This document shows, in pieces, positions 1-64,000 of a DNA stretch of 64,000 nucleotides (the stretch's first letter is position 1; the number at the start of each line of letters is the position of its first letter). The notes under the pieces are model-generated. The model was not told where the DNA came from. It saw only the letters and a program-made list of their open reading frames with translations, and did no database searches. The DNA is taken from the NCBI GenBank assembly GCA_017303795.1, contig JAFLBR010000004.1, positions 62,001 through 126,000 of the forward strand, read 5' to 3'. This stretch comes from Cytophagales bacterium. GTDB lineage: Bacteria > Bacteroidota > Bacteroidia > Cytophagales > Cyclobacteriaceae. The position numbers and the translations under genes were made by a program.

Positions 1-2
1 TA

Positions 3-35
3 AGCCCTGTGCCTTCGGGTGCAGGGCTTTTGTTT
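3..35 (+). terminator. Rho-independent terminator with UUCG loop
   Basis: An 11-bp stem (two G-U pairs) is closed by a TTCG tetraloop and followed by TTTTGTTTT. It would end a gene lying upstream of the window. Confidence 0.85.
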
Positions 36-158
36 TGTACAAAATATCCACAGCTATGTTAAAGTTTCTTAACAGACACAGAAATTTTTCAGTAGCACCG
101 GAACTTTTGGTAACATTGTATGTTTAAACATGTAATAATCAAAAACCAATTTCAAACC

Positions 159-791
159 ATGAAAAAACTAGTATTAATGATGGTGGCAGGTATTATGCTG
201 GCAGCCTGTACGCCTAAGAACCCCGAAGGAGATAAAGCAGAAACAACAGATAGTGCAACCGTTGGCACAGCCGAAGGAACCGAAGTAGCGCTTAACACCG
301 CAGCTTCAAAAATTATCTGGACAGGCAGTAAAGTATCAGGCTCGCACACAGGCGCTGTTACACTTAAGTCTGGTGCGTTGCTTGTAAAAGACGGTGCAGT
401 TACCGGTGGTAACTTTGTAGCCGACCTGGGCACTATTACCAATACCGATATGCAAGGTGAGTACAGCGATAAGCTGGTAGGTCATTTAAAGTCGCCCGAC
501 TTTTTTGACATTGCTCAATTCCCAGAAGCCACTTTCGAAATTACCAGCGTAACTGCAGGAACTGAAGCGGGCAGCGTTACTATCTCAGGCAACCTGACTA
601 TGCGCGGTGTTACCAAGAACATTACGTTCCCGGCAACGGTAACAGAAGCTACTGAAACTTCTGCAAAAGCTTCTGCCGATTTTAACATTTTGCGCGAAGA
701 CTGGGGTTTGGTATATACCGGTATGGCCGATGATCTAATCAGCAAAGAGTTTAACCTTAAAATAGAATTGGTAGCCGGAGTAGGCGCTTAA
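159..791 (+). CDS. YceI-like domain lipoprotein
   Basis: This is a 210-residue lipoprotein of the YceI family, whose members are lipocalin-like beta-barrels that bind isoprenoid-type lipids in the periplasm. The ATG at 159 was chosen because it gives a classic lipoprotein signal with lipobox LAAC and Cys17; an in-frame ATG at 120 would add 13 non-signal residues. The YceI domain runs from about residue 45 to the end, with typical blocks such as SPDFFDIAQFPEATFEI and GNLTMRGVTKNITFP. A linker rich in Thr, Ala and Glu (residues 20-45) separates anchor and domain. It stands alone between two terminators. The ligand is unknown. Confidence 0.9.
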   Translation: MKKLVLMMVAGIMLAACTPKNPEGDKAETTDSATVGTAEGTEVALNTAASKIIWTGSKVSGSHTGAVTLKSGALLVKDGAVTGGNFVADLGTITNTDMQGEYSDKLVGHLKSPDFFDIAQFPEATFEITSVTAGTEAGSVTISGNLTMRGVTKNITFPATVTEATETSAKASADFNILREDWGLVYTGMADDLISKEFNLKIELVAGVGA

Positions 792-813
792 TTCTCTCAG
801 GTTATTTGAATTT

Positions 814-846
814 AAAAAACCCATTGCGAAAGCGATGGGTTTTTTT
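814..846 (+). terminator. Rho-independent terminator after the yceI-like gene
   Basis: A 9-bp stem (ACCCATTGC with GCGATGGGT, one G-U pair), a GAAA tetraloop and a run of seven T. It lies 23 bases after the stop codon. Confidence 0.9.
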
Positions 847-951
847 GTTGGGTGCCTTAATTCTTAGTGTGTTGTGTGCGCGTATTGTGACTTGGCTTAG
901 TGGCAGGAGTTCGAAGTGTGTCACTGTCCCGTCACACCAAACTTCTTGAAA

Positions 952-1005
952 ACCTAACTACAAATTTACACTGAACCCCACCATTGATTCTGCTTTTTGT
1001 TGGCA
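952..1005 (-). other. attC-like cassette recombination site (degenerate)
   Basis: Read on the minus strand, TGCCAAC lies just after the stop of the RDD gene and GTTAGGT lies 40 bases further on, matching the two outer boxes (RYYYAAC-like and GTTRRRY) of an integron attC site. The interior shows little inverted symmetry, so this copy is either degenerate or a cassette-array edge. Its TGCCAAC box is the exact complement of GTTGGCA at the start of the same cassette. Confidence 0.5.
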
Positions 1006-1016
1006 CCTGCATGGCC

Positions 1017-1622
1017 TTACCACAAATTTATTCTTGGGTCAAAGAGGATCATGAATATTGCCAAAGAAATCACAGAAAGCAAAAGAGTTAGTATAGTTTG
1101 TCTGTCAAATTTCGACACTTTTATTTCAGTCAAAATTAATTCTGGATTCGAGGCAGGAACATCGACCAACATTGTTCCTGCAACAATGTCACCAAGACGT
1201 CTTTTTGGATTTACTAAAATTAGTATTACTTCAATTGGCCAAACTGGCCCTATTAAATTTCTTACGAAGCACTGAATTTTGGTAGCAGTCTCATTTGTCT
1301 TTACGTCCAATACCTTATAACCCAACTGTCGATGAACTACGCTTTGTCCGCCAAAAAAATCTTTGTTAAAGAGTGCAATCATCATTAAAGTATATGGAAC
1401 CAGAGAAATTAAATCTATCCACTCAAAGGTGAAGTGAGACTGGCCCCTGAATCCCATTGTTAGAATCATTGTAACAGCGAGAAGTGGAAAAAACACTGAC
1501 AGTGTATACCACATTTCTAACGTTAAAGACTTCACTCTTTTGTTCCAATTTAAGAACCAAAAGTCACTGTTTAGATACAGTCTTACGACCCGGTTAAACA
1601 TTAAAAACTTAAGTAATCTCAT
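1017..1622 (-). CDS. RDD-family membrane protein in a cassette-like unit
   Basis: A 201-residue membrane protein of the RDD family, a group often linked to transport but without an assigned reaction here. Two hydrophobic segments (about residues 37-58 and 69-86) and a C-terminal one (about 180-197) are visible. The family blocks are GGQSVVHRQLGYKVLDV and NPKRRLGDIVAGTMLVDV. The start at 1622 (MRLLKF) was preferred to the ATG at 1667, because the latter lies inside the attC-like site. The gene sits alone between two attC-like sites in the same orientation as its neighbour, as in an integron cassette. Codon use is AT-richer than in flanking core genes. Confidence 0.7.
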   Translation of the reverse strand: MRLLKFLMFNRVVRLYLNSDFWFLNWNKRVKSLTLEMWYTLSVFFPLLAVTMILTMGFRGQSHFTFEWIDLISLVPYTLMMIALFNKDFFGGQSVVHRQLGYKVLDVKTNETATKIQCFVRNLIGPVWPIEVILILVNPKRRLGDIVAGTMLVDVPASNPELILTEIKVSKFDRQTILTLLLSVISLAIFMILFDPRINLW

Positions 1623-1652
1623 AGTTTGTCGTACTGTCCACGGCCAAGTTGC

Positions 1653-1742
1653 TGCCAACGTTCGCATATAAAGCGTGCCGGCAGTCCAAATTAATAATTA
1701 ATCATCAAACTCTGCCTGCATGCTTTATATGCATTGTTAGGT
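1653..1742 (-). other. attC-like integron recombination site (complete)
   Basis: A 90-bp site. On the minus strand it opens with ACCTAAC (RYYYAAC), then GCATATAAAGCATGCAGGCAG-type left arm at 1713-1733, an AT-rich loop, the matching right arm at 1664-1684 (19 of 21 bases pair) and ends with G/TTGGCA. Length, box order and imperfect arms fit attC sites of integron gene cassettes. The first box lies 4 bases after the stop of the 1747-2655 gene. Confidence 0.65.
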
Positions 1743-1746
1743 GAAG

Positions 1747-2655
1747 TTATGGTTTACCGCCATTGGCTAAATGAGGATACATCTCCCGTATCCTTTGTCT
1801 TTTTTCCTCTGTGTCCGCTTTGTCAAGCATTCTTTGATAAATATCGGATTTCAGGTAATAAGTTCCGGCTCCCATATAAAAATACTCAGATATAAAATCA
1901 ACTGATAATTCCAGTATAATTTTCATTTCGACTAATCCTTCATGCTCGAACAAAATTACCGTGTCGTCCAACGGATTATCATCGTGCTTAATAAAATGTT
2001 CTTTAAAGTTCCCTGGAATTTTACCTATGTCGTCAACAAATTTATAGAGAGGGTCGAGCACACGTATTTGAAAAAGTGAGTCGTTGTGTTTGTTACTAAA
2101 CATGGTTTCCACGACCTTTTGATAAAGTAATGACAAACTGTGAGAATGTGGAACTTCTGTTTTAGTTAAGGAAAGATACGCTTTGCAGAATACTTCAATA
2201 TAGAAAGTAAGGTTGTGAAATATAGCTGGTGATAGTTCACTTAATAGTCCCGAACTGTGTGAATCGATGTCATAGACTCTTTCATCCTTAACTACTTCGA
2301 TAGCTTTTTCAAAAAGAAGGGATATAACTAGATATTGATTTAAGCAAGAGTTTACAGCTCGATTTGAAGTAGCTTTCTTCCTTGGAACTAATCCGGAAGT
2401 GCTTATCCATACGTAACCAAACTCGCTTTCTGAGATATGAAGTTTTCTAAGTGAGTCGTAATGAAAATACTTTTTTGTAAAATCCTCGTATCTAACTTTT
2501 AATGATTCAAGTAAAGAAATAAATAAGTCACGCTCAGAAAACTTGAAGGTATAAGCGAATGGTTCGGATTTAGAAATTCGATTAAGTAACTCAGTCAAAT
2601 GACTTTGCTTGGATATTAGGGCGTATTCTTGTCCGTTTTCAGTTTTGAATTCCAT
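1747..2655 (-). CDS. Uncharacterised protein in a cassette-like unit
   Basis: A 302-residue soluble protein that I do not recognise. It appears mostly helical and has no signal peptide or membrane segment. A stretch at about residues 145-190 (FYIEVFCKAYLSLTKTEV followed by His-Ser-His and a Leu-rich helix) recalls helical HEPN-type domains, but the catalytic R-x4-6-H motif is not evident, so this is only a hint. The C-terminus is charged. The gene starts 35 bases after a GTTAGGT box and stops 4 bases before ACCTAAC, so it fills a cassette exactly. Cassette genes of this kind are often defence or stress genes; no function can be assigned from sequence alone. Confidence 0.7.
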   Translation of the reverse strand: MEFKTENGQEYALISKQSHLTELLNRISKSEPFAYTFKFSERDLFISLLESLKVRYEDFTKKYFHYDSLRKLHISESEFGYVWISTSGLVPRKKATSNRAVNSCLNQYLVISLLFEKAIEVVKDERVYDIDSHSSGLLSELSPAIFHNLTFYIEVFCKAYLSLTKTEVPHSHSLSLLYQKVVETMFSNKHNDSLFQIRVLDPLYKFVDDIGKIPGNFKEHFIKHDDNPLDDTVILFEHEGLVEMKIILELSVDFISEYFYMGAGTYYLKSDIYQRMLDKADTEEKRQRIREMYPHLANGGKP

Positions 2656-2689
2656 TCAGGGGAAACACGATTCGTTCAAACATAATTTC

Positions 2690-2730
2690 ACCTAACATTT
2701 GGCTTTAATCACTGAATGGCTTATAGCCAA
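2690..2730 (-). other. attC-like site, 3-prime half
   Basis: On the minus strand GTTAGGT (2696-2690) is preceded by an inverted repeat TTGGCT...AGCCAA (2730-2725 and 2704-2699). This matches the L-prime and R-prime half of an attC site and marks the upstream edge of the cassette holding the 1747-2655 gene. I could not identify a clear outer box on the far side. Confidence 0.45.
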
Positions 2731-2815
2731 TACATATGTAAGTTATAAGAAACTCACCCTACCAAACAAATCGTTTCCAGAACTATATTTTTTGCGAACT
2801 CACTACAAGGCTGTC

Positions 2816-2920
2816 ATCGCGGTTGGGTAACCTGATTTAGATTGCCGAGGTCAAGACTTCAAACCCACACCGCGATCCCGGTGAAGTATTGGTGAATGAA
2901 CTATGAAAAGTTTTTCATAG
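2816..2920. other. Intergenic stem-loops of unknown role (2656-2961 has no gene)
   Basis: The 306-base stretch 2656-2961 holds no convincing gene. Besides the attC-like half it contains a 12-bp stem with one bulge between ATCGCGGTTGGG (2816-2827) and CCCACACCGCGAT (2864-2876). An alternative hairpin CACCG/CGGTG (2868-2883) shares bases with it. A near-perfect palindrome lies at 2901-2920 (CTATGAAAAG / TTTTTCATAG). It does not fold as a tRNA by eye. Confidence 0.35.
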
Positions 2921-2938
2921 TAAACTTGTGCCTACACT

Positions 2939-2974
2939 AAACCTATAAGGTTTCAGAAACCTTATAGGTTTTTT
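2939..2974. terminator. Hairpin with T-run overlapping the end of the ATP-grasp gene
   Basis: Arms AAACCTATAAGGTT and AACCTTATAGGTTT pair perfectly over 14 bp around a 5-base loop and are followed by TTTT on the plus strand. The stop codon of the minus-strand gene lies within the right arm. As a terminator it is better formed for plus-strand transcripts than for the gene it overlaps. Confidence 0.5.
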
Positions 2975-4002
2975 CCCGCTTTCAATTTCTTAAACGAATT
3001 ATAGATTCGTTTGCCTTCTGCAAAAGAAAGATAAGGCACACCGCGGGTATGGTTTTCTTTGCTTACGCGATAGAGATTTTTCCAATGGGTAATAATGGTA
3101 CCGATGCCTTTTATAAGTGATGCGCCTGGATGATAGATATGCGCAGGCTCTGCCCCACAACCATTCAACTCCATAATTTTTATGTTGCCTGTCGCAAGGT
3201 CGGCTTCAGAAGCGCACCGCAAATCAAACCGGCCAAAATAAAAACCGTCTATCTGTTTACTGATGGCATCGAATGAAGCTGAAAATTGTTCGGTAATTAA
3301 ATGATTGCTGTTAATAAACGTAGTGCCCAAACAATGATTACCGATTGAAACCAGTTCAATTTTTTTTCCTGGTGCAGGAACATCGTGAAGTTGCGCAGCA
3401 TACGCCTGCTTCAAGGTGTCCCATTGAATTTTTGCGCGGTCTTTCTCCAGAATCAATTGCTGCAAAGTTTTGCTTCCATCTCCGGTAACGGATAAAAACT
3501 CTTTTTCCGTAATAGAGTTTACAAACCCATTGGGCTGCGAAGGAAACCGAACGTAAAACACGCCATATTCTAAAGGCAGGTTTACAAACTCCTGCGCTAT
3601 AAAATCAATCTTAATTTCAGCAAGGTATTGATCAACGTCTTCCGCACTTTTGATTTTACGCACCATCCAGCCGCGCTCGCCCATGTCGGGCTTAAAAATT
3701 ACCGGCAACTGAAGTCCGTTGGTTTGCAGCGCATCCAAAACCTGTTGGCGTGTGGTGGGCAATTTAATTAAAATGGTTTTCGGCTTAACTGAATCAGGCA
3801 CGAGATTTAGGACTTCGTATTTGCTTTCGCCCATCATACCTCCGGTTAGAATAGATGGATTCGAAGCCGAGAAATAAAACAGACTTCGTTCACGCAACGC
3901 ATACCAAAGCCACATTATAAACACCGGTGCTTGTATAATGCCAAAGGGCCAATACTCCCAACTGCGGAGTTTGATAAAAAAATTACTGCGTAAAAAAGAC
4001 AA
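2962..4002 (-). CDS. ATP-grasp domain protein (D-Ala-D-Ala ligase-like)
   Basis: A 346-residue protein with an ATP-grasp fold, the fold of carboxylate-amine/thiol ligases. The N-terminus carries a hydrophobic stretch (about residues 20-37, rich in Trp and Phe) that may associate with the membrane. ATP-grasp signatures are VIFKPDMGERGWMVRK (about 100-115), GFYFGRFDLRC and the metal-binding IMELNGCGAEPAHIYHP near 285-301. It is distantly related to D-alanine-D-alanine ligase but lacks the family's N-terminal region, so a true Ddl role is unlikely. The gene begins 3 bases after the stop of the DinB-family gene, so they are probably co-transcribed. Substrate unknown. Confidence 0.75.
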   Translation of the reverse strand: MSFLRSNFFIKLRSWEYWPFGIIQAPVFIMWLWYALRERSLFYFSASNPSILTGGMMGESKYEVLNLVPDSVKPKTILIKLPTTRQQVLDALQTNGLQLPVIFKPDMGERGWMVRKIKSAEDVDQYLAEIKIDFIAQEFVNLPLEYGVFYVRFPSQPNGFVNSITEKEFLSVTGDGSKTLQQLILEKDRAKIQWDTLKQAYAAQLHDVPAPGKKIELVSIGNHCLGTTFINSNHLITEQFSASFDAISKQIDGFYFGRFDLRCASEADLATGNIKIMELNGCGAEPAHIYHPGASLIKGIGTIITHWKNLYRVSKENHTRGVPYLSFAEGKRIYNSFKKLKAGKNL

Positions 4003-4005
4003 GGC

Positions 4006-4524
4006 TTATGAAGATGTAACCACTTCTTCGCGGTAACGCAACGTAGAGACCGCCACGCCAAACGATTTTGGAATAACCGTATCTGGGGCCACTTCACGAA
4101 TGCCAATTTTCATTATGGCCATGTGGTGTACTGCGTGTTCTATGTTGTAAGTAAGCTCGCGCATAAAGTTGGTTTCAACTAAAACACATTCATCGCTATC
4201 GTGCATATAACCCACTTCCATTACCATGCGTTTGTCGGCAGGTTTTTGATTTACAAAATCAAGCACCTTGTTAATGATTCCCAGCGCAACAAACTTATCG
4301 TTCTCAATGGCTTTGTCGTGCTGGCGTTTATCGTAGTTCACAATTCCGTTTTCATAACCTTGCTCCAGGCAAACAAAAAACTCGAGTGTGTGGCGCAAAT
4401 GCTGGCCAATGGTAGCGTTGCTGAGTGCGGGTGAAGGTTTGCGAAAATCTGCTTCCGAAATCTGCCCAATGGCATCAGCCAGTTGGGTGAGTACCGTAAG
4501 CCCCGCATTATATAGTTGTGTCAT
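4006..4524 (-). CDS. DinB-family protein
   Basis: A 172-residue four-helix-bundle protein of the DinB/YfiT family, many members of which are metal-dependent thiol transferases or hydrolases. The usual His ligands are visible in IGQHLRHTLEF (about residues 43-53) and NIEHAVHHMAIMKIG (about 126-140). No signal peptide, so it is cytoplasmic. The stop lies 3 bases before the ATP-grasp gene, suggesting one transcript. The family name comes from a DNA-damage-inducible gene in Bacillus, but no damage operator is seen here. The substrate cannot be deduced. Confidence 0.85.
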   Translation of the reverse strand: MTQLYNAGLTVLTQLADAIGQISEADFRKPSPALSNATIGQHLRHTLEFFVCLEQGYENGIVNYDKRQHDKAIENDKFVALGIINKVLDFVNQKPADKRMVMEVGYMHDSDECVLVETNFMRELTYNIEHAVHHMAIMKIGIREVAPDTVIPKSFGVAVSTLRYREEVVTSS

Positions 4525-4597
4525 ATTATCAAACGTAAGCCGGTGTAAAGATAATGTAATTCCAAATCTGATATACGAGAAAACCAGGCCGTTGGAT

Positions 4598-5044
4598 TTA
4601 TTCCACGATCTTCTTCCAGTTTTGGTCGCCCTTTGATTTTAGCGGTGTTTCGTTTTTGTTCCAATCGGTAAGGGTATTGTTTCCCCAGAAATTGTAGAAC
4701 AGATAAAGTTTGCCGTTCAGGATTTTAAACGTTTCGGGATCAACTTTCACTTTCTCGCCCGATTCGCCCATCGCGTAGGCACACCAACCACCGTAGGCCG
4801 GCTCGAATTTATCGGGCGTTTGTTTAAAGCGGGTAGCATTACCTGCTGTGGCGAAAAGATAGGTTACACTTTTATACTCTACTTTAATCTTATCGCTGCC
4901 TTCTACTGGTTTGCCGTCAAAATAGCTTACAGGATCGTAGCCCTGCAGGGCAATTCCTTTTTTAAGATTGTAATGTGTTACGCGCACATTAGGTTGCCCA
5001 TACGCCACGGCACTTATCAGCAACAAAACAATTATTCTTATCAT
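4598..5044 (-). CDS. YHS domain-containing secreted protein
   Basis: A 148-residue exported protein with a short signal peptide (residues 1-16, ending AYG) and one YHS-like domain. The domain shows GYDPVSYFDGKP (about 35-46), a Phe-rich middle and GGWCAYAMGESG (about 84-95) with the conserved Cys. YHS domains often bind metal in heavy-metal enzymes and ATPases. A second copy of this domain type is found at 51899-52354, there as a lipoprotein, so the genome keeps two related versions. The gene is monocistronic as far as can be seen. Ligand and role are unknown. Confidence 0.85.
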   Translation of the reverse strand: MIRIIVLLLISAVAYGQPNVRVTHYNLKKGIALQGYDPVSYFDGKPVEGSDKIKVEYKSVTYLFATAGNATRFKQTPDKFEPAYGGWCAYAMGESGEKVKVDPETFKILNGKLYLFYNFWGNNTLTDWNKNETPLKSKGDQNWKKIVE

Positions 5045-5125
5045 ACCCGCATTAACGGAAACAATGGCAAGATTGGTTTTTGAAAATCGGTGGTTTGTCG
5101 CGTGCGCGGCAATTGGTATAAATTC

Positions 5126-5647
5126 TTAACCGGGCAAAAGTTCTTTTACCAAACTCCAAACCAATTCTGGTTCATACCCTTTGGTGATGGCATAACGCGC
5201 AACTCTATCCCGTTTTCGAAATGGATTTTCTTCGGATAACAATTCAGCTTTCTTGCAAATAAGTTGCCGCAGGGTTTTAGTGTAATCGGCACCTTCCAGT
5301 TCTTTCAATCCTTGTTGAATGCAGTTTTTAGTAAGGCCCAGAAACTCTAATTCATTTTTGATTTTTAGTCGGCCCCATTTTTTCATTCTGAATTTACCAC
5401 CGGCATAGGCTTTGGCAAATCGTTGCTCGTTCAGAAAACCATCGGTAATTAGTTGGCTGATAATTTCATCTACCTCACTGGCATATAAGCCGTATTCAAA
5501 AAGTTTGGTTTTAACTTCTTTGTGCGCGCGTTCCTGATAGGCGCAGTAGCGCTGAATTTTCGCTAAGGCTTCGGTGGGCGAAAGTCGCTTCTTGCTTTTG
5601 GGTTGTTCGAAATCGTCTTGATAGGCACTACGCACAGGCATAGTCAA
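5126..5647 (-). CDS. recX: Regulatory protein RecX
   Basis: A 173-residue RecX-family protein. RecX binds RecA filaments and limits recombination and SOS activity. The three tandem helical repeats are visible: ALAKIQRYCAYQERAHKEV, then DGFLNEQRFAKAYAGGKFR with the family's W-G-R segment (KKWGRLKIKNEL), and a C-terminal RDRVARYAITKGYEPELVW. Length fits the family. A second ATG 6 bases downstream (5641) is an equally good start. It is not next to recA here. The upstream region holds a long hairpin at 5666-5713. Confidence 0.88.
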   Translation of the reverse strand: MTMPVRSAYQDDFEQPKSKKRLSPTEALAKIQRYCAYQERAHKEVKTKLFEYGLYASEVDEIISQLITDGFLNEQRFAKAYAGGKFRMKKWGRLKIKNELEFLGLTKNCIQQGLKELEGADYTKTLRQLICKKAELLSEENPFRKRDRVARYAITKGYEPELVWSLVKELLPG

Positions 5648-5665
5648 ATATCGGTCTTTTTGCAG

Positions 5666-5713
5666 AAAGGTTTACAACCCTTTACTCTTTGGTAGAAAGG
5701 GTTGTAAACCTTT
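5666..5713. repeat. Perfect 18-bp inverted repeat (hairpin)
   Basis: Arms AAAGGTTTACAACCCTTT (5666-5683) and AAAGGGTTGTAAACCTTT (5696-5713) are exact complements around a 12-base loop. It lies between recX and the stop of the YcxB-like gene and may terminate the latter. Such simple palindromes recur between genes in this window (35929, 35964). Confidence 0.7.
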
Positions 5714-5718
5714 TGCAC

Positions 5719-6192
5719 CTACTTAATCAACCCCTTATTCTTCAAAATACTACCCACGAATTTGCGTTCGTTGTCCGTATTGAAAATCTTAAATGGCAAA
5801 TGAATGAGTTGCGCTTTATTAACAAACAACAAGTAATAGTCTTTACCGGTTTGTGCGCGTTTAATCTGATCCCACTTTAGTGGCATACCTTCGCGGGCAT
5901 TTATTTTCATTACAATCTGCTGGCTGTTGATTTCGTAGCTAAACCGCTCGAACAACATTTTGCCTTGCTCTAATTGGGTTACGCCATAAAACTGAATCCA
6001 CCAGAACAATAAGTACAACCCTGCACCTACAAACGCCCCGATAAACCACCAGATGCTCGGTATCCACAAATAGCACAGGCAAATGGCCAACACAATTAAA
6101 CCAACCCACCACTGCTGTTGTAAAATGGACTTTAAGGCCATTTTGATATACTCTTTCTTCTCTAACCGGTAATTGCGTGTTCTTACGATCAT
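5719..6192 (-). CDS. YcxB-like membrane protein
   Basis: A 157-residue protein with two adjacent membrane helices (about residues 28-45 and 49-67) and a C-terminal cytoplasmic domain resembling the YcxB family. The segment SYEINSQQIVMKINAREGMPLKWDQI (split here by eye around residues 84-109) is typical of that domain, which resembles a PH-like fold. Function is unknown. It follows nadC on the same strand after a 77-base gap and ends at the hairpin 5666-5713. No catalytic residues are apparent. Confidence 0.7.
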   Translation of the reverse strand: MIVRTRNYRLEKKEYIKMALKSILQQQWWVGLIVLAICLCYLWIPSIWWFIGAFVGAGLYLLFWWIQFYGVTQLEQGKMLFERFSYEINSQQIVMKINAREGMPLKWDQIKRAQTGKDYYLLFVNKAQLIHLPFKIFNTDNERKFVGSILKNKGLIK

Positions 6193-6269
6193 AATGCTTG
6201 CCCTTAAAAATCAGGAGCGCAAAAATAATGGATTTAGGGAATTAGTGGCAGTTTGCCTTTAGGATAAGA

Positions 6270-7136
6270 TTACGCCTGTTTGCTAACCTTCAAACTCAAA
6301 TCCAGGCTTTTCACAGAATGGGTAAGTGCGCCTACGGAAATATAATCTACACCACACTCGGCCACAGCACGGAGCGTGGCTTCGGTTATGCCCCCGCTGG
6401 CTTCGGTTTTATAGCGACCGCCAATCAGTTTTACGGCTTGCTTCATCTGGTCGGTGCTCATGTTGTCTAACATAATCACATCTACACCGCCAACGTGCAA
6501 TACTTCTTCAACTTCGGCCAAGGTGCGGGTTTCAACTTCAATCTTCAGCGATTTGTTTTTGCTGCGTAAGTAGCTTGTGACTTGTTCTATAGCAGCGCGC
6601 ACCCCACCGGCCATATCAATGTGGTTGTCTTTCAGCATCACCATATCGTATAACGCAAACCGGTGATTCAATCCGCCACCAATGGCTACGGCCCACTTCT
6701 CCATCAACCTAAAGTTGGGCGTTGTTTTGCGCGTATCCATTAAGCGGGCTTGTGTTCCCTCTATCAGTTTGCAAAGTTTGTTGGTATAGGTGGCAATACC
6801 GCTCATGCGCTGCATGCAATTCAGCACCAGGCGTTCGGCCATTAAAATAGATTGTGCTTTGCCTTCTACTGTAAAAGCAATCTCGCCTTTTACAATACTG
6901 TCACCATCATTTTTGAAGACGGATACTTTTAAGGTACCATCTACAACCTGAAAAATCTTTTGAGCCATTGCCACGCCAGCCAAAATACCAGTGTCTTTTA
7001 CCAACAGATTTGCCTTGCTAATTTTAGTAGCGGGTACTGCCCCTAACGTAGAATGATCGCCTTCGCCAAGATCTTCGGCTAACGCGAGTCTGATAAACTG
7101 ATCAACGGCTTGTGGAGTAAGGTATGCGGCCTGCAT
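6270..7136 (-). CDS. nadC: Nicotinate-nucleotide diphosphorylase (carboxylating)
   Basis: A 288-residue quinolinate phosphoribosyltransferase: quinolinate plus PRPP gives nicotinate mononucleotide, CO2 and pyrophosphate in de novo NAD synthesis. Diagnostic motifs are MDTRKTTPNFRLMEKWAV (about 137-154), GGGLNHRFALYDMVMLKDNHI around residue 158, IEVETRTLAE, DVIMLDNMS and ASGGIT. Length matches the family. The ATG overlaps the stop of the DUF4783 gene by one base (TAATG), which implies translational coupling. NAD kinase, a later step, is encoded at 47522-48397. Confidence 0.96.
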   Translation of the reverse strand: MQAAYLTPQAVDQFIRLALAEDLGEGDHSTLGAVPATKISKANLLVKDTGILAGVAMAQKIFQVVDGTLKVSVFKNDGDSIVKGEIAFTVEGKAQSILMAERLVLNCMQRMSGIATYTNKLCKLIEGTQARLMDTRKTTPNFRLMEKWAVAIGGGLNHRFALYDMVMLKDNHIDMAGGVRAAIEQVTSYLRSKNKSLKIEVETRTLAEVEEVLHVGGVDVIMLDNMSTDQMKQAVKLIGGRYKTEASGGITEATLRAVAECGVDYISVGALTHSVKSLDLSLKVSKQA

Positions 7137-7528
7137 TATTCTTTCACAAAACTAATTTCGTGAATGAGGTGCGTGTTGCCCGATTGCTTTACGCGGATAA
7201 GCACAGTAAGCTGGTTGGCGTTGCTTTTGTACGTACCAATAGCATATTGAAGTCCGCTTTTAGACGAACCGGTGTGCGAGATGCTGAAATCCGTTACCGG
7301 ATATTTCTTGAAAAAATCGCGCAGCACAAACTCAGCCTGCGCTTTGCTGTATGTGTTGATGTCGCCCTCCACATTAATTTCAACCGATTGGTTTACATAC
7401 TTCACCAACTCTTTGGCGCTGCCGGCTTTCAGGGCATCGCGCATAGGTGCAAAAATATCGCCCTGCGCTTTCAGCGAAAGCACAGCAAACAGTAAAACAA
7501 TCGTGTAAACCCACTTTTTCGTGTTCAT
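7136..7528 (-). CDS. DUF4783 family secreted protein
   Basis: A 130-residue exported protein with an N-terminal signal sequence (about residues 1-21, ending LKAQ). The rest fits DUF4783, a small alpha+beta domain resembling NTF2-like folds, found in Bacteroidota. No catalytic motif is visible. It is the first gene of an operon with nadC and overlaps it by one base. A TAATTTTG box lies 18 bases upstream. The function is unknown; the tight link to nadC suggests shared expression, not necessarily a shared pathway. Confidence 0.8.
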   Translation of the reverse strand: MNTKKWVYTIVLLFAVLSLKAQGDIFAPMRDALKAGSAKELVKYVNQSVEINVEGDINTYSKAQAEFVLRDFFKKYPVTDFSISHTGSSKSGLQYAIGTYKSNANQLTVLIRVKQSGNTHLIHEISFVKE

Positions 7529-7545
7529 AGCGCTTCGGTTCGTTC

Positions 7546-7553
7546 CAAAATTA
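7546..7553 (-). promoter_or_regulatory. -7 box for the DUF4783-nadC operon
   Basis: TAATTTTG on the minus strand matches the TAnnTTTG consensus of the Bacteroidota primary sigma factor, 17 bases from the ATG. No clear -33 TTG is seen. Confidence 0.45.
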
Positions 7554-7670
7554 TGCCATTAATACGGTATCGAAAAATATGTAATAGGCTATTGCAAGCC
7601 TAACAAATGTTTTTGTCGTTTCCGATGTTATAACGTTATAAAATCAGGTTAAATGAAGTGATTGACCTTG

Positions 7671-7678
7671 TATATTTG
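7671..7678 (+). promoter_or_regulatory. -7 box for gpmI
   Basis: TATATTTG matches TAnnTTTG and lies 27 bases before the ATG at 7706. TTA sits 19 bases upstream where TTG is expected. Confidence 0.5.
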
Positions 7679-7705
7679 GCCTCGCAAAAAATTTAATTGC
7701 CTGTT

Positions 7706-9229
7706 ATGAACAAGAAAGTATTGCTGATGATTCTGGATGGTTGGGGAATAGCCAAAAACACCAAAGTGTCGGCCATTGATAGTGCCAAAACTCCTTACAT
7801 TAATTCACTCTACAAAAAGTATCCACATAGCACGCTGGAGGCTTCCGGTTTGGCCGTTGGTTTACCAGCCGGACAAATGGGTAACTCTGAAGTAGGGCAC
7901 ATGAACATTGGTGCAGGCCGAATTGTGTATCAGGATCTGGTGCGCGTAAACAAAGCTGTTGAAGAAAAAGAACTTGATACAAACCCGGTGTTGGTTGAAG
8001 CTATTCAATATGCCAAAAAGAATAACAAGGCTTTTCATCTGATTGGTTTGGTATCAGACGGTGGTGTGCACTCACACCTGGAACACCTGAAAGGAATTAC
8101 CACCATTCTTAATAACAATGGGTTAAAGCAAGTATTCATACATGCCTTTACGGATGGCCGCGATACTGACCCTAAAGGCGGATTGAATTACCTCACAGAT
8201 TTGAACAATCATCTTACCAAAACCACAGGCAAAATTGCCAGCGTGGTAGGTCGCTATTATGCTATGGATCGCGACAAGCGTTGGGAACGGGTTAAGCTTG
8301 CGTACGATCTGATGGTGCACGGAACAGGCGAAGCAACAACCGATGTACTTAAAGCCGTTTCAAAATCGTATGAGGCTAATGTTACCGATGAGTTTATAAA
8401 ACCCATTGTAGTAACCGATCAAAATCAAAAACCTTTAACTACAATTCAGGAGGGCGATGTAGTGTTGTGTTTCAACTTCCGCACCGATCGCGGTCGCGAA
8501 ATTACACAAGCCCTTACCCAGCAGGATTTTCACGAGCAGAACATGTATAAGCTCAACCTGCATTATATCACACTCACCAATTATGACGATTCGTTTAAAG
8601 GTGTGAACGTGATTTTCGATAAAGACAATCTGGAAAACACGCTGGGCGAGATTGTAGCTAAAGCAGGAAAGAAACAGATTCGCATTGCTGAAACAGAAAA
8701 GTATCCGCACGTTACATTCTTCTTTTCAGGTGGCCGCGAAGAAGCATTTACAGGCGAATCGCGGATCATGTGTCCATCGCCCAAAGTGGCTACGTACGAT
8801 TTACAACCCGAAATGAGTGCGAATGACATCAAAGACAAAATCATTCCGGAACTGAATAAAAAAGAACCCGATTTTATCTGTCTAAATTTTGCCAACCCCG
8901 ATATGGTGGGCCACACAGGCGTTTTCGAAGCTGCTGTAAAAGCCTGCGAAACGGTTGACCAATGCAATGAAGCTGTAACGGAAGTTGCGCGCAAAAACGG
9001 GTACTCTATTATCATCATTGCCGATCATGGCAATGCCGATATGATGATTAACGAAGATGGAACGCCCAACACCGCACACACCACTAACCTGGTGCCGGTT
9101 ATTCTGGTGGATGATCAGTACAAAGGCAAACTTAAGTCGGGCAAGCTGGGCGATCTGGCTCCTACAATACTTAAGTTAATGGGCATACCCATCCCTAAAG
9201 AAATGAGCGGTAATGTATTGATTGATTAA
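7706..9229 (+). CDS. gpmI: 2,3-bisphosphoglycerate-independent phosphoglycerate mutase
   Basis: A 507-residue glycolytic enzyme that interconverts 3- and 2-phosphoglycerate using two Mn ions and a phospho-serine. It belongs to the alkaline phosphatase superfamily. Seen are the first metal motif LMILDGWGI, the catalytic serine in GQMGNSEVGHMNIGAGR, HAFTDGRDTDP, DRDKRWERV and the metal ligands in IADHGNADMM and AHTTNLVPV. Length equals the family norm. The ATG at 7706 was preferred to a TTG at 7697. It is followed after 4 bases by a lipoprotein gene. Confidence 0.97.
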   Translation: MNKKVLLMILDGWGIAKNTKVSAIDSAKTPYINSLYKKYPHSTLEASGLAVGLPAGQMGNSEVGHMNIGAGRIVYQDLVRVNKAVEEKELDTNPVLVEAIQYAKKNNKAFHLIGLVSDGGVHSHLEHLKGITTILNNNGLKQVFIHAFTDGRDTDPKGGLNYLTDLNNHLTKTTGKIASVVGRYYAMDRDKRWERVKLAYDLMVHGTGEATTDVLKAVSKSYEANVTDEFIKPIVVTDQNQKPLTTIQEGDVVLCFNFRTDRGREITQALTQQDFHEQNMYKLNLHYITLTNYDDSFKGVNVIFDKDNLENTLGEIVAKAGKKQIRIAETEKYPHVTFFFSGGREEAFTGESRIMCPSPKVATYDLQPEMSANDIKDKIIPELNKKEPDFICLNFANPDMVGHTGVFEAAVKACETVDQCNEAVTEVARKNGYSIIIIADHGNADMMINEDGTPNTAHTTNLVPVILVDDQYKGKLKSGKLGDLAPTILKLMGIPIPKEMSGNVLID

Positions 9230-9233
9230 GCTA

Positions 9234-9827
9234 ATGATGCGGAGTTTTTTCTTAGTGATTTTAGGAATATTGTTATGGAGTTGTAAGCAATCGGAAGTTG
9301 TTTACGATAAACCTTATTTCGATTTTGATAGTTTGATAAACCGGCAACAACAGGAGTTGCTTGCTGCTAAAGCTACGCTTACTAAAACGGTATCGCTTGA
9401 TTCCACTAAAGAAGAAATCACATTCGAGGTTGATTCGCTTGTGCTGACGAAAGAGTTAGATGTATTCCGACAGTTAGATATTATCAACAAGCCCGGCTTT
9501 AAAGGCAAGTATAAGATCTCGGATGGCGAAAAAGATTCGCGCAGTAATCTGACCATTCGCAAGTATGAAGCATTGGAAAAAACGGCTCCGGTTCAATTTG
9601 TTTTGTTCTACTATCAAAATGAGTTTAGCCGCCTTCATAAAATCGAATCGACCTACCGCGAAGACAACCCTCTTTACGGAACCGGGCGCGATCTTTTGCT
9701 TGAGTTTGATGACACCTCTGGCAAATCACTTTTAGCCCGGTATAGGTTAACCGGAGTTCAAAAACTGATTTTAGGCGACACAATCGCATTTTCTGTTGAT
9801 GGCGTTTTTGTTCCGGGAATCTTCTAG
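9234..9827 (+). CDS. Hypothetical lipoprotein
   Basis: A 197-residue lipoprotein of unknown function. The ATG at 9234 gives a hydrophobic signal ending LLWSC with Cys17; a TTG at 9222 would overlap gpmI. The mature part is rich in charged and beta-prone residues, with a motif-free N-terminal coil (about 30-60) and a C-terminal segment of likely beta strands. No conserved family is recognised. It lies 4 bases after gpmI and 24 before an ABC exporter gene, so the three probably share a transcript. Confidence 0.75.
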   Translation: MMRSFFLVILGILLWSCKQSEVVYDKPYFDFDSLINRQQQELLAAKATLTKTVSLDSTKEEITFEVDSLVLTKELDVFRQLDIINKPGFKGKYKISDGEKDSRSNLTIRKYEALEKTAPVQFVLFYYQNEFSRLHKIESTYREDNPLYGTGRDLLLEFDDTSGKSLLARYRLTGVQKLILGDTIAFSVDGVFVPGIF

Positions 9828-9851
9828 TAGGTAAAAAATCAGTGAAAATTA

Positions 9852-11636
9852 ATGGCGAAACGTAACCGCGAGGAAGGAGAAAAGCGACCGCTTAACAAAG
9901 CCGGGATAAAAAATTTTCTAGGCGTGTTTCGGTTTGTGCTGCCGTACAAATGGATTTTTGCCATCGGCCTTGTGGCTCTCTCGCTTTCCAGCGGAGTATT
10001 GTTATCCTTTCCTTATTTATCCGGTAAACTGCTTGACGTAGCGCAAGGCAAAACGGATCTCTATTTCAACACCATTAATCAGGTGGCCTTCACGATGATA
10101 GCCGTGTTGCTGATTCAAGGTGTGTTCTCCTTTCTTCGGGTGTACACATTTACCTATGTAAGCGAACATGCTTTGGCCGATCTACGCATTCAGTTGTATT
10201 CCAAAATTATCTGGCTGCCCTTACCTTTTTATGATAACCGAAGAGTAGGTGAATTGATGAGTCGCATTACTTCGGATGTAAGCATTTTGTACGACACGTT
10301 TACGTTTACATTAGCCGAATTGCTGCGCCAGATTTTAATGCTGGTTATTGGTATTCCCTTATTGATTGTACTCTATCCGGAGTTAACGGTTTTTATGCTG
10401 CTCACTTTTCCGGTGTTAATTATTGCCGCCCTGTTCTTTGGAAAATTCATTCGAAAGCTTTCTAAAAAAACACAAGATCAGTTAGCGAATGCAAACGTTG
10501 TGGTGGAAGAAACCTTGCAATCTGTAACGGTAGTAAAAGCATTTACCAACGAAATTTTTGAAATCAATCGGTATAAAAATTCACTGGCCGAGGTTATTAA
10601 AACGGCCATCCGAGCATCTCGCTACCGCGGAGCATTTATCTCGTTTACCATTGTTGCGCTGTTTGGTGGTATTGTAGCCGTGGGTTGGTACGGAGCCTTA
10701 ATGGTTCAAAAAGGCGAAGTGCAAGTAGGCGAGCTTTTTTCGTTTATTATCTACACGGTTTTTATTGGTGGTTCTATTGCCGGCCTGGGCGATATCTACA
10801 GTCAATTGCAAAAATCAATTGGGGCATCAGAACGCATTCTTGAAATCCTGGAAACAGCCGATGAAAAACCTGAAGCCTCAACTGCCCTTAAACTTCAGGG
10901 AAAAATTGAGTTTAACAACGTGCAGTTTGCCTACCCCACAAGGCCCGATGTGCAAGTACTGAAAGCCCTTAACATTTCTATAAAGCCTGGAGAAAAAGTA
11001 GCGCTGGTTGGCCCAAGTGGTTCGGGTAAATCAACCATCATTAACCTGTTGTTACAATTCTATCAGCCTTCGTCTGGAACTATTCTGGTAGATGATTTAA
11101 TGGCGACCGATTACAACCTGCACGCCTACAGAAGTAATCTGGGTGTGGTGCCACAAGAGGTAATTTTATTTGGTGGTACCATTCGCGAAAACATTGCTTA
11201 CGGTAAACCCGGAGCAACAGAAGCCGAAATAACAGATGCAGCCCGTAAAGCAAATGCCTGGGAGTTTATTGAAAGTTTCCCAGAAGGTTTAGAAACCGTA
11301 GTTGGCGATCGTGGTGTTAAGCTTTCGGGTGGGCAACGACAAAGGGTTGCTATTGCGCGCGCCATTTTGCGTAACCCGGCCATTCTTATTCTGGATGAAG
11401 CTACCAGTTCGTTGGATGCACACTCAGAAAAACTGGTACAGGATGCACTCGAAAACCTGATGCAAAACCGAACTACATTGGTAATTGCACATCGCCTAAG
11501 CACCATAAGAAAAGTGGATACTATTCTGGTAATCAAAGAAGGCATAATTGCCGAGGCTGGTAACCACGCGGAACTAAGTGCCCGCGATAATGGTATTTAT
11601 AGTAACTTGCTCAAATTACAGGTGGACGTAAAATGA
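9852..11636 (+). CDS. ABC exporter, fused permease and ATPase
   Basis: A 594-residue half-transporter of the MsbA/ABCB type: six membrane helices (about residues 30-330) followed by a nucleotide-binding domain (about 345-594). Visible are Walker A GPSGSGKST (about 387), signature LSGGQRQRVAIARAIL (about 491), Walker B ILILDEATSSLD (about 513) and the H-loop VIAHRLS (about 543). It must dimerise to export an amphipathic substrate, likely a lipid or drug; the substrate is not deducible. Its stop overlaps the start of the Fur-family gene by four bases, so the two are coupled. Confidence 0.93.
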   Translation: MAKRNREEGEKRPLNKAGIKNFLGVFRFVLPYKWIFAIGLVALSLSSGVLLSFPYLSGKLLDVAQGKTDLYFNTINQVAFTMIAVLLIQGVFSFLRVYTFTYVSEHALADLRIQLYSKIIWLPLPFYDNRRVGELMSRITSDVSILYDTFTFTLAELLRQILMLVIGIPLLIVLYPELTVFMLLTFPVLIIAALFFGKFIRKLSKKTQDQLANANVVVEETLQSVTVVKAFTNEIFEINRYKNSLAEVIKTAIRASRYRGAFISFTIVALFGGIVAVGWYGALMVQKGEVQVGELFSFIIYTVFIGGSIAGLGDIYSQLQKSIGASERILEILETADEKPEASTALKLQGKIEFNNVQFAYPTRPDVQVLKALNISIKPGEKVALVGPSGSGKSTIINLLLQFYQPSSGTILVDDLMATDYNLHAYRSNLGVVPQEVILFGGTIRENIAYGKPGATEAEITDAARKANAWEFIESFPEGLETVVGDRGVKLSGGQRQRVAIARAILRNPAILILDEATSSLDAHSEKLVQDALENLMQNRTTLVIAHRLSTIRKVDTILVIKEGIIAEAGNHAELSARDNGIYSNLLKLQVDVK

Positions 11637-12046
11637 AACCCGGAGGCCAGATACTGAAAGACTACCAACTGAGAACAACCACGAGTCGCGAAGCAATTCT
11701 GGAGCTCTTTCTCAAAAATGGTTTTGCGCTCTCGTACTCAGATATTGAACACGAGATTGCAACATCTTTCGATCGGGTAACGGTTTACCGAACCCTAAAA
11801 ACTTTTCTTGACAAAGGAGTAATACATAAAGTACTGGATGACGAGGGAAGTCTTAAATATGCACTTTGCAGCGAGCCCTGCTCCACCCACGAGCATCATC
11901 ACGAACACGTGCATTTCAAGTGCGAAAAGTGTGGCCAAACCAATTGTTTGGAATCGGTTACAATCCCTCAGGTAGCATTGCCTAAAGGCTTTTCGGTTAA
12001 AGAAATGAACCTGCTTATTCAGGGCAAATGCGATAAATGCCAATAG
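11633..12046 (+). CDS. Fur-family metal-responsive regulator (Zur-like)
   Basis: A 137-residue Fur-superfamily repressor. The winged helix is in residues 15-72 (TTSREAILELFLKNGFALSY, then DRVTVYRTLKTFLDKGVI). A His-rich stretch THEHHHEHVHF leads into the structural zinc Cys pairs CEKCGQ and the C-terminal GKCDKC. The Cys4 site and His cluster resemble Zur or PerR-like members more than a strict ferric Fur, but the sensed metal cannot be fixed by sequence. It overlaps the exporter gene by 4 bases. It is a candidate regulator for the palindromes at 22667 and 25133. Confidence 0.88.
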   Translation: MKPGGQILKDYQLRTTTSREAILELFLKNGFALSYSDIEHEIATSFDRVTVYRTLKTFLDKGVIHKVLDDEGSLKYALCSEPCSTHEHHHEHVHFKCEKCGQTNCLESVTIPQVALPKGFSVKEMNLLIQGKCDKCQ

Positions 12047-12116
12047 CCTTTCGGGGTTCCTTTTCAAGGGAAGCAGGCATTAAAGATCAGGCACTTTTTC
12101 AATTTGAATTAATTTG

Positions 12117-12124
12117 TAGCTTTG
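12117..12124 (+). promoter_or_regulatory. -7 box ahead of a short hairpin leader
   Basis: TAGCTTTG matches TAnnTTTG. Transcription would begin about 12129, just before the terminator-like hairpin 12134-12179. Confidence 0.45.
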
Positions 12125-12133
12125 GCCCCAATT

Positions 12134-12179
12134 AAGAGGTGATTGCCTGCCCGTTAGGACCGATAATCACCTCTTTTTT
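12134..12179 (+). terminator. Terminator hairpin, possibly a short leader RNA before terC
   Basis: Arms AAGAGGTGATT and AATCACCTCTT (11 bp, perfect) enclose a 20-base loop and are followed by TTTTTT. It ends the Fur-family transcript, or, with the promoter box at 12117, forms an approximately 50-base RNA or attenuator in front of terC. Confidence 0.75.
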
Positions 12180-12199
12180 AACCCCTAACCACCCGCTTA

Positions 12200-13216
12200 A
12201 TGTTGGCTTTTAATCTGTTTGGCTTGGATCTGAGTGATGAGTCATTCCTCTTCGGTGTCTTCGGCCTTGTGATTTTTGTATTCCTGCTACTCGATCTGGG
12301 AATCTTTAATAAGACAGCACATAAGATTTCAACAAAATCTGCTCTATACCAATCTATCTTCTGGGTTTTTATCAGCACAGTATTCGGGTATTTGATTTAT
12401 GCTTTTGATTCTGAAAGCGGTGGTGCTAACGGAGCTTTTGAATACTTCTCGGCATATCTTACCGAGTATGCGCTTTCGGTTGATAACATCTTTGTAATCC
12501 TGCTTATTCTAAAGTACTTCAAGGTTAAGGAAGAGTACTTTCATAAAGTGTTGTTCTGGGGAATTTTAGGGGCCGTATTTTTCCGCGGGATCTTCATTTT
12601 TGTTGGAGCCATTCTTATTCACGAATTCCATTGGATACTTTACATCTTCGGAGTGTTCCTGATCTATTCCGGTATTAAAATTTACTTTGAAGACAGCGAT
12701 GAAAAAATCGATCCAGAGAAAAACCCTATTCTAAAATTCTGTCGCAAATATCTTCCCATCACGAAAGATGAAATGGGCGGAAAGTTTATGGCGCGCGTGG
12801 ATGGTAAACTGATGTTTACTCCGCTATTTCTTGTAATCATTTTGATTGAAACTACCGACTTGATTTTTGCGGTCGATTCTATTCCGGCAGCTTTTGCCAT
12901 TACCACAAACGAGTTCATCATTTACACGTCAAACATTTTTGCCGTAATGGGTTTACGGGCCATGTTCTTCCTGTTATCGGGTATTATTGATAAGTTCTAT
13001 CTGCTACAGAAAGGATTGTCTATTATCCTGTTCTTCATTGGCGCGAAGATGTTATTGGAGATTGGCAAAGACTATGATTTTATTCCGAAGGTGCTGTCTG
13101 ATATGCCACCCACTATATCATTCGTCATCATTCTGGTAACGCTTACGCTATCCATTGTATTCTCCGTTCTTATTCCCCGCAAGGAGAGTCCGGAATCAGA
13201 AGAATTAAAAGACTAA
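12200..13216 (+). CDS. TerC-family integral membrane protein
   Basis: A 338-residue TerC/Alx-type protein with about nine membrane helices. Family hallmarks with buried acidic residues are YALSVDNIFVILLILKYF (about 92-109) and ETTDLIFAVDSIPAAFAI (about 217-234). Relatives export Mn or load metal onto exported enzymes; tellurite resistance is the historical name. The C-terminus is charged and cytoplasmic. It follows a terminator-like hairpin that could act as an attenuator. It converges with the LETM1-related gene, with a 14-base gap. Confidence 0.9.
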   Translation: MLAFNLFGLDLSDESFLFGVFGLVIFVFLLLDLGIFNKTAHKISTKSALYQSIFWVFISTVFGYLIYAFDSESGGANGAFEYFSAYLTEYALSVDNIFVILLILKYFKVKEEYFHKVLFWGILGAVFFRGIFIFVGAILIHEFHWILYIFGVFLIYSGIKIYFEDSDEKIDPEKNPILKFCRKYLPITKDEMGGKFMARVDGKLMFTPLFLVIILIETTDLIFAVDSIPAAFAITTNEFIIYTSNIFAVMGLRAMFFLLSGIIDKFYLLQKGLSIILFFIGAKMLLEIGKDYDFIPKVLSDMPPTISFVIILVTLTLSIVFSVLIPRKESPESEELKD

Positions 13217-13230
13217 GCTAAGTTTTAAGA

Positions 13231-14493
13231 TCAGGCTACTTCGGCAAAGAAATCCTGCGGCAGGATTTTCATGAGGATAGGAAGTGTAAGAAACTTCTGC
13301 GGCAGCGAAACAATTACAAACGATGGGATGATTTTTAGGGTAGCTACCAGCAACTCCTGCATCCGGTTCTTCTCTGTTTCATCTAACTCTTGTGCGCGAG
13401 CTTTGCGCAGCAACTCCATCAGCTCTTTGCTTTCCTGAACTTCTTTTAGCAAGCGGTTTTTATGGCTGCCTGTTACTTTGGCCATGCGTTGAATAAACTG
13501 CTCGCTAACCTGATTAAAGTCTTGCTTGTTTTGCAAGTAGTTTAGTTTTTCCCAATGCTCTAACACAAAACCCTCAATGGCGAGCATGCTGTGATCCAGG
13601 TCTTCTTCGGCAAAACCGAGGTACTTGCAAAGGTCTTTCAGGAATGCAACCTCAGAATCCTCTACGCGCTTGTCGGCCCAAATGGTGAGTATAGCTATCT
13701 CCAGAAAATATTTTTTCAAAATCCAGGAGTTGTTGGTGGGAAGATTGATTTCTTCCATCACAATGCCTTGATCAAAAATCTGTTTTGCTTCGCGTTTCTT
13801 TTCTATGGGCAGATCAGTGCTTTGTAGAAAGAATTCGAGTAGTCTTCGTTCTTCGTACTCAATAGTTGAATTGGCATGGGCCGCGCACGCAATTACCTTC
13901 ACTACCGAAAAGCGAAGTTCTTCCCGTTCGTATTTAAAAAAGTCTGAAACAATTCTGTCCGCATTGGTGTGAATCCATTGTCCGAATATGAAGACATCCA
14001 GAAACAATAAACTGTTATGAAACAACTGCACCCAGAAGTTGGTGTCAAACTCTGATGTGTGTGCTATTCTTTTATCCAGAATTTTCTCCGCTACTTCCAA
14101 TGGCGATTTTTTCTGTCCGAAAAATGACTTTGATGGCGTAGCGAGTTCCGGAAAAATGTTGTTGTAAAAACTTCCAATGCTCTCTAAGGTTTTAAGAATT
14201 ACTTTAGAAAGGTCTTCCGGTGATTGAATGGACTTGTTGTGAAACAGAAGCGCACTGCTAATCAGGCTTTCGGCCAACAGAATTTTCATTCTGTCTTTTT
14301 CATCCCAGGTGGGCGAATCGGGTAAACCAGTAACTCCAACAGGTTGGCCATACATTAACCCGGTGGGTTGTATTACACGATACAGAGAGTGTTCAGGGTG
14401 ATGCGCTATCTTCGCTTCACCAGTTAAGTCTTTAAGTAAGACCTGCCTGAATTCCAGGTATTCTTTGAGCCAGCCCTTTTCGCCAGGGTTCAT
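13231..14493 (-). CDS. LETM1-related protein with TerB-like middle
   Basis: A 420-residue cytoplasmic protein. The C-terminal 60 residues (IIPSFVIVSLPQKFLTLPIL and LMKILPQDFFAE) resemble the ribosome-binding segment of LETM1 proteins. The middle (VVKVIACAAHANSTIEYEE, then a Leu-rich helix, about residues 195-225) recalls the acidic helical TerB fold. Related Bacteroidota proteins have been named LETM1-related biofilm-associated proteins. No membrane helix is convincing despite the LETM1 link. It stands alone, convergent with terC. The biochemical role is unknown. Confidence 0.7.
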   Translation of the reverse strand: MNPGEKGWLKEYLEFRQVLLKDLTGEAKIAHHPEHSLYRVIQPTGLMYGQPVGVTGLPDSPTWDEKDRMKILLAESLISSALLFHNKSIQSPEDLSKVILKTLESIGSFYNNIFPELATPSKSFFGQKKSPLEVAEKILDKRIAHTSEFDTNFWVQLFHNSLLFLDVFIFGQWIHTNADRIVSDFFKYEREELRFSVVKVIACAAHANSTIEYEERRLLEFFLQSTDLPIEKKREAKQIFDQGIVMEEINLPTNNSWILKKYFLEIAILTIWADKRVEDSEVAFLKDLCKYLGFAEEDLDHSMLAIEGFVLEHWEKLNYLQNKQDFNQVSEQFIQRMAKVTGSHKNRLLKEVQESKELMELLRKARAQELDETEKNRMQELLVATLKIIPSFVIVSLPQKFLTLPILMKILPQDFFAEVA

Positions 14494-14565
14494 TGGTTAG
14501 GGTAAAAGGTAAAGTTGCTATAAATTTTTCACTTTTTTAAGCATCAACCTTACATCATTGCATCA

Positions 14566-15075
14566 TCAGGCCTCTTTCCAACCTTTTTTTTCAATGTTTC
14601 GGAAGGACTCCTCCACTTTTTTGCGAAGGCTGGTTTTAAAGGCCTCCAGTTTTTTTGCGAGAGGTTTGCTTTCAGCACCTAAAATCTGAGCGGCCAGTAT
14701 GCCGGCATTGCGGGCCCCGTTTAACGCAACCGTTGCTACCGGTACACCAGAAGGCATTTGTAAAATAGAAAGCACAGAGTCCCAACCATCAATTGAATTG
14801 GATGATTTTATCGGCACACCAATTACAGGCAATGTTGTGAAAGAAGCTACCATGCCAGGCAAGTGGGCAGCCCCGCCCGCTCCGGCAATAATTACTTTTA
14901 ATCCGCGGCCGCGGGCTGAGCTTGCATAATCGGCCATGCGTTGGGGTGTGCGGTGCGCTGAAACCACAGTCAGTTCGAAGGGTACTTCCAACTCTTCTAA
15001 AAATTCAGCAGCCTCTTTCATAATCTTAAGATCAGATTGGCTACCCATAATTATTCCCACTACTGGCTTGCTCAT
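14566..15075 (-). CDS. purE: N5-carboxyaminoimidazole ribonucleotide mutase
   Basis: A 169-residue PurE, which moves the carboxylate of N5-CAIR to give CAIR in purine synthesis. Class I motifs are [29 protein letters not shown] with the catalytic His, [17 protein letters not shown] and [16 protein letters not shown]. Partner PurK directly precedes it and overlaps by 4 bases, which supports the N5-CAIR mutase (not carboxylase) assignment. The C-terminus has a short basic-acidic extension after residue 160. Confidence 0.97.
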
Positions 15076-16208
15076 GCTTTTACTTTAAGCGTTTGTTTTA
15101 CAAAGTTGGCTTTCTTTTTTAAACTATTCAGATCCTTATCTACAATTGTAACATGTCCCATTTTGCGGAAAGGTTTTGTGGTTTTCTTTCCATACAAATG
15201 CACATACACACCTTCTGCTTTTAAAACTTCTTCCAGCCCTTCATAGCGGGCACTACCGGTAAAGCCTTCTTCACCTAAAAGATTCACCATTGCACTTGGT
15301 GCCAGCAAGGCGGTGCTTCCCATTGGCAGGTTCAGGATTGAACGCAAGTGTTGTTCGTATTGTGAAGTTACATTGCCTTCTATAGTTTGATGACCACTGT
15401 TGTGTGGGCGTGGTGCCACTTCATTTACTAATACCTCACCTTCTTTGGTTACAAACATTTCCACAGCCAGCAGTCCAATCATATTCAGGCTGGTTATTAC
15501 TTTACGTGCGATGGCTTCGGCCTGTTGAGCAATTTCTTTTTCAATTTGTGCAGGTGAGAACAGGTACTCGACCAGGTTAGCTTCTGGATGAAAAACCATT
15601 TCTACAGCCGGGTAAACGGCCACATCGCCCAAAGCATTTCGCGATACAATTACGGCTATCTCTTTTTCAAACGGAATCCATTTTTCAAGCAAGCCGGGAG
15701 CATCAAACGCTTTATTCAAATCGGCTTTGGTTTTGATTACCTGTACGCCCCGACCATCATAACCTTCTTTACCCAACTTATTTACTGCCGGCAGAAAATC
15801 TTCGTGTTTGGCTACTGCTTCTTTATTGTTAACCAATACAAACGGTGCGGTGGGTATCTGATTATCAGCAAAGAATTGTTTCTGAATGCGCTTGTCTTGA
15901 ATTAATTCTATTACTGCCGGTTGTGGAAAAACTTTTTTGCCCGCCTTCTCCAGATCGATTAATGCTTTTGTATTTACGTTCTCTATTTCGATCGTGATTA
16001 TATCGCAGGTTTTGCCAAACGCCATTACGGTTTCGTAATCGGTAAGCTTGCCTTGTGTAAACCGGGCTATGCCAGCACAGGGTGCTTGTGCATCGGGGTC
16101 AAGTACATGAAAATTAAGATCGAGGTTAATGCCTGCCTGAATAAGCATGCGGCCTAACTGGCCTCCACCTAAAACACCAATAGTAAAATGAGGATTGAAT
16201 GCTGCCAT
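15072..16208 (-). CDS. purK: 5-(carboxyamino)imidazole ribonucleotide synthase
   Basis: A 378-residue ATP-grasp enzyme that carboxylates AIR with bicarbonate and ATP to give N5-CAIR, the substrate of PurE. Seen are the N-terminal [16 protein letters not shown], the ATP-grasp [29 protein letters not shown] and the metal/substrate site [12 protein letters not shown]. Length is normal. The start at 16208 follows a TTG-N19-TATTTTTG promoter by only 8 bases, so the leader is almost absent. Coupled to purE by a 4-base overlap. Confidence 0.97.
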
Positions 16209-16216
16209 GAGTGCAG

Positions 16217-16246
16217 CAAAAATACAGGTTAGAGCGTGTACTTCAA
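16217..16246 (-). promoter_or_regulatory. Promoter of purK-purE, nearly leaderless
   Basis: TTG (16246-16244), 19 bases, then TATTTTTG (16224-16217) match the Bacteroidota TTG/TAnnTTTG promoter. The box ends 8 bases before the purK ATG, so the mRNA leader would be about 4 nucleotides. Confidence 0.6.
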
Positions 16247-16249
16247 GAA

Positions 16250-16633
16250 TTAATAATCGGTAAGCGCTTTGGCACGAGCCACTACATCGTTAAACTCAAT
16301 GCCGGCATTTTTGATTGTGTACAAAAGCAGCCGTACTTCTTTAATGTGAACGCGGCCATCTATTTCCGACATCTTATAAAGGTGAACAAAAGCATTAAGT
16401 TTTTCTTCTTCTGTGCAGTTGTTCATCATCTCAATTCCTTCGCGATAAATATCCCGCTCTTTCTTGCCAACAACTGCCAGCTCAAATTTCTTAAAATCCT
16501 GATCACTAATGGATTCTTTTTCTTTGATTTTGGACAGCGCCTGATATTCTTTAGTGTCAATAACGCCATCGGCACTAATAAGCAGATGTGCCAGATATAG
16601 CAATCCAAGTTTTGAATTTGAGGTAGCTGTCAT
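16250..16633 (-). CDS. TerB-like small protein
   Basis: A 127-residue all-helical protein of the TerB type. Two acidic motifs typical of the fold are visible: ISADGVIDTKEYQALS (about 18-33) and MSEIDGRVHIKEVRLLL (about 86-102). TerB proteins bind divalent metal and are found in stress and membrane-associated systems. A perfect 11-bp palindrome ACGTGTCACGT ends 2 bases before the start and might be an operator. It sits between feoB and purK on the same strand. Role unknown. Confidence 0.75.
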   Translation of the reverse strand: MTATSNSKLGLLYLAHLLISADGVIDTKEYQALSKIKEKESISDQDFKKFELAVVGKKERDIYREGIEMMNNCTEEEKLNAFVHLYKMSEIDGRVHIKEVRLLLYTIKNAGIEFNDVVARAKALTDY

Positions 16634-16681
16634 AAACGTGTCACGTCAAAAGTAACGAGAATTAGTACTCGTTAAACAGAA

Positions 16682-16698
16682 CTTACACCTGATGTAAG
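16682..16698 (-). terminator. Hairpin just after feoB
   Basis: CTTACA/TGTAAG, 6 bp with a 5-base loop, lies directly after the feoB stop on the minus strand and is followed by TTCTGTTT. A second weak hairpin (16653-16674, TAACGAG/CTCGTTA) follows. Confidence 0.4.
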
Positions 16699-16699
16699 A

Positions 16700-18814
16700 T
16701 TATGATAAAGTTTGATAAATAACGAAGGCCGAAACATAGGCAAGGGCTGTCATGTAGGCCAGTTGAATGAGTGGCCACTTCCAGCCTTTGGTCTCACGCT
16801 TCACCACCGCAAGGGTACTCATGCATTGCATGGCAAACGTATAAAACACAAGCAGCGAAAGGCCTACAGCCGGAGTATAGCGCGGCCCGCCTGTTTTAGG
16901 ATTTATCTCAGAGCGTAAACGACCTTTAATCGTTTGCTCATCTTCGGTGCCACCCAAACTATAAATGGTAGCAATGGTGCTTACAAAAACTTCGCGCGCA
17001 GCAAAAGAAGTTACCAGGGCAATCCCAATTTTCCAATCGTAGCCCAGAGGTTCAATGGCTGGCTCCAACGCTTTGCCCACAATACCGGCATACGAATGTT
17101 CCAGTTTGTAGGATGCCACGCGGGCTTCAAATTCTTCGGCACTTAACTCAGTTTGCCCGGCTTCAAATTTTACTTCCTCTTCGGCTTTACTCATAGCATC
17201 GCCAGGCCCGTAGCTTGCCAGTACCCAAAGCACAACTGAGATAGCGAGAATTACTTTACCGGCTTCAAATACAAACGACTTGGTTTTTTCTATAATGGTG
17301 TAGGCCACATTGCTCCACTTGGGTTTGCGATAGGTGGGCATTTCCATAATCAGATAGCTGCGTTCTTTTGTTTTGATTATCAATTTCAATACAAAAGCAG
17401 AAATCAATGCGGCAAAGAAACCCAACAGATAAAGACCCATTAGCACTAACCCCTGGTAGTTGAAGAAACCAAACAACTTAACATCGGGAATAATAAGTGC
17501 AACCAGAATTGTAAACACGGGCAACCGGGCCGAGCAACTCATAAACGGAGTTACAAAAATGGTAATCAATCTATCTTTCCAGTTTTCGATTGTACGGGTT
17601 GCCATAATCGCGGGTATGGCACAAGCCATTCCTGAAATCAAGGGCACCACGCTTTTGCCATTCAAACCAAACTTGCGCATGATTTTATCCATCAGGAAAA
17701 CAACACGAGCCATGTACCCACTTTCTTCCAGTATGGCAATGCAGGCAAACAGAATGGCGATTTGCGGAATAAAAATTACAATGCCGCCAATACCGGGTAT
17801 AATCCCTTGTGTAATCAGATCGAAGAATGGTCCATCCGGAAAATAGTTGTCCAGCACATTGCTAAGTCGGGCAAACGTACTGTCGATAAAATCCATGGGT
17901 ATCTGCGCCCACGCAAAAATGGATTGGAAAATGAGGAACAGTACGGAGAAGAAAATAAGATAGCCCCACACTTTGTGTGTAAGCACTTTATCAATGCGAT
18001 ACGAAAACTTTTTCCATTCCGGATCGGAAGACTTTAGCGTAACCTTATTCAACAAATCCTGAATAAAGCTATACCGCATTACGGTTTCGGCACCCTGGTA
18101 TTTGTGCTGAAAAAAATTTGCGGCTTTTGCCTGTGTGGTGATGTAAGTTTTATCGGCCGAAGTAAGAAATGATAGGTTATCGGTTTGTTGCAAAAACTGA
18201 TAGGCCTGATACCGGGTGCCCAAGTTGAATTTCTGCTGGATGTCTTTAACCAGAGGCTCAATTTCTTCGCCTACTTTATAAATTGTTTTTGAAGAAGGTT
18301 TGATTGAAGTGGTGAGTAGGTTTTTCAATTCAGGCACACCTTGTCCGGTGCGCGCATTTATCATAACCACTGGTAAATCCAACGCAGCCGAAAGTGTCTG
18401 CACATCAATACTCTGACCAGAGCGTGCAGCCAGATCCATCATATTCAGCGCAAGCACAGTGGGTATCTGTAAATCGATAAGCTGTGTTAACAGCAGCATA
18501 CAATTTTTAAGATTGGTTGCATCGGCTACCAGCACCACACAATCAGGATAGTTAATGCCGCTCTTATCGGATAAAATATCCGTTACAATTTTTTCATCGA
18601 GCGTGCGCGGATACAAACTGTAGATGCCGGGCAGATCCATAATCTGCGCCATTACATCTGCATCTAACTGACAATTGCCGGTTCGTTTATCAACCGTTAT
18701 ACCTGGAAAGTTTCCGATTTTTTGATTGAGGCCCGTGAGTAAATTAAATAAGGAAGACTTACCAGCATTTGGTTTCCCTGCAAGGGCAATCCGCAAAGTC
18801 TTTTGGGCCGCCAT
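16700..18814 (-). CDS. feoB: Ferrous iron transporter B
   Basis: A 704-residue FeoB, the main ferrous iron uptake protein: an N-terminal G domain followed by a membrane channel with two Gate domains. G motifs are G1 AGKPNAGKSSLFNLL, G2 GITVDKR, G3 DLPGIYSL and G4 LNMMD. About nine membrane helices follow from residue 275 on, including GYMARVVFLMD and MACAIPAIMATR of the core. Length is within the family range. Its start overlaps the feoA stop by 1 base. No FeoC is seen. Confidence 0.96.
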   Translation of the reverse strand: MAAQKTLRIALAGKPNAGKSSLFNLLTGLNQKIGNFPGITVDKRTGNCQLDADVMAQIMDLPGIYSLYPRTLDEKIVTDILSDKSGINYPDCVVLVADATNLKNCMLLLTQLIDLQIPTVLALNMMDLAARSGQSIDVQTLSAALDLPVVMINARTGQGVPELKNLLTTSIKPSSKTIYKVGEEIEPLVKDIQQKFNLGTRYQAYQFLQQTDNLSFLTSADKTYITTQAKAANFFQHKYQGAETVMRYSFIQDLLNKVTLKSSDPEWKKFSYRIDKVLTHKVWGYLIFFSVLFLIFQSIFAWAQIPMDFIDSTFARLSNVLDNYFPDGPFFDLITQGIIPGIGGIVIFIPQIAILFACIAILEESGYMARVVFLMDKIMRKFGLNGKSVVPLISGMACAIPAIMATRTIENWKDRLITIFVTPFMSCSARLPVFTILVALIIPDVKLFGFFNYQGLVLMGLYLLGFFAALISAFVLKLIIKTKERSYLIMEMPTYRKPKWSNVAYTIIEKTKSFVFEAGKVILAISVVLWVLASYGPGDAMSKAEEEVKFEAGQTELSAEEFEARVASYKLEHSYAGIVGKALEPAIEPLGYDWKIGIALVTSFAAREVFVSTIATIYSLGGTEDEQTIKGRLRSEINPKTGGPRYTPAVGLSLLVFYTFAMQCMSTLAVVKRETKGWKWPLIQLAYMTALAYVSAFVIYQTLS

Positions 18815-19044
18815 TAGTTCAGAATGGTAATGGTGGAAGCTTCGGCAATACGAAGCGAAAGATCATAACCCGAAACGGTAATGCAGATGGGATCGCCAAA
18901 AGGCGCTGTAAAATTGAAGCGCACCACCGTGCCGGGCAGTAGGCCCATTTCGAGCAACTTTACTGAAAGCACATCATCGCGAAAGCCAGAGATAACCGCG
19001 GTTTCTCCGGGCAACATTTCGGCTATGCTTTTCAGGCTCTCCAA
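18814..19044 (-). CDS. feoA: Ferrous iron transport protein A
   Basis: A 76-residue SH3-like FeoA, a cytoplasmic partner thought to modulate FeoB. Typical blocks are GFRDDVLSVKLLEMGLLPGT and the C-terminal YDLSLRIAEASTI. Overlaps feoB by one base, so translation is coupled. A 19-bp imperfect palindrome 5 bases upstream (19049-19067) is a candidate Fur box. Confidence 0.93.
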   Translation of the reverse strand: MESLKSIAEMLPGETAVISGFRDDVLSVKLLEMGLLPGTVVRFNFTAPFGDPICITVSGYDLSLRIAEASTITILN

Positions 19045-19048
19045 TCTT

Positions 19049-19067
19049 ATTTAGATTAAATTTAAAT
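19049..19067 (-). promoter_or_regulatory. Candidate Fur box for feoAB
   Basis: ATTTAGATT-A-AATTTAAAT: the two 9-base arms are complementary at 8 of 9 positions. Its AT-rich 19-bp form and place just upstream of feoA fit a Fur operator; it also overlaps TAAATTTA, one base off the -7 consensus. Confidence 0.45.
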
Positions 19068-19118
19068 TGTGCGAATATAACGGGAGCCACTCTTCCAAAC
19101 AATGACTATATTGAGTTG

Positions 19119-19262
19119 ATGAAAAAGAAAGTTGAGGCAAAGAAGAAGGTTAAAAAATTGGTGAAGGTTGAAGAAAGTAAGAAGGCCAAAACAAAAGATG
19201 AACGGTTTGATTTTGGTGGTTTACCAGAAATTAATCTGAAGAAAAACCTAGGCTGTGGTTGA
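19119..19262 (+). CDS. Small Lys-rich protein with C-terminal LKKNLGCG
   Basis: A 47-residue protein. The first 29 residues are almost all Lys, Val, Glu and Ala; the tail reads DFGGLPEINLKKNLGCG and ends in Cys-Gly. The split between a charged leader and a compact Gly/Cys tail resembles a peptide precursor, though no modifying enzyme is adjacent. It is followed after 17 bases by another small gene, and both face away from feoA. Function unknown; the balanced start, normal codon use and partner gene support a real gene. Confidence 0.55.
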   Translation: MKKKVEAKKKVKKLVKVEESKKAKTKDERFDFGGLPEINLKKNLGCG

Positions 19263-19279
19263 AAGCTTATTTTGCGATT

Positions 19280-19426
19280 ATGAAGAAATCTATTTTTAAA
19301 ATTCTGGCAAGCGTTAACAAAGTAGTGCTACCGCGCATCAGTAAACGCGATCTTGACCGGCTTACAAAATTTGAAAAAGTGGTAGTAGCTTATCGCTATT
19401 GGGTTACTACCAATTCGTTGGATTAG
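19280..19426 (+). CDS. Small basic conserved-looking protein
   Basis: A 48-residue basic protein (MKKSIFKILASVNKVVLPRI, then SKRDLDRLTK, ending YRYWVTTNSLD). Proteins of this size and pattern occur in Bacteroidota and are sometimes mislabelled SsrA-binding protein; it lacks the SmpB fold. It probably forms an amphipathic helix pair. It follows the LKKNLGCG gene after 17 bases and ends 12 bases before the convergent murF-alr gene. Function unknown. Confidence 0.6.
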   Translation: MKKSIFKILASVNKVVLPRISKRDLDRLTKFEKVVVAYRYWVTTNSLD

Positions 19427-19438
19427 TGAAATTCAGAA

Positions 19439-21880
19439 TCAAATACTCTCTGCAAAGAACACCCGCTTCACGCGCTCGCTTGTATTGGTTAAAATTTCAT
19501 AAGGAATTGTTCCTATGCTTTCGGCCACTTGTTGTATGGGCATAGCATCTCCAAAAATTATTACTTCATCACCAGCCTTTGCCTCCACACCGGTAATATC
19601 AATCATCGTCATGTCCATACACACATTACCTATAACCGGAACCACTTTTCCATTCACAAAAACTTTTCCTTTGCCCCTGCTAAACGCTCTGCTAAAACCA
19701 TCGGCATAACCAATGGCAATGGTGGCAATTGTCTTTGCTGCATCGGCCTTACCCCATCGGCCATAGCCAACAGTACCTCCGGGTTTAATTTCTTTAACCT
19801 GCGAGATAACCGTTTTAAGTGTAGCTGCGGGTTTCAGATTCTGGTTGGGTTCTGATGTTGGATTTATTCCGTACAAGCCAATGCCTAACCGTACCATATC
19901 CAGTTGGTATTCCGCAAAGCGAATGATGCCTGGCGAATTAAGAATATGCCGGATAGGTGTAACACCTAACGCTTCTGAAAAAGCTTTATAACCACGCTCA
20001 TAAACCGAAACCTGTTGATGGGTGTAGGCATCATGTTCGGCACCATCGGCTGCGGCCAGATGCGAGAAAATACTAGCCACTTTAATGTTTGGATTCGCTT
20101 TTAAAATGGCAATGGCCTCCGCATAATTTTCTGGTTCCAAGCCGAGCCGATGCATGCCGGTCTCTAATTCAATATGTACTAAACAATCTTTACCATTCAG
20201 AAAAGTTCCCAATGCTTTTAACATAGCTACACTATAAAGCACCGGTTCAAGGTTATGATTTAATAATGATGTAAAACTTTCTTCCGTAGCATTCATCACC
20301 ATAACGGGAATGGTGATTTGATTTTTACGTAACTCTATTCCTTCATCGGCATAAGCCACCCCCAGATAATCCACCCGATGAAACTGCAACAGGTTGGCCA
20401 CTTCTTCGCTGCCGCTGCCATAGGCAAACGCTTTAACCATAGCCATAATTTTTACACCGGGCCGCAGTTTCGATTTGAAGAAATTCAGATTGTGTACTAA
20501 CCGACTTAAGTCGATTTCCATACGTGTGCCATGCACTTTGCGCTGCAGGTGGTTTACAATTTTTTCAAATTGAAAAACGCGTGCGCCTTTTAAAAGAATA
20601 ACCTCATCGTGTAAACTATTCCACAACACTGCATTTTCCAATGCTTGTTCTGTATTCTCAAAAAAGTGACTTTGTGCAGTAACGTTTTTGAAAATTTGTT
20701 CATGCTTCACAAAAACTTCGCCTATACCAATCAATCGGCTAATACCACTTTGCGTGATGAGCATAGCCATGCGATTGGCCAGTTGCTCATCTTCCAAACC
20801 GGATTGCAGAATGTCGGACAACACCAAAGTTTTTTTGGGTTTGCGAATGTTGTTTATAAAATCAAGACTGATCTGCAACCCTGCCAAATCGTTGTTGTAA
20901 CTATCATCAATCAACTGGCAATTATTCAGGCCTTGCTTCAGTTCCAGTCGCATGGGCACAGCCCGAAGGGAATTAATGCGTTGCTGAATTACATCTGGGT
21001 GCAAACCAAGTTCCAGCATAATCACCAAGCAATGAATCAGGTTTTCTACGGAAGCTTTATCGGTAAACGGTAACTCAAATGGCTGCTGCCAGCTTTCCCG
21101 TTTCAATACAACTGTTGATGCCTGAAGCGTGGCTGTGTAAGTTGCGTTACCGGAAAAAGCCCAACTGATTTTTGTTGCGCTTAATCCGGCAACGGCTTTA
21201 TTGATTTCATGATCATCGGCACAATAAACTATAGTTTGTGCCTGCGTAAATAATTTAAGTTTCTCAGAAATTTTTTGCGCGCGAGATTCAAAGCCTTCAT
21301 CGTGCGCAGTACCAATATTGGTTAACAAACCGATGGTGGGTTTAATAATCTCGGCTGACACTTCCATTTCGTCTGGTCGCGAGATTCCGGCTTCAAAAAT
21401 GCCCAGTTGATGATACGCTTGCATTTGCCATACCGATAAGGGTACACCCAACTGCGAATTATAACTACCCGGATTTTTCACCACTTTAAAATCGGGAGTT
21501 AACAATTGGTAAAGCCATTCTTTAATAATCGTTTTACCATTACTGCCGGTTATGCCTATTACCGGAATCTGAAATTGAGCCCGATGAAATTTTACAAGGG
21601 CCTGCAACGCTTTTAATGCTGAAGTTACTCGCAATACATTCGCCTCGGACAGCTCTGTTCGATCAACTTCCTGCTCTACTACAAACTGTCGCATACCTTG
21701 AGCATACAATTCTTTTAAAAACTTGTGCGCATCGTGCCGCTCGCCTTTCATAGCAAAAAATACTGCGCCTTCGGCAAGCACAACTTTGCGGCTATCGGTA
21801 ACAAGATCGGTTACCGGCTTATCGCGATAGCTTGCCAGTACAACACCTCCACAAAGTTTTGATAGATCAGAAAACAGCAT
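19439..21880 (-). CDS. Bifunctional UDP-MurNAc-tripeptide:D-Ala-D-Ala ligase / alanine racemase
   Basis: An 813-residue fusion. Residues 1 to about 450 are MurF, which adds D-Ala-D-Ala to the cell-wall precursor (P-loop GITGSNGKTIIKEWL, then NPGSYNSQLGVPLS). Residues about 452-813 are alanine racemase, which makes D-Ala (PLP lysine in MAMVKAFAYGSGS, RLGIGLYGINP, catalytic Tyr in AIGYADGFSR, GNVCMDMTMI). The fusion is typical of Bacteroidota and couples the supply of D-Ala to its use. In the P-loop the usual second Thr of GKTT is Ile. The start lies 2 bases from the csaA stop. Confidence 0.95.
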   Translation of the reverse strand: MLFSDLSKLCGGVVLASYRDKPVTDLVTDSRKVVLAEGAVFFAMKGERHDAHKFLKELYAQGMRQFVVEQEVDRTELSEANVLRVTSALKALQALVKFHRAQFQIPVIGITGSNGKTIIKEWLYQLLTPDFKVVKNPGSYNSQLGVPLSVWQMQAYHQLGIFEAGISRPDEMEVSAEIIKPTIGLLTNIGTAHDEGFESRAQKISEKLKLFTQAQTIVYCADDHEINKAVAGLSATKISWAFSGNATYTATLQASTVVLKRESWQQPFELPFTDKASVENLIHCLVIMLELGLHPDVIQQRINSLRAVPMRLELKQGLNNCQLIDDSYNNDLAGLQISLDFINNIRKPKKTLVLSDILQSGLEDEQLANRMAMLITQSGISRLIGIGEVFVKHEQIFKNVTAQSHFFENTEQALENAVLWNSLHDEVILLKGARVFQFEKIVNHLQRKVHGTRMEIDLSRLVHNLNFFKSKLRPGVKIMAMVKAFAYGSGSEEVANLLQFHRVDYLGVAYADEGIELRKNQITIPVMVMNATEESFTSLLNHNLEPVLYSVAMLKALGTFLNGKDCLVHIELETGMHRLGLEPENYAEAIAILKANPNIKVASIFSHLAAADGAEHDAYTHQQVSVYERGYKAFSEALGVTPIRHILNSPGIIRFAEYQLDMVRLGIGLYGINPTSEPNQNLKPAATLKTVISQVKEIKPGGTVGYGRWGKADAAKTIATIAIGYADGFSRAFSRGKGKVFVNGKVVPVIGNVCMDMTMIDITGVEAKAGDEVIIFGDAMPIQQVAESIGTIPYEILTNTSERVKRVFFAESI

Positions 21881-21882
21881 GC

Positions 21883-22215
21883 TTAAAACAATTTGGCCCC
21901 GTTAGGAACAGGCCTTTCAACAGCACATAAAACAACATTTTGCTGGTCATCGGGGAAGCCCGTAACCAAAACTTCCGATAGAAAATTGGCAATCTGGCGG
22001 GGTGGCAGGCTTACCACGCAGATTACCTGACGGCCAACAAGCTGATTTGTCGAATAAAGAGCCGTTAGTTGCGCACTCGATTGTTTTACGCCAATTTCGG
22101 CCCCTAAGTCGATCCACAGCTTAAAAGCGGGCTTTTTTGCCTCTGGAAACGCCTCAGCCCTCAGAATGGTACCAGCCCGAATGTCGATTTTATTAAAGTC
22201 TGCCCCTGTTGACAT
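21883..22215 (-). CDS. csaA: CsaA-like tRNA-binding domain protein
   Basis: A 110-residue single-domain OB-fold protein of the CsaA/Trbp111 type, which binds tRNA and has chaperone-like activity in Bacillus. Motifs are [38 protein letters not shown] and VLVTGF. The start at 22215 (MSTGADF) was preferred to 22239, because a -7 box at 22244-22237 would place transcription start inside the longer form. It precedes murF-alr by 2 bases. Confidence 0.88.
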
Positions 22216-22236
22216 TTTCAAAATTTTATTACTTTG

Positions 22237-22244
22237 CAAAGCTA
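22237..22244 (-). promoter_or_regulatory. -7 box for csaA-murF/alr
   Basis: TAGCTTTG on the minus strand matches TAnnTTTG, 21 bases before the ATG at 22215. Confidence 0.45.
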
Positions 22245-22284
22245 ACTTTCAAAATAACTGATTGAGATTGTAAGATATAATTAG

Positions 22285-22620
22285 ATGAAATTAAAGTTTT
22301 CATACTTCTTATCGTTTCTGGTACTGGCGCTAACAGCCGGAGTGGCTCACGCACAGGAGGGAACTCAGGGGCCAGAGGAATTAGTGCCCCCATTTGTTGA
22401 AGCTTCTACGCGCGAAGACAAACCACTTATCTACGACCCCGAAGGCAAGGCTCCCAATACCAATCAACCCACAATTACACCGGCTGCAAGCAAGCCTAAA
22501 GCTAAAGCAACTGATACCGCCAAGAGCGTGGCTACAAAGCCTGAAGATGATGCGCTCTCATTCAACTTCCTGTTGCACATCATTCAGAAATTCAAAAGCT
22601 CTGATGTAATCGGTCAGTAA
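22285..22620 (+). CDS. Small secreted hypothetical protein
   Basis: A 111-residue exported protein with a signal peptide (about residues 1-23, ending AHAQ). The mature chain is a disordered, Pro/Thr/Ala/Lys-rich linker (about 30-90) with a short C-terminal hydrophobic helix (LSFNFLLHIIQKFKSSD). No known domain. It lies before the TonB receptor gene, separated by 65 bases containing a separate promoter box, so it may be independently expressed. Confidence 0.7.
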   Translation: MKLKFSYFLSFLVLALTAGVAHAQEGTQGPEELVPPFVEASTREDKPLIYDPEGKAPNTNQPTITPAASKPKAKATDTAKSVATKPEDDALSFNFLLHIIQKFKSSDVIGQ

Positions 22621-22661
22621 TCCGCTGATCAAAAATTTAAAGCAGTTTATTCGTTATCGCT

Positions 22662-22669
22662 TATATTTG
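22662..22669 (+). promoter_or_regulatory. -7 box of the TonB receptor gene
   Basis: TATATTTG matches TAnnTTTG and directly overlaps the palindromic operator at 22667-22683. Confidence 0.5.
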
Positions 22670-22683
22670 CAACCCTGTTGCAA
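22667..22683 (+). promoter_or_regulatory. Palindromic operator (TonB receptor)
   Basis: TTGCAAC-CCT-GTTGCAA, perfect 7-bp arms, sits between the -7 box and the start codon. A near-identical palindrome at 25133-25149 lies in the same position before the next gene. Best explained as a repressor site; a Fur-family regulator is a candidate. Confidence 0.6.
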
Positions 22684-22685
22684 TT

Positions 22686-25091
22686 TTGAAAAAACTATTT
22701 ATTCTTTTGTTTTCTCTTATGGCTGGTCCGGTTATACAGGCACAGCAGAATTGCACCTTTATTATTTCCGGAAAAGTGGTAGATGAAAATGGCTCAGCAT
22801 TGCCGGGAGCTTCGGTTCAAATCAAAAAACTTAGTCTGGGCGAGGCTACGAATGAAACAGGATCATTCCGGTTTGAAAAACTTTGCAAAGGAACTTACCT
22901 CGTTTTGGTTCAATACCTGGGCTACGAATCGGTAGAGAAACGAATTACAGTTGATTCCAACCTTGAGCTAACAATTAATCTTCAGCCATCCGAGCGAGTG
23001 CTTCAGGAAGTTGTTGTAGCAGATCATGCTGAAGTTGCTACCCGTAGTAATAACACAGCCGCATTAAGTGCCCGCGAGTTAGATGAAGTAAGTGGTAAAT
23101 CGCTGGGCGAAACATTGCAAAACATTAGTGGTGTAAATTCCATTCAATCCGGACCCGCTATTTTCAAACCGGTTATTCATGGAGTGCATAGTCAACGTAT
23201 TTTGATTTTAAACAATGGCATCCGACAGGAAGGCCAGCAATGGGGCGCAGAGCATGCGCCTGAAATTGATCCGTTTATTGCCAACAACCTTACGGTGATT
23301 AAAGATGCCGGTGCGATAAAATATGGTACTGATGCTTTGGGCGGTGTAATTGTAGTTACACCTGCTGAACTTCCAGCCGATCAAAAATTAGGAGGCGAAC
23401 TTCACCTGATTGGAAACTCGAATGGAAGAGCCGGAACAATTTCGGGATTACTGGAAGGCGGAATTAAAAATGCAAAAGGCTGGGGCTGGCGCGTGCAAGG
23501 TACTGGCAGACGCTCTGGCGATGCGCACACTCCTGACTATGTGCTCTCCAATACCGGCTTTCGCGAAATGAATTATTCGGCTTCCGTTGGGCACCATACC
23601 GAAACATCGGGGTTTGAAGTTTTCTACAGCCACTTCAATACAACCATTGGTATTTTGCGGGGTTCAGTAAGTGAAAGTTTAGATGACTTAGCAGATAGGA
23701 TAAACCGCCAGGTGCCAGCCAATACCAACGACTTTACTTACACGATAAGTGAACCGCGACAAGAAGTAACGCATGATCTCATAAAAGTAAATGGGCACAT
23801 TCGCAGCAGTAAACATTTATATAATCTGCAATATGGCTTACAGATAAATAATAGAAAGGAATTTGATGTGCGCAGAGGCGATGTGTTCACAGCATTGCCA
23901 GCCCTTGCCTTCAGGCTTTACACGCATACACTTGATGCCGAACGTGAAACTATTTTATCCGACACGCACTCGCGGTGCATCGGCATAAACAGCATGATAC
24001 AAGACAATAACAAAATAGACGGAACACAAACATTACCCTTCATTCCCAACTTCAGAAACTATTCTGCTGGCGCATTCTGGATTGAAAAGATTTCGCGCGA
24101 TAAGGTTGATTATGATTTAGGTTTACGATACGATTACAGACTTTATCAGATTGCTGGATTTAACTTTCAAAACAGGTTGTATAAAACGCAATTTGGTTTT
24201 GGCAACGTAACCGCTACAGCCGGAGTGTCGGTTAAATTATCGCAACACAGTACACTGATCGGTAACATGGGTAGTGCCTGGCGCCCACCAAATGTAGCTG
24301 AGCTATACAGCCTGGGTACGCATCAAAGTGCAGCGGCTATTGAATATGGGCTGCTATTAGATGAAATCACCACGCAGGTTAAGGATATTGAAAACTCAAA
24401 TGTTAATCCTGAACATGCACTAAAGTGGGTAACCACTTATCGCTATCAAAAAAATCGATGGCAAGCTGAAGCTACAGGCTACATCAATTACATTTTTAAT
24501 TATGTATATCTGAAGCCACGGGGTATTACTGAAACCGGTCGCGGACCATTTCCCTATTTCCGCTATACTCAAACCGATGCTTCATTTACCGGTGTTGATG
24601 CGAGTATGCAATATGAATTTTCGCCAAAGTTTTCAATCCGCGCAAGCGCCTCGTTGCTACGCGCGAAAGATGTAACGCAAAATGATTTTCTGATTTTTAT
24701 TCCTTCCAACCGGTACGATGTTTCGTTGCGCTATGAAAGCAAGGGCCATAAAAAAACATTCTTTGCGCAGGCTAAGCTTAAATATGTAGCCGAACAAAAA
24801 CGTGCGCCCCGCTGGGTAGACCCCGAGGAAATTGTTGCGGCCAATGAACAGGGCATCGATTTGTTTGCAACTGACACTCGCAATTTTGATTTCATGTTCG
24901 CTCCGCAAGGTTATGCATTGCTATCAGTAAGTACCGGCTTGTCGGTTCTAGTTCAAAACACAAAACTTGATTTCCGCCTTTCGGCTGATAACCTTACCAA
25001 TACCCGCTATCGCGAATACACCAACCGCATGCGGTACTTTGCCAACGAAATTGGGCGTAATGTTTCCGTTGCTGTAAATCTTAGCTTTTAG
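22686..25091 (+). CDS. TonB-dependent outer-membrane receptor
   Basis: An 801-residue TonB-dependent receptor. It has a signal peptide (1-19), a carboxypeptidase-regulatory-like beta domain (about 25-105), a plug (NNTAALSARELDEVSGKSLG, GVHSQRILILNNGIRQEGQQ, GTDALGGVIVVTPAEL) and a long barrel ending in a terminal Phe (VAVNLSF) as needed for BAM assembly. The start is TTG at 22686, directly before Lys-Lys; the operator between promoter and start leaves little room for an earlier one. Its operator partner is a metal-binding-like lipoprotein downstream, so metal uptake (for example zinc) is the likely job. No SusD partner. Confidence 0.92.
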   Translation: MKKLFILLFSLMAGPVIQAQQNCTFIISGKVVDENGSALPGASVQIKKLSLGEATNETGSFRFEKLCKGTYLVLVQYLGYESVEKRITVDSNLELTINLQPSERVLQEVVVADHAEVATRSNNTAALSARELDEVSGKSLGETLQNISGVNSIQSGPAIFKPVIHGVHSQRILILNNGIRQEGQQWGAEHAPEIDPFIANNLTVIKDAGAIKYGTDALGGVIVVTPAELPADQKLGGELHLIGNSNGRAGTISGLLEGGIKNAKGWGWRVQGTGRRSGDAHTPDYVLSNTGFREMNYSASVGHHTETSGFEVFYSHFNTTIGILRGSVSESLDDLADRINRQVPANTNDFTYTISEPRQEVTHDLIKVNGHIRSSKHLYNLQYGLQINNRKEFDVRRGDVFTALPALAFRLYTHTLDAERETILSDTHSRCIGINSMIQDNNKIDGTQTLPFIPNFRNYSAGAFWIEKISRDKVDYDLGLRYDYRLYQIAGFNFQNRLYKTQFGFGNVTATAGVSVKLSQHSTLIGNMGSAWRPPNVAELYSLGTHQSAAAIEYGLLLDEITTQVKDIENSNVNPEHALKWVTTYRYQKNRWQAEATGYINYIFNYVYLKPRGITETGRGPFPYFRYTQTDASFTGVDASMQYEFSPKFSIRASASLLRAKDVTQNDFLIFIPSNRYDVSLRYESKGHKKTFFAQAKLKYVAEQKRAPRWVDPEEIVAANEQGIDLFATDTRNFDFMFAPQGYALLSVSTGLSVLVQNTKLDFRLSADNLTNTRYREYTNRMRYFANEIGRNVSVAVNLSF

Positions 25092-25132
25092 TTATTGTAA
25101 CGTTGTTGCATTTTGAAACGAAACCATTATTA

Positions 25133-25149
25133 TTGCAACTATGTTGCAT
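25133..25149 (+). promoter_or_regulatory. Palindromic operator (lipoprotein gene)
   Basis: TTGCAAC-TAT-GTTGCAT: the same half-sites as at 22667, 6 exact bp each (TGCAAC/GTTGCA). A -7-like TATTATTG (25128-25135) overlaps it. Confidence 0.6.
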
Positions 25150-25164
25150 TATAAATTAATTACT

Positions 25165-25764
25165 ATGAAATCGCAGTTGAAGATTCTTGCACTGATTACA
25201 TTTTTAAGCGGGGTTGTTTTTTTGAGTGGTTGTGATGAAGATCCTGAACCAGAAGACGTTGAGGAAGAGATAACAAAAGTAGTTCTAACGTTTACGCCAA
25301 GTGGCGGTTCGGCTATTGTTGTTGAAGCCGAAGATTTTGATCTTGGCGGTGTTGGGCCTTTTGAAAAAGAGCCTATCGCATTAAATGCCAATACAACTTA
25401 TACCTTAACAATCGAGATGTTTAATGGCTTTTATGAGCCAACAGACGATGACTATAATGTTACTACCGAAGTAGCAGAAGAAGCCGAAGAACATCAGTTA
25501 TTTTTTAGTTGGTCAACGGGTGTATTTACCTCCCCAACTGGCACAGGAAATATTGGATCTATAGGTGTAGTTAATTACGAGGATCAAGATGATAATAATT
25601 TACCACTTGGATTAGAGACAACCTGGACTACAAGCTCGGCAACTACCGGCAAGGAATTTAGGATTCTTTTAAAGCACCAACCTAATGAAAAATCTGCAAC
25701 CTCTACATCTGATGATGGAGGAACTGATTTAGACCTCACATTCCCGATCTCAATTAACGAATAG
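25165..25764 (+). CDS. Acidic lipoprotein beside TonB receptor
   Basis: A 199-residue lipoprotein with lipobox LSGC (Cys23) and a strongly acidic mature part (DEDPEPEDVEEE directly after the Cys, then DDDYN, EEAEEH and a Ser/Asp/Glu-rich end). It resembles acidic lipoproteins found next to TonB receptors in Bacteroidota and may bind a metal ion. ATG at 25165 was chosen because the operator spans the upstream ATG at 25141. It shares its operator with the receptor gene. Exact ligand unknown. Confidence 0.78.
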   Translation: MKSQLKILALITFLSGVVFLSGCDEDPEPEDVEEEITKVVLTFTPSGGSAIVVEAEDFDLGGVGPFEKEPIALNANTTYTLTIEMFNGFYEPTDDDYNVTTEVAEEAEEHQLFFSWSTGVFTSPTGTGNIGSIGVVNYEDQDDNNLPLGLETTWTTSSATTGKEFRILLKHQPNEKSATSTSDDGGTDLDLTFPISINE

Positions 25765-25792
25765 AATTTCGTTTTAAGGTATAGGCTGTTGC

Positions 25793-25820
25793 GGGTTAAC
25801 TCCTTGCATCAGCCTTTTTT
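25793..25820 (+). terminator. Terminator after the lipoprotein gene
   Basis: AGGCTG/CAGCCT, with further TGC pairs in the loop, followed by TTTTTT. It stands between two convergent genes. Confidence 0.75.
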
Positions 25821-26562
25821 ATTTATTGGCCTTTACCAGAAACTGCTCCAGGTCTTTCAGTTTCAGAACGCCTTCGTAATAGGCTTTACCAAATATTACA
25901 GCAAAAATGCCAATGTCGTTCAGGCGTTTAATGTCATCTACACCTCGCACGCCACCACTGGCTAATATCTGTAAATCGGGGAAGCGGGCTACTACTTCTT
26001 CATAGAAAGAAAATGCGGGCCCTTCCAATACACCATCGCGCGAAATGTCGGTTGACTTTACATATTTTAAACCGCGATCATAAAAAAACTGCAGTTGATC
26101 AAACAGTGTTATCTCCGCTTTTTTCTGCCAGCCTCTAAAAGCAATTTTTTTGGATTCGATATCGGTAACATCGGCACCCAATGTCATTTTCTCTCTTCCA
26201 TAAGAAATAATCCATGAAGCAAATAACTGTGGATTGGTTACAGCAATACTGGATGCCGTAATGTAATCGGCACCGTACTCAAATGCCTTGCCTATATCGC
26301 CATCAGTACAAATGCCTCCGGTAAAATCAATCTTTAAATCGGTGTGGCCGGCCATAGCTTCCAACACATGATAGTTCTTGGGGCTTCCGCGTTCGGCTCC
26401 ATCCAGATCAACCAAATGAACAACTTCAATTCCATGATCTTCAAAACGCTTGGCAAGATCAAGCGGGTTTTCATCATAGGATTTTTCGCTGGTGGGATCG
26501 CCTTTGCGCATTTTCACCACCTTCCCTTTTCGTATTGCTATGGAAGGAATTACCTGTATCAT
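25819..26562 (-). CDS. HisA-like barrel protein lacking a catalytic Asp
   Basis: A 247-residue TIM barrel close to HisA, the ProFAR isomerase of histidine synthesis. It keeps GIEVVHLVDLDGAERGSP, GADVTDIESKKIAFRGW, TDISRDGVLEG and ASGGVRGVDDI. However, the N-terminal block VIPSIAIRKGKV replaces the IPALDLIDG-type block and has Ala9 where the first catalytic Asp of HisA stands. It is not in a histidine operon; neighbours are a DUF2911 gene and a TonB block. It may be an altered-function paralogue. Confidence 0.85.
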   Translation of the reverse strand: MIQVIPSIAIRKGKVVKMRKGDPTSEKSYDENPLDLAKRFEDHGIEVVHLVDLDGAERGSPKNYHVLEAMAGHTDLKIDFTGGICTDGDIGKAFEYGADYITASSIAVTNPQLFASWIISYGREKMTLGADVTDIESKKIAFRGWQKKAEITLFDQLQFFYDRGLKYVKSTDISRDGVLEGPAFSFYEEVVARFPDLQILASGGVRGVDDIKRLNDIGIFAVIFGKAYYEGVLKLKDLEQFLVKANK

Positions 26563-26649
26563 CTCACTGCTTTAATTACTACTTATCAATTTCCAAAAAT
26601 ACCACCCGATTGCTAAAATTCCTTAATCTAAATCTTACTTCGTTGAGTT

Positions 26650-27198
26650 TTATTTTGCTTTAAACGGTACCGAAACAAGCGTTTTATCCCACATAAAAAT
26701 CAATTGCATTTCTTCGCCCCAGCGCTCAATTGAAATGGTAAACTGTTCAAATTCTTTTTCTTGCTGAACCGATAGTGCCTGCACCGACAAAACATCTTTG
26801 GCTGGATCGCGATTTGCCTCGCCATTAAAATCAACACCCCATTGGCCTGTTTCGGTGTTAAAGAGAATGTTCCAGCTTTGTTCTTCGGGGATAGTAAACA
26901 AGGTGTACCTACCTGCTTTCAATGTTTTATCTCCAAACACAAGATCTTTATTCGTTTCGAAAACAGTGGCTTCATTTGCACCCGTGCGCCATACTTTGTT
27001 GTAAGGAACCAACTCGCCAAAAATTACACGACCCTTTTTAAAAGGTCGGTTATACAAAACAGAAATCTGCAAATCGCCACTATTGAAACTGCTTTTATCC
27101 TCGGGGCTGAACGATTTGGTATAAACAAGTCGCATGTATAACAAAACGCCTAATACAAGCACGACTATTACGCCCAGAACGATAAGAAACTTCTTCAT
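26650..27198 (-). CDS. DUF2911 domain protein
   Basis: A 182-residue protein with one N-terminal membrane helix (residues 3-22, Leu/Val-rich) and a DUF2911 domain after it. Typical family pieces are ISVLYNRPFKKGRVIFGELV, YNKVWRTGANEATVFETN, GRYTLFTIPEE and SWNILFNTETGQWG. The domain is extracytoplasmic and of unknown function. It lies 87 bases before the HisA-like gene on the same strand. Confidence 0.85.
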   Translation of the reverse strand: MKKFLIVLGVIVVLVLGVLLYMRLVYTKSFSPEDKSSFNSGDLQISVLYNRPFKKGRVIFGELVPYNKVWRTGANEATVFETNKDLVFGDKTLKAGRYTLFTIPEEQSWNILFNTETGQWGVDFNGEANRDPAKDVLSVQALSVQQEKEFEQFTISIERWGEEMQLIFMWDKTLVSVPFKAK

Positions 27199-27274
27199 TT
27201 TGCCTTCAGTTTTAAAATAGCTTTGAGTGTTTGAGGTATAATAAGTTCACGAGTTTACAATTTTTAACCCGGAT

Positions 27275-27308
27275 TTTGCAAATAATAAGCACCCTTGCCC
27301 TAAATTTG
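27275..27308 (+). promoter_or_regulatory. Bacteroidota-type promoter
   Basis: TTTG (27275-27278), 22 bases, then TAAATTTG (27301-27308). It lies 20 bases before a small membrane protein gene that precedes the LOG gene. Confidence 0.6.
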
Positions 27309-27328
27309 TTCACTTAAAGAAATTAGTT

Positions 27329-27436
27329 ATGGCAGTTTTTGGAGTTGTAATTGCGTTGTTTGTATTGGCTATCGTATCCATCTGGCTGTTTCCCAACAGC
27401 AAAGTGAGCGACAACGAGCACGACATTAAGCATTAA
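27329..27436 (+). CDS. Small single-span membrane protein
   Basis: A 35-residue peptide: one hydrophobic helix (VFGVVIALFVLAIVSIWLF) and a short charged tail (SKVSDNEHDIKH). It has a promoter of its own at 27275-27308 and is followed 24 bases later by the LOG-family gene. No family recognised; the promoter and the membrane-helix/charged-tail design support it. Confidence 0.5.
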   Translation: MAVFGVVIALFVLAIVSIWLFPNSKVSDNEHDIKH

Positions 27437-27460
27437 TTTTTCAATTCTTCGCGCGTGTCT

Positions 27461-28000
27461 ATGAATATCTGTGTCTTTTGCGGATCGGGCACGGGGCGTA
27501 ATCCTGTTTATGCTGATGCTGCCCATGCACTGGGCAAACTCATGGCTCAGCATCAATCAACTTTAATTTACGGTGGGGGTAACATCGGGCTAATGGGCAT
27601 TGTGGCCGATGCTGTAATGGCTGACGGTGGCAAAGTAATTGGGGTAATTCCTGATTTTTTAATGCAAAAAGAAGTTGGCCATAAAGGCCTTACCCAACTG
27701 GAAGTAGTAGGCAGCATGCACGAACGAAAAAGACGCATGGCCGATCTTGCCAATGCATTTGTAGCATTACCAGGCGGTTGGGGTACGCTGGATGAACTCG
27801 CTGAAATTTTAACGTGGCGGCAATTAGGTTTGGTAAAGGCTCCGGTTGCCATTCTTAATACAAATCATTATTTCGATACACTTTTAAAGCAGATGGAAGT
27901 TATGGTTACAGAAGGATTTTTATCCACACAAAATTTAGCCGACCTGTTAGTTGCCGAAACTCCCGAAACCTTGCTTTCGCAGCTTGGTGCGCGTACTTGA
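27461..28000 (+). CDS. LOG-family protein (putative cytokinin riboside 5'-monophosphate hydrolase)
   Basis: A 179-residue TIGR00730/LOG-type protein with a Rossmann fold. The defining PGGxGTxxE motif appears as LPGGWGTLDELAEILTWRQLG, and the N-terminal block is ICVFCGSGTGRNPVYAD. Homologues hydrolyse cytokinin ribotides or related nucleotides; the natural substrate in bacteria is often unclear. ATG at 27461 was chosen over a GTG at 27455. It may be co-transcribed with the small membrane protein gene before it. Confidence 0.9.
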   Translation: MNICVFCGSGTGRNPVYADAAHALGKLMAQHQSTLIYGGGNIGLMGIVADAVMADGGKVIGVIPDFLMQKEVGHKGLTQLEVVGSMHERKRRMADLANAFVALPGGWGTLDELAEILTWRQLGLVKAPVAILNTNHYFDTLLKQMEVMVTEGFLSTQNLADLLVAETPETLLSQLGART

Positions 28001-28076
28001 AAATGTTTAAAAAGTAGTAGCTTTAACTTGAAGGCTTGTGTACTTATAAAAACACGGCTAAGTCAAGGGTTGCGGC

Positions 28077-29303
28077 ATGCGAAGTTTATTCCTCTTCTTT
28101 ATTCTGATTAGTTCCGTATGCCGCGCGCAAACGCTTGGGTTTTCATTGCCTGATGGTAAATCAAAAGTTCAGTTTCCCATAGAGATTTACAACAACCTTG
28201 TTGTTGTGCCTGTTATTCTCAATCACCAATTGCCGTTAAAGTTTATTCTGGATACGGGTGTGCGTACTTCTATCCTAACCGAAAAAGCATACAGTGATAT
28301 ACTTAATCTGCCTTACTCGCGTCAACTTGTTATTTCCGGGCCGGGCGAAGAAAGATTAGTGGTAGCCTATGTTACAAACAATGTATCGTTAGATATGCCG
28401 GGTGTACAGGGTCGCGGCCACGCCATGTTGGTATTGGAAGAAGATTATTTAGAATTGCGCAATTATCTCGGTACCGATGTACAGGGCATTTTGGGTTACG
28501 AACTTTTCAGTCGGTTTATTATTCAGGTTGATTACGAGCGCAAGTTGCTTACACTCATGTTGCCGCATCGCTTTAAAGAGAAAAAAAAATATACCTGGAT
28601 ACCGGCACAAATTCAGGATACCAAACCTTATATAACGGCTAACCTGCAACTGAACGACACTACTTCAATAAGCGCGCGACTTCTTGTAGATAGCGGAGCC
28701 AGCCACGGCTTATTTCTGGAAGCAAGCTCAAGCAGCAAGATTTCTATTCCAACCAAACATGTTAGAAGCACCATAGGCCGCGGCCTTGGCGGAGAAATAA
28801 CCGGACAGATTGGAAAAATAAAATCCATTAACCTGGGCAACTATCAGATTCCCGATGTGATCACGAATTTTCCTGATCCGGAAACGTACATGGATACCTT
28901 AAAAACAAGTCGTACTGTTTTTAGAAATGGCTCACTGGGTGGCGAAATTCTTAGTCGGTTTACCGTAATCTATAATTTCCCCGGTGAAAAAATTTACCTG
29001 AAAAAAAATGCTTCGTTTAAAAAGAAATTTTATTTCAGCCTGAGCGGCCTTACCATTCGAGCAAAAGGATCGCGCTTAAAAAGTTTTGAAATCACCAGCT
29101 TACGCGAAAATTCTGAAGCCCAAAAAGCAGGTATACAAGTTGGCGATCGCATTATAAGTGTTAATGGTATTCTGGCCAGCGATCTTAATCTGACAGTGGT
29201 AAACGCATTTCTTAATTCTAAACCCGGAAGACGGATTGTCTTGCAACTTGAGCGCGGCACTGAAAAACTAAAAAAGGAATTCAGGCTGGAAGATCCTTTG
29301 TAA
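28077..29303 (+). CDS. Retropepsin-like aspartyl protease with PDZ domain
   Basis: A 408-residue exported protein (signal peptide residues 1-17). Two retropepsin-type halves each contribute an aspartate: LDTGVRTSIL (about residue 59) and LVDSGASHGLF (about residue 206). A PDZ domain follows at about 330-400 (ENSEAQKAGIQVGDRIISVNG), which may bind protein C-termini. The two-motif layout resembles a fused dimer, as in pepsin-like enzymes. It acts in the periplasm or at the envelope; substrates are unknown. Confidence 0.88.
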   Translation: MRSLFLFFILISSVCRAQTLGFSLPDGKSKVQFPIEIYNNLVVVPVILNHQLPLKFILDTGVRTSILTEKAYSDILNLPYSRQLVISGPGEERLVVAYVTNNVSLDMPGVQGRGHAMLVLEEDYLELRNYLGTDVQGILGYELFSRFIIQVDYERKLLTLMLPHRFKEKKKYTWIPAQIQDTKPYITANLQLNDTTSISARLLVDSGASHGLFLEASSSSKISIPTKHVRSTIGRGLGGEITGQIGKIKSINLGNYQIPDVITNFPDPETYMDTLKTSRTVFRNGSLGGEILSRFTVIYNFPGEKIYLKKNASFKKKFYFSLSGLTIRAKGSRLKSFEITSLRENSEAQKAGIQVGDRIISVNGILASDLNLTVVNAFLNSKPGRRIVLQLERGTEKLKKEFRLEDPL

Positions 29304-29305
29304 AC

Positions 29306-29782
29306 TCAATCCTGAAACTTAACCATTCTTAAAAACTGCCCTCTGCGCTTGTTATAGGCTTGTTGCAAGTATTGTTGAGTACGTTTGAATTTCAACGAAT
29401 TCATAAAGGCGGTATAGAGTGCATCGCCCGTTATGGATTGTTTCAATACGTAGTTCATTACACCGGCATTTATCGTGTCGATATAGTTTGAATTTTTTAG
29501 AACCGTTACCGGGATGTTTTTTGTTTTACGATGTGTTTGCAACGCATCTACAATCAGTCGAAGACCAGTTGCGCCCAGATTATCATCTAACAAAATGAAA
29601 TTAGGACGAAACCTGGAAAGCCTTTCCAAAATACTGGTTAAGTCAAACGCGGTTTCAATATTAACCCGATGATTTTGAATCTGGCCAAGGCCTGCTTCGG
29701 TGCGACTTAAATCAATCGGATTGTTGCCAACCAACAATACATTTAATTGTGCTTCAGATTTTACGATATTGCTCATAACCAA
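29306..29782 (-). CDS. Degenerate response-regulator receiver protein
   Basis: A 158-residue single receiver-like domain with a C-terminal basic helix. The first beta strand ends in LLVGNNPIDL, so the usual Asp-Asp acidic pair is Asn-Asn. The phospho-acceptor position is kept (FILLDDNLGATG), and the conserved Lys is present (YVLKQSI), but the Thr/Ser switch residue is Lys (PVTVLKNSN). It is therefore unlikely to be phosphorylated in the usual way. Start may be 29776. It faces the aspartyl-protease gene, stop to stop, with 2 bases between. Partner kinase unknown. Confidence 0.75.
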   Translation of the reverse strand: MVMSNIVKSEAQLNVLLVGNNPIDLSRTEAGLGQIQNHRVNIETAFDLTSILERLSRFRPNFILLDDNLGATGLRLIVDALQTHRKTKNIPVTVLKNSNYIDTINAGVMNYVLKQSITGDALYTAFMNSLKFKRTQQYLQQAYNKRRGQFLRMVKFQD

Positions 29783-29894
29783 CTATGCTTTCAAATAAAC
29801 GATATTGTGAGCGTTCCGGACTTTGATTTCCCAATATTTATTTTCGTTCTCGTTAGAGTATAGACACAGGTTTTCAAATAAAGTTTAAACACAA

Positions 29895-31001
29895 GTGAAA
29901 AACGTATTTATTGCAGGTGGCGGATTAGCGGGATTAGTTAGCGCCTGTTTGCTTGCAAAAAAAGGCGTTGCGGTTACTCTGGCCGAACGAAAAACCTATC
30001 CTTTTCATCGCGTATGTGGCGAATACATCTCCAACGAAACCATTCCCTTCTTAAAATCAAACAACCTGCTGCCCGATTTACACTTACCGCAGATAAATCA
30101 GTTTCAACTTACTTCGGTAAACGGCAAATCAGCAGAATTAACATTAGATCTTGGTGGCTTTGGTATAAGTCGCTACACGCTTGATCATTTTTTGTATCAA
30201 CAAGCAATTAGCCTGGGTGTAAATGTGTTGCTGAATACAGAAGTAGAAGATATTAGATTTGAAAACGAAATGTTTGAAATCAAAACCAACCATCAAACAT
30301 TACAAGCTGATGTAGTGCTGGGTGCGTTTGGTAAACGTTCGCGATTAGATGTTAAACTCCATCGCGATTTTATTCAAGCCCGATCTCCCTATGCGGGAAT
30401 CAAATATCACATCCGCACCAATCATCCTTCCAACACCATTGCACTGCATAATTTTAAAGGTGGTTATTGCGGCATTAGCGAAGTAGATGGCAACAAACAA
30501 ACGTTGTGCTACCTCACGCATCGTAACAACCTGAAGCAATACGGCAACATTGCCGACATGGAAAAAGCGGTGTTGTATAAAAACCCGTTTCTAAAATCCA
30601 TTTTTGAAAACGCGGAATTCCTTTATGTAAAACCAGAAGTGATTAATGAAATTTCCTTTGCGCGAAAAACTCCGGTAACCAATCACATACTAATGACAGG
30701 CGATTCGGCTGGCATGATTACTCCGCTTTGTGGTAACGGCATGGCTATGGCTATTCATTCGGCCAAGATTGCAAGCGAGCTGGTGCTTGAGTTTTGTAAC
30801 AATAGAGTTACGCGAACAGAATTAGAGCGCGAATACACACATAAATGGAACGCCCTTTTTGCACGCAGGCTTTGGGCCGGAAGACAAATTCAAAAACTAT
30901 TTGGTGCCGAGTGGACTTCGAACCTCGCTGTTAATTTAGTAGGTCGTGTAAAACCTGTTGCTGGGTGGTTGGTGAAACAAACGCATGGAGATATTTTTTA
31001 A
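29895..31001 (+). CDS. FAD-dependent oxidoreductase (geranylgeranyl-reductase-like)
   Basis: A 368-residue flavoprotein. An FAD-binding GxGxxG appears at the N-terminus (FIAGGGLAGLVSACLLAKKG) followed by AERKTYPFHRVCGEYIS. The second FAD contact is ILMTGDSAGMITPLCGNGMAMAI. The fold resembles geranylgeranyl reductases and aromatic monooxygenases. Start is GTG at 29895. With the UbiA, type III PKS and methyltransferase genes nearby it likely hydroxylates, reduces or otherwise tailors a prenylated phenolic product. The substrate is inferred, not shown. Confidence 0.85.
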   Translation: MKNVFIAGGGLAGLVSACLLAKKGVAVTLAERKTYPFHRVCGEYISNETIPFLKSNNLLPDLHLPQINQFQLTSVNGKSAELTLDLGGFGISRYTLDHFLYQQAISLGVNVLLNTEVEDIRFENEMFEIKTNHQTLQADVVLGAFGKRSRLDVKLHRDFIQARSPYAGIKYHIRTNHPSNTIALHNFKGGYCGISEVDGNKQTLCYLTHRNNLKQYGNIADMEKAVLYKNPFLKSIFENAEFLYVKPEVINEISFARKTPVTNHILMTGDSAGMITPLCGNGMAMAIHSAKIASELVLEFCNNRVTRTELEREYTHKWNALFARRLWAGRQIQKLFGAEWTSNLAVNLVGRVKPVAGWLVKQTHGDIF

Positions 31002-31062
31002 ATTGTGTTGCCGGAGAGTTATATCCATCACATGTTATTCTGACTTTTAAATTCATCCATAA

Positions 31063-31257
31063 AGCCCTGAAGGGGCAGAATCAACAAAACGCAGGGTGAA
31101 GCCCTGCGTGATTGAAGCAATTATTCGCATAGCCCTGAAGGGGCGCGATCAGACGACACACATTTTTAATTCTATCCCGCCCTTGCAGGGCTTATTGTTA
31201 TTTCACACTAAGCGACAGGGCTTCACCCTGTCTTTTCATTTTATGCCCTTTCAGGGC
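31063..31257. repeat. Composite palindromic repeat (convergent-gene spacer)
   Basis: Between the stops of two convergent genes, this region holds six short palindromes arranged as A-B-A / A-B-A in mirror order. A is AGCCCTGAAGGGGC (31063, 31131) and inverted GCCCTTGCAGGGC (31179), GCCCTTTCAGGGC (31245); B is CGCAGGGTGAAGCCCTGCG (31090) and ACAGGGCTTCACCCTGT (31215). It can fold as several hairpins and looks like a REP-type element. The 319-base gap 31002-31320 contains no gene. Confidence 0.85.
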
Positions 31258-31320
31258 TAAACATTGAAGGATAATTGAGCGATGACTATGGACGAAATCC
31301 ATTTAGGTGTTAAATCACAG

Positions 31321-32202
31321 TTAAAGTTGCAGCAAGTTCGTAGTTTCCAGGAAGAACCAGATAAAAAAAGCATTCAGGCAAGTGGCCGATAAAAAGTTTA
31401 GCCACATCGTGCGGCTATAGTTTGCGGCTTCTGGTTTACGATACACTTTATAAAACCAATAGAGAAAAAATATCACCACCGGACTTAATGCTGTTGTAAA
31501 TGCTACACCATAATAATCCGAAAAATAGAAATGAAAATAAAGCAGATAAGCGGTAGTAGCCACCACAAATGTTATCAGCACAAAAAGAAATGTGCCGCGT
31601 AAACCTAACTTTAAACTTAAGGTTACATCACCGCGTTTGGCATCTTCTTCATGTTGATAAATCTGCGTCATAGGGTAAGTGCCCAGCAACATCAGGGTTG
31701 AGAGCGTAGCCGGTATCAGAACTTTTGCCTGCAGCAAACTTGTTAGTGAAAAATTATTGATACCAACATAACACATCACAAACGTAAACGCACCTTGAAA
31801 AATAGCTACCGTAAGCCAGCCACCAATCGGGTATTTTTTTAACCGGATAGCCGGGTGACTATATGCCTTTGACACCAGTCCGTAAACCAAAAGCATAAGC
31901 GCAAACCAGATATTTATAAAAAACCAGCCGAGCACTATTGCAAGGGCATCCAACAGGAGTGCCGCATAATAAAGCGTTTTATTTACGGGTGGCGGATTTT
32001 TTAAACCACCAATAGACTTTTCGTCTTTATCGAAATAACTGTTATACCCATTGCTTGCCGGGTAAAGCAGTAAATGAATAATTACAAACGACAACAACAA
32101 CTGCGAAGCGGTGAAGTTAGGCGAAACCGCAAGCGCAAAAAGATAAACCGGCAGTAAAAAATAAGAGAATGGAAATCGCAGATGCAAAAAGGCAGACCAC
32201 AT
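31321..32202 (-). CDS. UbiA-family prenyltransferase
   Basis: A 293-residue integral membrane protein with about eight helices. The two Mg-binding motifs of the superfamily appear as NGYNSYFDKDEKSIGG (NDxxD-like, though the first Asp is Gly) and YQHEEDAKRGDVTLSLKL (DxxxD-like). Such enzymes attach isoprenyl chains to aromatic rings. It is divergent from the type III PKS gene and convergent with the FAD-oxidoreductase gene. Acceptor could be the polyketide product; this is inference. Confidence 0.82.
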   Translation of the reverse strand: MWSAFLHLRFPFSYFLLPVYLFALAVSPNFTASQLLLSFVIIHLLLYPASNGYNSYFDKDEKSIGGLKNPPPVNKTLYYAALLLDALAIVLGWFFINIWFALMLLVYGLVSKAYSHPAIRLKKYPIGGWLTVAIFQGAFTFVMCYVGINNFSLTSLLQAKVLIPATLSTLMLLGTYPMTQIYQHEEDAKRGDVTLSLKLGLRGTFLFVLITFVVATTAYLLYFHFYFSDYYGVAFTTALSPVVIFFLYWFYKVYRKPEAANYSRTMWLNFLSATCLNAFFIWFFLETTNLLQL

Positions 32203-32293
32203 ACTTTATGTTTGATGGAAGGTACAGCAAATTTTAAAATACTAATACTAAACTTTATCTTTAAAAGTTGGGTTAATAACCAAACCTGAATGC

Positions 32294-33391
32294 ATGAGTT
32301 ATATCACCGCTATTGGCGTAACTAACCCAATCACGCGCATTGCACAGCCCGCTATTGCCGACTTTATGGTGCAGGCCATGCAACTGAATGATAATGATGC
32401 GCGAAAATTGAAAACACTTTTCAGAGCCAGTGGCATTGCGCACCGGCATTCGGTACTTGATGACTATGCGCGTTTATCTGATTTCACTTTTTATCCAAAC
32501 AATCTTAAACATAGTTTGCCCGGTACAAAAGCTCGTGTTGAGTTGTATCAAAAACATGCGCCACTTTTAAGCACACAAGCGGCACACGTTGCTATTAAAC
32601 AAACTTCGCTTTCACCAACTGAAGTTACACACCTTATTACCATTAGTTGCACAGGTATGTATGCTCCGGGACTTGATATCGATCTTATAAAACTTTTAAA
32701 GCTTCGCACGGATGTGCAGCGAACCTGCATAAACTTTATGGGTTGTTACGCAGCTTTTAATGGATTACGCCTTGCGGACTCGTTTTGTAAAGCAAACCCA
32801 CAAGCCCGTGTTTTAATTGTTTGCACCGAACTTTGCAGCCTTCACTTTCAAAATGAAAATACCGATGACAACCTGTTAGCAAATGCTTTGTTTGCCGATG
32901 GCTCTGCCGCTATGCTGGTAGAAGCAACTCCCCGACCAGGCATTAACCTGAGCTTAGAAAAATTTCATAGCGATCTTGCCTTTGAAGGCGAAAACGATAT
33001 GGCCTGGCGCATAGGCGATAGCGGTTTCGAAATGCAATTGTCATCTTATGTACCGGCTGTGGTTAATGCGGGCATGCGACAATTGGCCGATAAACTTTTA
33101 GATGGTTCAAACTATTCATTGCGCGACATCAATTACTTCGCGCCCCATCCTGGCGGATTAAAAATTCTTAGTGCGATAGAATCTGCGCTTGAAATTCCTA
33201 AACATCAGCACAAGCAGGCGTACGAAGTTTTGAATCAATATGGCAACATGTCATCACCCACCGTGGTATTTGTGTTGTATGAACTTATGAAATCGCTTAC
33301 CACTACCGATGATAAAAAAACGATTATGAGTTTTGCATTCGGGCCAGGGCTTACGCTGGAAAGTATGTTGTTGAAAATCTGTTCACGCTAA
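32294..33391 (+). CDS. Type III polyketide synthase
   Basis: A 365-residue homodimeric-type enzyme of the chalcone/stilbene synthase family that condenses malonyl-CoA units on an acyl starter. The Cys-His-Asn triad is visible: Cys151 in FMGCYAAFNG, His285 in YFAPHPGGLKIL and Asn318 in QYGNMSSPTV. Sequence before the Cys (TVISCTGMYAPG-like region, about 115-122) is typical of bacterial members. It is followed after 9 bases by a methyltransferase gene and lies divergent to a UbiA gene. Product unknown; resorcinol or pyrone type is likely. Confidence 0.92.
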   Translation: MSYITAIGVTNPITRIAQPAIADFMVQAMQLNDNDARKLKTLFRASGIAHRHSVLDDYARLSDFTFYPNNLKHSLPGTKARVELYQKHAPLLSTQAAHVAIKQTSLSPTEVTHLITISCTGMYAPGLDIDLIKLLKLRTDVQRTCINFMGCYAAFNGLRLADSFCKANPQARVLIVCTELCSLHFQNENTDDNLLANALFADGSAAMLVEATPRPGINLSLEKFHSDLAFEGENDMAWRIGDSGFEMQLSSYVPAVVNAGMRQLADKLLDGSNYSLRDINYFAPHPGGLKILSAIESALEIPKHQHKQAYEVLNQYGNMSSPTVVFVLYELMKSLTTTDDKKTIMSFAFGPGLTLESMLLKICSR

Positions 33392-33400
33392 TTCATAAGT

Positions 33401-34117
33401 ATGAAAGTCCGTTTTCATTCCCGCTCGGTTGCCGAAGAAGTAATGGACGACCTGAATTGCGAAGGCGAAGTGGTTTACCAGACGTTGCGCGAATTGGATG
33501 TAATTAACCAATGGCTGGGTGGTAATGCGGTTACATTAAGTGCGCTTAAAAAGCTATGGGCTACTATTCCAACACAGCAGCACCTTTCTATTGCCGATTT
33601 AGGTTGTGGCAGTGGCGAGATGTTGCGCATCATAGCAAAACTTGCTCACCAACAAAACCGCAGTGTAACGCTTTACGGATTCGATGCCAATCCAAACATT
33701 ACGGCCTATGCAACTTCGCATTCCGCTACTCATAAAAATATTTTCTTTGAAGCTACCAATGTGTTTGATGCCGCGTTTCAAAATCAAAAGTTCGACATTA
33801 TTATCGCCACGTTGTTTACGCATCATTTTACCGATCAGCAATTAACCGATTTGTTTCGTGCGTGGAAGCAACAGGCCCGCGTGAGTATTATCATTAACGA
33901 TATACACCGCCATCCGCTTGCTTATTATTCCATCAAATGGCTCACGCAACTATTTTCTAAATCGACTATGGTTAAGTACGATGCTCCGCTTTCAGTGCTG
34001 CGGGCATTTAAAAAATCTGAATTAAAAAATATGTTGAACGCAGCTGGTATTACACATTATACCTTAAGGTGGCGGTGGGCTTTTCGCTGGCAATTGATAA
34101 TACCTTCCTTACCCTGA
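33401..34117 (+). CDS. Class I SAM-dependent methyltransferase
   Basis: A 238-residue methyltransferase. Motif I reads SIADLGCGSGEMLRIIAKL, followed by the acidic FDANPNI, and motif IV-like DIIIATLFTHHFTD. A C-terminal basic and aromatic tail may contact membrane or substrate. It follows the type III PKS gene after 9 bases and probably methylates the polyketide. Whether O-, C- or N-methylation is meant cannot be decided from sequence. Confidence 0.85.
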   Translation: MKVRFHSRSVAEEVMDDLNCEGEVVYQTLRELDVINQWLGGNAVTLSALKKLWATIPTQQHLSIADLGCGSGEMLRIIAKLAHQQNRSVTLYGFDANPNITAYATSHSATHKNIFFEATNVFDAAFQNQKFDIIIATLFTHHFTDQQLTDLFRAWKQQARVSIIINDIHRHPLAYYSIKWLTQLFSKSTMVKYDAPLSVLRAFKKSELKNMLNAAGITHYTLRWRWAFRWQLIIPSLP

Positions 34118-34173
34118 TTTAAACTGGCACAATTTTTACTAATTTGGGGTGTAAATTGTAAAAGACTCACACC

Positions 34174-34719
34174 ATGAAAACCAGATTTCTGTTCGCCATT
34201 ATCGTTACTCTTATTGCCGGTGCATGCAGTTCCGGCATGTTAGGAAAAAAAGTAAAAGAGCCCTTTCAGGGAAATGCCTACGAATCAAATAACCGTTTCT
34301 TCCGCGCAACGGGTAAAGGCGAAAGCTCTCAAGATAATATTGCCCGTGGCAAAGCTGATATTGAAGCCAAATCACAATTAGCCGGCCAGGTAAGCACTAC
34401 CATGAAGCAAGTGGCCGATCAATATCTGGGTCAGACAGAAAATGCAAACGCTGCCGATGTAGCCGATAAGTTTCAAAGTTTAGTTCGCCAAACCATGAAC
34501 ACCAACATTGCCGATTTGCGCAAAATGGGTGAAGAAAAATTCTACAACGAAAAAGAAAAGAAGTACACTGTATTCATCGCCTACGAAATAAAGAAGAATG
34601 CCATGTTCCGCTTTATGAAGAAGCAAGCCAAAACTGATCAGACCATTGATGAACGCCAGATGAAAATCATTGATGAAATTCTGGATCGGCAAATCAAAGA
34701 AACGGAAGACGAGAATTAA
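34174..34719 (+). CDS. LPP20-like lipoprotein
   Basis: A 181-residue lipoprotein with signal peptide and lipobox (AGACSSG, Cys18 or nearby). The mature part resembles LPP20-type lipoproteins: GEGESSQDN-like region followed by long amphipathic helices (GKADIEAKSQLAGQVSTTMK) and a beta-like EKKYTVFIAYEIKK. Role unknown; such proteins are envelope lipoproteins. It ends before a block of AT-rich inverted repeats at 34721-34805. Confidence 0.75.
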   Translation: MKTRFLFAIIVTLIAGACSSGMLGKKVKEPFQGNAYESNNRFFRATGKGESSQDNIARGKADIEAKSQLAGQVSTTMKQVADQYLGQTENANAADVADKFQSLVRQTMNTNIADLRKMGEEKFYNEKEKKYTVFIAYEIKKNAMFRFMKKQAKTDQTIDERQMKIIDEILDRQIKETEDEN

Positions 34720-34720
34720 T

Positions 34721-34805
34721 TTGATAATTTGAAAATGCGGTGATTTGAAAATGGGAGTGTTAAGGCACATCTCATTTTCAAATTTTCAAATCAACTCATT
34801 CTCAA
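34721..34805. repeat. AT-rich inverted repeat between convergent genes
   Basis: GATTTGAAAATGGGA (34742-34756) pairs with TCATTTTCAAATTTTCAAATC (34771-34791) allowing a few mismatches, and a further TTTGAAAATG lies at 34729. It forms a hairpin between the convergent LPP20 and prfA genes and may terminate both. Confidence 0.6.
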
Positions 34806-34810
34806 ATTAA

Positions 34811-35878
34811 TCACTTCCCTTCCACCAACTTCTCAGCCGTTTCGGCAATCTTAAGTTGATTGATAAATTCATCTACCTCGCCATTCATTACCGAAGGCAG
34901 GTTGTGTTGCGTGTACCCAATGCGGTGATCGGTTACGCGACTTTGTGGGTAATTATAGGTACGGATTTTTTCCGAGCGGTCACCACTACGCACCTGGCTT
35001 TTACGCGATGCACCCATCTCAGCCTGTTTTTTCTCAACCTCGCGTTCATACAGTTTGGCTCGCAGCATAACCAATGCGCGGGCCCGGTTGCCATGCTGCG
35101 ATCGCTCTACCTGGCACGTAATTACAATGCCCGTAGGCTTGTGCGTCATTTGCACCTTGGTTTCTACTTTGTTTACGTTCTGTCCACCTGCTCCACCTGA
35201 ACGTGACGTGATCACCTCAATGTCAGCCGGATTTATTTCGATGTCCACATCTTCCGCTTCGGGCAGGACCACTATCGAAGCGGCTGACGTATGTACGCGA
35301 CCCTGGGTTTCGGTATCTGGCACACGTTGCACCCGATGCACACCCGATTCGTATTTAAAAATTCCGAATGCGCCTTCGCCTTCAATGCTACTAATCACTT
35401 CTTTGTAGCCGCCTGCAGTACCTTCCGTTATATCCAGCACCGACATTTTAAAACCTCTTCTATCGCAAAACCGTTGGTACATCCGCCATAAATCTCCCGC
35501 AAAAATGGCCGCCTCGTCTCCTCCCGTACCGGCCCGAATTTCTAAAATGCAATTCTTATCATCGTTAGGATCTTTTGGCATGAGCAACTCTTTAATCTCA
35601 GCCTCTAAAGCTTCCTGCGCTGGCTCCAGTTCATCCAACTCCATTTTTGCCAACTCTCGCAGTTCCGGATCTTTTTCTTTCTGCAAAATTCCCTTTGCCT
35701 GTTTCAGACTATCCAACACCGATTGGTAGCGGTCATACTTCTTAACTACCTTCTCCAGGTCTCGGTATTCTTTGCTTAGTTGCTGAAATTTCTTTTGATC
35801 CTTTACGGTTTCTGGCTGTGAAAGCAGTTGGCCAACTTCCTCAAATCGATCCTTTATTTCTATTAATTTATCAATCAT
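34811..35878 (-). CDS. prfA: Peptide chain release factor 1
   Basis: A 355-residue class I release factor that reads UAA and UAG and triggers peptide release at the ribosome. The catalytic GGQ is in [16 protein letters not shown], and PQSRVTDHR lies in the domain 3 region. The start at 35878 ([12 protein letters not shown]) was preferred to 35908, because a -7 box at 35903-35896 lies between them. Length is normal for the family. It stands alone between an AT-rich repeat and two palindromes. Confidence 0.97.
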
Positions 35879-35895
35879 AACCAGTAAATGGGGTG

Positions 35896-35903
35896 CAAAT
35901 TTA
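35896..35903 (-). promoter_or_regulatory. -7 box for prfA
   Basis: TAAATTTG on the minus strand matches TAnnTTTG, 17 bases before the ATG at 35878. Confidence 0.45.
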
Positions 35904-35928
35904 ATCAAAAGACCTAAAGACCGTATAT

Positions 35929-35978
35929 AAAGACCTGACAGGTCTTTGCAGCGAAACTTAACAAGACCTGTCAGGTCT
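35929..35978. repeat. Pair of perfect palindromes
   Basis: AAAGACCTGACAGGTCTTT (35929-35947) and AGACCTGTCAGGTCT (35964-35978) share the core GACCTGnCAGGTC. Simple intergenic palindromic repeat upstream of prfA; role unknown. Confidence 0.7.
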
Positions 35979-36035
35979 GGTAGATTCGAATGGGACTTTC
36001 TAATTTAGCCGCAGGTTAATTCAACTCTATAAATT

Positions 36036-36503
36036 ATGCGATACCTGATTTTGATTGGTGTAGTTCTATGTTCATGTACCGGCACATTAACGGACGAACA
36101 GCGCAAGAAGATAAAGGAAAACATGGCGCAAGGCGAAATCAAAAAAGTAACAGAAGCTGAAATAACCGATGCTACCTACAGCTGGGGGCGCAAGCTTGCC
36201 AGCATAATAGAAAAGCAAGACCGTATGTTAACCAATCAGTCCTTTCTCGATTCACTCGCCACGGTTGAGGGTGTTGAAATACTTTCACTTCAGCCAAGCA
36301 GCCTAAACCTGCGTTCGATAGAAAAGCAATTATTGGAAGCGTACAACAGTAGTGCCGGAGGTGAAAATGTACAGAAGATGGGAACAGATTCATTGCTTTA
36401 TACCAAGCCTGTCTTTCGCGAACATCCCGATGGTTCAACTGAATTTTTAAAAGCAATTTCTGTCCGCTTTACGCGAAAACAAATTGTTCTCTCCATCAAA
36501 TAA
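36036..36503 (+). CDS. Hypothetical lipoprotein
   Basis: A 155-residue lipoprotein (LCSCTG, Cys14). The C-terminal part (DSLLYTKPVFREHPDGSTEF and LKAISVRFTRKQIVLSIK) weakly recalls Tll0287-like sensor domains, but the heme Cys-x-x-Cys-His motif usual there is absent. Otherwise unknown. It ends 4 bases before the GTG chosen for the large oxoprolinase-type gene, so both are likely one transcript. Confidence 0.65.
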   Translation: MRYLILIGVVLCSCTGTLTDEQRKKIKENMAQGEIKKVTEAEITDATYSWGRKLASIIEKQDRMLTNQSFLDSLATVEGVEILSLQPSSLNLRSIEKQLLEAYNSSAGGENVQKMGTDSLLYTKPVFREHPDGSTEFLKAISVRFTRKQIVLSIK

Positions 36504-36507
36504 GCGC

Positions 36508-39500
36508 GTGCCTGCACCCAAACTTACACCGTGGAAAATCTGGGTTGATACCGGAGGTACCTTTACGGATTGTATTGCGTTTAAGCCATCAGGAGAAATC
36601 AGGCGACTAAAAATTTTAAGCAGCAGTGTAATAAAAGCCGAAGTAAAATCAGTGGTGGCGGAAAATTGTTTGTTGGTAGCCGCAAACCTTCATACTTCCG
36701 TAGATATCTTTAAAAACTTTTCTGTTCGCCTTCCGGGCGAAGAAATTTCATTAACTATTAAGTCTGCAAATCCTGACAAAGGATTGATTTATCTCCAATC
36801 AAAAATTCCAAAACAGATACAGGTTGGTAGCCGTATTGAAATTACAAGCAATGAAGAAGTACCGGTGCTGGCTGCACGCTTGTTGACTGAAACGCCACTT
36901 GATAAAAAGTTTCCGCCTATTGAGATGAAGTTAGGCTCAACCCGCGGAACCAATGCTTTGCTGGAACGAAAAGGTGCGCCCACGGCACTCATCATCACCA
37001 AAGGGTTTAAAGATTTGCTGCGCATTGGCACCCAACAGCGGCCTGATCTATTTGCGTTGCACATCATAAAAGAAGAACCCCTTTACAAAGTTGTATTTGA
37101 AGTTGAAGAACGTGTAGATGCCACAGGCAAGGTGCTTACTCCGCTTGCGCTTAGTTCACTACGAGACCTTGTCAAAAAAATAAAAGCAGCTGGATGTACT
37201 TCGGTAGCCATCGCACTTTTACATAGCTATAAAAATCCCACACATGAAAAAATAATTAAACAAGTATTTCTTGATGCCGGTTTAAAGTATGTAACTGCTT
37301 CACACGAAATTTCAGGACAGATAAAAATTTTACCGCGCGCGGAAACTGCTGTTGCCAATGCCTACCTCGCGCCTATTATTCATTCTTATCTTGATCGGAT
37401 TCAAAACAAACTGTCATCGGCACAGCTTAAAATTATGACCAGTGCCGGTGGTCTCGTTAACGCACAGCAATTTTTTCCGAAAGATAGTTTGCTCAGTGGC
37501 CCGGCTGGTGGCGTGGTTGGCGCAGCTGTTTCGGGTAAATTTTCTGGCGTTGATAAACTCATTGCTTTCGACATGGGCGGCACGAGTACGGATGTTTCGC
37601 TATTAAATAAAACATTTTCGTATCGATACGAGTCAAAGGTTGGATCAGTTCGCATTCTTTCACCTTCATTAGAGATTGAAACCATTGCTGCCGGTGGCGG
37701 ATCAATTTGTGATTTTGATGGCTACAAATTAACTGTTGGCCCACACAGCGCAGGTGCTAGTCCTGGGCCGGCTTGTTATGGTGCTGGCGGCCCGTTAACC
37801 ATTACCGATGTAAATCTTTTACTCGGCAGAATCGCTACTAATTTTTTTGCCGTTCCGCTCTATCGAGAACGCGCAGCACTTGCGCTCCAAAAAATTCTTG
37901 ACAAGATTTATCAGCATACGCACAAACGTGCAAAGCCCGAACAAGTATTAGAATCTTTTCTGCAAATCGCTAACGAAAAAATGGCCGAAGCCATTCGCAA
38001 AGTTTCAGTACAGCATGGCCATAATCCTGCCGATTATACGTTGCTCAGTTTTGGTGGAGCCGGTGGCCAACATGCAACTGCATTGGCGGATTTATTGGGT
38101 TGTAAAAAAATTCTTATTCCGTACGATGCCGGGTTGCTGAGTGCTTATGGTATTGGTCATGCCGATGTTACGCACTTCGAAGAGCAACTTGTGTTAAAAC
38201 CATTACAAGCCGTTGAGCAAAAGTGGAAACAATTATTTACCCGATTGCAAAAAGCCGGTGTCGAAAAGCTACAACGAGATGGTTACAACAAACAAGAAAT
38301 CATTACCCATAAGCAAATTGCTTTCTTAAGATTTAAAGGGCAGGAGAGTTGTATTGAAGTGGATGCGAATGATGCTTCCAAAGTCTTAGCTCAATTCAAA
38401 ACAAAATACAAAGCCATCTACGGCCATTGGTTGCCGCATCGCGAAATTGAAGTGGAGTCTGTTCGGTTGGTTGTGCTGGTAAAGGGTCATTCGCTTAAGG
38501 TTACGCAATCGCGCTTACGCAACTATAAACCAACATCCACACACAAACAAAAAATGTGGGCGGGTAAATGGGTAAACGCAAACATTTATCAATGGGAAGC
38601 ATTGCGTGCTGGTGCACGTATAGTTGGTCCGGCATTAGTAGTTAGTCAGAATTCCACATCGGTTGTGCCCAGTGGCTGGCAGTTTCGGTTAGACAAACAC
38701 AACCATGCGTTATTAACTCAAATCAAAACGCAAAAACCGGTTCGGCAATCTTATACTCAGGAAGCAGCATTGGAATTATTCAGTAATCGGTTTACCGCCA
38801 TTGCGCAAGAGATGGGTGCGCTACTGCAGCGCACTTCGTTTTCAGTAAACGTTAAAGAACGATTGGATTTTTCATGTGCCCTTATGGATGCCGATGGTTA
38901 TTTGATTGTGAATGCACCACACATTCCGGTGCATCTTGGCAGCATGGGTGTTTGCGTGCGCGAGGTGTTGAAAAAAATCTCCATCCGCGAAGGCGATGTA
39001 ATAATTACCAATCATCCCGCATACGGTGGTTCACATTTGCCTGATATTACAATAATCAAAGCTGTATATGTTAATAAGAAGCGTGTGGGTTTTGTGGCAA
39101 ACCGCGCGCATCATACCGAAGTGGGTGGAAGCAAACCCGGTTCTATGCCCGCACATGCTACCACGCTTGCCGAAGAGGGTGTGATTATCGCGCCAACCTG
39201 GCTGGTAAAGCGTGGGCAACCGCAATGGAATGCCGTGAAAAAATTTTTTACAGAAGCTGCCTTCCCAACACGATCATTAGATGAAAACCTGGCTGATCTG
39301 AATGGGGCTTTGGCTTCGGTAAATGTAGGCGAGTTGTTATTAAAACAACTCTGCGAAGCACACAGTACTAACACGGTGCTGACTTACATGAACGCGTTAA
39401 AACACTATGCCGCGCAACAGGTTGGTGAGAAGATAAAATCACTACGCAACAAAGTTTATTCAGCAACCGAACACTTAGACGATGGTGCTAAGCTATGTGT

Positions 39501-40272
39501 TCAACTTACACCTAAAAATAAAAAGCTGTTTATAGATTTCTCTGGTTCTGCTGATGTGCATGCAGGAAACCTTAACGCTACGCATGCCATCGTGCAAAGT
39601 GTAATCCTATACGTACTGCGTGTTTGGATTAACAAACCCATTGCCATGAACGAAGGCTTGATGCAACCTATTCGGGTTATTCTTCCGCATGGCATGCTCA
39701 ATCCGGATTTTACAAAAATACAACCAGCTGTTGTTGGTGGAAACACAGAAGTCAGTCAGCGGTTAACCGATACATTATTAAAAGCCTTGCAACTTAGTGC
39801 GTGCAGTCAGGGTACTATGAATAATTTTTTGTTTGGTAACGCACGCTTTGGTTTTTATGAAACCATTTGTGGCGGCAGTGGTGCTGTTGCCGGTTTCGCT
39901 GGCGCGGATGCCGTGCACACACACATGACCAACACTCGAATTACCGATGCCGAGATTCTGGAACATCGCTATCCGGTTTTGCTTACGCGATTTGAAATCC
40001 GGAAGAACTCAGGTGGCAAAGGAAAGTGGCGCGGTGGCGATGGTGTAATCCGCGAAGTAAAGTTTAATGAGAAGATGGAAGTTAACTTGTTAACCCAACA
40101 TCGCACTGAAAAGCCTTATGGCATGGCGGGCGGAAAACCGGGCAAGTGCGGTAAACAACATCTTATCCGAAGTAATGGTGAAAAAATTGAATTGCCGGGG
40201 TTGGCAACTATGGAAGTGAATTCTGGTGATAGCGTTTTGATTGAAACTCCAGGTGGTGGTGGGTGGGGTTGA
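36508..40272 (+). CDS. Hydantoinase/5-oxoprolinase-type fusion protein
   Basis: A 1254-residue protein joining HyuA (about residues 1-720) and HyuB (about 745-1254) in the order seen in eukaryotic 5-oxoprolinase. This enzyme opens 5-oxoproline to glutamate with ATP; related fusions act on hydantoins. HyuA shows WVDTGGTFTDCIAF, GSTRGTNALLERKGAP and FDMGGTSTDVSL; HyuB shows ERLDFSCALMDADGYL, IPVHLGSMG and NHPAYGGSHLPDITI. The GTG at 36508 was chosen to avoid overlap with the lipoprotein stop; a TTG at 36484 is possible. The exact substrate is not known. Confidence 0.9.
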   Translation: MPAPKLTPWKIWVDTGGTFTDCIAFKPSGEIRRLKILSSSVIKAEVKSVVAENCLLVAANLHTSVDIFKNFSVRLPGEEISLTIKSANPDKGLIYLQSKIPKQIQVGSRIEITSNEEVPVLAARLLTETPLDKKFPPIEMKLGSTRGTNALLERKGAPTALIITKGFKDLLRIGTQQRPDLFALHIIKEEPLYKVVFEVEERVDATGKVLTPLALSSLRDLVKKIKAAGCTSVAIALLHSYKNPTHEKIIKQVFLDAGLKYVTASHEISGQIKILPRAETAVANAYLAPIIHSYLDRIQNKLSSAQLKIMTSAGGLVNAQQFFPKDSLLSGPAGGVVGAAVSGKFSGVDKLIAFDMGGTSTDVSLLNKTFSYRYESKVGSVRILSPSLEIETIAAGGGSICDFDGYKLTVGPHSAGASPGPACYGAGGPLTITDVNLLLGRIATNFFAVPLYRERAALALQKILDKIYQHTHKRAKPEQVLESFLQIANEKMAEAIRKVSVQHGHNPADYTLLSFGGAGGQHATALADLLGCKKILIPYDAGLLSAYGIGHADVTHFEEQLVLKPLQAVEQKWKQLFTRLQKAGVEKLQRDGYNKQEIITHKQIAFLRFKGQESCIEVDANDASKVLAQFKTKYKAIYGHWLPHREIEVESVRLVVLVKGHSLKVTQSRLRNYKPTSTHKQKMWAGKWVNANIYQWEALRAGARIVGPALVVSQNSTSVVPSGWQFRLDKHNHALLTQIKTQKPVRQSYTQEAALELFSNRFTAIAQEMGALLQRTSFSVNVKERLDFSCALMDADGYLIVNAPHIPVHLGSMGVCVREVLKKISIREGDVIITNHPAYGGSHLPDITIIKAVYVNKKRVGFVANRAHHTEVGGSKPGSMPAHATTLAEEGVIIAPTWLVKRGQPQWNAVKKFFTEAAFPTRSLDENLADLNGALASVNVGELLLKQLCEAHSTNTVLTYMNALKHYAAQQVGEKIKSLRNKVYSATEHLDDGAKLCVQLTPKNKKLFIDFSGSADVHAGNLNATHAIVQSVILYVLRVWINKPIAMNEGLMQPIRVILPHGMLNPDFTKIQPAVVGGNTEVSQRLTDTLLKALQLSACSQGTMNNFLFGNARFGFYETICGGSGAVAGFAGADAVHTHMTNTRITDAEILEHRYPVLLTRFEIRKNSGGKGKWRGGDGVIREVKFNEKMEVNLLTQHRTEKPYGMAGGKPGKCGKQHLIRSNGEKIELPGLATMEVNSGDSVLIETPGGGGWG

Positions 40273-40273
40273 G

Positions 40274-40810
40274 TTGTTTCAAAAGTCAACTAGTATTCTT
40301 ACTTTAGACAAAGGACACCTAATAGCAAAGCAGATAGTCTTTGATTCCTTTAATATGACTCTTAATTCTAAACATTTAGCACTTAGGATTACAAAGTATG
40401 GATTGGAGAACCAATCGTTCTCAATATCTAAACTTAAACAAGACCTACAGCTAACTGATTCGGAGGAAACCTTTGTCTTATCTGCATTGCGTAGCCCAAC
40501 ATCTCATACTGATAATCCAAATCACATAATTTGCGTATTTGAAATAACAAAGCCGGAAAGCTTAAAAAAAGAGGAGGGTGGAATAATTTTGCGCATGCCA
40601 TATGAAAAATATACCCTAACTCCTACTGCGCTATATAACTACATCGACTACTTAGAAATAGTAGAAGCTAGAAAGGTTGCGAATGAAGCCAAAAAACAAT
40701 CCAGTATTGCCCTGCAGATAACCGTTTGGTCTATAATTATTTCGACTTTATTTGGGCTTGCCGGAACAATTCTAGTTGTTATTCAAATCATTTTCGATCA
40801 TTTTAAATAG
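40274..40810 (+). CDS. Orphan membrane-anchored hypothetical protein
   Basis: About 178 residues, unknown. A single C-terminal membrane helix is visible (WSIIISTLFGLAGTILVVIQ), preceded by a charged helix (EARKVANEAKKQSS). The middle (RITKYGLENQSFSISKLKQD) may form a small winged-helix-like fold. The start is uncertain: TTG at 40274 or ATG at 40355 (about 151 residues). Its AT-rich codon use differs from the gene before it and suggests recent arrival. No neighbours of matching function. Confidence 0.55.
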   Translation: MFQKSTSILTLDKGHLIAKQIVFDSFNMTLNSKHLALRITKYGLENQSFSISKLKQDLQLTDSEETFVLSALRSPTSHTDNPNHIICVFEITKPESLKKEEGGIILRMPYEKYTLTPTALYNYIDYLEIVEARKVANEAKKQSSIALQITVWSIIISTLFGLAGTILVVIQIIFDHFK

Positions 40811-40910
40811 TCTTTGGGAATGCGGACAAGCACTAAGCTTCATTCTATCAAATAGTAAGGAGCAATCCGATGCTTTAAGAATGAGAAAACACTTACAAGA
40901 GCCAAAATAA

Positions 40911-40945
40911 AAACGACCCGCAAAAATACGGGTCGTTTATTAATA
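40911..40945 (-). terminator. Terminator of the envelope operon
   Basis: AAACGACCCG/CGGGTCGTTT (10 bp, perfect, 8-base loop), followed on the minus strand by TTTTTATTTT. Lies just after the second OmpH gene. Confidence 0.85.
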
Positions 40946-40960
40946 GAATAATTTCAGCGC

Positions 40961-41506
40961 TTAGTTAGGCTTTGTTGCCTCAGGCTTAGGCGTAACGCCT
41001 AATTTCTTCAACACGAGATTAGAGATGTTATACTTATCATCGCTGTAAAGTACAATGTCCTCTCCTGTCGACATTGACTGAGGATTAATTATGAAAGAAT
41101 ATCCATTCTCTTTGGCTGTATCTTCAATTGCCTTTCCCACTTTCTTAAACACAGGATCCATCAAAGCTTGTCTTTTATTTTCTAGAGAATTCTGTGCGTC
41201 CTGCTGAAACTTTTGAATGCTTTCTTGTAAAGCTTGCAACTCACGCTCTTTATCAGCTTTAATTGCATCGGGTGTGGTAGCTGGCATACTTTGATAAGCG
41301 CGCAGCTTGGTTTCAAATTCGGTTGTTTTCGCCTTCAACTGGTTTTCCAATTGGGTGCCGTGGGTTTTTAATTCATTTTCAATTTGTTTGTATTCCGGCA
41401 TCTGGCCGAAGATAGAATTCCAGTCGGCATAGCCGATCTTTTGCGTTTCCTGGGCATTGGCGCTTAGGGTTGCTGCGCAAAACAGTAGTACAAAGAGTGT
41501 TCTCAT
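40961..41506 (-). CDS. OmpH/Skp-family periplasmic chaperone
   Basis: A 181-residue Skp-like chaperone with signal peptide (residues 1-18, ending ANAQ) and a long coiled coil (about 30-120) ending in a beta-rich head. Skp holds unfolded outer-membrane proteins on their way to BamA. It is one of two adjacent copies and ends at the terminator 40911. The C-terminus is Pro/Glu/Lys-rich. Order bamA-ompH-ompH supports the role. Confidence 0.92.
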   Translation of the reverse strand: MRTLFVLLFCAATLSANAQETQKIGYADWNSIFGQMPEYKQIENELKTHGTQLENQLKAKTTEFETKLRAYQSMPATTPDAIKADKERELQALQESIQKFQQDAQNSLENKRQALMDPVFKKVGKAIEDTAKENGYSFIINPQSMSTGEDIVLYSDDKYNISNLVLKKLGVTPKPEATKPN

Positions 41507-41517
41507 TTTTAGTTTAT

Positions 41518-42048
41518 TTATTTTACTTTATCGATAGGGTCTCCCAAACCTAATTCTTCTAATATAAAATCGGTATAGTCGTGCCGCGGATCGGTATATA
41601 CCATCACCAGTTCCGACTTATCAAAGAGAAAAGCGAGCCGGTTTGCCTTACATACTTTTTCTACCGCATCAAATATTTTGTCCTGCAAAGGTTTAATCAA
41701 TTCCTGTTTTTTCAAAAAGTAAAGGCCTTTGTATCCAAAAACCTTTTTCTGATAGTCTTTTAGCTCTGTTTCTTTCTTTTTAATCTCATCCAAACGCTCT
41801 GTTTTCATGGCTTCGGTCAGTAGCACCTGCTCGGCCTGGTAGCTGCGGTATAGCGCTTCTACTTTGCTTTGCATCTCTTCTACTTCCTTTTGCCAGGCTG
41901 CCGAAAGCTGGTCTATCTCGCCTTGGGCCTTGCTGTATTCGGGCAATTTGCTCAACACATATTCCGAGTCAAAATATCCGAACTTCTGTGCAGAGACAAA
42001 ATTCAGGCCGAAAAGCAAAACAAAGACTGTTGTTACTAAAAACCGCAT
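41518..42048 (-). CDS. OmpH/Skp-family periplasmic chaperone
   Basis: A 176-residue second Skp-like protein: signal peptide (1-20), coiled coil (about 40-130) and a C-terminal strand region (SELVMVYTDPRHDYTDFIL). It is the first OmpH gene after bamA, 3 bases downstream, so the two are tightly coupled. The paralogue differs mainly in the coiled coil, which may give them different clients. Confidence 0.92.
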   Translation of the reverse strand: MRFLVTTVFVLLFGLNFVSAQKFGYFDSEYVLSKLPEYSKAQGEIDQLSAAWQKEVEEMQSKVEALYRSYQAEQVLLTEAMKTERLDEIKKKETELKDYQKKVFGYKGLYFLKKQELIKPLQDKIFDAVEKVCKANRLAFLFDKSELVMVYTDPRHDYTDFILEELGLGDPIDKVK

Positions 42049-42051
42049 TTT

Positions 42052-44766
42052 TTATCTGATTTGCTGGCCTATGGTAAAGTGGAATTGTGATCCGCTAACA
42101 TCCGCAGCTCCTGGCAGGCGATCGAATCCATAAGCCCAGTTAAGACCTATCAACCCGAAAGCCGGCATAAAGATACGGGCACCAACCCCGGCCGATTTAT
42201 ACAGGTTAAACGGATTAAAATCGCGGTAATTGTCCCAGTTATTTCCGGCTTCAGTAAACAAGAAGCCATAAATGGTGGCTGACTGCCCAGTAGTTACAGG
42301 GTAGCGTAACTCCATACCAAACTTGTTATACACAATACCACCTTCAATGCCATTGGATTGTTGTGAGCCACGCAACGAATACAGTGGCGGTGTAACCGAA
42401 TTGTTCGGATAACCTCTTAAACCAATGATATCCTGCCCTAACACAAATGAGTTAAATCCACCAGCAAGACCATCGCCACCTACCAGAAAGCGCTGGAACG
42501 GACCTGGGCCCAGGCTGCGATCGTATGTACCAATAAAGCCCATGTGTGCTTTTGTTTCCAGCACCAGACTGCGGCCATCGGGCTTTTCACTACCAATCAG
42601 TTTCAGATAAAACTTAGCATCAAACATCCACTTGTGTAATTCGGTCCATCTGTAGCGCTGATTGATATTTTCGTAATACGATTTATCGCGCCATTGCGAA
42701 TACGGTGGCGTTAAGTTCACGGCTAACGAAATGGTTGATCCCGCAGATGGGTACATCGGGTTGTCTATACTGTTTCGCGAAAGCGTAGTGTTGAACATGA
42801 TTTCGTTTGTGCGGCCTTCGGCTGGAAGAATGCTTGACGCTCCGCCAAAATAATTCCGGTAGTTATAAATCAGGTATGAGAGTGAGTGCGTGAGCGAGAA
42901 ATAGTTATCGGGCCACTCTAACCTGCGACCAAAGCCAAGCGTAATACCACTCTGCTTTAATGACGTATTATCGGTAAACTCAAAACGTGCATTTGCCAAC
43001 CGCGATACCGAGTGATTCAAACTTACCGTTAATGAGTTTGGTCTGCGGCCACCTAACCATGGTTCAGTAAATGATAGACTGTAACTCTGGAATGAGCGAC
43101 CGTTTGCTTGTGCGCGTAATGATAAGCGCTGGCCGTCACCCACCGGAAGTGGTCGCCATTTTTTAAGATGCGGTACATTGCGGATAGAGAAGTTATTAAA
43201 CGAAAGACCAACAGTACCCACAAAACCATAGAAGCCACCCCAGCCACCTGAGAGTTCAATCTGGTCATTAGATTGTTCTTCTACTTTCCATTCAATATCT
43301 ACCGTTCCATCAGCAGGATTTGGACGAATATCTTGTTCAATCTTTTGCGGATTGAAGTAACCCATCTGCGAAAGCATCTGTTGCGTACGAATTAAATCCG
43401 ACCGTCTGAATTTCTGGCCCGGAATGGTGCTGAGTTCTCTGCGAATTACGTGATCGTTGGTGCGTTCGTTTCCACTGATGAATACTTCATCAATAGTGGC
43501 CTGATCGCCTTCGTGAATGCGCATCTCTACATCAATTGAATCGCCCACCACGGCAACTTCTATCGGGCGCACCTGAAAGAACAAGTACCCATCATCCATA
43601 TACAAACCACTGATGTCGGCACCTTTTGGATTGAAGGTTGTTTTCTTGGTTAGCAACTCGTTGTTGTACACATCGCCTTTGTTGATGTCGAGAATTTTGT
43701 TGAGTGTATTTGAGCTGTGGATGTAATTACCCACCCACGTAATGTTGCGGAAGTAATACTTGCGACCTTCGTACACTTTTATTTTTACATCAATGTTCGA
43801 TTTATCGAAGTTGACAATTGTATCGGCTAGCACTTCAGCATCGCGATAGCCTTGTGAATTATAATATTCTATGAGTTTCAACTTATCTTCTTCAAACTCT
43901 GACCGAATAAATTTTGAGCCAGCAAACACATTCAACTTTACATGCCGGTTAATAAACTCTTTTACATCAAGCGTGGTGAGGTTGCGACTGGAGTCGAGTG
44001 CGGGTTTTATTTTGCTAGGTCTGAATGTAAACGCTTCAGCAAGCAATGCGCGGTGAAGTGCAAAGCGTGGACGTTCGTGTGTCTTTTTAAGTTTTTTCTT
44101 CAGCTTACCATCGGCAATATCGTGGTTGCCTTCAATATGGATGGCGTTAATTTTTACTTTCGATTTGAGATCCACATCAATCCGCAGCCTAACATTGCCT
44201 CTTGTAAGCGTATCCGACTCAGGATATACTTTTACTACGGTGTTGAGGAATCCTTTTTTAACAAAATGTTTTTTAACTGAGAGTTCCGTGTTACGAATCG
44301 TAGCATCGTTTACAATCTTACCCCTAATAAGTTTTAAATCTTCTTTCAAAGAAGATTGGCGGCCTTTGCTTATTCCGGTAAAGTAAAAATCATTTAGCCG
44401 CGGGCGCTCGGTTAATGCAATTACCAGAAACACCTGATCGCCTTCAATCTTTTGAACTGAGATGGTAGCATCACCAATCAAACCATGCTTCCACAACTTG
44501 CGGATTGCGCCAGAAATTCCATCGCCTGGTATTTTAATCTTGTCGCCAATTTTTAAACCCGTAAGCGACACCATCGCATTTTTATCTAACAAGCTTAAGC
44601 CCGTAACTTCAATTCCGCCAATGGTGTATTCCTGTGGGGCAGCGTAGTTAAGGTTGTTCTCGTTTAGCTGCGGAGTGGTTGTCTGTGTACGGTTTCTAAA
44701 CTGGGCCTCGGCCTGCTCGCTCATCCACACACACAATACAACAGCACAAAGTAAAATTCTCTTCAT
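42052..44766 (-). CDS. bamA: Outer-membrane assembly factor BamA
   Basis: A 904-residue Omp85 protein that folds barrel proteins into the outer membrane. Signal peptide (about 1-21), five POTRA-like repeats (about 45-440, for example IGGIEVTGLSLLDKNAMVSL and DEVFISGNERTNDHVIRREL) and a 16-strand barrel. The lid/VRGF region shows IIGLRGYPNNSV. The C-terminal signal strand ends FHFTIGQQIR; the last residue is Arg rather than the common Phe. Followed by two Skp genes and preceded by uppS, forming an envelope-assembly operon. Confidence 0.95.
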   Translation of the reverse strand: MKRILLCAVVLCVWMSEQAEAQFRNRTQTTTPQLNENNLNYAAPQEYTIGGIEVTGLSLLDKNAMVSLTGLKIGDKIKIPGDGISGAIRKLWKHGLIGDATISVQKIEGDQVFLVIALTERPRLNDFYFTGISKGRQSSLKEDLKLIRGKIVNDATIRNTELSVKKHFVKKGFLNTVVKVYPESDTLTRGNVRLRIDVDLKSKVKINAIHIEGNHDIADGKLKKKLKKTHERPRFALHRALLAEAFTFRPSKIKPALDSSRNLTTLDVKEFINRHVKLNVFAGSKFIRSEFEEDKLKLIEYYNSQGYRDAEVLADTIVNFDKSNIDVKIKVYEGRKYYFRNITWVGNYIHSSNTLNKILDINKGDVYNNELLTKKTTFNPKGADISGLYMDDGYLFFQVRPIEVAVVGDSIDVEMRIHEGDQATIDEVFISGNERTNDHVIRRELSTIPGQKFRRSDLIRTQQMLSQMGYFNPQKIEQDIRPNPADGTVDIEWKVEEQSNDQIELSGGWGGFYGFVGTVGLSFNNFSIRNVPHLKKWRPLPVGDGQRLSLRAQANGRSFQSYSLSFTEPWLGGRRPNSLTVSLNHSVSRLANARFEFTDNTSLKQSGITLGFGRRLEWPDNYFSLTHSLSYLIYNYRNYFGGASSILPAEGRTNEIMFNTTLSRNSIDNPMYPSAGSTISLAVNLTPPYSQWRDKSYYENINQRYRWTELHKWMFDAKFYLKLIGSEKPDGRSLVLETKAHMGFIGTYDRSLGPGPFQRFLVGGDGLAGGFNSFVLGQDIIGLRGYPNNSVTPPLYSLRGSQQSNGIEGGIVYNKFGMELRYPVTTGQSATIYGFLFTEAGNNWDNYRDFNPFNLYKSAGVGARIFMPAFGLIGLNWAYGFDRLPGAADVSGSQFHFTIGQQIR

Positions 44767-44776
44767 TGGGGATTTA

Positions 44777-45520
44777 TCAGGCGGTTGGGTTCAGCACTTT
44801 TCCAAATCTTCGTTCGCGTTTTTGATAAGCGCAAATGGCTTCGTACAAATCTTCTCTGCGGAAGTCGGGCCAAAGAGTTGGAGTTATAAAAATTTCGGTA
44901 TAAGCAATCTGCCAAAGCAGAAAGTTGCTTACGCGCAACTCCCCGCTGGTGCGGATTAATAATTCAGGATCGGGCACCCCTGTTGTTTTCAGGTGCGTAG
45001 CGAAATACTGCTCGTCAATTTCTTCGGGTTTTATCAAACCGGCTTTCGCTTCTTCCGCTATCTTCTTTACAGCCTCGGTTATCTCCCATCGGCCGCTATA
45101 GTTTAATGCCAATTGTAAAATTAAACCGCTGTTGTGTTGTGTGGATGCAATGGCTTCGGCAAGATTGTTCTGGCAATCTTTTGGCAGATGACTTACATCG
45201 CCAATAGTATGCAACTTCACCTGGTTTTCGTGCAAGGTGTTAATCTCTTTCTTCAGTGTATTAACCAGCAATTCCATTAATCCATCAACTTCTTCTTTTG
45301 GGCGGCCCCAGTTCTCAGTGCTAAAGGCATAGAGCGTAAGATATTTTATTCCTAATTCACCACAGCCCTCTGTTATATCCTTTACTGCTTGTATGGCATT
45401 ACGATGCCCGAAAATTCTGGCTGCACCTTTACGCTTTGCCCAGCGCCCGTTACCGTCCATGATAACGGCTATGTGCCGAGGCAGATTGTTAAAGTCTATA
45501 TTTTCCTTAAATGAAGCCAC
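44777..45520 (-). CDS. uppS: Undecaprenyl diphosphate synthase
   Basis: A 247-residue cis-prenyltransferase making the C55 lipid carrier of cell-wall synthesis from farnesyl diphosphate and isopentenyl diphosphate. Motifs: VIMDGNGRWAKRKGAARIFG, LYAFSTENWGRPKEEV, LNYSGRWEI and DPELLIRTSGELRVSNFLLW. A TATTTTTG box ends 7 bases before the start, so the leader is very short. It is 10 bases before bamA; the same order is common in Bacteroidota. Confidence 0.97.
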   Translation of the reverse strand: MASFKENIDFNNLPRHIAVIMDGNGRWAKRKGAARIFGHRNAIQAVKDITEGCGELGIKYLTLYAFSTENWGRPKEEVDGLMELLVNTLKKEINTLHENQVKLHTIGDVSHLPKDCQNNLAEAIASTQHNSGLILQLALNYSGRWEITEAVKKIAEEAKAGLIKPEEIDEQYFATHLKTTGVPDPELLIRTSGELRVSNFLLWQIAYTEIFITPTLWPDFRREDLYEAICAYQKRERRFGKVLNPTA

Positions 45521-45527
45521 AAGGCGG

Positions 45528-45535
45528 CAAAAATA
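45528..45535 (-). promoter_or_regulatory. -7 box for the uppS-bamA-ompH operon
   Basis: TATTTTTG on the minus strand matches TAnnTTTG and ends 7 bases before the uppS ATG; a nearly leaderless mRNA. Confidence 0.45.
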
Positions 45536-45623
45536 GCCTTTTTTCTAAAACTTCTTATACTCCCTGCCGCAGGTGTTTTAAGATGCTATTTGGCTTAAGA
45601 AAGTTGAGTGCGTATTAAGAAAT

Positions 45624-46325
45624 TTACCGATACGGGCTGCTGGGGCAGGGGATATCGTAAAACGTGTAGGTAAGAGTAAACCCGGCAAAAAAGTAATTGT
45701 CGTAATCAAATACATTTCCGTATTGATAATTCTTGTACTGCGGGTCGCCATCGGAAATATTATCGAGGTAATCGAAAAAGGTTTTGCGCATGCCGAATTC
45801 AAAGGCCAGATAGTATTTTGGGTTGAGTACGTACTTCATACCACCACCAAAAGGTATTGCCATTTGAATATTACTGTACTCGCCATTTTTTTGCTGCACC
45901 CCTGAAATTCCGAATAAAGCAGCCCCGGCAAACAAATAAGGTGTAAAGCGAAGTCTGCGTTTATCATCGCGCCAGTTCAGAAAATGATACTCGAATGTGC
46001 CCGATCCTTCCAGCAAAAACAAATTGAATGATGCGGCTCTGGTTGTAGCAAATGGATCGATAGGTTTACGGGTATCGCTTGCGCCTATCTTACCTCCGGT
46101 AATGGCGGTACGAAAACTGATTACCGAGCTGATATTAGATCGGTAAAAGACCGTTGCTGCAGGTTTTGAAAATGCGAGATTATACGTGCGTACTAAATCT
46201 CCGGTGTAATTGAATGTGCCTACGCCAAAGCCAATTTCAGACCGCTGCCCCAGCATTTGCTGCGCATGTGCCTCAGCAAACAATACGATTAACCCAATAG
46301 CCGCAATACCTCTCGTTAACCGCAT
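45624..46325 (-). CDS. DUF6089-type outer-membrane beta-barrel protein
   Basis: A 233-residue exported protein with signal peptide (about 1-21, ending AHAQ) and alternating strands typical of an 8- to 10-stranded barrel (for example GFGVGTFNYTGDL, YLAFEFGMRKTFFDYLDN). It is a shorter paralogue of the following gene product. It ends before uppS. Function unknown; such proteins sit in the outer membrane. The gap to the next gene is 14 bases. Confidence 0.75.
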   Translation of the reverse strand: MRLTRGIAAIGLIVLFAEAHAQQMLGQRSEIGFGVGTFNYTGDLVRTYNLAFSKPAATVFYRSNISSVISFRTAITGGKIGASDTRKPIDPFATTRAASFNLFLLEGSGTFEYHFLNWRDDKRRLRFTPYLFAGAALFGISGVQQKNGEYSNIQMAIPFGGGMKYVLNPKYYLAFEFGMRKTFFDYLDNISDGDPQYKNYQYGNVFDYDNYFFAGFTLTYTFYDIPCPSSPYR

Positions 46326-46339
46326 TTATTATTTTCTGA

Positions 46340-47413
46340 TTATCTGAATTTAGCCTTGTGCATGGTGGCACCCAGAATGTAAGTAAGCCTGATGGTTGTT
46401 ACCATGTAAATATCCTTGTCGTTTTTAGAACCCCGCATATTGGCCGGATGTTCGCGCCCATAACCTGGAATAGTTTGGTATTCAACGCCATTTACCGCTG
46501 AAGTGTAAGGAACTAGTGTGGGTATTTCTCCGCTGGGTAATTCGTTGCTTCGGTATGACATGGCGCGCGCCAGATTGTTATCGCCAAACACACCCAAATC
46601 CACATAGTTTTTACTTACGTCATCTAAGTAGTCGGTAAACGTATAGCGGAATCCAATATCAGCCCAAAGATCCATCACTTCATTAATTCTAAAACGTGCT
46701 CCTAATCCAAACGGAATTGCTACCTGAAAATTGCTATACGGTTTTATGCCGAAGTTGGCATCGTTCTGATCGAGGTCTGCATTCTGGCCTTCGGTGCCCA
46801 ATGGTTTTAAATCAACCCAAGTACCTTCAGCTACACCAAGTGCTTCGCCATTAAGACCAGCGGCCGGTGCCTGCGCTTGTGGATTATGATGAAACCCTAC
46901 TACGCCAATAAAAGCATAGGGTGTCCACTTTACGCGGCTGATGTAGGTAGCATCGTTTTCAAACAAATCGAAGTATGCTGTTAATGAAAGTTCTTTTATG
47001 CGATTACGAAATGAAAGGTTTCGCTGGTAACGAAACACTCCGTTTTCTGCATCGCCTTGATCGGCCGATTCCACATCAGAACCTTTTAATGTTCCATACA
47101 TGAACTGGGCCATAAGCGAATACCGTGGACCAAAGCGATGTGTTAGTGATAACCCTAATGCCGGACGGGTGAATGAAATATCGGTACTAACACGACTTGG
47201 GCGCGGAGCAATGTCGCCATAATAGTTGAGGGCACTTACAGAGAAGCCAACAGCATTGTAAACCTTGTTGCCAAAGCCACCCTTCTTGCCCCGGTAAGTA
47301 GACATGCGCTTGTTGTTTTTCTTAATTTGCTTGCGATTAAACTGAGCCTCCGCTTCAACTACGCTTGCTAAAAGAAATGCAAGGCAAAGCCCACCAAAAA
47401 TTAACTTTCTCAT
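46340..47413 (-). CDS. DUF6089-type outer-membrane beta-barrel protein (long form)
   Basis: A 357-residue exported barrel protein with signal peptide (about 1-22). The strands resemble its neighbour (GFSVSALNYYGDIAP, MDLWADIGFRYTFTDYLDDV). An insertion of about 100 residues relative to the short form carries loops rich in Gly and Asn. A -7 box lies 22 bases upstream. Probably an envelope protein made together with the BamA machinery; precise role unknown. Confidence 0.75.
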   Translation of the reverse strand: MRKLIFGGLCLAFLLASVVEAEAQFNRKQIKKNNKRMSTYRGKKGGFGNKVYNAVGFSVSALNYYGDIAPRPSRVSTDISFTRPALGLSLTHRFGPRYSLMAQFMYGTLKGSDVESADQGDAENGVFRYQRNLSFRNRIKELSLTAYFDLFENDATYISRVKWTPYAFIGVVGFHHNPQAQAPAAGLNGEALGVAEGTWVDLKPLGTEGQNADLDQNDANFGIKPYSNFQVAIPFGLGARFRINEVMDLWADIGFRYTFTDYLDDVSKNYVDLGVFGDNNLARAMSYRSNELPSGEIPTLVPYTSAVNGVEYQTIPGYGREHPANMRGSKNDKDIYMVTTIRLTYILGATMHKAKFR

Positions 47414-47435
47414 GTAACTACAATTTTGCCAGTTA

Positions 47436-47443
47436 CAAACTTA
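47436..47443 (-). promoter_or_regulatory. -7 box for the DUF6089 pair
   Basis: TAAGTTTG on the minus strand matches TAnnTTTG, 22 bases before the start of the long DUF6089 gene. Confidence 0.45.
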
Positions 47444-47521
47444 AAAAAATTGTTTGGAAACCCGAATGGCCTGTCTGTAATAAGGTTTAGAACCTGATTT
47501 GATCAGTAAAGGTTGTAACCC

Positions 47522-48397
47522 TTAGTTCCGGATGTCCAGACCCCAGTTAAGTTTTTGGCGCAGCGTTTCGAAGAAATGCTGGCCTGGCAGTTGGATTAGC
47601 TTGACCAGAAACCGCTCGCGTTTTATCTTCAGTTTTACACTTTCATCCACAGTTTCGAAACGCGAATCGAGAGAAATCAGATACTTTTTGCTGCGGCCTT
47701 CAATCTCAATTCCAATTTCGGATTTATCGGAAATAACTATGGGCCGTGTGCCGAGGTTATGCGGGCTAACAGCTGTTATGATAAAACTTTCGGATTTGGG
47801 ATAGACCAACGGGCCGCCACAACTCAACGAATATCCGGTTGAACCTGTGGGCGTGGAAATGATAATGCCATCGGCCCAATACGAATTGAGTGGCTCGCCA
47901 TCAACTTTAACATGCACGGTTATCATAGAAGAAGTATCCTTCTTCATAATGGTAATATCATTAAGCGCAAAGTTGCGGGGTTCAAATAATTTGGTTGACG
48001 ATGTAAGCTTGAGAAGGGTGCGCTTTTCAACCTGGTACTTGCCTTCAAACACTGCATCTAACGCGGTGTCCACATCTTCGCGGCTGGTAGTTGCCAGAAA
48101 GCCCAGCCGACCGGTATTAATTCCAAGAATAGGAACCTCGGCTTTGCCTACAAACGTAACAGACTCCAGCATGGTGCCATCGCCACCCAATGAAAAAAAG
48201 CAATCGAGGCTACGCAAACTATCGCCTAACTGAAACGACTTATATTTTAAATCGGCTAACAGCGAAGGCTTAACCAGTTTTTCAAATTTTTCGGAGACCC
48301 AGATTTCGGCTTTGCGTTCTTTCAGTTGCCCGAGCATGTGCTCAATCAGGCGAGATGATTTTTCGTGTACGTCTTTGCCGTGAAGTCCGATGCGCAT
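47522..48397 (-). CDS. nadK: NAD kinase
   Basis: A 291-residue NAD kinase, the sole route to NADP. Motifs: FSLGGDGTMLESVTF (GGDG), NTGRLGFLATT, NDITIMK and STPTGSTGYSLSCGGP. Length fits the family. It follows the CBS gene after 9 bases. NadC, earlier in the pathway, is at 6270-7136. Confidence 0.96.
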   Translation of the reverse strand: MRIGLHGKDVHEKSSRLIEHMLGQLKERKAEIWVSEKFEKLVKPSLLADLKYKSFQLGDSLRSLDCFFSLGGDGTMLESVTFVGKAEVPILGINTGRLGFLATTSREDVDTALDAVFEGKYQVEKRTLLKLTSSTKLFEPRNFALNDITIMKKDTSSMITVHVKVDGEPLNSYWADGIIISTPTGSTGYSLSCGGPLVYPKSESFIITAVSPHNLGTRPIVISDKSEIGIEIEGRSKKYLISLDSRFETVDESVKLKIKRERFLVKLIQLPGQHFFETLRQKLNWGLDIRN

Positions 48398-48406
48398 GGT
48401 GCCTAT

Positions 48407-49072
48407 TTAAATATCCAGGTAGCGAAGCAACATGTCTATTTTATCTTTCTCACCGGTATCAACTTTAGTTTCGTTGTAGCGGCCAATAATGCGATACCCG
48501 AATCGCTCCAGTGTGGCCACGATGCGATTGAGTTCAACCTGGTTGATTTTTAACGTAACTTTTATTTTGCCTTTGTCCATCGGGTCTTCAATCATCAGGC
48601 TGCTGATGATTTTTGCATTGTTCTCTTCTACATACCTACTTATTTCAGCAAGCGAATAATCAATCAAATCCATTGACAGCACAATGATACCACCCTGCAT
48701 TTGCACCGAGGCTGTTTGCGCGAATGAGATCATAATATCTTGCACCGTAATTACTCCGGCATACTTTTGCTCTTCATTCAGCACGGCTACCATTTGCAGT
48801 TTATGATCGCCCGCTACTTTTAGAATATCGTAGAAGTGCGAATGAAGTTGAACCACACAGGTTTTTCCGGCCAACGGCAAATCGATAAGTGCTTTATCTA
48901 TGTCATTGGATTCCAGAATAATTTCTTCGGAGATAAAACCAAGCAGTTCACCATTTTCTACTACGGGCAAATGTGCACACCGGAATTCTTCCATCCACAC
49001 AATGGCTTTGTGGGCATCATCGCTTGTTTTAAGCGGTGGTATCATGTGGTTGATCAGTTCTTCCGCAATCAT
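48407..49072 (-). CDS. CBS-domain protein with C-terminal ACT-like domain
   Basis: A 221-residue cytoplasmic protein: two CBS repeats (about 1-125, for example IVWMEEFRCAHLPVVENGEL and VQDIMISFAQ) and a C-terminal ACT-like region (about 135-221). CBS pairs usually bind adenine nucleotides and regulate partner proteins. It overlaps the hydrolase gene by 4 bases and precedes nadK by 9, a conserved Bacteroidota arrangement next to pdxJ. Regulatory target unknown. Confidence 0.85.
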   Translation of the reverse strand: MIAEELINHMIPPLKTSDDAHKAIVWMEEFRCAHLPVVENGELLGFISEEIILESNDIDKALIDLPLAGKTCVVQLHSHFYDILKVAGDHKLQMVAVLNEEQKYAGVITVQDIMISFAQTASVQMQGGIIVLSMDLIDYSLAEISRYVEENNAKIISSLMIEDPMDKGKIKVTLKINQVELNRIVATLERFGYRIIGRYNETKVDTGEKDKIDMLLRYLDI

Positions 49073-49836
49073 GCTGTCAGTTTCTGCGTACCTAAAAAAT
49101 CTCCTACCAGGTGATTAAACTTTTCGGGGTGTTCCATCATAGGTGCATGGCAACACTTATCTATAAACTTCAACTCAGAATTTGGAATGAGCCGGTTAAA
49201 CTCGTGGCCTACCATAGGCGGAGTAATGGTATCGTTCAAACCCCAAACCAAAAGTGTGGGTACTTTTATGTTGGGTAATTCCAGCGCCAGGTTATTACGT
49301 TGTGCCGACTTGGCTATGGCTACAATGCGCATACACTTAGGTATGCTCTTGGTGGTTTCAAATACTTCGTCAACCAGTTCTTTCGAAGCTGCATTAGGAT
49401 CGTAAAAAGTATAAGCTACACGTTCGCGGATGTAATCATAACTACCTCTGCGCGGGTACGATCCACCCATGGTGTTTTCAAATAAGCCTGAGCTTCCGGT
49501 TAACACCAGTTTAGATACCTTATCGGGATTAGCCAGCGTATATAAAATACCGATGTGGCCACCCAACGAGTTGCCCATAATAATCATGTTATCCAGTTGC
49601 TTCATAGCCACAAAGCGCTCGGTAAATTCGCGCAAGCCAACCAGGCCGGCTTCTTTAATGGGCATTTCGTAAATGGGAAGCATGGGTATAACTACCCTAA
49701 AGTGCTTTTTGTAATGATTAACTACACCTTCCCAGTTGCTTAATGCACCAAACAGACCGTGTAAAAGCATCAGCACCTGGCCTTCGCCTTCATCTACAAA
49801 CTTAAAATCTTTGTCTTCTTTAACTACTAACGACAT
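49069..49836 (-). CDS. Alpha/beta hydrolase
   Basis: A 255-residue alpha/beta-hydrolase. The nucleophile elbow is IMGNSLGGHIG (Ser), the acid GLNDTITPP (Asp) and the His in CCHAPMMEHPEKF. No signal peptide. Similar to esterases and C-C hydrolases; substrate unknown. Overlaps the CBS gene by 4 bases, so co-expressed. Confidence 0.88.
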   Translation of the reverse strand: MSLVVKEDKDFKFVDEGEGQVLMLLHGLFGALSNWEGVVNHYKKHFRVVIPMLPIYEMPIKEAGLVGLREFTERFVAMKQLDNMIIMGNSLGGHIGILYTLANPDKVSKLVLTGSSGLFENTMGGSYPRRGSYDYIRERVAYTFYDPNAASKELVDEVFETTKSIPKCMRIVAIAKSAQRNNLALELPNIKVPTLLVWGLNDTITPPMVGHEFNRLIPNSELKFIDKCCHAPMMEHPEKFNHLVGDFLGTQKLTA

Positions 49837-49864
49837 GGCCGCTTGTATTTGCTGATAAATAACT

Positions 49865-49902
49865 TAATAAAAACAGAAACCTCAGAACTGCCTGAAGGTT
49901 TC
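49865..49902 (-). terminator. Terminator overlapping the end of cvpA
   Basis: GAAACCTTCAG/CTGAGGTTTC stem (one bulge) followed on the minus strand by TGTTTTTATT. It spans the cvpA stop codon, so it separates the yqeY-cvpA pair from the hydrolase gene. Confidence 0.6.
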
Positions 49903-50388
49903 CTTGAAAAATGGTAAAAAATCTCCGAAAAAAGAAGCAACACCGGGCGCAACACTTGCCACCCACGGGTACAGCACCGAATCTTTCGCAAGAGAATCCA
50001 GCCAATCCAGTTTAAACGAATCAAAAATCCAGATTATAATGCTGATACTGAACGCATACTTCAATACTCCCAACAAAGCACCCGCAACAGCATCTACTTT
50101 GCCCAGAAAAGTTTTATCTAATGAATTTTTAATGCGGTTGCCTACAAATAACACGAGCAGTAAAACCAAACCAAAAATTATCAGAAAAGAAAGATAGGGA
50201 AGCACTTTGGTATCGGCATTAAACTCACGGGCCAACACCTCCACACCCCAGCCCATCAGCCTAAAACCTAACAACACTCCGGCCACCAGCGCCACCAGAA
50301 AAAACAACTCCATTAAGAAGCCACGCTTGTACCCCAGAAATGCACCTACAGCCAGAATGATGGCTATAACCAGATCGGCTTTGCTCAA
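49882..50388 (-). CDS. CvpA-family membrane protein
   Basis: A 168-residue membrane protein with four helices (about 5-22, 27-50, 62-85, 100-130) of the CvpA family, named for colicin V production in E. coli but general in bacteria and linked to envelope homeostasis. Blocks: GYKRGFLMELFFLVALVAGV and KVDAVAGALLGVLKYAFSI. Overlaps the yqeY-like gene by 4 bases. A terminator spans its stop. Confidence 0.85.
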   Translation of the reverse strand: MSKADLVIAIILAVGAFLGYKRGFLMELFFLVALVAGVLLGFRLMGWGVEVLAREFNADTKVLPYLSFLIIFGLVLLLVLFVGNRIKNSLDKTFLGKVDAVAGALLGVLKYAFSISIIIWIFDSFKLDWLDSLAKDSVLYPWVASVAPGVASFFGDFLPFFKETFRQF

Positions 50389-50837
50389 GATGCGAGTATT
50401 TTTTTAACAAGCTCCGAAATCATTTTACCATCGGCTTTGCCCGCCAATTGTTTGGTGGCAGTGCCCATTACTTTACCCATATCCTGCGGGCCTTTGGCAC
50501 CAACTTGTTCAATTATCTTTTTCAGTTCGGCAGCCACTTCTTCTTCCGTCATCTGCTTGGGCAGATAGCGATTGATTACTTCCAACTCAAATTGTTCTTT
50601 CTGTGCCAGATCGTTACGGCCTTCTTTTAGAAAAATCTCAGCCGATTCTTTGCGTTGCTTAGCTGCTTTGGTCAGCAACTTCATCTCTACATCGGTGCTG
50701 ATTTCACCTGTGCTGCCCTTGTCGGTTTCGGCTAACAGAATCATCGACTTAACAGAGCGCAAGGCCGTAAGTTCTTCTTTGTTCTTAGCCAACATGGCGG
50801 CTTTAATATCATTATCAATCTGTTGCTTTAAGCTCAT
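50385..50837 (-). CDS. GatB/YqeY domain protein
   Basis: A 150-residue YqeY-like protein: the helical domain related to the tail of GatB, thought to bind tRNA. Blocks: MSLKQQIDNDIKAAMLAKNK, FELEVINRYLPKQMTEEEV and QVGAKGPQDMGKVMG. Diverges from pdxJ. Often near cell-division or RNA-polymerase genes; here it heads a pair with cvpA. Confidence 0.88.
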   Translation of the reverse strand: MSLKQQIDNDIKAAMLAKNKEELTALRSVKSMILLAETDKGSTGEISTDVEMKLLTKAAKQRKESAEIFLKEGRNDLAQKEQFELEVINRYLPKQMTEEEVAAELKKIIEQVGAKGPQDMGKVMGTATKQLAGKADGKMISELVKKILAS

Positions 50838-50852
50838 AGATCAAAATCGTTA

Positions 50853-50860
50853 TAAATTTG
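50853..50860 (+). promoter_or_regulatory. -7 box for pdxJ
   Basis: TAAATTTG matches TAnnTTTG, 40 bases before the pdxJ ATG. Confidence 0.4.
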
Positions 50861-50900
50861 ATGTAAAATTACCTTTAAGTAAGCAATAGGCAAAAAACGT

Positions 50901-51614
50901 ATGACTCGTCTCTCTGCAAACATTAATAAGATTGCCACACTGCGCAATGCCCGCGGTGGCAACAACCCCGATGTAATAAAAACCGCTTTGGATTGCGAGC
51001 GCTTTGGCGCAGAAGGTATTACGGTTCATCCACGACCAGACGAACGCCATATCCGCTACAGCGATGTAATTGAATTAAAAAAAGTAGTTACTACTGAATT
51101 TAATATTGAAGGCTACCCGGATGAGCGCTACCTGAAATTAGTGCGCGAAACAAAACCTGCGCAGGCCACCCTGGTACCCGATGGTCCTGGTGCGATTACT
51201 TCCAATGCTGGTTGGAATACAGTAAAACACAAAGCGTTGTTAACTGATCTTATCCATACCCTTAAAAGTTATGGCGTTCGGGTTTCTGTTTTTGTTGATC
51301 CGGTAACGGCCATGGTGGAAGGCGCAAAAGCAATAGGTGCCGATAGAATAGAATTATATACCGAACCTTATGCCGCGCATTATCATCAAAACCGGGAGGC
51401 TGCTATTAAACCTTATATAGAAGCTGCAAAAGTTGCCCATCAACTTGGGTTAGGCATAAATGCAGGCCACGATCTGGATTTGGATAACCTGAAATACCTC
51501 CACGATTCTATTCCGCATTTAGATGAAGTTTCCATTGGCCACGCGTTGATCTGCGATGCGCTGTATTTTGGATTAGAGAATACGATTCAACTTTACCTGC
51601 GACAGCTAAAATAG
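50901..51614 (+). CDS. pdxJ: Pyridoxine 5'-phosphate synthase
   Basis: A 237-residue TIM-barrel enzyme that joins 1-deoxyxylulose 5-phosphate with an aminoacetone phosphate to make pyridoxine 5'-phosphate (vitamin B6). Motifs: [51 protein letters not shown] and [13 protein letters not shown]. Length is normal. It is divergent from the yqeY-cvpA-CBS-nadK block, an arrangement common in Bacteroidota. Confidence 0.97.
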
Positions 51615-51737
51615 TATTTCTTAAAATCAATTCAGTTGGGGTTTACTACAGTTCAGTCGCTACGTTAATCAACAGGGTATAAAATAATTCACGAACACAC
51701 CACTGGCTTCTACTTTTGATTCATCAAATACGAAGCA

Positions 51738-51827
51738 ATGGACATCCGTAAAAAGTTAATCATCATGTTAGGCATTTTGGTAGCTGTAGCCAGTTATTGT
51801 TCTGTCGTGATTCTGCCTTCACTTTAA
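51738..51827 (+). CDS. Possible 29-residue membrane peptide
   Basis: A tiny ORF (MDIRKKLIIMLGILVAVASY, then CSVVILPSL) with charged N-terminus and one hydrophobic helix. It lies alone in the 284-base gap between pdxJ and the YHS lipoprotein gene. No family or promoter evidence, so this is tentative. Confidence 0.3.
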   Translation: MDIRKKLIIMLGILVAVASYCSVVILPSL

Positions 51828-51898
51828 AACAAGTTGTCTTCGGGGCGACCAATTTTCTTGCTGGATTGATTTTCTTTGCACGTGAAATTTAATCAGCT

Positions 51899-52354
51899 AT
51901 GAAAGCTCTTCAATTCTTACTCATCTTCACTGTAAGCTTAACCGCTTGTACATCAAAGTCAAACACAGCACAAGTTTTTTCAAATGATGAAGGAGCAATT
52001 CAAGGTTACGATCCTGTAGCTTATTTCACGCAATCGCAATCGGTAAAAGGCTCAAAAGAATTTTCGTTTACGCATGCCGATCAAACCTGGTATTTCGCTT
52101 CCGCAGAAAATCTTGAAGTGTTTAAGAGTAACCCCGAAAAATATGCGCCTCAATTTGGTGGCTATTGTGCGTATGGCATGAGCCGCGGTTACAAGGCCAA
52201 AACCGAACCCGATGCCTGGACTATTGTGAATGGTAAACTATACCTAAACTACAATACCGATGTGCGCAACATCTGGAATGAAAAGCAGAGTGAGTTTATT
52301 GAGAAGGCTACTACCAACTGGCCTTCAGTAAAGGAAAGTAAGTTTGAAGAATAG
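51899..52354 (+). CDS. YHS domain lipoprotein
   Basis: A 151-residue lipoprotein (LTAC, Cys17) with one YHS domain, related to the secreted protein at 4598-5044. Matches: GYDPVAYFTQSQSVKGSKEF, WYFASAENLEVFKSNPEKYA and FGGYCAYGMSRG with the domain Cys. Probably a metal-binding envelope protein; role unknown. Confidence 0.85.
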   Translation: MKALQFLLIFTVSLTACTSKSNTAQVFSNDEGAIQGYDPVAYFTQSQSVKGSKEFSFTHADQTWYFASAENLEVFKSNPEKYAPQFGGYCAYGMSRGYKAKTEPDAWTIVNGKLYLNYNTDVRNIWNEKQSEFIEKATTNWPSVKESKFEE

Positions 52355-52357
52355 AGA

Positions 52358-52879
52358 TCAATCTTTAGGTACATGCTCCCGCACACATAATAAATCACAA
52401 ATTAACTTTTCGGTTCTGTTTAATTGGACGATGAGTAAGGCTGTTGGGATAAGGCTGAATACACAAACCCATCCTATTAACCCTTGGACATCAGTCCAAT
52501 CGTTCTGAACAATGAACGTAGTTAACATGAGGATGGGAACTAAATAAGTGAATAAGAGGAATATTGCAGAAACCCACGATAATCCAACCTTAACCTCAAT
52601 TCTTGTTTTGTTTCCATCAACAGACACTTCTCCATGAATGAAGATGTCAAAAAAATTTCCTTCCAAAATTCTGAATGGAAGAAAGGAGTTAGTTCGCAAA
52701 ATCTTGAAAGTCCCGTTACCACTATCTATTATACCAACCCAAGGCTTATTCGTCTCTACCGTTAGGTTTCCAAACAAAGGATTTTCAAGTGCAGTATCTC
52801 TTTCTACATCTAAAAGTATGAGTTTGAATACATCTTTGTAGCTGTTTTCGCTTTCATAGGTTCGCGTCCTTAAAGTCAT
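52358..52879 (-). CDS. Hypothetical two-span membrane protein
   Basis: A 173-residue protein of unknown function with a soluble N-terminal half and two helices (about residues 105-123 and 133-152). AT-rich codon use; convergent with the YHS lipoprotein gene, 3 bases apart. No family recognised. Confidence 0.6.
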   Translation of the reverse strand: MTLRTRTYESENSYKDVFKLILLDVERDTALENPLFGNLTVETNKPWVGIIDSGNGTFKILRTNSFLPFRILEGNFFDIFIHGEVSVDGNKTRIEVKVGLSWVSAIFLLFTYLVPILMLTTFIVQNDWTDVQGLIGWVCVFSLIPTALLIVQLNRTEKLICDLLCVREHVPKD

Positions 52880-52905
52880 AATTTATTCTTGCCAACCATC
52901 TGTCT

Positions 52906-54636
52906 TCAATACCTCCAGCTTTTGGTATCCGCTCCTTTAGGCGCACTCTCTTGTATCCGTTTTAAAATCTTTGGCAGGTACATGGTGTTGTACCGCAACC
53001 GCGAAACGTAGTTTGGGTTTTGCTGGTCGCCATTCCAGCAATGTTCCGCTCGGTCGCCATAATCTACTTCGCCTTTGTAAAATGGGTTTTGTGTTTTCTT
53101 CAGAAAATCTTCCATCAGATACACGGCATTGTTCAGGTAATAATTATCCATATCACCACAGTAAATATGAATCTTCCCTTCCAGCTTGGGGCCTAATGTT
53201 TTCCAATCGCGCTCTAATATGTAACGCAAATCGTAATTTTCTTTCCAATATTCGGCTACACTCTTATCAATCTCTCCGGTTTCTTTGTTAAAAATTCTTT
53301 TGGGGTAGCCATCTTCACCTTGTGGTGAATACACCGACTCCCAGATATCCCACTGTTGGCCACTACGCGATTTTGTTCCGAGGGCTAATTCATAATGATT
53401 AGATTCTTCCATGGTATTTTGAATCTGCCCTAAATAATTGCGATGTGCCGGGCGCGGAAGTTTTTTAAAATCGCTTTCGTACCAATAGGCATTTTGGTCT
53501 TTGTAAATATCCACCAGACAATACGCGCGAAAGTCAATCGGATCGGGACAAGCCGCAAAACATCCATTAAAATCATCGGGGTAAAACATCTGCACGGCCA
53601 ATGCTTCCCAGCCACCAGTTGAACCGCCATAGGTAAAGCGGGCCCAGCCTTCGCCAATACCTCTAAATTGTTTTTCAATTTCCGGAACCAACTCTTTCAT
53701 AATCGCATCCCCGTAAGGGCCAAGGTTGGCTGAGTTTACTGCATACGAATCATCGTAATACGGATTGGCATGTTGTATTTCAATTATTAAGAAACGTGGA
53801 AAGTTTTTGCTCGTCCATTGTTTGTAAAAATTGTATGCTTCCTGTTTTTGAAATTTGTTGTAGCCATAAATACCAAAGCGGGCGGCATAATCAGTGGTGT
53901 CCATATCGGCTGGTGGTGGTTCTGTGCTAAAGCCACCAAAGTCGCTGGGGAAATGCCCATGGTAAATCATAAGCGGATATTTTGCTTCCGGATGTTCATC
54001 AAAACCTTCAGGCACCAATACATGTGCGCCCAAATACATAGGCTTGCCCCAAAACTCAGTCAACAACTTGCTCTGTATTTTAATGTGCTTTACATATTTG
54101 GAATCTTGCGGTTCTTCAATCGGGGCAATTTTCTGATCCATAGAAAGTTTTATCGTTTCTTTCTTTGCGGGATCTATGGATACTTTAAGCGGAGTGCTGT
54201 AAAAGTTTCCGGGCTTGCGGTTCCATTGCTGACCTTCGCCCTGATCGGGCGGAAGTTTTACGGTGTGTCCTGTTTTAAGATTGAACGTTTCGTAACGGTT
54301 AATCAGCGCCTGCACATAATATTCGCCAGCCGGAATATCTTTTATAAATCGTTTCGGGAAACCAAACGCATTTTCTGCATTCACTATAATTTCCTGGCCG
54401 GGCTGCATGCCTTCCACATCAATTCCAAAAACAAGTTGTGTGGTTAAGCCATCGTTTATCTGAAAGCGCGGCTCCGATTTATCATTATTGGCCAGCAACA
54501 ATAACAAGCGGCCATCTTGTGCCTGCTCGCTCAGCTCCTTAGTGAATGAAATTGTAAACGTTAATGGTGAGGCTGGCTGATTTTGCTCGCAACTAAGCAA
54601 AAGTAACAGCAGAAAAACCGATAGGGCTGATTTCAT
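52906..54636 (-). CDS. Esterase-like lipoprotein (alpha/beta hydrolase fold)
   Basis: A 576-residue lipoprotein (LLSC, Cys16) with a beta-rich N-terminal region (about 25-170) and a C-terminal esterase-D-like domain (about 180-576). The nucleophile is in YGGSTGGWEALAV, the His in the C-terminal region DRAEHCWNGD. Faces the outside of the cell; may cleave acyl esters from sugars or siderophores. Exact substrate is not recognised. Confidence 0.78.
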   Translation of the reverse strand: MKSALSVFLLLLLLSCEQNQPASPLTFTISFTKELSEQAQDGRLLLLLANNDKSEPRFQINDGLTTQLVFGIDVEGMQPGQEIIVNAENAFGFPKRFIKDIPAGEYYVQALINRYETFNLKTGHTVKLPPDQGEGQQWNRKPGNFYSTPLKVSIDPAKKETIKLSMDQKIAPIEEPQDSKYVKHIKIQSKLLTEFWGKPMYLGAHVLVPEGFDEHPEAKYPLMIYHGHFPSDFGGFSTEPPPADMDTTDYAARFGIYGYNKFQKQEAYNFYKQWTSKNFPRFLIIEIQHANPYYDDSYAVNSANLGPYGDAIMKELVPEIEKQFRGIGEGWARFTYGGSTGGWEALAVQMFYPDDFNGCFAACPDPIDFRAYCLVDIYKDQNAYWYESDFKKLPRPAHRNYLGQIQNTMEESNHYELALGTKSRSGQQWDIWESVYSPQGEDGYPKRIFNKETGEIDKSVAEYWKENYDLRYILERDWKTLGPKLEGKIHIYCGDMDNYYLNNAVYLMEDFLKKTQNPFYKGEVDYGDRAEHCWNGDQQNPNYVSRLRYNTMYLPKILKRIQESAPKGADTKSWRY

Positions 54637-54796
54637 GTATGCATGATTAATGTAAGGAAGATATGCTGAATCTCGCTTTTAAGCAAAGAAGTTTCAACAA
54701 GCGGTAATTTGATTGGGATAAGCTTTTCGTAAAGCCAGCTTTTGACTTCTTACAAATGGATAAGGTTATTATATTGCACACGCTTTAAAGCCCGCC

Positions 54797-55174
54797 ATGA
54801 CGATATACCTGGTAGAAGACGATACGATCTACGCTGAGTTTATAAAAAAATCTCTTAATGGGGATGGTCGTGTGTTTTCTGTTTTCCACTCTGCAGAAGA
54901 AGGGTTGCCCGCTTTGCAAAAAGCACTACCCGATGTGCTGATTATCGATTACAAGTTACCAGGCATAAGCGGCATTGATTTGTACGAAAAAATTAAACCG
55001 CGCCTTAAAGAAGAGAACAAAGTAATTATGCTTAGTTCGCTGGAAGATGGCAACATGGTGCTCAACTTTATACAGCGCGGTGTGCGCGATTATGTTATTA
55101 AAGATGAGAATGTAGTGGATTCGTTGCTGGCCGTATTGAACGGAAGCGAAGACGATTACTACCTGTTTAATTAA
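54797..55174 (+). CDS. Single-domain response regulator
   Basis: A 125-residue CheY-like receiver with intact chemistry: acidic pair in YLVEDDTIY, phospho-Asp in VLIIDYKLPGISG, Ser switch in IMLSSLEDG and Lys in YVIKDENVV. No output domain. Its 3' end overlaps the oppositely oriented histidine kinase gene by 8 bases, so the two probably form a pair. Confidence 0.92.
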   Translation: MTIYLVEDDTIYAEFIKKSLNGDGRVFSVFHSAEEGLPALQKALPDVLIIDYKLPGISGIDLYEKIKPRLKEENKVIMLSSLEDGNMVLNFIQRGVRDYVIKDENVVDSLLAVLNGSEDDYYLFN

Positions 55175-56069
55175 TTGCGATTTTCTGGTTCTCTTTTTTT
55201 AGGAGTTCTCCCGTACCCTTATCCAGTTTTACAGTAAAAGTGGTACCGACACCTTCTTCGCTTTCGCAGATAATTTCGCTGCCCATTTTTTCAACCAGCG
55301 CTTTCACAATAGATAAACCAAGGCCAGTAGAGCTTTCGCCACCGGTAGGGCGAGCGGATAGGCGTTGAAACTTACGGTACAAATTCTTTTGGTCTTCTTT
55401 GGTAATACCAGGCCCTTCATCTTTCACTTTTACCAGAAACTTATCACCAACTTCTTCAATGGAAACAAAAATGTTTTTTCCTTCCGGAGAAAACTTTAGC
55501 GCGTTTGAAATCAGGTTTTCAAAAATGCGATTGAGGTACATTTTATCAGCCAGCACAATGGCCTGTGCAGGAGGCTCAAAATGAATTTGAATTTTCTTTT
55601 TCACCGCCAGCGTGCGATAGTTTTTAACCAATGAGCCAACCGTGTGGCTCAGGTTAAGGTTTTCTGGTGTATGATCAATCCCTTGATCTTCCAGCCTGCG
55701 GTTGTCCAACAGGTTGCGAATCATGCTCAAGCCATCAGCGACAATCTGGTGAATCTTACCCAAGTACTCGCGCTGCTCTTCTGTTAGATTTTCGTTGGTA
55801 AGTTCCATCAACTGGATGAGGGCGAAAATGCGATTGAAAGGCCCCTTCAAATCGTGCGACACCAGACCAATGAGTTGCTGTTTTTCATGCACCAGATCGC
55901 CAACTTCTTTGTTGCGCTTTTCCTGCTCTTGTATCTGCCGCTTTATCTCGCGGCTTTGCACCAGAATGAGTTTGTTTTTTTGCTTCAGTTTAAGATAGGC
56001 GCGCACCTGAAGTACAATTACAACCAGCAAAAGGCCAATTAAAACTGAAATCAGGGTTTCCATATTCAT
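55167..56069 (-). CDS. Sensor histidine kinase
   Basis: A 300-residue histidine kinase: one N-terminal membrane helix (about 5-24), a coiled-coil linker, HisKA with the phospho-His in LVSHDLKGPFNRI and HATPase with ENLISNALKFSPEGK, KDEGPGITKED and GGESSTGLGLSIVKAL. No large sensor domain, so it probably senses through the membrane or a partner. Overlaps the response-regulator gene by 8 bases in a tail-to-tail fashion. Confidence 0.92.
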   Translation of the reverse strand: MNMETLISVLIGLLLVVIVLQVRAYLKLKQKNKLILVQSREIKRQIQEQEKRNKEVGDLVHEKQQLIGLVSHDLKGPFNRIFALIQLMELTNENLTEEQREYLGKIHQIVADGLSMIRNLLDNRRLEDQGIDHTPENLNLSHTVGSLVKNYRTLAVKKKIQIHFEPPAQAIVLADKMYLNRIFENLISNALKFSPEGKNIFVSIEEVGDKFLVKVKDEGPGITKEDQKNLYRKFQRLSARPTGGESSTGLGLSIVKALVEKMGSEIICESEEGVGTTFTVKLDKGTGELLKKENQKIAIN

Positions 56070-56178
56070 TTTACCTGAAACGACTAACGTGTTTCAATTA
56101 TTTCTAACAGGTAAATGTAATGGTTTTGGCAAAGTTGTGCCATCACCTGAATGGGTTCATTTCTTCACTCTGATTTTT

Positions 56179-56631
56179 TTACAGTCGAATGCGCATTTCT
56201 TCGCGGTGTTTAACCGGAACTTTTACGGTTATGCCATGCACAGCTACTCGTACAAAGCCAATGTATTGAACTTCGTATTTTTTTCCACCCAAAAGGTTTT
56301 TTATGGTATCCAGCAATCCTAATTCTTTCAACGAAAGTGTTGCCTGAAGGGGAACCATAAAATCTGATCGGGGTGAAATTTTTAACTTCATCTTCTGTCG
56401 CACCTCTGCCGAAAGTTTTCCATCTACCAACACATCTACATGAATTTCTTTGAGCTTCATGCCCATTGCATTGGGGTTATGGAAATAAGCTTTGGCTAGT
56501 AACTCCGGGTTGTTGCTGCTACCCACCTGCACCTCCACATTTTTAATTCCTTTAAACACAATGTCTTCCTTCGGTGCGCATGCCTGCATCACTAAAAATA
56601 GAATCACAAATACTTTAATTCCTTTGCTCAT
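56179..56631 (-). CDS. LEA type 2 family lipoprotein
   Basis: A 150-residue lipoprotein (MQAC, Cys18 of the chosen start) with an LEA-2/WHy domain: a beta sandwich also seen in desiccation-linked proteins. Strands such as VEVQVGSSNNPELLAKAYFH and MKLKEIHVDVLVDG are typical. ATG at 56631 (MSKGIKV) was chosen over 56670 because it gives a proper signal. Function unknown, envelope. Confidence 0.75.
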   Translation of the reverse strand: MSKGIKVFVILFLVMQACAPKEDIVFKGIKNVEVQVGSSNNPELLAKAYFHNPNAMGMKLKEIHVDVLVDGKLSAEVRQKMKLKISPRSDFMVPLQATLSLKELGLLDTIKNLLGGKKYEVQYIGFVRVAVHGITVKVPVKHREEMRIRL

Positions 56632-56678
56632 ATGCTCCAAAGTTAAGTTCTGCATGTAAATTCGCACCACTTATTTTT

Positions 56679-57299
56679 ATGTTGTTCACCGATAAACTAA
56701 ATCAACTTGTAGATGGCCTTGCCGATAACGGTTATGCCGTTATTGATGATTTTTTGTTGCCCGATGAAGTAAACGCCATTCTTCAACTGGACGAATTTCA
56801 AACCGGATTGTTACAATTTAAAAAGGCAGGCATTGGCCACCAGCAGGAAAAACAAATTAACGAAGGTATTCGGGGCGATTATATTCAATGGGTTGATCGC
56901 ACTACAGCAAAGCCCGCTTTACAGGTTTATCTGGAGAAACTCAATACAGTAATCGGGTTTGTAAACCAAACGTTATATCTAAGCCTGAAAGATTACGAAG
57001 TACATCTTACACAATATCCCCCAGGTGCTTTTTACAAGCGGCATCTCGATCAGTTTAAAAAAGATGATCATCGAAAGCTCTCCGCAATCTGTTACCTCAA
57101 TACCAACTGGAAAGTCGATGAAGGCGGGCAACTTCGGTTGTATCTGGAAAATGAAACAAAAGATATTTTACCAGAAGCAGGTCGGTTGGTTTGCTTTCGC
57201 AGCGATTTACTGGAGCATGAAGTTTTACCAGCCTCGCGCCCAAGATTAAGCCTTACGGGTTGGCTGCTCGATCAGCATGGGGATTTACGGCATCTTTAA
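56679..57299 (+). CDS. 2OG-Fe(II) oxygenase (prolyl-hydroxylase-like)
   Basis: A 206-residue Fe(II)/2-oxoglutarate dioxygenase. The iron ligands are visible as HxD in YKRHLDQF (about residues 115-122) and the distal His in LLEHEVLPASR; the 2OG-binding Arg follows in RPRLSLTGW. Related to EGL-9/PHD-like hydroxylases of bacteria, which can hydroxylate proteins such as EF-Tu. Target is not known here. Confidence 0.88.
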   Translation: MLFTDKLNQLVDGLADNGYAVIDDFLLPDEVNAILQLDEFQTGLLQFKKAGIGHQQEKQINEGIRGDYIQWVDRTTAKPALQVYLEKLNTVIGFVNQTLYLSLKDYEVHLTQYPPGAFYKRHLDQFKKDDHRKLSAICYLNTNWKVDEGGQLRLYLENETKDILPEAGRLVCFRSDLLEHEVLPASRPRLSLTGWLLDQHGDLRHL

Positions 57300-57346
57300 A
57301 CTTCAATAAACTTCACTTTATAGACCTGATTCAACCCTCAAATCAA

Positions 57347-57354
57347 TATTTTTG
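57347..57354 (+). promoter_or_regulatory. -7 box for fumC
   Basis: TATTTTTG matches TAnnTTTG, 26 bases before the fumC ATG. Confidence 0.45.
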
Positions 57355-57380
57355 CTTACTGAGATAAATAACTAAACAAT

Positions 57381-58766
57381 ATGAGCTACCGCATAGAAAA
57401 AGACACCATGGGCGAAGTACAAGTGCCAGCCGATAAATACTGGGGCGCACAAACCGAACGCTCGCGCAACAATTTTAAAATCGGGCCCGAAGCCAGCATG
57501 CCCAAAGAAATTATCTATGCATTTGGCTACCTTAAAAAAGCTGCGGCTATCACCAACTTTGAATTAGGTGTGCTTGCTGCCGATAAGAAAGACTTAATCG
57601 CCAAAGCATGCGATGAAATTATTGCCGGCAAGTTGGACGATCAGTTTCCGCTTGTAATCTGGCAAACTGGTTCGGGTACACAAAGCAATATGAACGCAAA
57701 CGAAGTAATTGCGTATCGCGCCCATGTATTAAGCGGTGGCAAATTGACTGACGAGAAAAAAGTATTGCACCCAAATGATGATGTAAACAAATCGCAAAGC
57801 AGCAACGATACCTTCCCCACAGCCATGCACATTGCTTCTTACAAGCAAGTGGTGGAAGTTACCCTTCCGGGGATGAAGAAACTACGCGATACGCTGGCGA
57901 AAAAATCGGCTGAGTATAAAAATATTGTGAAGACGGGCCGCACCCACTTTATGGATGCCACACCACTTACGTTGGGCCAGGAGTTTGGTGGTTATGTACA
58001 ACAGATTGATAACAGCATCAAAGCTATTAACAATGCATTGGAGGCCGTAAAAGAATTGGCCTTGGGCGGAACAGCCGTAGGCACTGGACTTAACACACCC
58101 AAAGGGTACGATGTGTTGGTAGCGAAACACATTGCCACACTTACAGGCTATCCGTTTATAACGGCACCCAATAAGTTTGAAGCGTTAGCCGCACATGATG
58201 CCATGGTTGAATTAAGCGGTGCATTAAAACGTGCGGCTGTATCGTTAATGAAAGTAGGTAACGACATCCGCATGTTAAGCTCGGGCCCGCGCTCGGGTAT
58301 TGGTGAAATTATTATTCCCGATAACGAACCCGGCTCTTCTATTATGCCCGGCAAAGTAAACCCTACACAACCCGAAGCTTTGACTATGGTGTGTGCACAG
58401 GTTATGGGTAACGATGTAGCTGTATCTATTGGTGGTTCAAATGGTCACTTCGAATTGAATGTATTCAAACCTGTTATTGCTGCTAACGTATTGCAATCGG
58501 CACGTTTGATTGGCGATGCCTGTGTTTCGTTTAATGATAAATGTGCAGTGGGTATAGAACCAAATCTTTCTATCATTAAACAACACATGGAAAACTCGCT
58601 GATGTTGGTAACATCACTCAATACCCACATTGGCTACGAGAATGCTGCCAAGATTGCCAAGACAGCGCACAAAGAAAATAAAACCTTGCGCGAAGCTGCT
58701 ATTGAACTGGGGCTTGTAACCAGTGCTCAGTTTGATGAGTGGGTTAGGCCGGAGAAGATGGTTTAG
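57381..58766 (+). CDS. fumC: Class II fumarate hydratase
   Basis: A 461-residue class II fumarase converting fumarate to malate in the TCA cycle. Motifs: [49 protein letters not shown] and the signature [19 protein letters not shown]. Iron-sulfur-independent. Length is typical. A small TM gene follows 31 bases downstream. Confidence 0.97.
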
Positions 58767-58797
58767 AAACTTTATTAGACTTAGGAAGGAACAAATC

Positions 58798-59181
58798 ATG
58801 AAGTCAAAGAAACAAACCACTAAAAATCCACAACCGACTGGATTAAGAAATTATTTTCAAGTTGAAGGGAAATCTTATAGGATTGGCGTTGGTACTTTCT
58901 GGGTTGTATTACCTTTAATATGTGGTTTTGCCTTCTTTCTTGGAAGTAAAAAGTTTGATTTAGAAAAGATCAATCTTGCAGAGCAAAAGCAAGAATTGGA
59001 GAATAGAATAAAAGCTCAAGAAAATACAATTAAGTATTTACGTCATAATTCAGATTCATCATTAAATATTTTGGGACATATGCCTTATGATGAGATGACA
59101 TTAGATTCAATGTCGTTTAGAAAGGTTCAAACTACAATCGAGAATGCTGGTGCGGCTTTATCTTTAAATAAGTCAAGGTAA
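58798..59181 (+). CDS. Hypothetical single-span protein with coiled coil
   Basis: A 127-residue protein: short basic N-terminus, one helix (about 35-50, FWVVLPLICGFAFFLG) and a coiled coil (about 60-85). AGGAAGGA lies 7 bases before the ATG, a rare SD-like sequence in this genome. AT-rich; no family recognised. Lies in the same direction as fumC. Confidence 0.6.
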   Translation: MKSKKQTTKNPQPTGLRNYFQVEGKSYRIGVGTFWVVLPLICGFAFFLGSKKFDLEKINLAEQKQELENRIKAQENTIKYLRHNSDSSLNILGHMPYDEMTLDSMSFRKVQTTIENAGAALSLNKSR

Positions 59182-59309
59182 TTGGCTCAGTCCCGACAAA
59201 CTGTTGATTCAACCCGACTACTAACTCCTACAAAAGCCCATCATAATCACCAATTCCAATTATTTTCTTACTTTTAACCTCAGATTAAACCAACACAACC
59301 AAATTTAAA

Positions 59310-59942
59310 ATGAAAACTAAAGTTGCACTCCTTTGCCTGGCGCTGATTTTTTCCGGCATGCAAGTTTTCGCCCAACTCTCTAAAGCAGAGAAGAAGGAAT
59401 GGAAAAAGAAAGCCAAAGAATACGCCAAGAACCCGTCTAACTTAAAGACGTTTACCGAAGCCAAACAAGTTGCCGACACTGATAACTCGTCACTGAAAGG
59501 TCAGGTAAGTACCCTCAACAGCCAGATCAGCCAGAAGAACACCCGCATTGCTGAGTTAGAAGATCAACTCTCGCGCATGCGTGGCGATTTAACTTCGGCT
59601 AAAGCCGAACTGGAACAACTTAAAGCTGCACCTCCGGCAAACTCTATGGACTTTTCAAAGGGCGTAGTGTTTAAAGTGCAGATCGGAGCTTTCAAAAACA
59701 AAGACCTGAGCAAGTACTTCGAAAACAACCCCAACTTTGGTGGCGAAGCTACTGACAAGGGCGAGCAGAAGTTTACCATCGGTATCTTCCGCGATTATTG
59801 GGAAGCCGACAAATTCAAAAAATACATGCGTGAAATGGGTGTAAAAGATGCCTGGATTGTTCCTTTCAAAGACGGTCAGCGTGTAGAAATTAAAGATGTA
59901 TTGGAAGGCGTAGTTGCCGAAAAAGAAGCATCGGGTAAATAA
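59310..59942 (+). CDS. Coiled-coil envelope protein with SPOR-like domain
   Basis: A 210-residue exported protein with signal peptide (about 1-21, ending VFAQ), a coiled coil (about 50-105, TLNSQISQKNTRIAELEDQL) and a C-terminal SPOR-like beta-alpha domain (KVQIGAFKNKDLSKYF, FTIGIFRDYWEADKFKKYM). SPOR domains bind septal peptidoglycan lacking stem peptides. It ends with a good terminator. Role in cell-wall or division is likely. Confidence 0.78.
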   Translation: MKTKVALLCLALIFSGMQVFAQLSKAEKKEWKKKAKEYAKNPSNLKTFTEAKQVADTDNSSLKGQVSTLNSQISQKNTRIAELEDQLSRMRGDLTSAKAELEQLKAAPPANSMDFSKGVVFKVQIGAFKNKDLSKYFENNPNFGGEATDKGEQKFTIGIFRDYWEADKFKKYMREMGVKDAWIVPFKDGQRVEIKDVLEGVVAEKEASGK

Positions 59943-59960
59943 TACCGGTATGTTTCTTGC

Positions 59961-59995
59961 AGAAAGGCTCCGTTACACGGGGCCTTTCTTATTTT
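59961..59995 (+). terminator. Terminator after the SPOR-like gene
   Basis: AGAAAGGCTCCGT/ACGGGGCCTTTCT, a 13-bp stem with one G-U pair, followed by TTATTTT. Confidence 0.85.
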
Positions 59996-60013
59996 AACCC
60001 CGATTTCTATTCT

Positions 60014-60021
60014 TATTTTTG
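60014..60021 (+). promoter_or_regulatory. -7-like box, almost touching the next start
   Basis: TATTTTTG matches TAnnTTTG, only 4 bases before the ATG at 60026; the transcript would be leaderless. Confidence 0.35.
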
Positions 60022-60025
60022 TCCG

Positions 60026-60805
60026 ATGTTGAAATTGGTGTGTGGTATTTTTCTGAGTGTGATTAGTCTAAGTGTTACCGCTCAGATTCGTCTTGATAAA
60101 CTGGTACTAAAGCCCGGACAGCATTTCACTATTGAAGGTTCAGACATTCTGGTGGTGGATACCCTTGTGATGGGCGATTCTTCGCGCATTATTCTTAACA
60201 GGGCTAAAGCCGATGATTACATTCACGCGCGTATTGCCCGCATTGGCAAAGGTTGCTCCATAGAAGGCAGTGGTAAAAGAGGAACCGATGGAACTAACGG
60301 TCCAAATGGTGCAGATCAACTAAGCCCGTGCCGGCAAGCAAACCCCGGAGCCGATGCCAATGATGGAACCTCTGGCGAAACCGGAAGCAACTTATTTATT
60401 TATTCCGATGACATTCAGATAGAAGGATCGTTAACCATTAACCTGAACGGGGGCGATGGTGGTGATGGTGGCGATGGCGGGCAAGGTGGTGGCGGTGGCC
60501 CTGGTACACGAGTATGTCCTGGGGGCGATGGCGGACAAGGCGGAAGTGGCATGCGTGGTGGCAATGGGGGCGATGGCGGAAACCTTACTATTCAATGCAA
60601 GCGCTGCCCCGATTATCAGGTGTGGTTGGGAAGCAAATTATACATAAAAAATTATGGTGGCTTTGGAGGTGTTGGTGGCGAAGCGGGCCGCGGTGGTTTG
60701 GCGGGCTTAGGACCGTTGCGCGATGGTCGCAACGGAATAAGAGGCAGCCATGGCGAAGAAGGTGTGGCCGGTAAAAATGGTATCGTTACCTTCAACCGGA
60801 ATTAA
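60026..60805 (+). CDS. Secreted glycine-rich repeat protein
   Basis: A 259-residue exported protein with signal peptide (about 1-18, ending VTAQ), a beta-rich front part (about 19-95) and a Gly-rich second half of GGDG/GGxG repeats (about 95-250), collagen-like in composition but not strict Gly-X-Y. A Cys-x-x-Cys pair lies between repeat blocks (QCKRCPD). Ends 3 bases before recJ. Probably a surface or matrix protein; unknown. Confidence 0.72.
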   Translation: MLKLVCGIFLSVISLSVTAQIRLDKLVLKPGQHFTIEGSDILVVDTLVMGDSSRIILNRAKADDYIHARIARIGKGCSIEGSGKRGTDGTNGPNGADQLSPCRQANPGADANDGTSGETGSNLFIYSDDIQIEGSLTINLNGGDGGDGGDGGQGGGGGPGTRVCPGGDGGQGGSGMRGGNGGDGGNLTIQCKRCPDYQVWLGSKLYIKNYGGFGGVGGEAGRGGLAGLGPLRDGRNGIRGSHGEEGVAGKNGIVTFNRN

Positions 60806-60808
60806 GAC

Positions 60809-62509
60809 ATGCAAAAGCGCTGGCAATATAAACCCACCCCTCCGGTTGAAGAACTGGAATCGCTCAGCAAAGCCATTAATGTTAATCCTTATCTCGCCTC
60901 GGTATTGTGGCAACGCGACATCCGCGATTTTGAAACCGCAAAAGATTTCTTCCGGCCATCATTAGATCATCTGCACGATCCGTTTCTGCTTACCGATATG
61001 CACGAAGCTGTGCAACGCCTTAAACAAGCCATCGACAAACAAGAAAAGATTTTGATCTATGGCGATTACGATGTGGATGGTACCACTGCCGTTGCGTTGG
61101 TTTACAGTTACCTGAAAGGATTTTATCACAATTGCGATTTTTATATTCCCGATCGGTATGCCGAAGGTTACGGTGTTTCCGAAGCCGGTATAATCTGGGC
61201 CGAAGAAAACAACTTCACACTCATCATTGCACTCGATCTGGGCATCAAAGCATCAGACATGGTAACGCTGGCGCGCCATAAAGGAATTGATTTTATTATT
61301 TGCGATCATCACCTTCCGGGAGGCGAAATTCCAAATGCCGTTGCTGTACTCGATCCCAAGCGCAATGATTGTACTTATCCTTTCAAAGAATTAAGTGGTT
61401 GTGGACTTGGATTCAAATTGGTGCAAGCGTATTCATCCAGGCATGGCAACCCCGAAGATGCTTACCAATACCTCGATCTGGTTGTAGTAAGTATTGCATC
61501 GGATATAGTTCCGATTAATGATGAGAACAGAGTGCTGGCACATTTTGGGTTACAAAAACTAAATCAATCACCGCGGCCGGGGCTTCAGGCATTAAAAGAT
61601 ATTGCCGCCATCAAAACTGATCTGGATGTTTCGGGAATAGTTTTTACACTTGGGCCACGCATTAACGCTGCGGGAAGAGTTGCGCATGCGCGAGCTGCAG
61701 TAGAGTTGTTAATAAGTTCTTCGTTGGAAGAAGCGAATGAGCTTGCCGAAAAAGTAAATCTGAAAAATGATTTACGCAGAGAATTCGACTTAAGCATTAC
61801 AGAAGAAGCTATCGCTATGATTGAAGCAAATGATCAGCTTCGTAACTCCAAGTCAACCGTGTTGTTTAAAGAAACGTGGCATAAAGGTGTGATTGGGATT
61901 GTAGCTGCGCGATGTGTAGAAAAATTTTATCGCCCCACCATAATCCTTACCGAATCGAACGATAAAATAACCGGCTCTGCACGAAGCGTTAAAAACTTCG
62001 ATTTGTATCAAGCCATTTATGCTTGTGGCGATTTACTTGAAAAGTTTGGCGGTCATAAATATGCTGCAGGATTAACTTTAGACAAATCAAATCTCGCGGC
62101 CTTTCAGCAACGATTTGAAGAAGTGGTGGCAAACTCTATTACCGAAGAAATGCTTATTCCGTTAGTGGAGATTGATGTGCCCGTTCAGTTTGATGCCATG
62201 AATGGAAAATTCAACAATGTGTTGAAACAAATGGCACCCTTCGGCCCCGAAAATCATAAACCGGTTTTTGAAGCAAAAGGTGTATTCGTGCAAAACGCTT
62301 TGGGGAGTTTTAAAGACAAACACATTCGCTTTCTGGCCGGGCAACAAGGAAACGAAGCTGTATTTAGTGCAGTAGCTTTCGATTCGATGGAGCACTACGA
62401 AGCCCTTGCATCAGGAGTACCGTTTCGCATCGCGTTTACGCTGGATGAAAATACGTTCAATGGAATTACATCGATGCAATTACGCATCAAAGACATTAAA
62501 TTTGATTAG
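60809..62509 (+). CDS. recJ: Single-stranded-DNA-specific exonuclease RecJ
   Basis: A 566-residue 5'-3' ssDNA exonuclease for recombination and mismatch repair. DHH phosphoesterase motifs: [45 protein letters not shown] and in DHHA1 [11 protein letters not shown]. Length is usual. Follows the Gly-rich gene by 3 bases and precedes lptB by 2, so one transcript. Confidence 0.96.
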
Positions 62510-62511
62510 CT

Positions 62512-63252
62512 ATGGTATTGCGTGCCGAAAATCTGATCAAGCGCTATAAAAAAAGAACCGTTGTAAATAACGTTTCGGTTCAAGTAGAGCAAGGCGAAAT
62601 TGTAGGCTTGCTTGGGCCAAACGGTGCTGGTAAAACAACCAGTTTTTATATGATTGTGGGTTTGATAAAACCCAACGATGGAAAAATCTTTTTAGATCAG
62701 CAAGACATAACCGACCTGCCCATGTTTCAGCGGGCTAAACTCGGTATTGGTTATCTCGCACAGGAGGCTTCTGTGTTTCGTAAATTAACGGTGGAAGAAA
62801 ATATTCTGGCGCCACTTGAAATGCGCGACATGCCCAAGAAAGATCGCAAGGAAAAAGTTGAGCAGTTGTTGGAAGAATTTAGTCTTACGCACGTCCGCAA
62901 AAATCTGGGGATGGTACTTTCTGGTGGGGAACGCAGACGAACCGAAATTGCACGTGCACTTGCTGTCGATCCAAGTTTCGTATTGTTAGATGAACCCTTT
63001 GCTGGAGTTGACCCGATTGCCGTAGAAGAAATTCAAGGCATTGTGGCCCGATTAAAAAAGAAAAATATAGGCATTCTTATTACCGACCATAACGTGGACG
63101 AAACCCTTTCCATTACCGACCGCGCGTACCTGATGGTGGAAGGCAAACTCTTTAAAGCCGGAACCGCACAAGAACTTGCTGATGATCCATTAGTACGCAA
63201 AGTGTATCTTGGGCAAAACTTTCAGTTGCGCAGATCGAAGGTTGCCAGTTAA
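62512..63252 (+). CDS. lptB: LPS export ABC transporter ATPase LptB
   Basis: A 246-residue ATPase that powers LPS extraction from the inner membrane together with LptFG. Walker [21 protein letters not shown], signature [19 protein letters not shown], Walker [19 protein letters not shown] and the H-loop [11 protein letters not shown]. Length equals the family norm. Permeases LptFG are not in this window. Follows recJ by 2 bases. Confidence 0.95.
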
Positions 63253-63258
63253 TAATGT

Positions 63259-63289
63259 TTTGGTAATCGGGTAGTCTGCTCTATTTTTG
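63259..63289 (+). promoter_or_regulatory. Promoter of the GH3-family gene
   Basis: TTTG (63259-63262), 19 bases, TATTTTTG (63282-63289): full match to the Bacteroidota promoter. The box ends 9 bases before the ATG. Confidence 0.6.
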
Positions 63290-63298
63290 AACCCACCT

Positions 63299-64000
63299 AT
63301 GCAAATCCTGAACTCCATCCTCACCTGGGTAATGAAGAAACGCATTCACCAGATTGAGCTTTTCAAAAAATATCCGCATGATGTACAGGACGAAGTTTTA
63401 AAAAAACTATTGAACACCGCGCGCTATACCGAGTTTGGACAGAAGTATGCGTTTGATGAGTTGATGCACTACGAAGATTTTAAACGCAGAGTACCCGTGC
63501 ATACCTACGAGCAATTGTTTCCCTATATCGAAAAGCAAATGCGGGGTGAACAAAATGTGTTGTGGCCATCGGAAGTAAAATGGTTTGCCAAATCCAGCGG
63601 CACCACCAATGCCCGCAGCAAGTTTATTCCTGTTACAACCGAAGCTCTGGAGGAATGTCACTTTAAGGGCGGTAAAGATTTACTCTCCATTTACGTAAAC
63701 AATTTTCCCGACACCCAAATGTTTAGCGGCAAAGGATTGGCCGTGGGTGGCAGTGCTCAGGTAAATGAATTCGATCCTACCGCCAACTCGCACTATGGCG
63801 ATGTATCGGCAGTGATTATGCATAACCTTCCGCCTTGGGCGCAATTCATTCGCACGCCAAGTTTAGAAGTTGCGCTTATGCCCAATTGGGAAGAAAAGAT
63901 TGAGCGACTGGCCCGCGAAACCATAGATGTAAATGTGACCAACATTGCCGGTGTACCTACCTGGACGGTGTTATTGTTGCAATACATTCTTGCTAAAGAG
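63299..64000 (+). CDS. GH3-family protein (5' part, cut by window end)
   Basis: The first 234 codons, open to the window edge. GH3-type proteins are acyl-adenylating enzymes of the firefly-luciferase superfamily that in plants conjugate amino acids to acyl hormones. Seen is the ATP motif KSSGTTNARSKFIPVT (about residues 99-114) and the typical N-terminus MKKRIHQIELFKKYPH. In Bacteroidota the substrate is unknown. Promoter at 63259-63289; almost no leader. Confidence 0.85.
   Translation, partial: MQILNSILTWVMKKRIHQIELFKKYPHDVQDEVLKKLLNTARYTEFGQKYAFDELMHYEDFKRRVPVHTYEQLFPYIEKQMRGEQNVLWPSEVKWFAKSSGTTNARSKFIPVTTEALEECHFKGGKDLLSIYVNNFPDTQMFSGKGLAVGGSAQVNEFDPTANSHYGDVSAVIMHNLPPWAQFIRTPSLEVALMPNWEEKIERLARETIDVNVTNIAGVPTWTVLLLQYILAKE

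Follow-up and report, generated by a model that had tools for sequence, protein, structure and literature searches.

Extrahelical bases are present in class 1 attC sites, where they can also be read by eye from the sequence. The VCR sites of the Vibrio superintegron, which belong to IntIA, are cassette sites repeated in large arrays, each roughly 120-130 nt long, and Xer recombinases work on double-stranded dif. According to PMC7790495, extrahelical bases of the L box are a feature of the canonical attC site, and it is the additional domain I2 of IntI that docks extrahelical bases, a domain that Xer lacks. In the IntegronFinder 2 paper (PMC9024848), a CALIN is defined by two or more attC sites, as called by the published attC model, and by the lack of an integrase.

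The locus described here is a two-cassette array in a window of 64 kb (the whole stretch of DNA that was analysed, located on contig C19 of the source genome), and it was originally predicted to consist of CALIN-like integron cassettes. The cassette structure and the attC-like site of that prediction stand, but the assignment to a canonical integron is not supported, there being no IntI over the cut-off in the source genome and, in most sites, A.C mismatches and no extrahelical bases. The window probably holds a satellite array of two mobile cassettes that belongs to a Bacteroidota integron-like system using BR, a tyrosine recombinase sister to IntI and found upstream of related arrays. From the sequence comparisons, the main arrays and the recombinases of this system are best seen as located elsewhere in the source genome.

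The two-cassette array and its locus in congeners

Both cassette genes lie on the minus strand, and the array is flanked by YceI-like and ATP-grasp-like genes (Table 1). In minus-strand sense, cassette A spans from GTTAGGT (2690-2696) to ACCTAAC (1736-1742) and cassette B from GTTGGCA (1653-1659) to TGCCAAC (999-1005), so that the complementary pairs TTAGGT...ACCTAAC and TTGGCA...TGCCAAC, on which the original prediction was based, are indeed seen at the cassette ends. The box at 952-958, also read at that time as a cassette end, turned out to sit in the loop of the degenerate site at 898-986, as judged from covariance model R2 (see below) and from the alignment with contig C11. The boxes are of the R-box type (RYYYAAC / GTTRRRY), and in the wider site family the variable box positions often deviate from RRRY. 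Over their first 16 positions the two ends of cassette A agree at 15, with position 11 as the sole mismatch; the repeat search reported these ends as 25 nt at 84%. The ends of cassette B match less well, and position 11 is A opposite C in both cassettes. A palindrome, AAACCTATAAGGTTTC...GAAACCTTATAGGTTT, is present in both the window array (2939-2971) and the C11 array (L005, about 3917-3952), with 94% identity over 36 nt.

The 302-aa protein of cassette A had no match over the cut-off in Pfam and none in NCBIfam. Neither did the 216-aa protein of cassette B match anything in these two collections, which leaves its earlier RDD label without support there; by eye, from its motifs, it looks RDD-like. 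A later start is likely for the cassette B gene, because its first ATG (1667) falls within the attC-like site.

Table 1. Features of the array, with positions and strand as in the window
Feature	Position	Strand	Basis
Complete insertion separating the YceI and ATP-grasp genes	851..2977		Comparison of congener loci
Degenerate terminal attC-like site, ~130-nt type	898..986	-	R2, 30.3 bits, model positions 20-110; aligned to C11 homologue
Cassette B 3' TGCCAAC box	999..1005	-	Sequence, end comparison
Cassette B gene, 216 aa as longest ORF, membrane protein	1017..1667	-	ORF
Cassette B 5' end, GTTGGCAGCAACTTGG...	1632..1659	-	Sequence, end comparison
attC-like site separating cassettes A and B, 90 nt, with a short loop	1653..1742	-	Scan, fold, R2
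Cassette A 3' end, complementary to the 5' end except position 11 (A.C)	1736..1751	-	End comparison
Cassette A gene, 302 aa	1747..2655	-	ORF
Cassette A 5' end, GTTAGGTGAAATTATG...	2669..2696	-	Sequence, end comparison
attI-like candidate, a hairpin that follows the leader and precedes the first cassette box	2697..2730	-	Sequence reading
Conserved leader, promoter-like by eye	2726..2793	-	Model R1, alignment

The original prediction looked to related strains for the insertion or absence of the units, and such a pattern is observed: among eight congener loci, four lack the units, three carry other genes and one is uninformative. In G159, G178, G164 and G154 the interval between YceI and ATP-grasp is an empty stretch of about 70 bp, in G155 and G585 it holds a 134-aa gene, and in G170 it holds genes of 134 aa and 832 aa; G166 has no YceI neighbour. 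In the occupied loci different genes follow a common leader of about 60-90 bp, and the window leader likewise precedes different genes elsewhere in the source genome and in congeners. A second, orthologous locus of G155 and G585 shows 87% identity over 403 nt of flank, leader and hairpin; the similarity ends at the GTT/ATT box, and the genes downstream are unrelated. At a third locus G155 has a leader with a 94-aa gene, and about 180 bp take the place of both in G585. The far boundaries of the arrays look degraded rather than site-specific.

The leader itself has a narrow distribution. With E <= 0.01 as the limit, model R1 detected it in six of the 62 genus genomes: four copies are in the source genome, five in G155, four in G585 and two in G170, while G178 and G156 each have a single weak copy. 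The segment 2704-2792 is 89% identical to G155 and G585. A DNA search found the leader only in the source genome among 148 family genomes, and with these two counts a family-wide element is ruled out. The exact leader pattern occurs in two Cyclobacteriaceae MAGs only among GTDB contigs, a search in which exact matching misses variants. Folding of 2690-2780 gave a z of only -1.7. When six cassette proteins from the window and C11 were compared by tblastn with all loci collected up to that stage, only the window's and C11's own copies were found; therefore these six share no gene with the other arrays.

The site family and the cassette ends

The attC site predicted between the two cassettes was recovered by several measures as an attC-like hairpin. 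Its stem of 21 nt has 90% complementarity, and in an AAC...GTT stem-and-box scan it is the top candidate of the 64 kb, with a score of 52 versus 34.5 for the runner-up. Its DNA fold is better than that of shuffles on both strands (z -4.7 for minus, -5.2 for plus), and the inner arm carries A.C at position 11 in this fold. In a search of 41 loci (633 kb), R2 gives it 36.5 bits (E 3.4e-5) on the minus strand versus 2.3 bits on the plus strand. It is a weak member of the family with a short loop, since the array sites score 29.8-134.8 bits and most of them lie above it.

A 95% identical copy of this site is located at C11:886-969, where it adjoins different genes and where position 11 is a G-C pair instead of A.C. 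A second C11 site (1637-1768) reaches 84.3 bits, and below the window and C11 sites the next R2 matches in the 41 loci have only 14 bits. The C11 type-2 site folds no better than shuffles (z -0.7), and the third C11 cassette fails the end-complementarity comparison. Considering this failure together with the weaker ends of cassette B and the degenerate site at 898-986, the window array may be decaying. It is not an isolated remnant, since R2 sites occur on eight further contigs of the same genome (C7, C9, C11, C12, C16, C18, C20 and C21). Two contigs of the source genome end exactly at an attC-like site (C20:356233-356363 and C12:444500-444630), and contig ends of C7, C9 and C18 lie within 2 kb of one; the main arrays have therefore probably been broken by assembly. 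Ends of an insertion sequence also interrupt arrays and coincide with contig breaks (C10:1-125, C19:1-125 and the start of C11; loci L027, L028 and L005).

R2 is a covariance model built from 20 aligned BR-adjacent sites, excluding those of the window and C11, and it represents repeats of about 130 nt that stem scans detected downstream of BR genes. Double changes are present in all 17 pairs of the inner stem and 91% of the cells are paired, versus 33-43% when the arms are slid, a covariation that is inflated by the selection of training sites through the stem scan. At E <= 1e-5, with eight candidates scored per genome, R2 matches are found in at least 194 of 395 class genomes and at least 111 of 196 genera. 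Twenty regions selected for having matches contain 93 of them at E <= 0.001; the strand is uniform within each region, and six of the 20 hold BR-type genes.

Two features characterize the arms of these sites. First, in a set of 125 sites the arms mostly pair without gaps or extrahelical bases; visual inspection shows a single extra 3'-side base in two sites of L134. Second, position 11 of the inner arm is A.C in 106 of the 125 sites (17 of the 19 that served for training and 89 of the 106 others), a count to be read with the preference of R2 for A and C in the inner-arm columns of this position, the outer-arm position being outside the model. The spacers measure 4 and 5 nt in 56 of the 125 sites, and 4 and 8 nt in 42. 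The set leaves aside single-site loci (the window, L006, L005, L029, L170 and L173) and two truncated R2 matches (L135:1-78 and L175:12427-12529).

Where consecutive sites are less than 3.5 kb apart, the interval between them was taken as a cassette, and 91 cassettes could be read in this way from the 125 sites at 26 loci. In 78 of them the 7-nt ends are exactly complementary. The four variable end positions match on average in 3.69 of 4 cases, versus 1.60 when permuted (maximum 2.08 in 5000 permutations) and 1.76 within one site. Complementarity extends to about position 17, with the exception of position 11, which matches in none of the 91 cassettes: A stands opposite C in 73, opposite G in 13 and opposite A in four, with one other. 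With ends that are complementary within a cassette, each cassette could restore its complete site on circularization, as the original prediction proposed for the two units in the window. In the comparison with a single distinct class 1 cassette, the ends of the latter matched over 13 positions and had no position-11 mismatch; extended end complementarity is thus ruled out as a property unique to the R2 family.

Two explanations that dispense with cassette recombination have to be considered against this pattern. The hairpins could be intergenic RNA elements, for example terminators or attenuators, with the recombinase as an unrelated neighbour, and they do lie between genes, confined to one strand and equipped with covarying stems. 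However, it is the two 7-nt boxes of a cassette that match, and not the two of a hairpin, a match that no terminator needs; seven Rfam matches up to E 5 were found within 700-3000 and none exceeded the gathering score; and the sites come after BR genes in 13 of 14 loci, which makes this explanation very unlikely. The units could alternatively be transposon-like, with terminal inverted repeats and a transposase acting in trans, given that inverted repeats reaching 16-17 nt form the cassette ends and that insertion sequence ends lie inside arrays of the source genome. Yet a transposase needs common ends, whereas here the ends vary between cassettes and it is the intervening hairpin that is conserved; we consider this explanation hardly credible.

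The cargo of the arrays offers some further observations. In the L083 array (G155:C22), an ORF of the group II intron type reverse transcriptase and pieces of an IS110-like transposase lie behind a cassette gene; some group II introns are known to target attC sites. Two small cassette ORFs of L080 (G585:C3) resemble, by eye, a toxin-antitoxin pair of the nucleotidyltransferase/HEPN type. G170 has related subtilisin-like proteases in a recombinase-adjacent array (L132:6024-7967) and in the satellite locus orthologous to the window (L056:8934-11432).

The recombinase adjoining the arrays

The arrays behind BR genes have a constant orientation. In 13 of the 14 loci that have both BR and sites, every listed site lies downstream of the gene on the same strand, which amounts to 52 of 54 sites; L179, with a partial BR gene, is the exception. 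Three BR loci have no listed site (L030, L131 and L137), and in these the contig ends within 0.9 kb on that side. A GTT box and a hairpin follow the 3' ends of several BR genes, and other BR genes have no clear hairpin. In two species the BR gene adjoins an smc-like gene (L029:3339-4370 and L132:9009-10139).

BR is without the IntI insertion, as reflected in the distance between the KDR-like and LRH motifs, which is 58-59 residues in BR (23 distinct rows), 64 in Xer (two rows) and 99-101 in IntI (five rows); in this count two rows had no match, and L031 was measured from an incorrect start. The 23-row tree places BR as a single clade (93/90) next to IntI (100/99), the three Xer rows lying outside, although long branches weaken this tree, as the tool warned. 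The tree omits the near-duplicates L117, L122 and L128 as well as L127, rows under 180 aa and six later BR loci. Among the top NCBIfam matches of BR, just below its cut-off, is NF040815 ('site-specific tyrosine recombinase/integron integrase', XerA-like). Its relatives of solved structure include XerC-like, XerA and IntI4 chains, the IntI4 match falling in two separate stretches.

No Phage_integrase or BR match was obtained on the window contig, in agreement with the original prediction of an array without a nearby integrase; the BR genes of the source genome are on C16 and C24. BR is present in 42 of the 62 genus genomes and the leader in six, so the two do not track each other, and the presence of BR is not borne out as a predictor of the leader.

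The remaining alternative is an ordinary CALIN, that is, cassettes of a canonical IntI, leftover or off-target, with attC sites within the known diversity. The R boxes, the central spacer and the cassette logic are all integron-like, and true IntI does exist in two of 148 family genomes and one of 395 class genomes. Such rare genes of the class are located at G331:C40 (L053), G025:C13 (L038) and G080:C64 (L039), the last of which has a strong AAC...GTT hairpin of another type at 8028-8156. But the integron integrase sought in the source genome was missing, in that no protein exceeded the cut-off (265) of the canonical IntI model TIGR02249, and the same result was obtained in each of a set of six genomes, four of which carry strong leader copies; canonical IntI is accordingly ruled out as the driver in the six. 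Moreover, no R2 site was found near the IntI of G025, G080 and G331, which rules out these loci as the origin of the site type. Four regions with class 1 integrons had none either, and in 13 of 14 loci the R2 sites stand behind BR genes. An ordinary CALIN therefore appears improbable.

Proposed mechanism and relation to known systems

In the integron-like system preferred here, we infer that the cassettes move by recombination. BR would act in trans and bind one folded strand of a site with two arms of about 16 bp, cut in the GTT box and excise the cassette as a circle. The cassette would then be inserted at the GTT adjoining the leader hairpin, an attI-like position, where a promoter in the leader could express it. 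The A.C mismatches at position 11 may serve as landmarks that replace the extrahelical bases.

A broader question is whether these arrays represent an integron lineage extending through the Bacteroidota class, with folded single-stranded sites that lack extrahelical bases, a recombinase that lacks I2 and symmetric A.C mismatches read at position 11 of both arms, and with its origin either in an early branch or in convergence. For this proposal the chances seem evenly balanced. We found no such system in the open-access literature; with subscription journals and preprints mostly outside that search, a prior description is possible. With its site model matching about half of the sampled class genomes, such a cassette system would amount to a large unseen reservoir of mobile genes, and its arrays break assemblies, as at the two contigs that stop exactly at a site. 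A sister clade without the insertion, beside sites without extrahelical bases, would make the evolutionary question directly testable.

Three known systems can be set against these arrays. BR resembles XerC, XerD and XerA in its missing I2 insertion and in the near-cut-off match to NF040815, but differs from them in that it groups with IntI and adjoins cassette arrays. The VCR sites are alike in being cassette sites of about 120-130 nt in large arrays. The closest likeness is to integrons and CALINs, although BR lacks the insertion that holds the I2 helix in IntI, the BR gene precedes its array and shares its strand, the R2 arms are mostly without extra bases and have A.C at position 11, and R2 sites are absent near the true IntI loci examined. 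On the other hand, both have tandem same-strand cassettes of one ORF or two, a GTT box with a complementary AAC box, a folded site with a central spacer, and a first cassette that follows a leader which may act as promoter.
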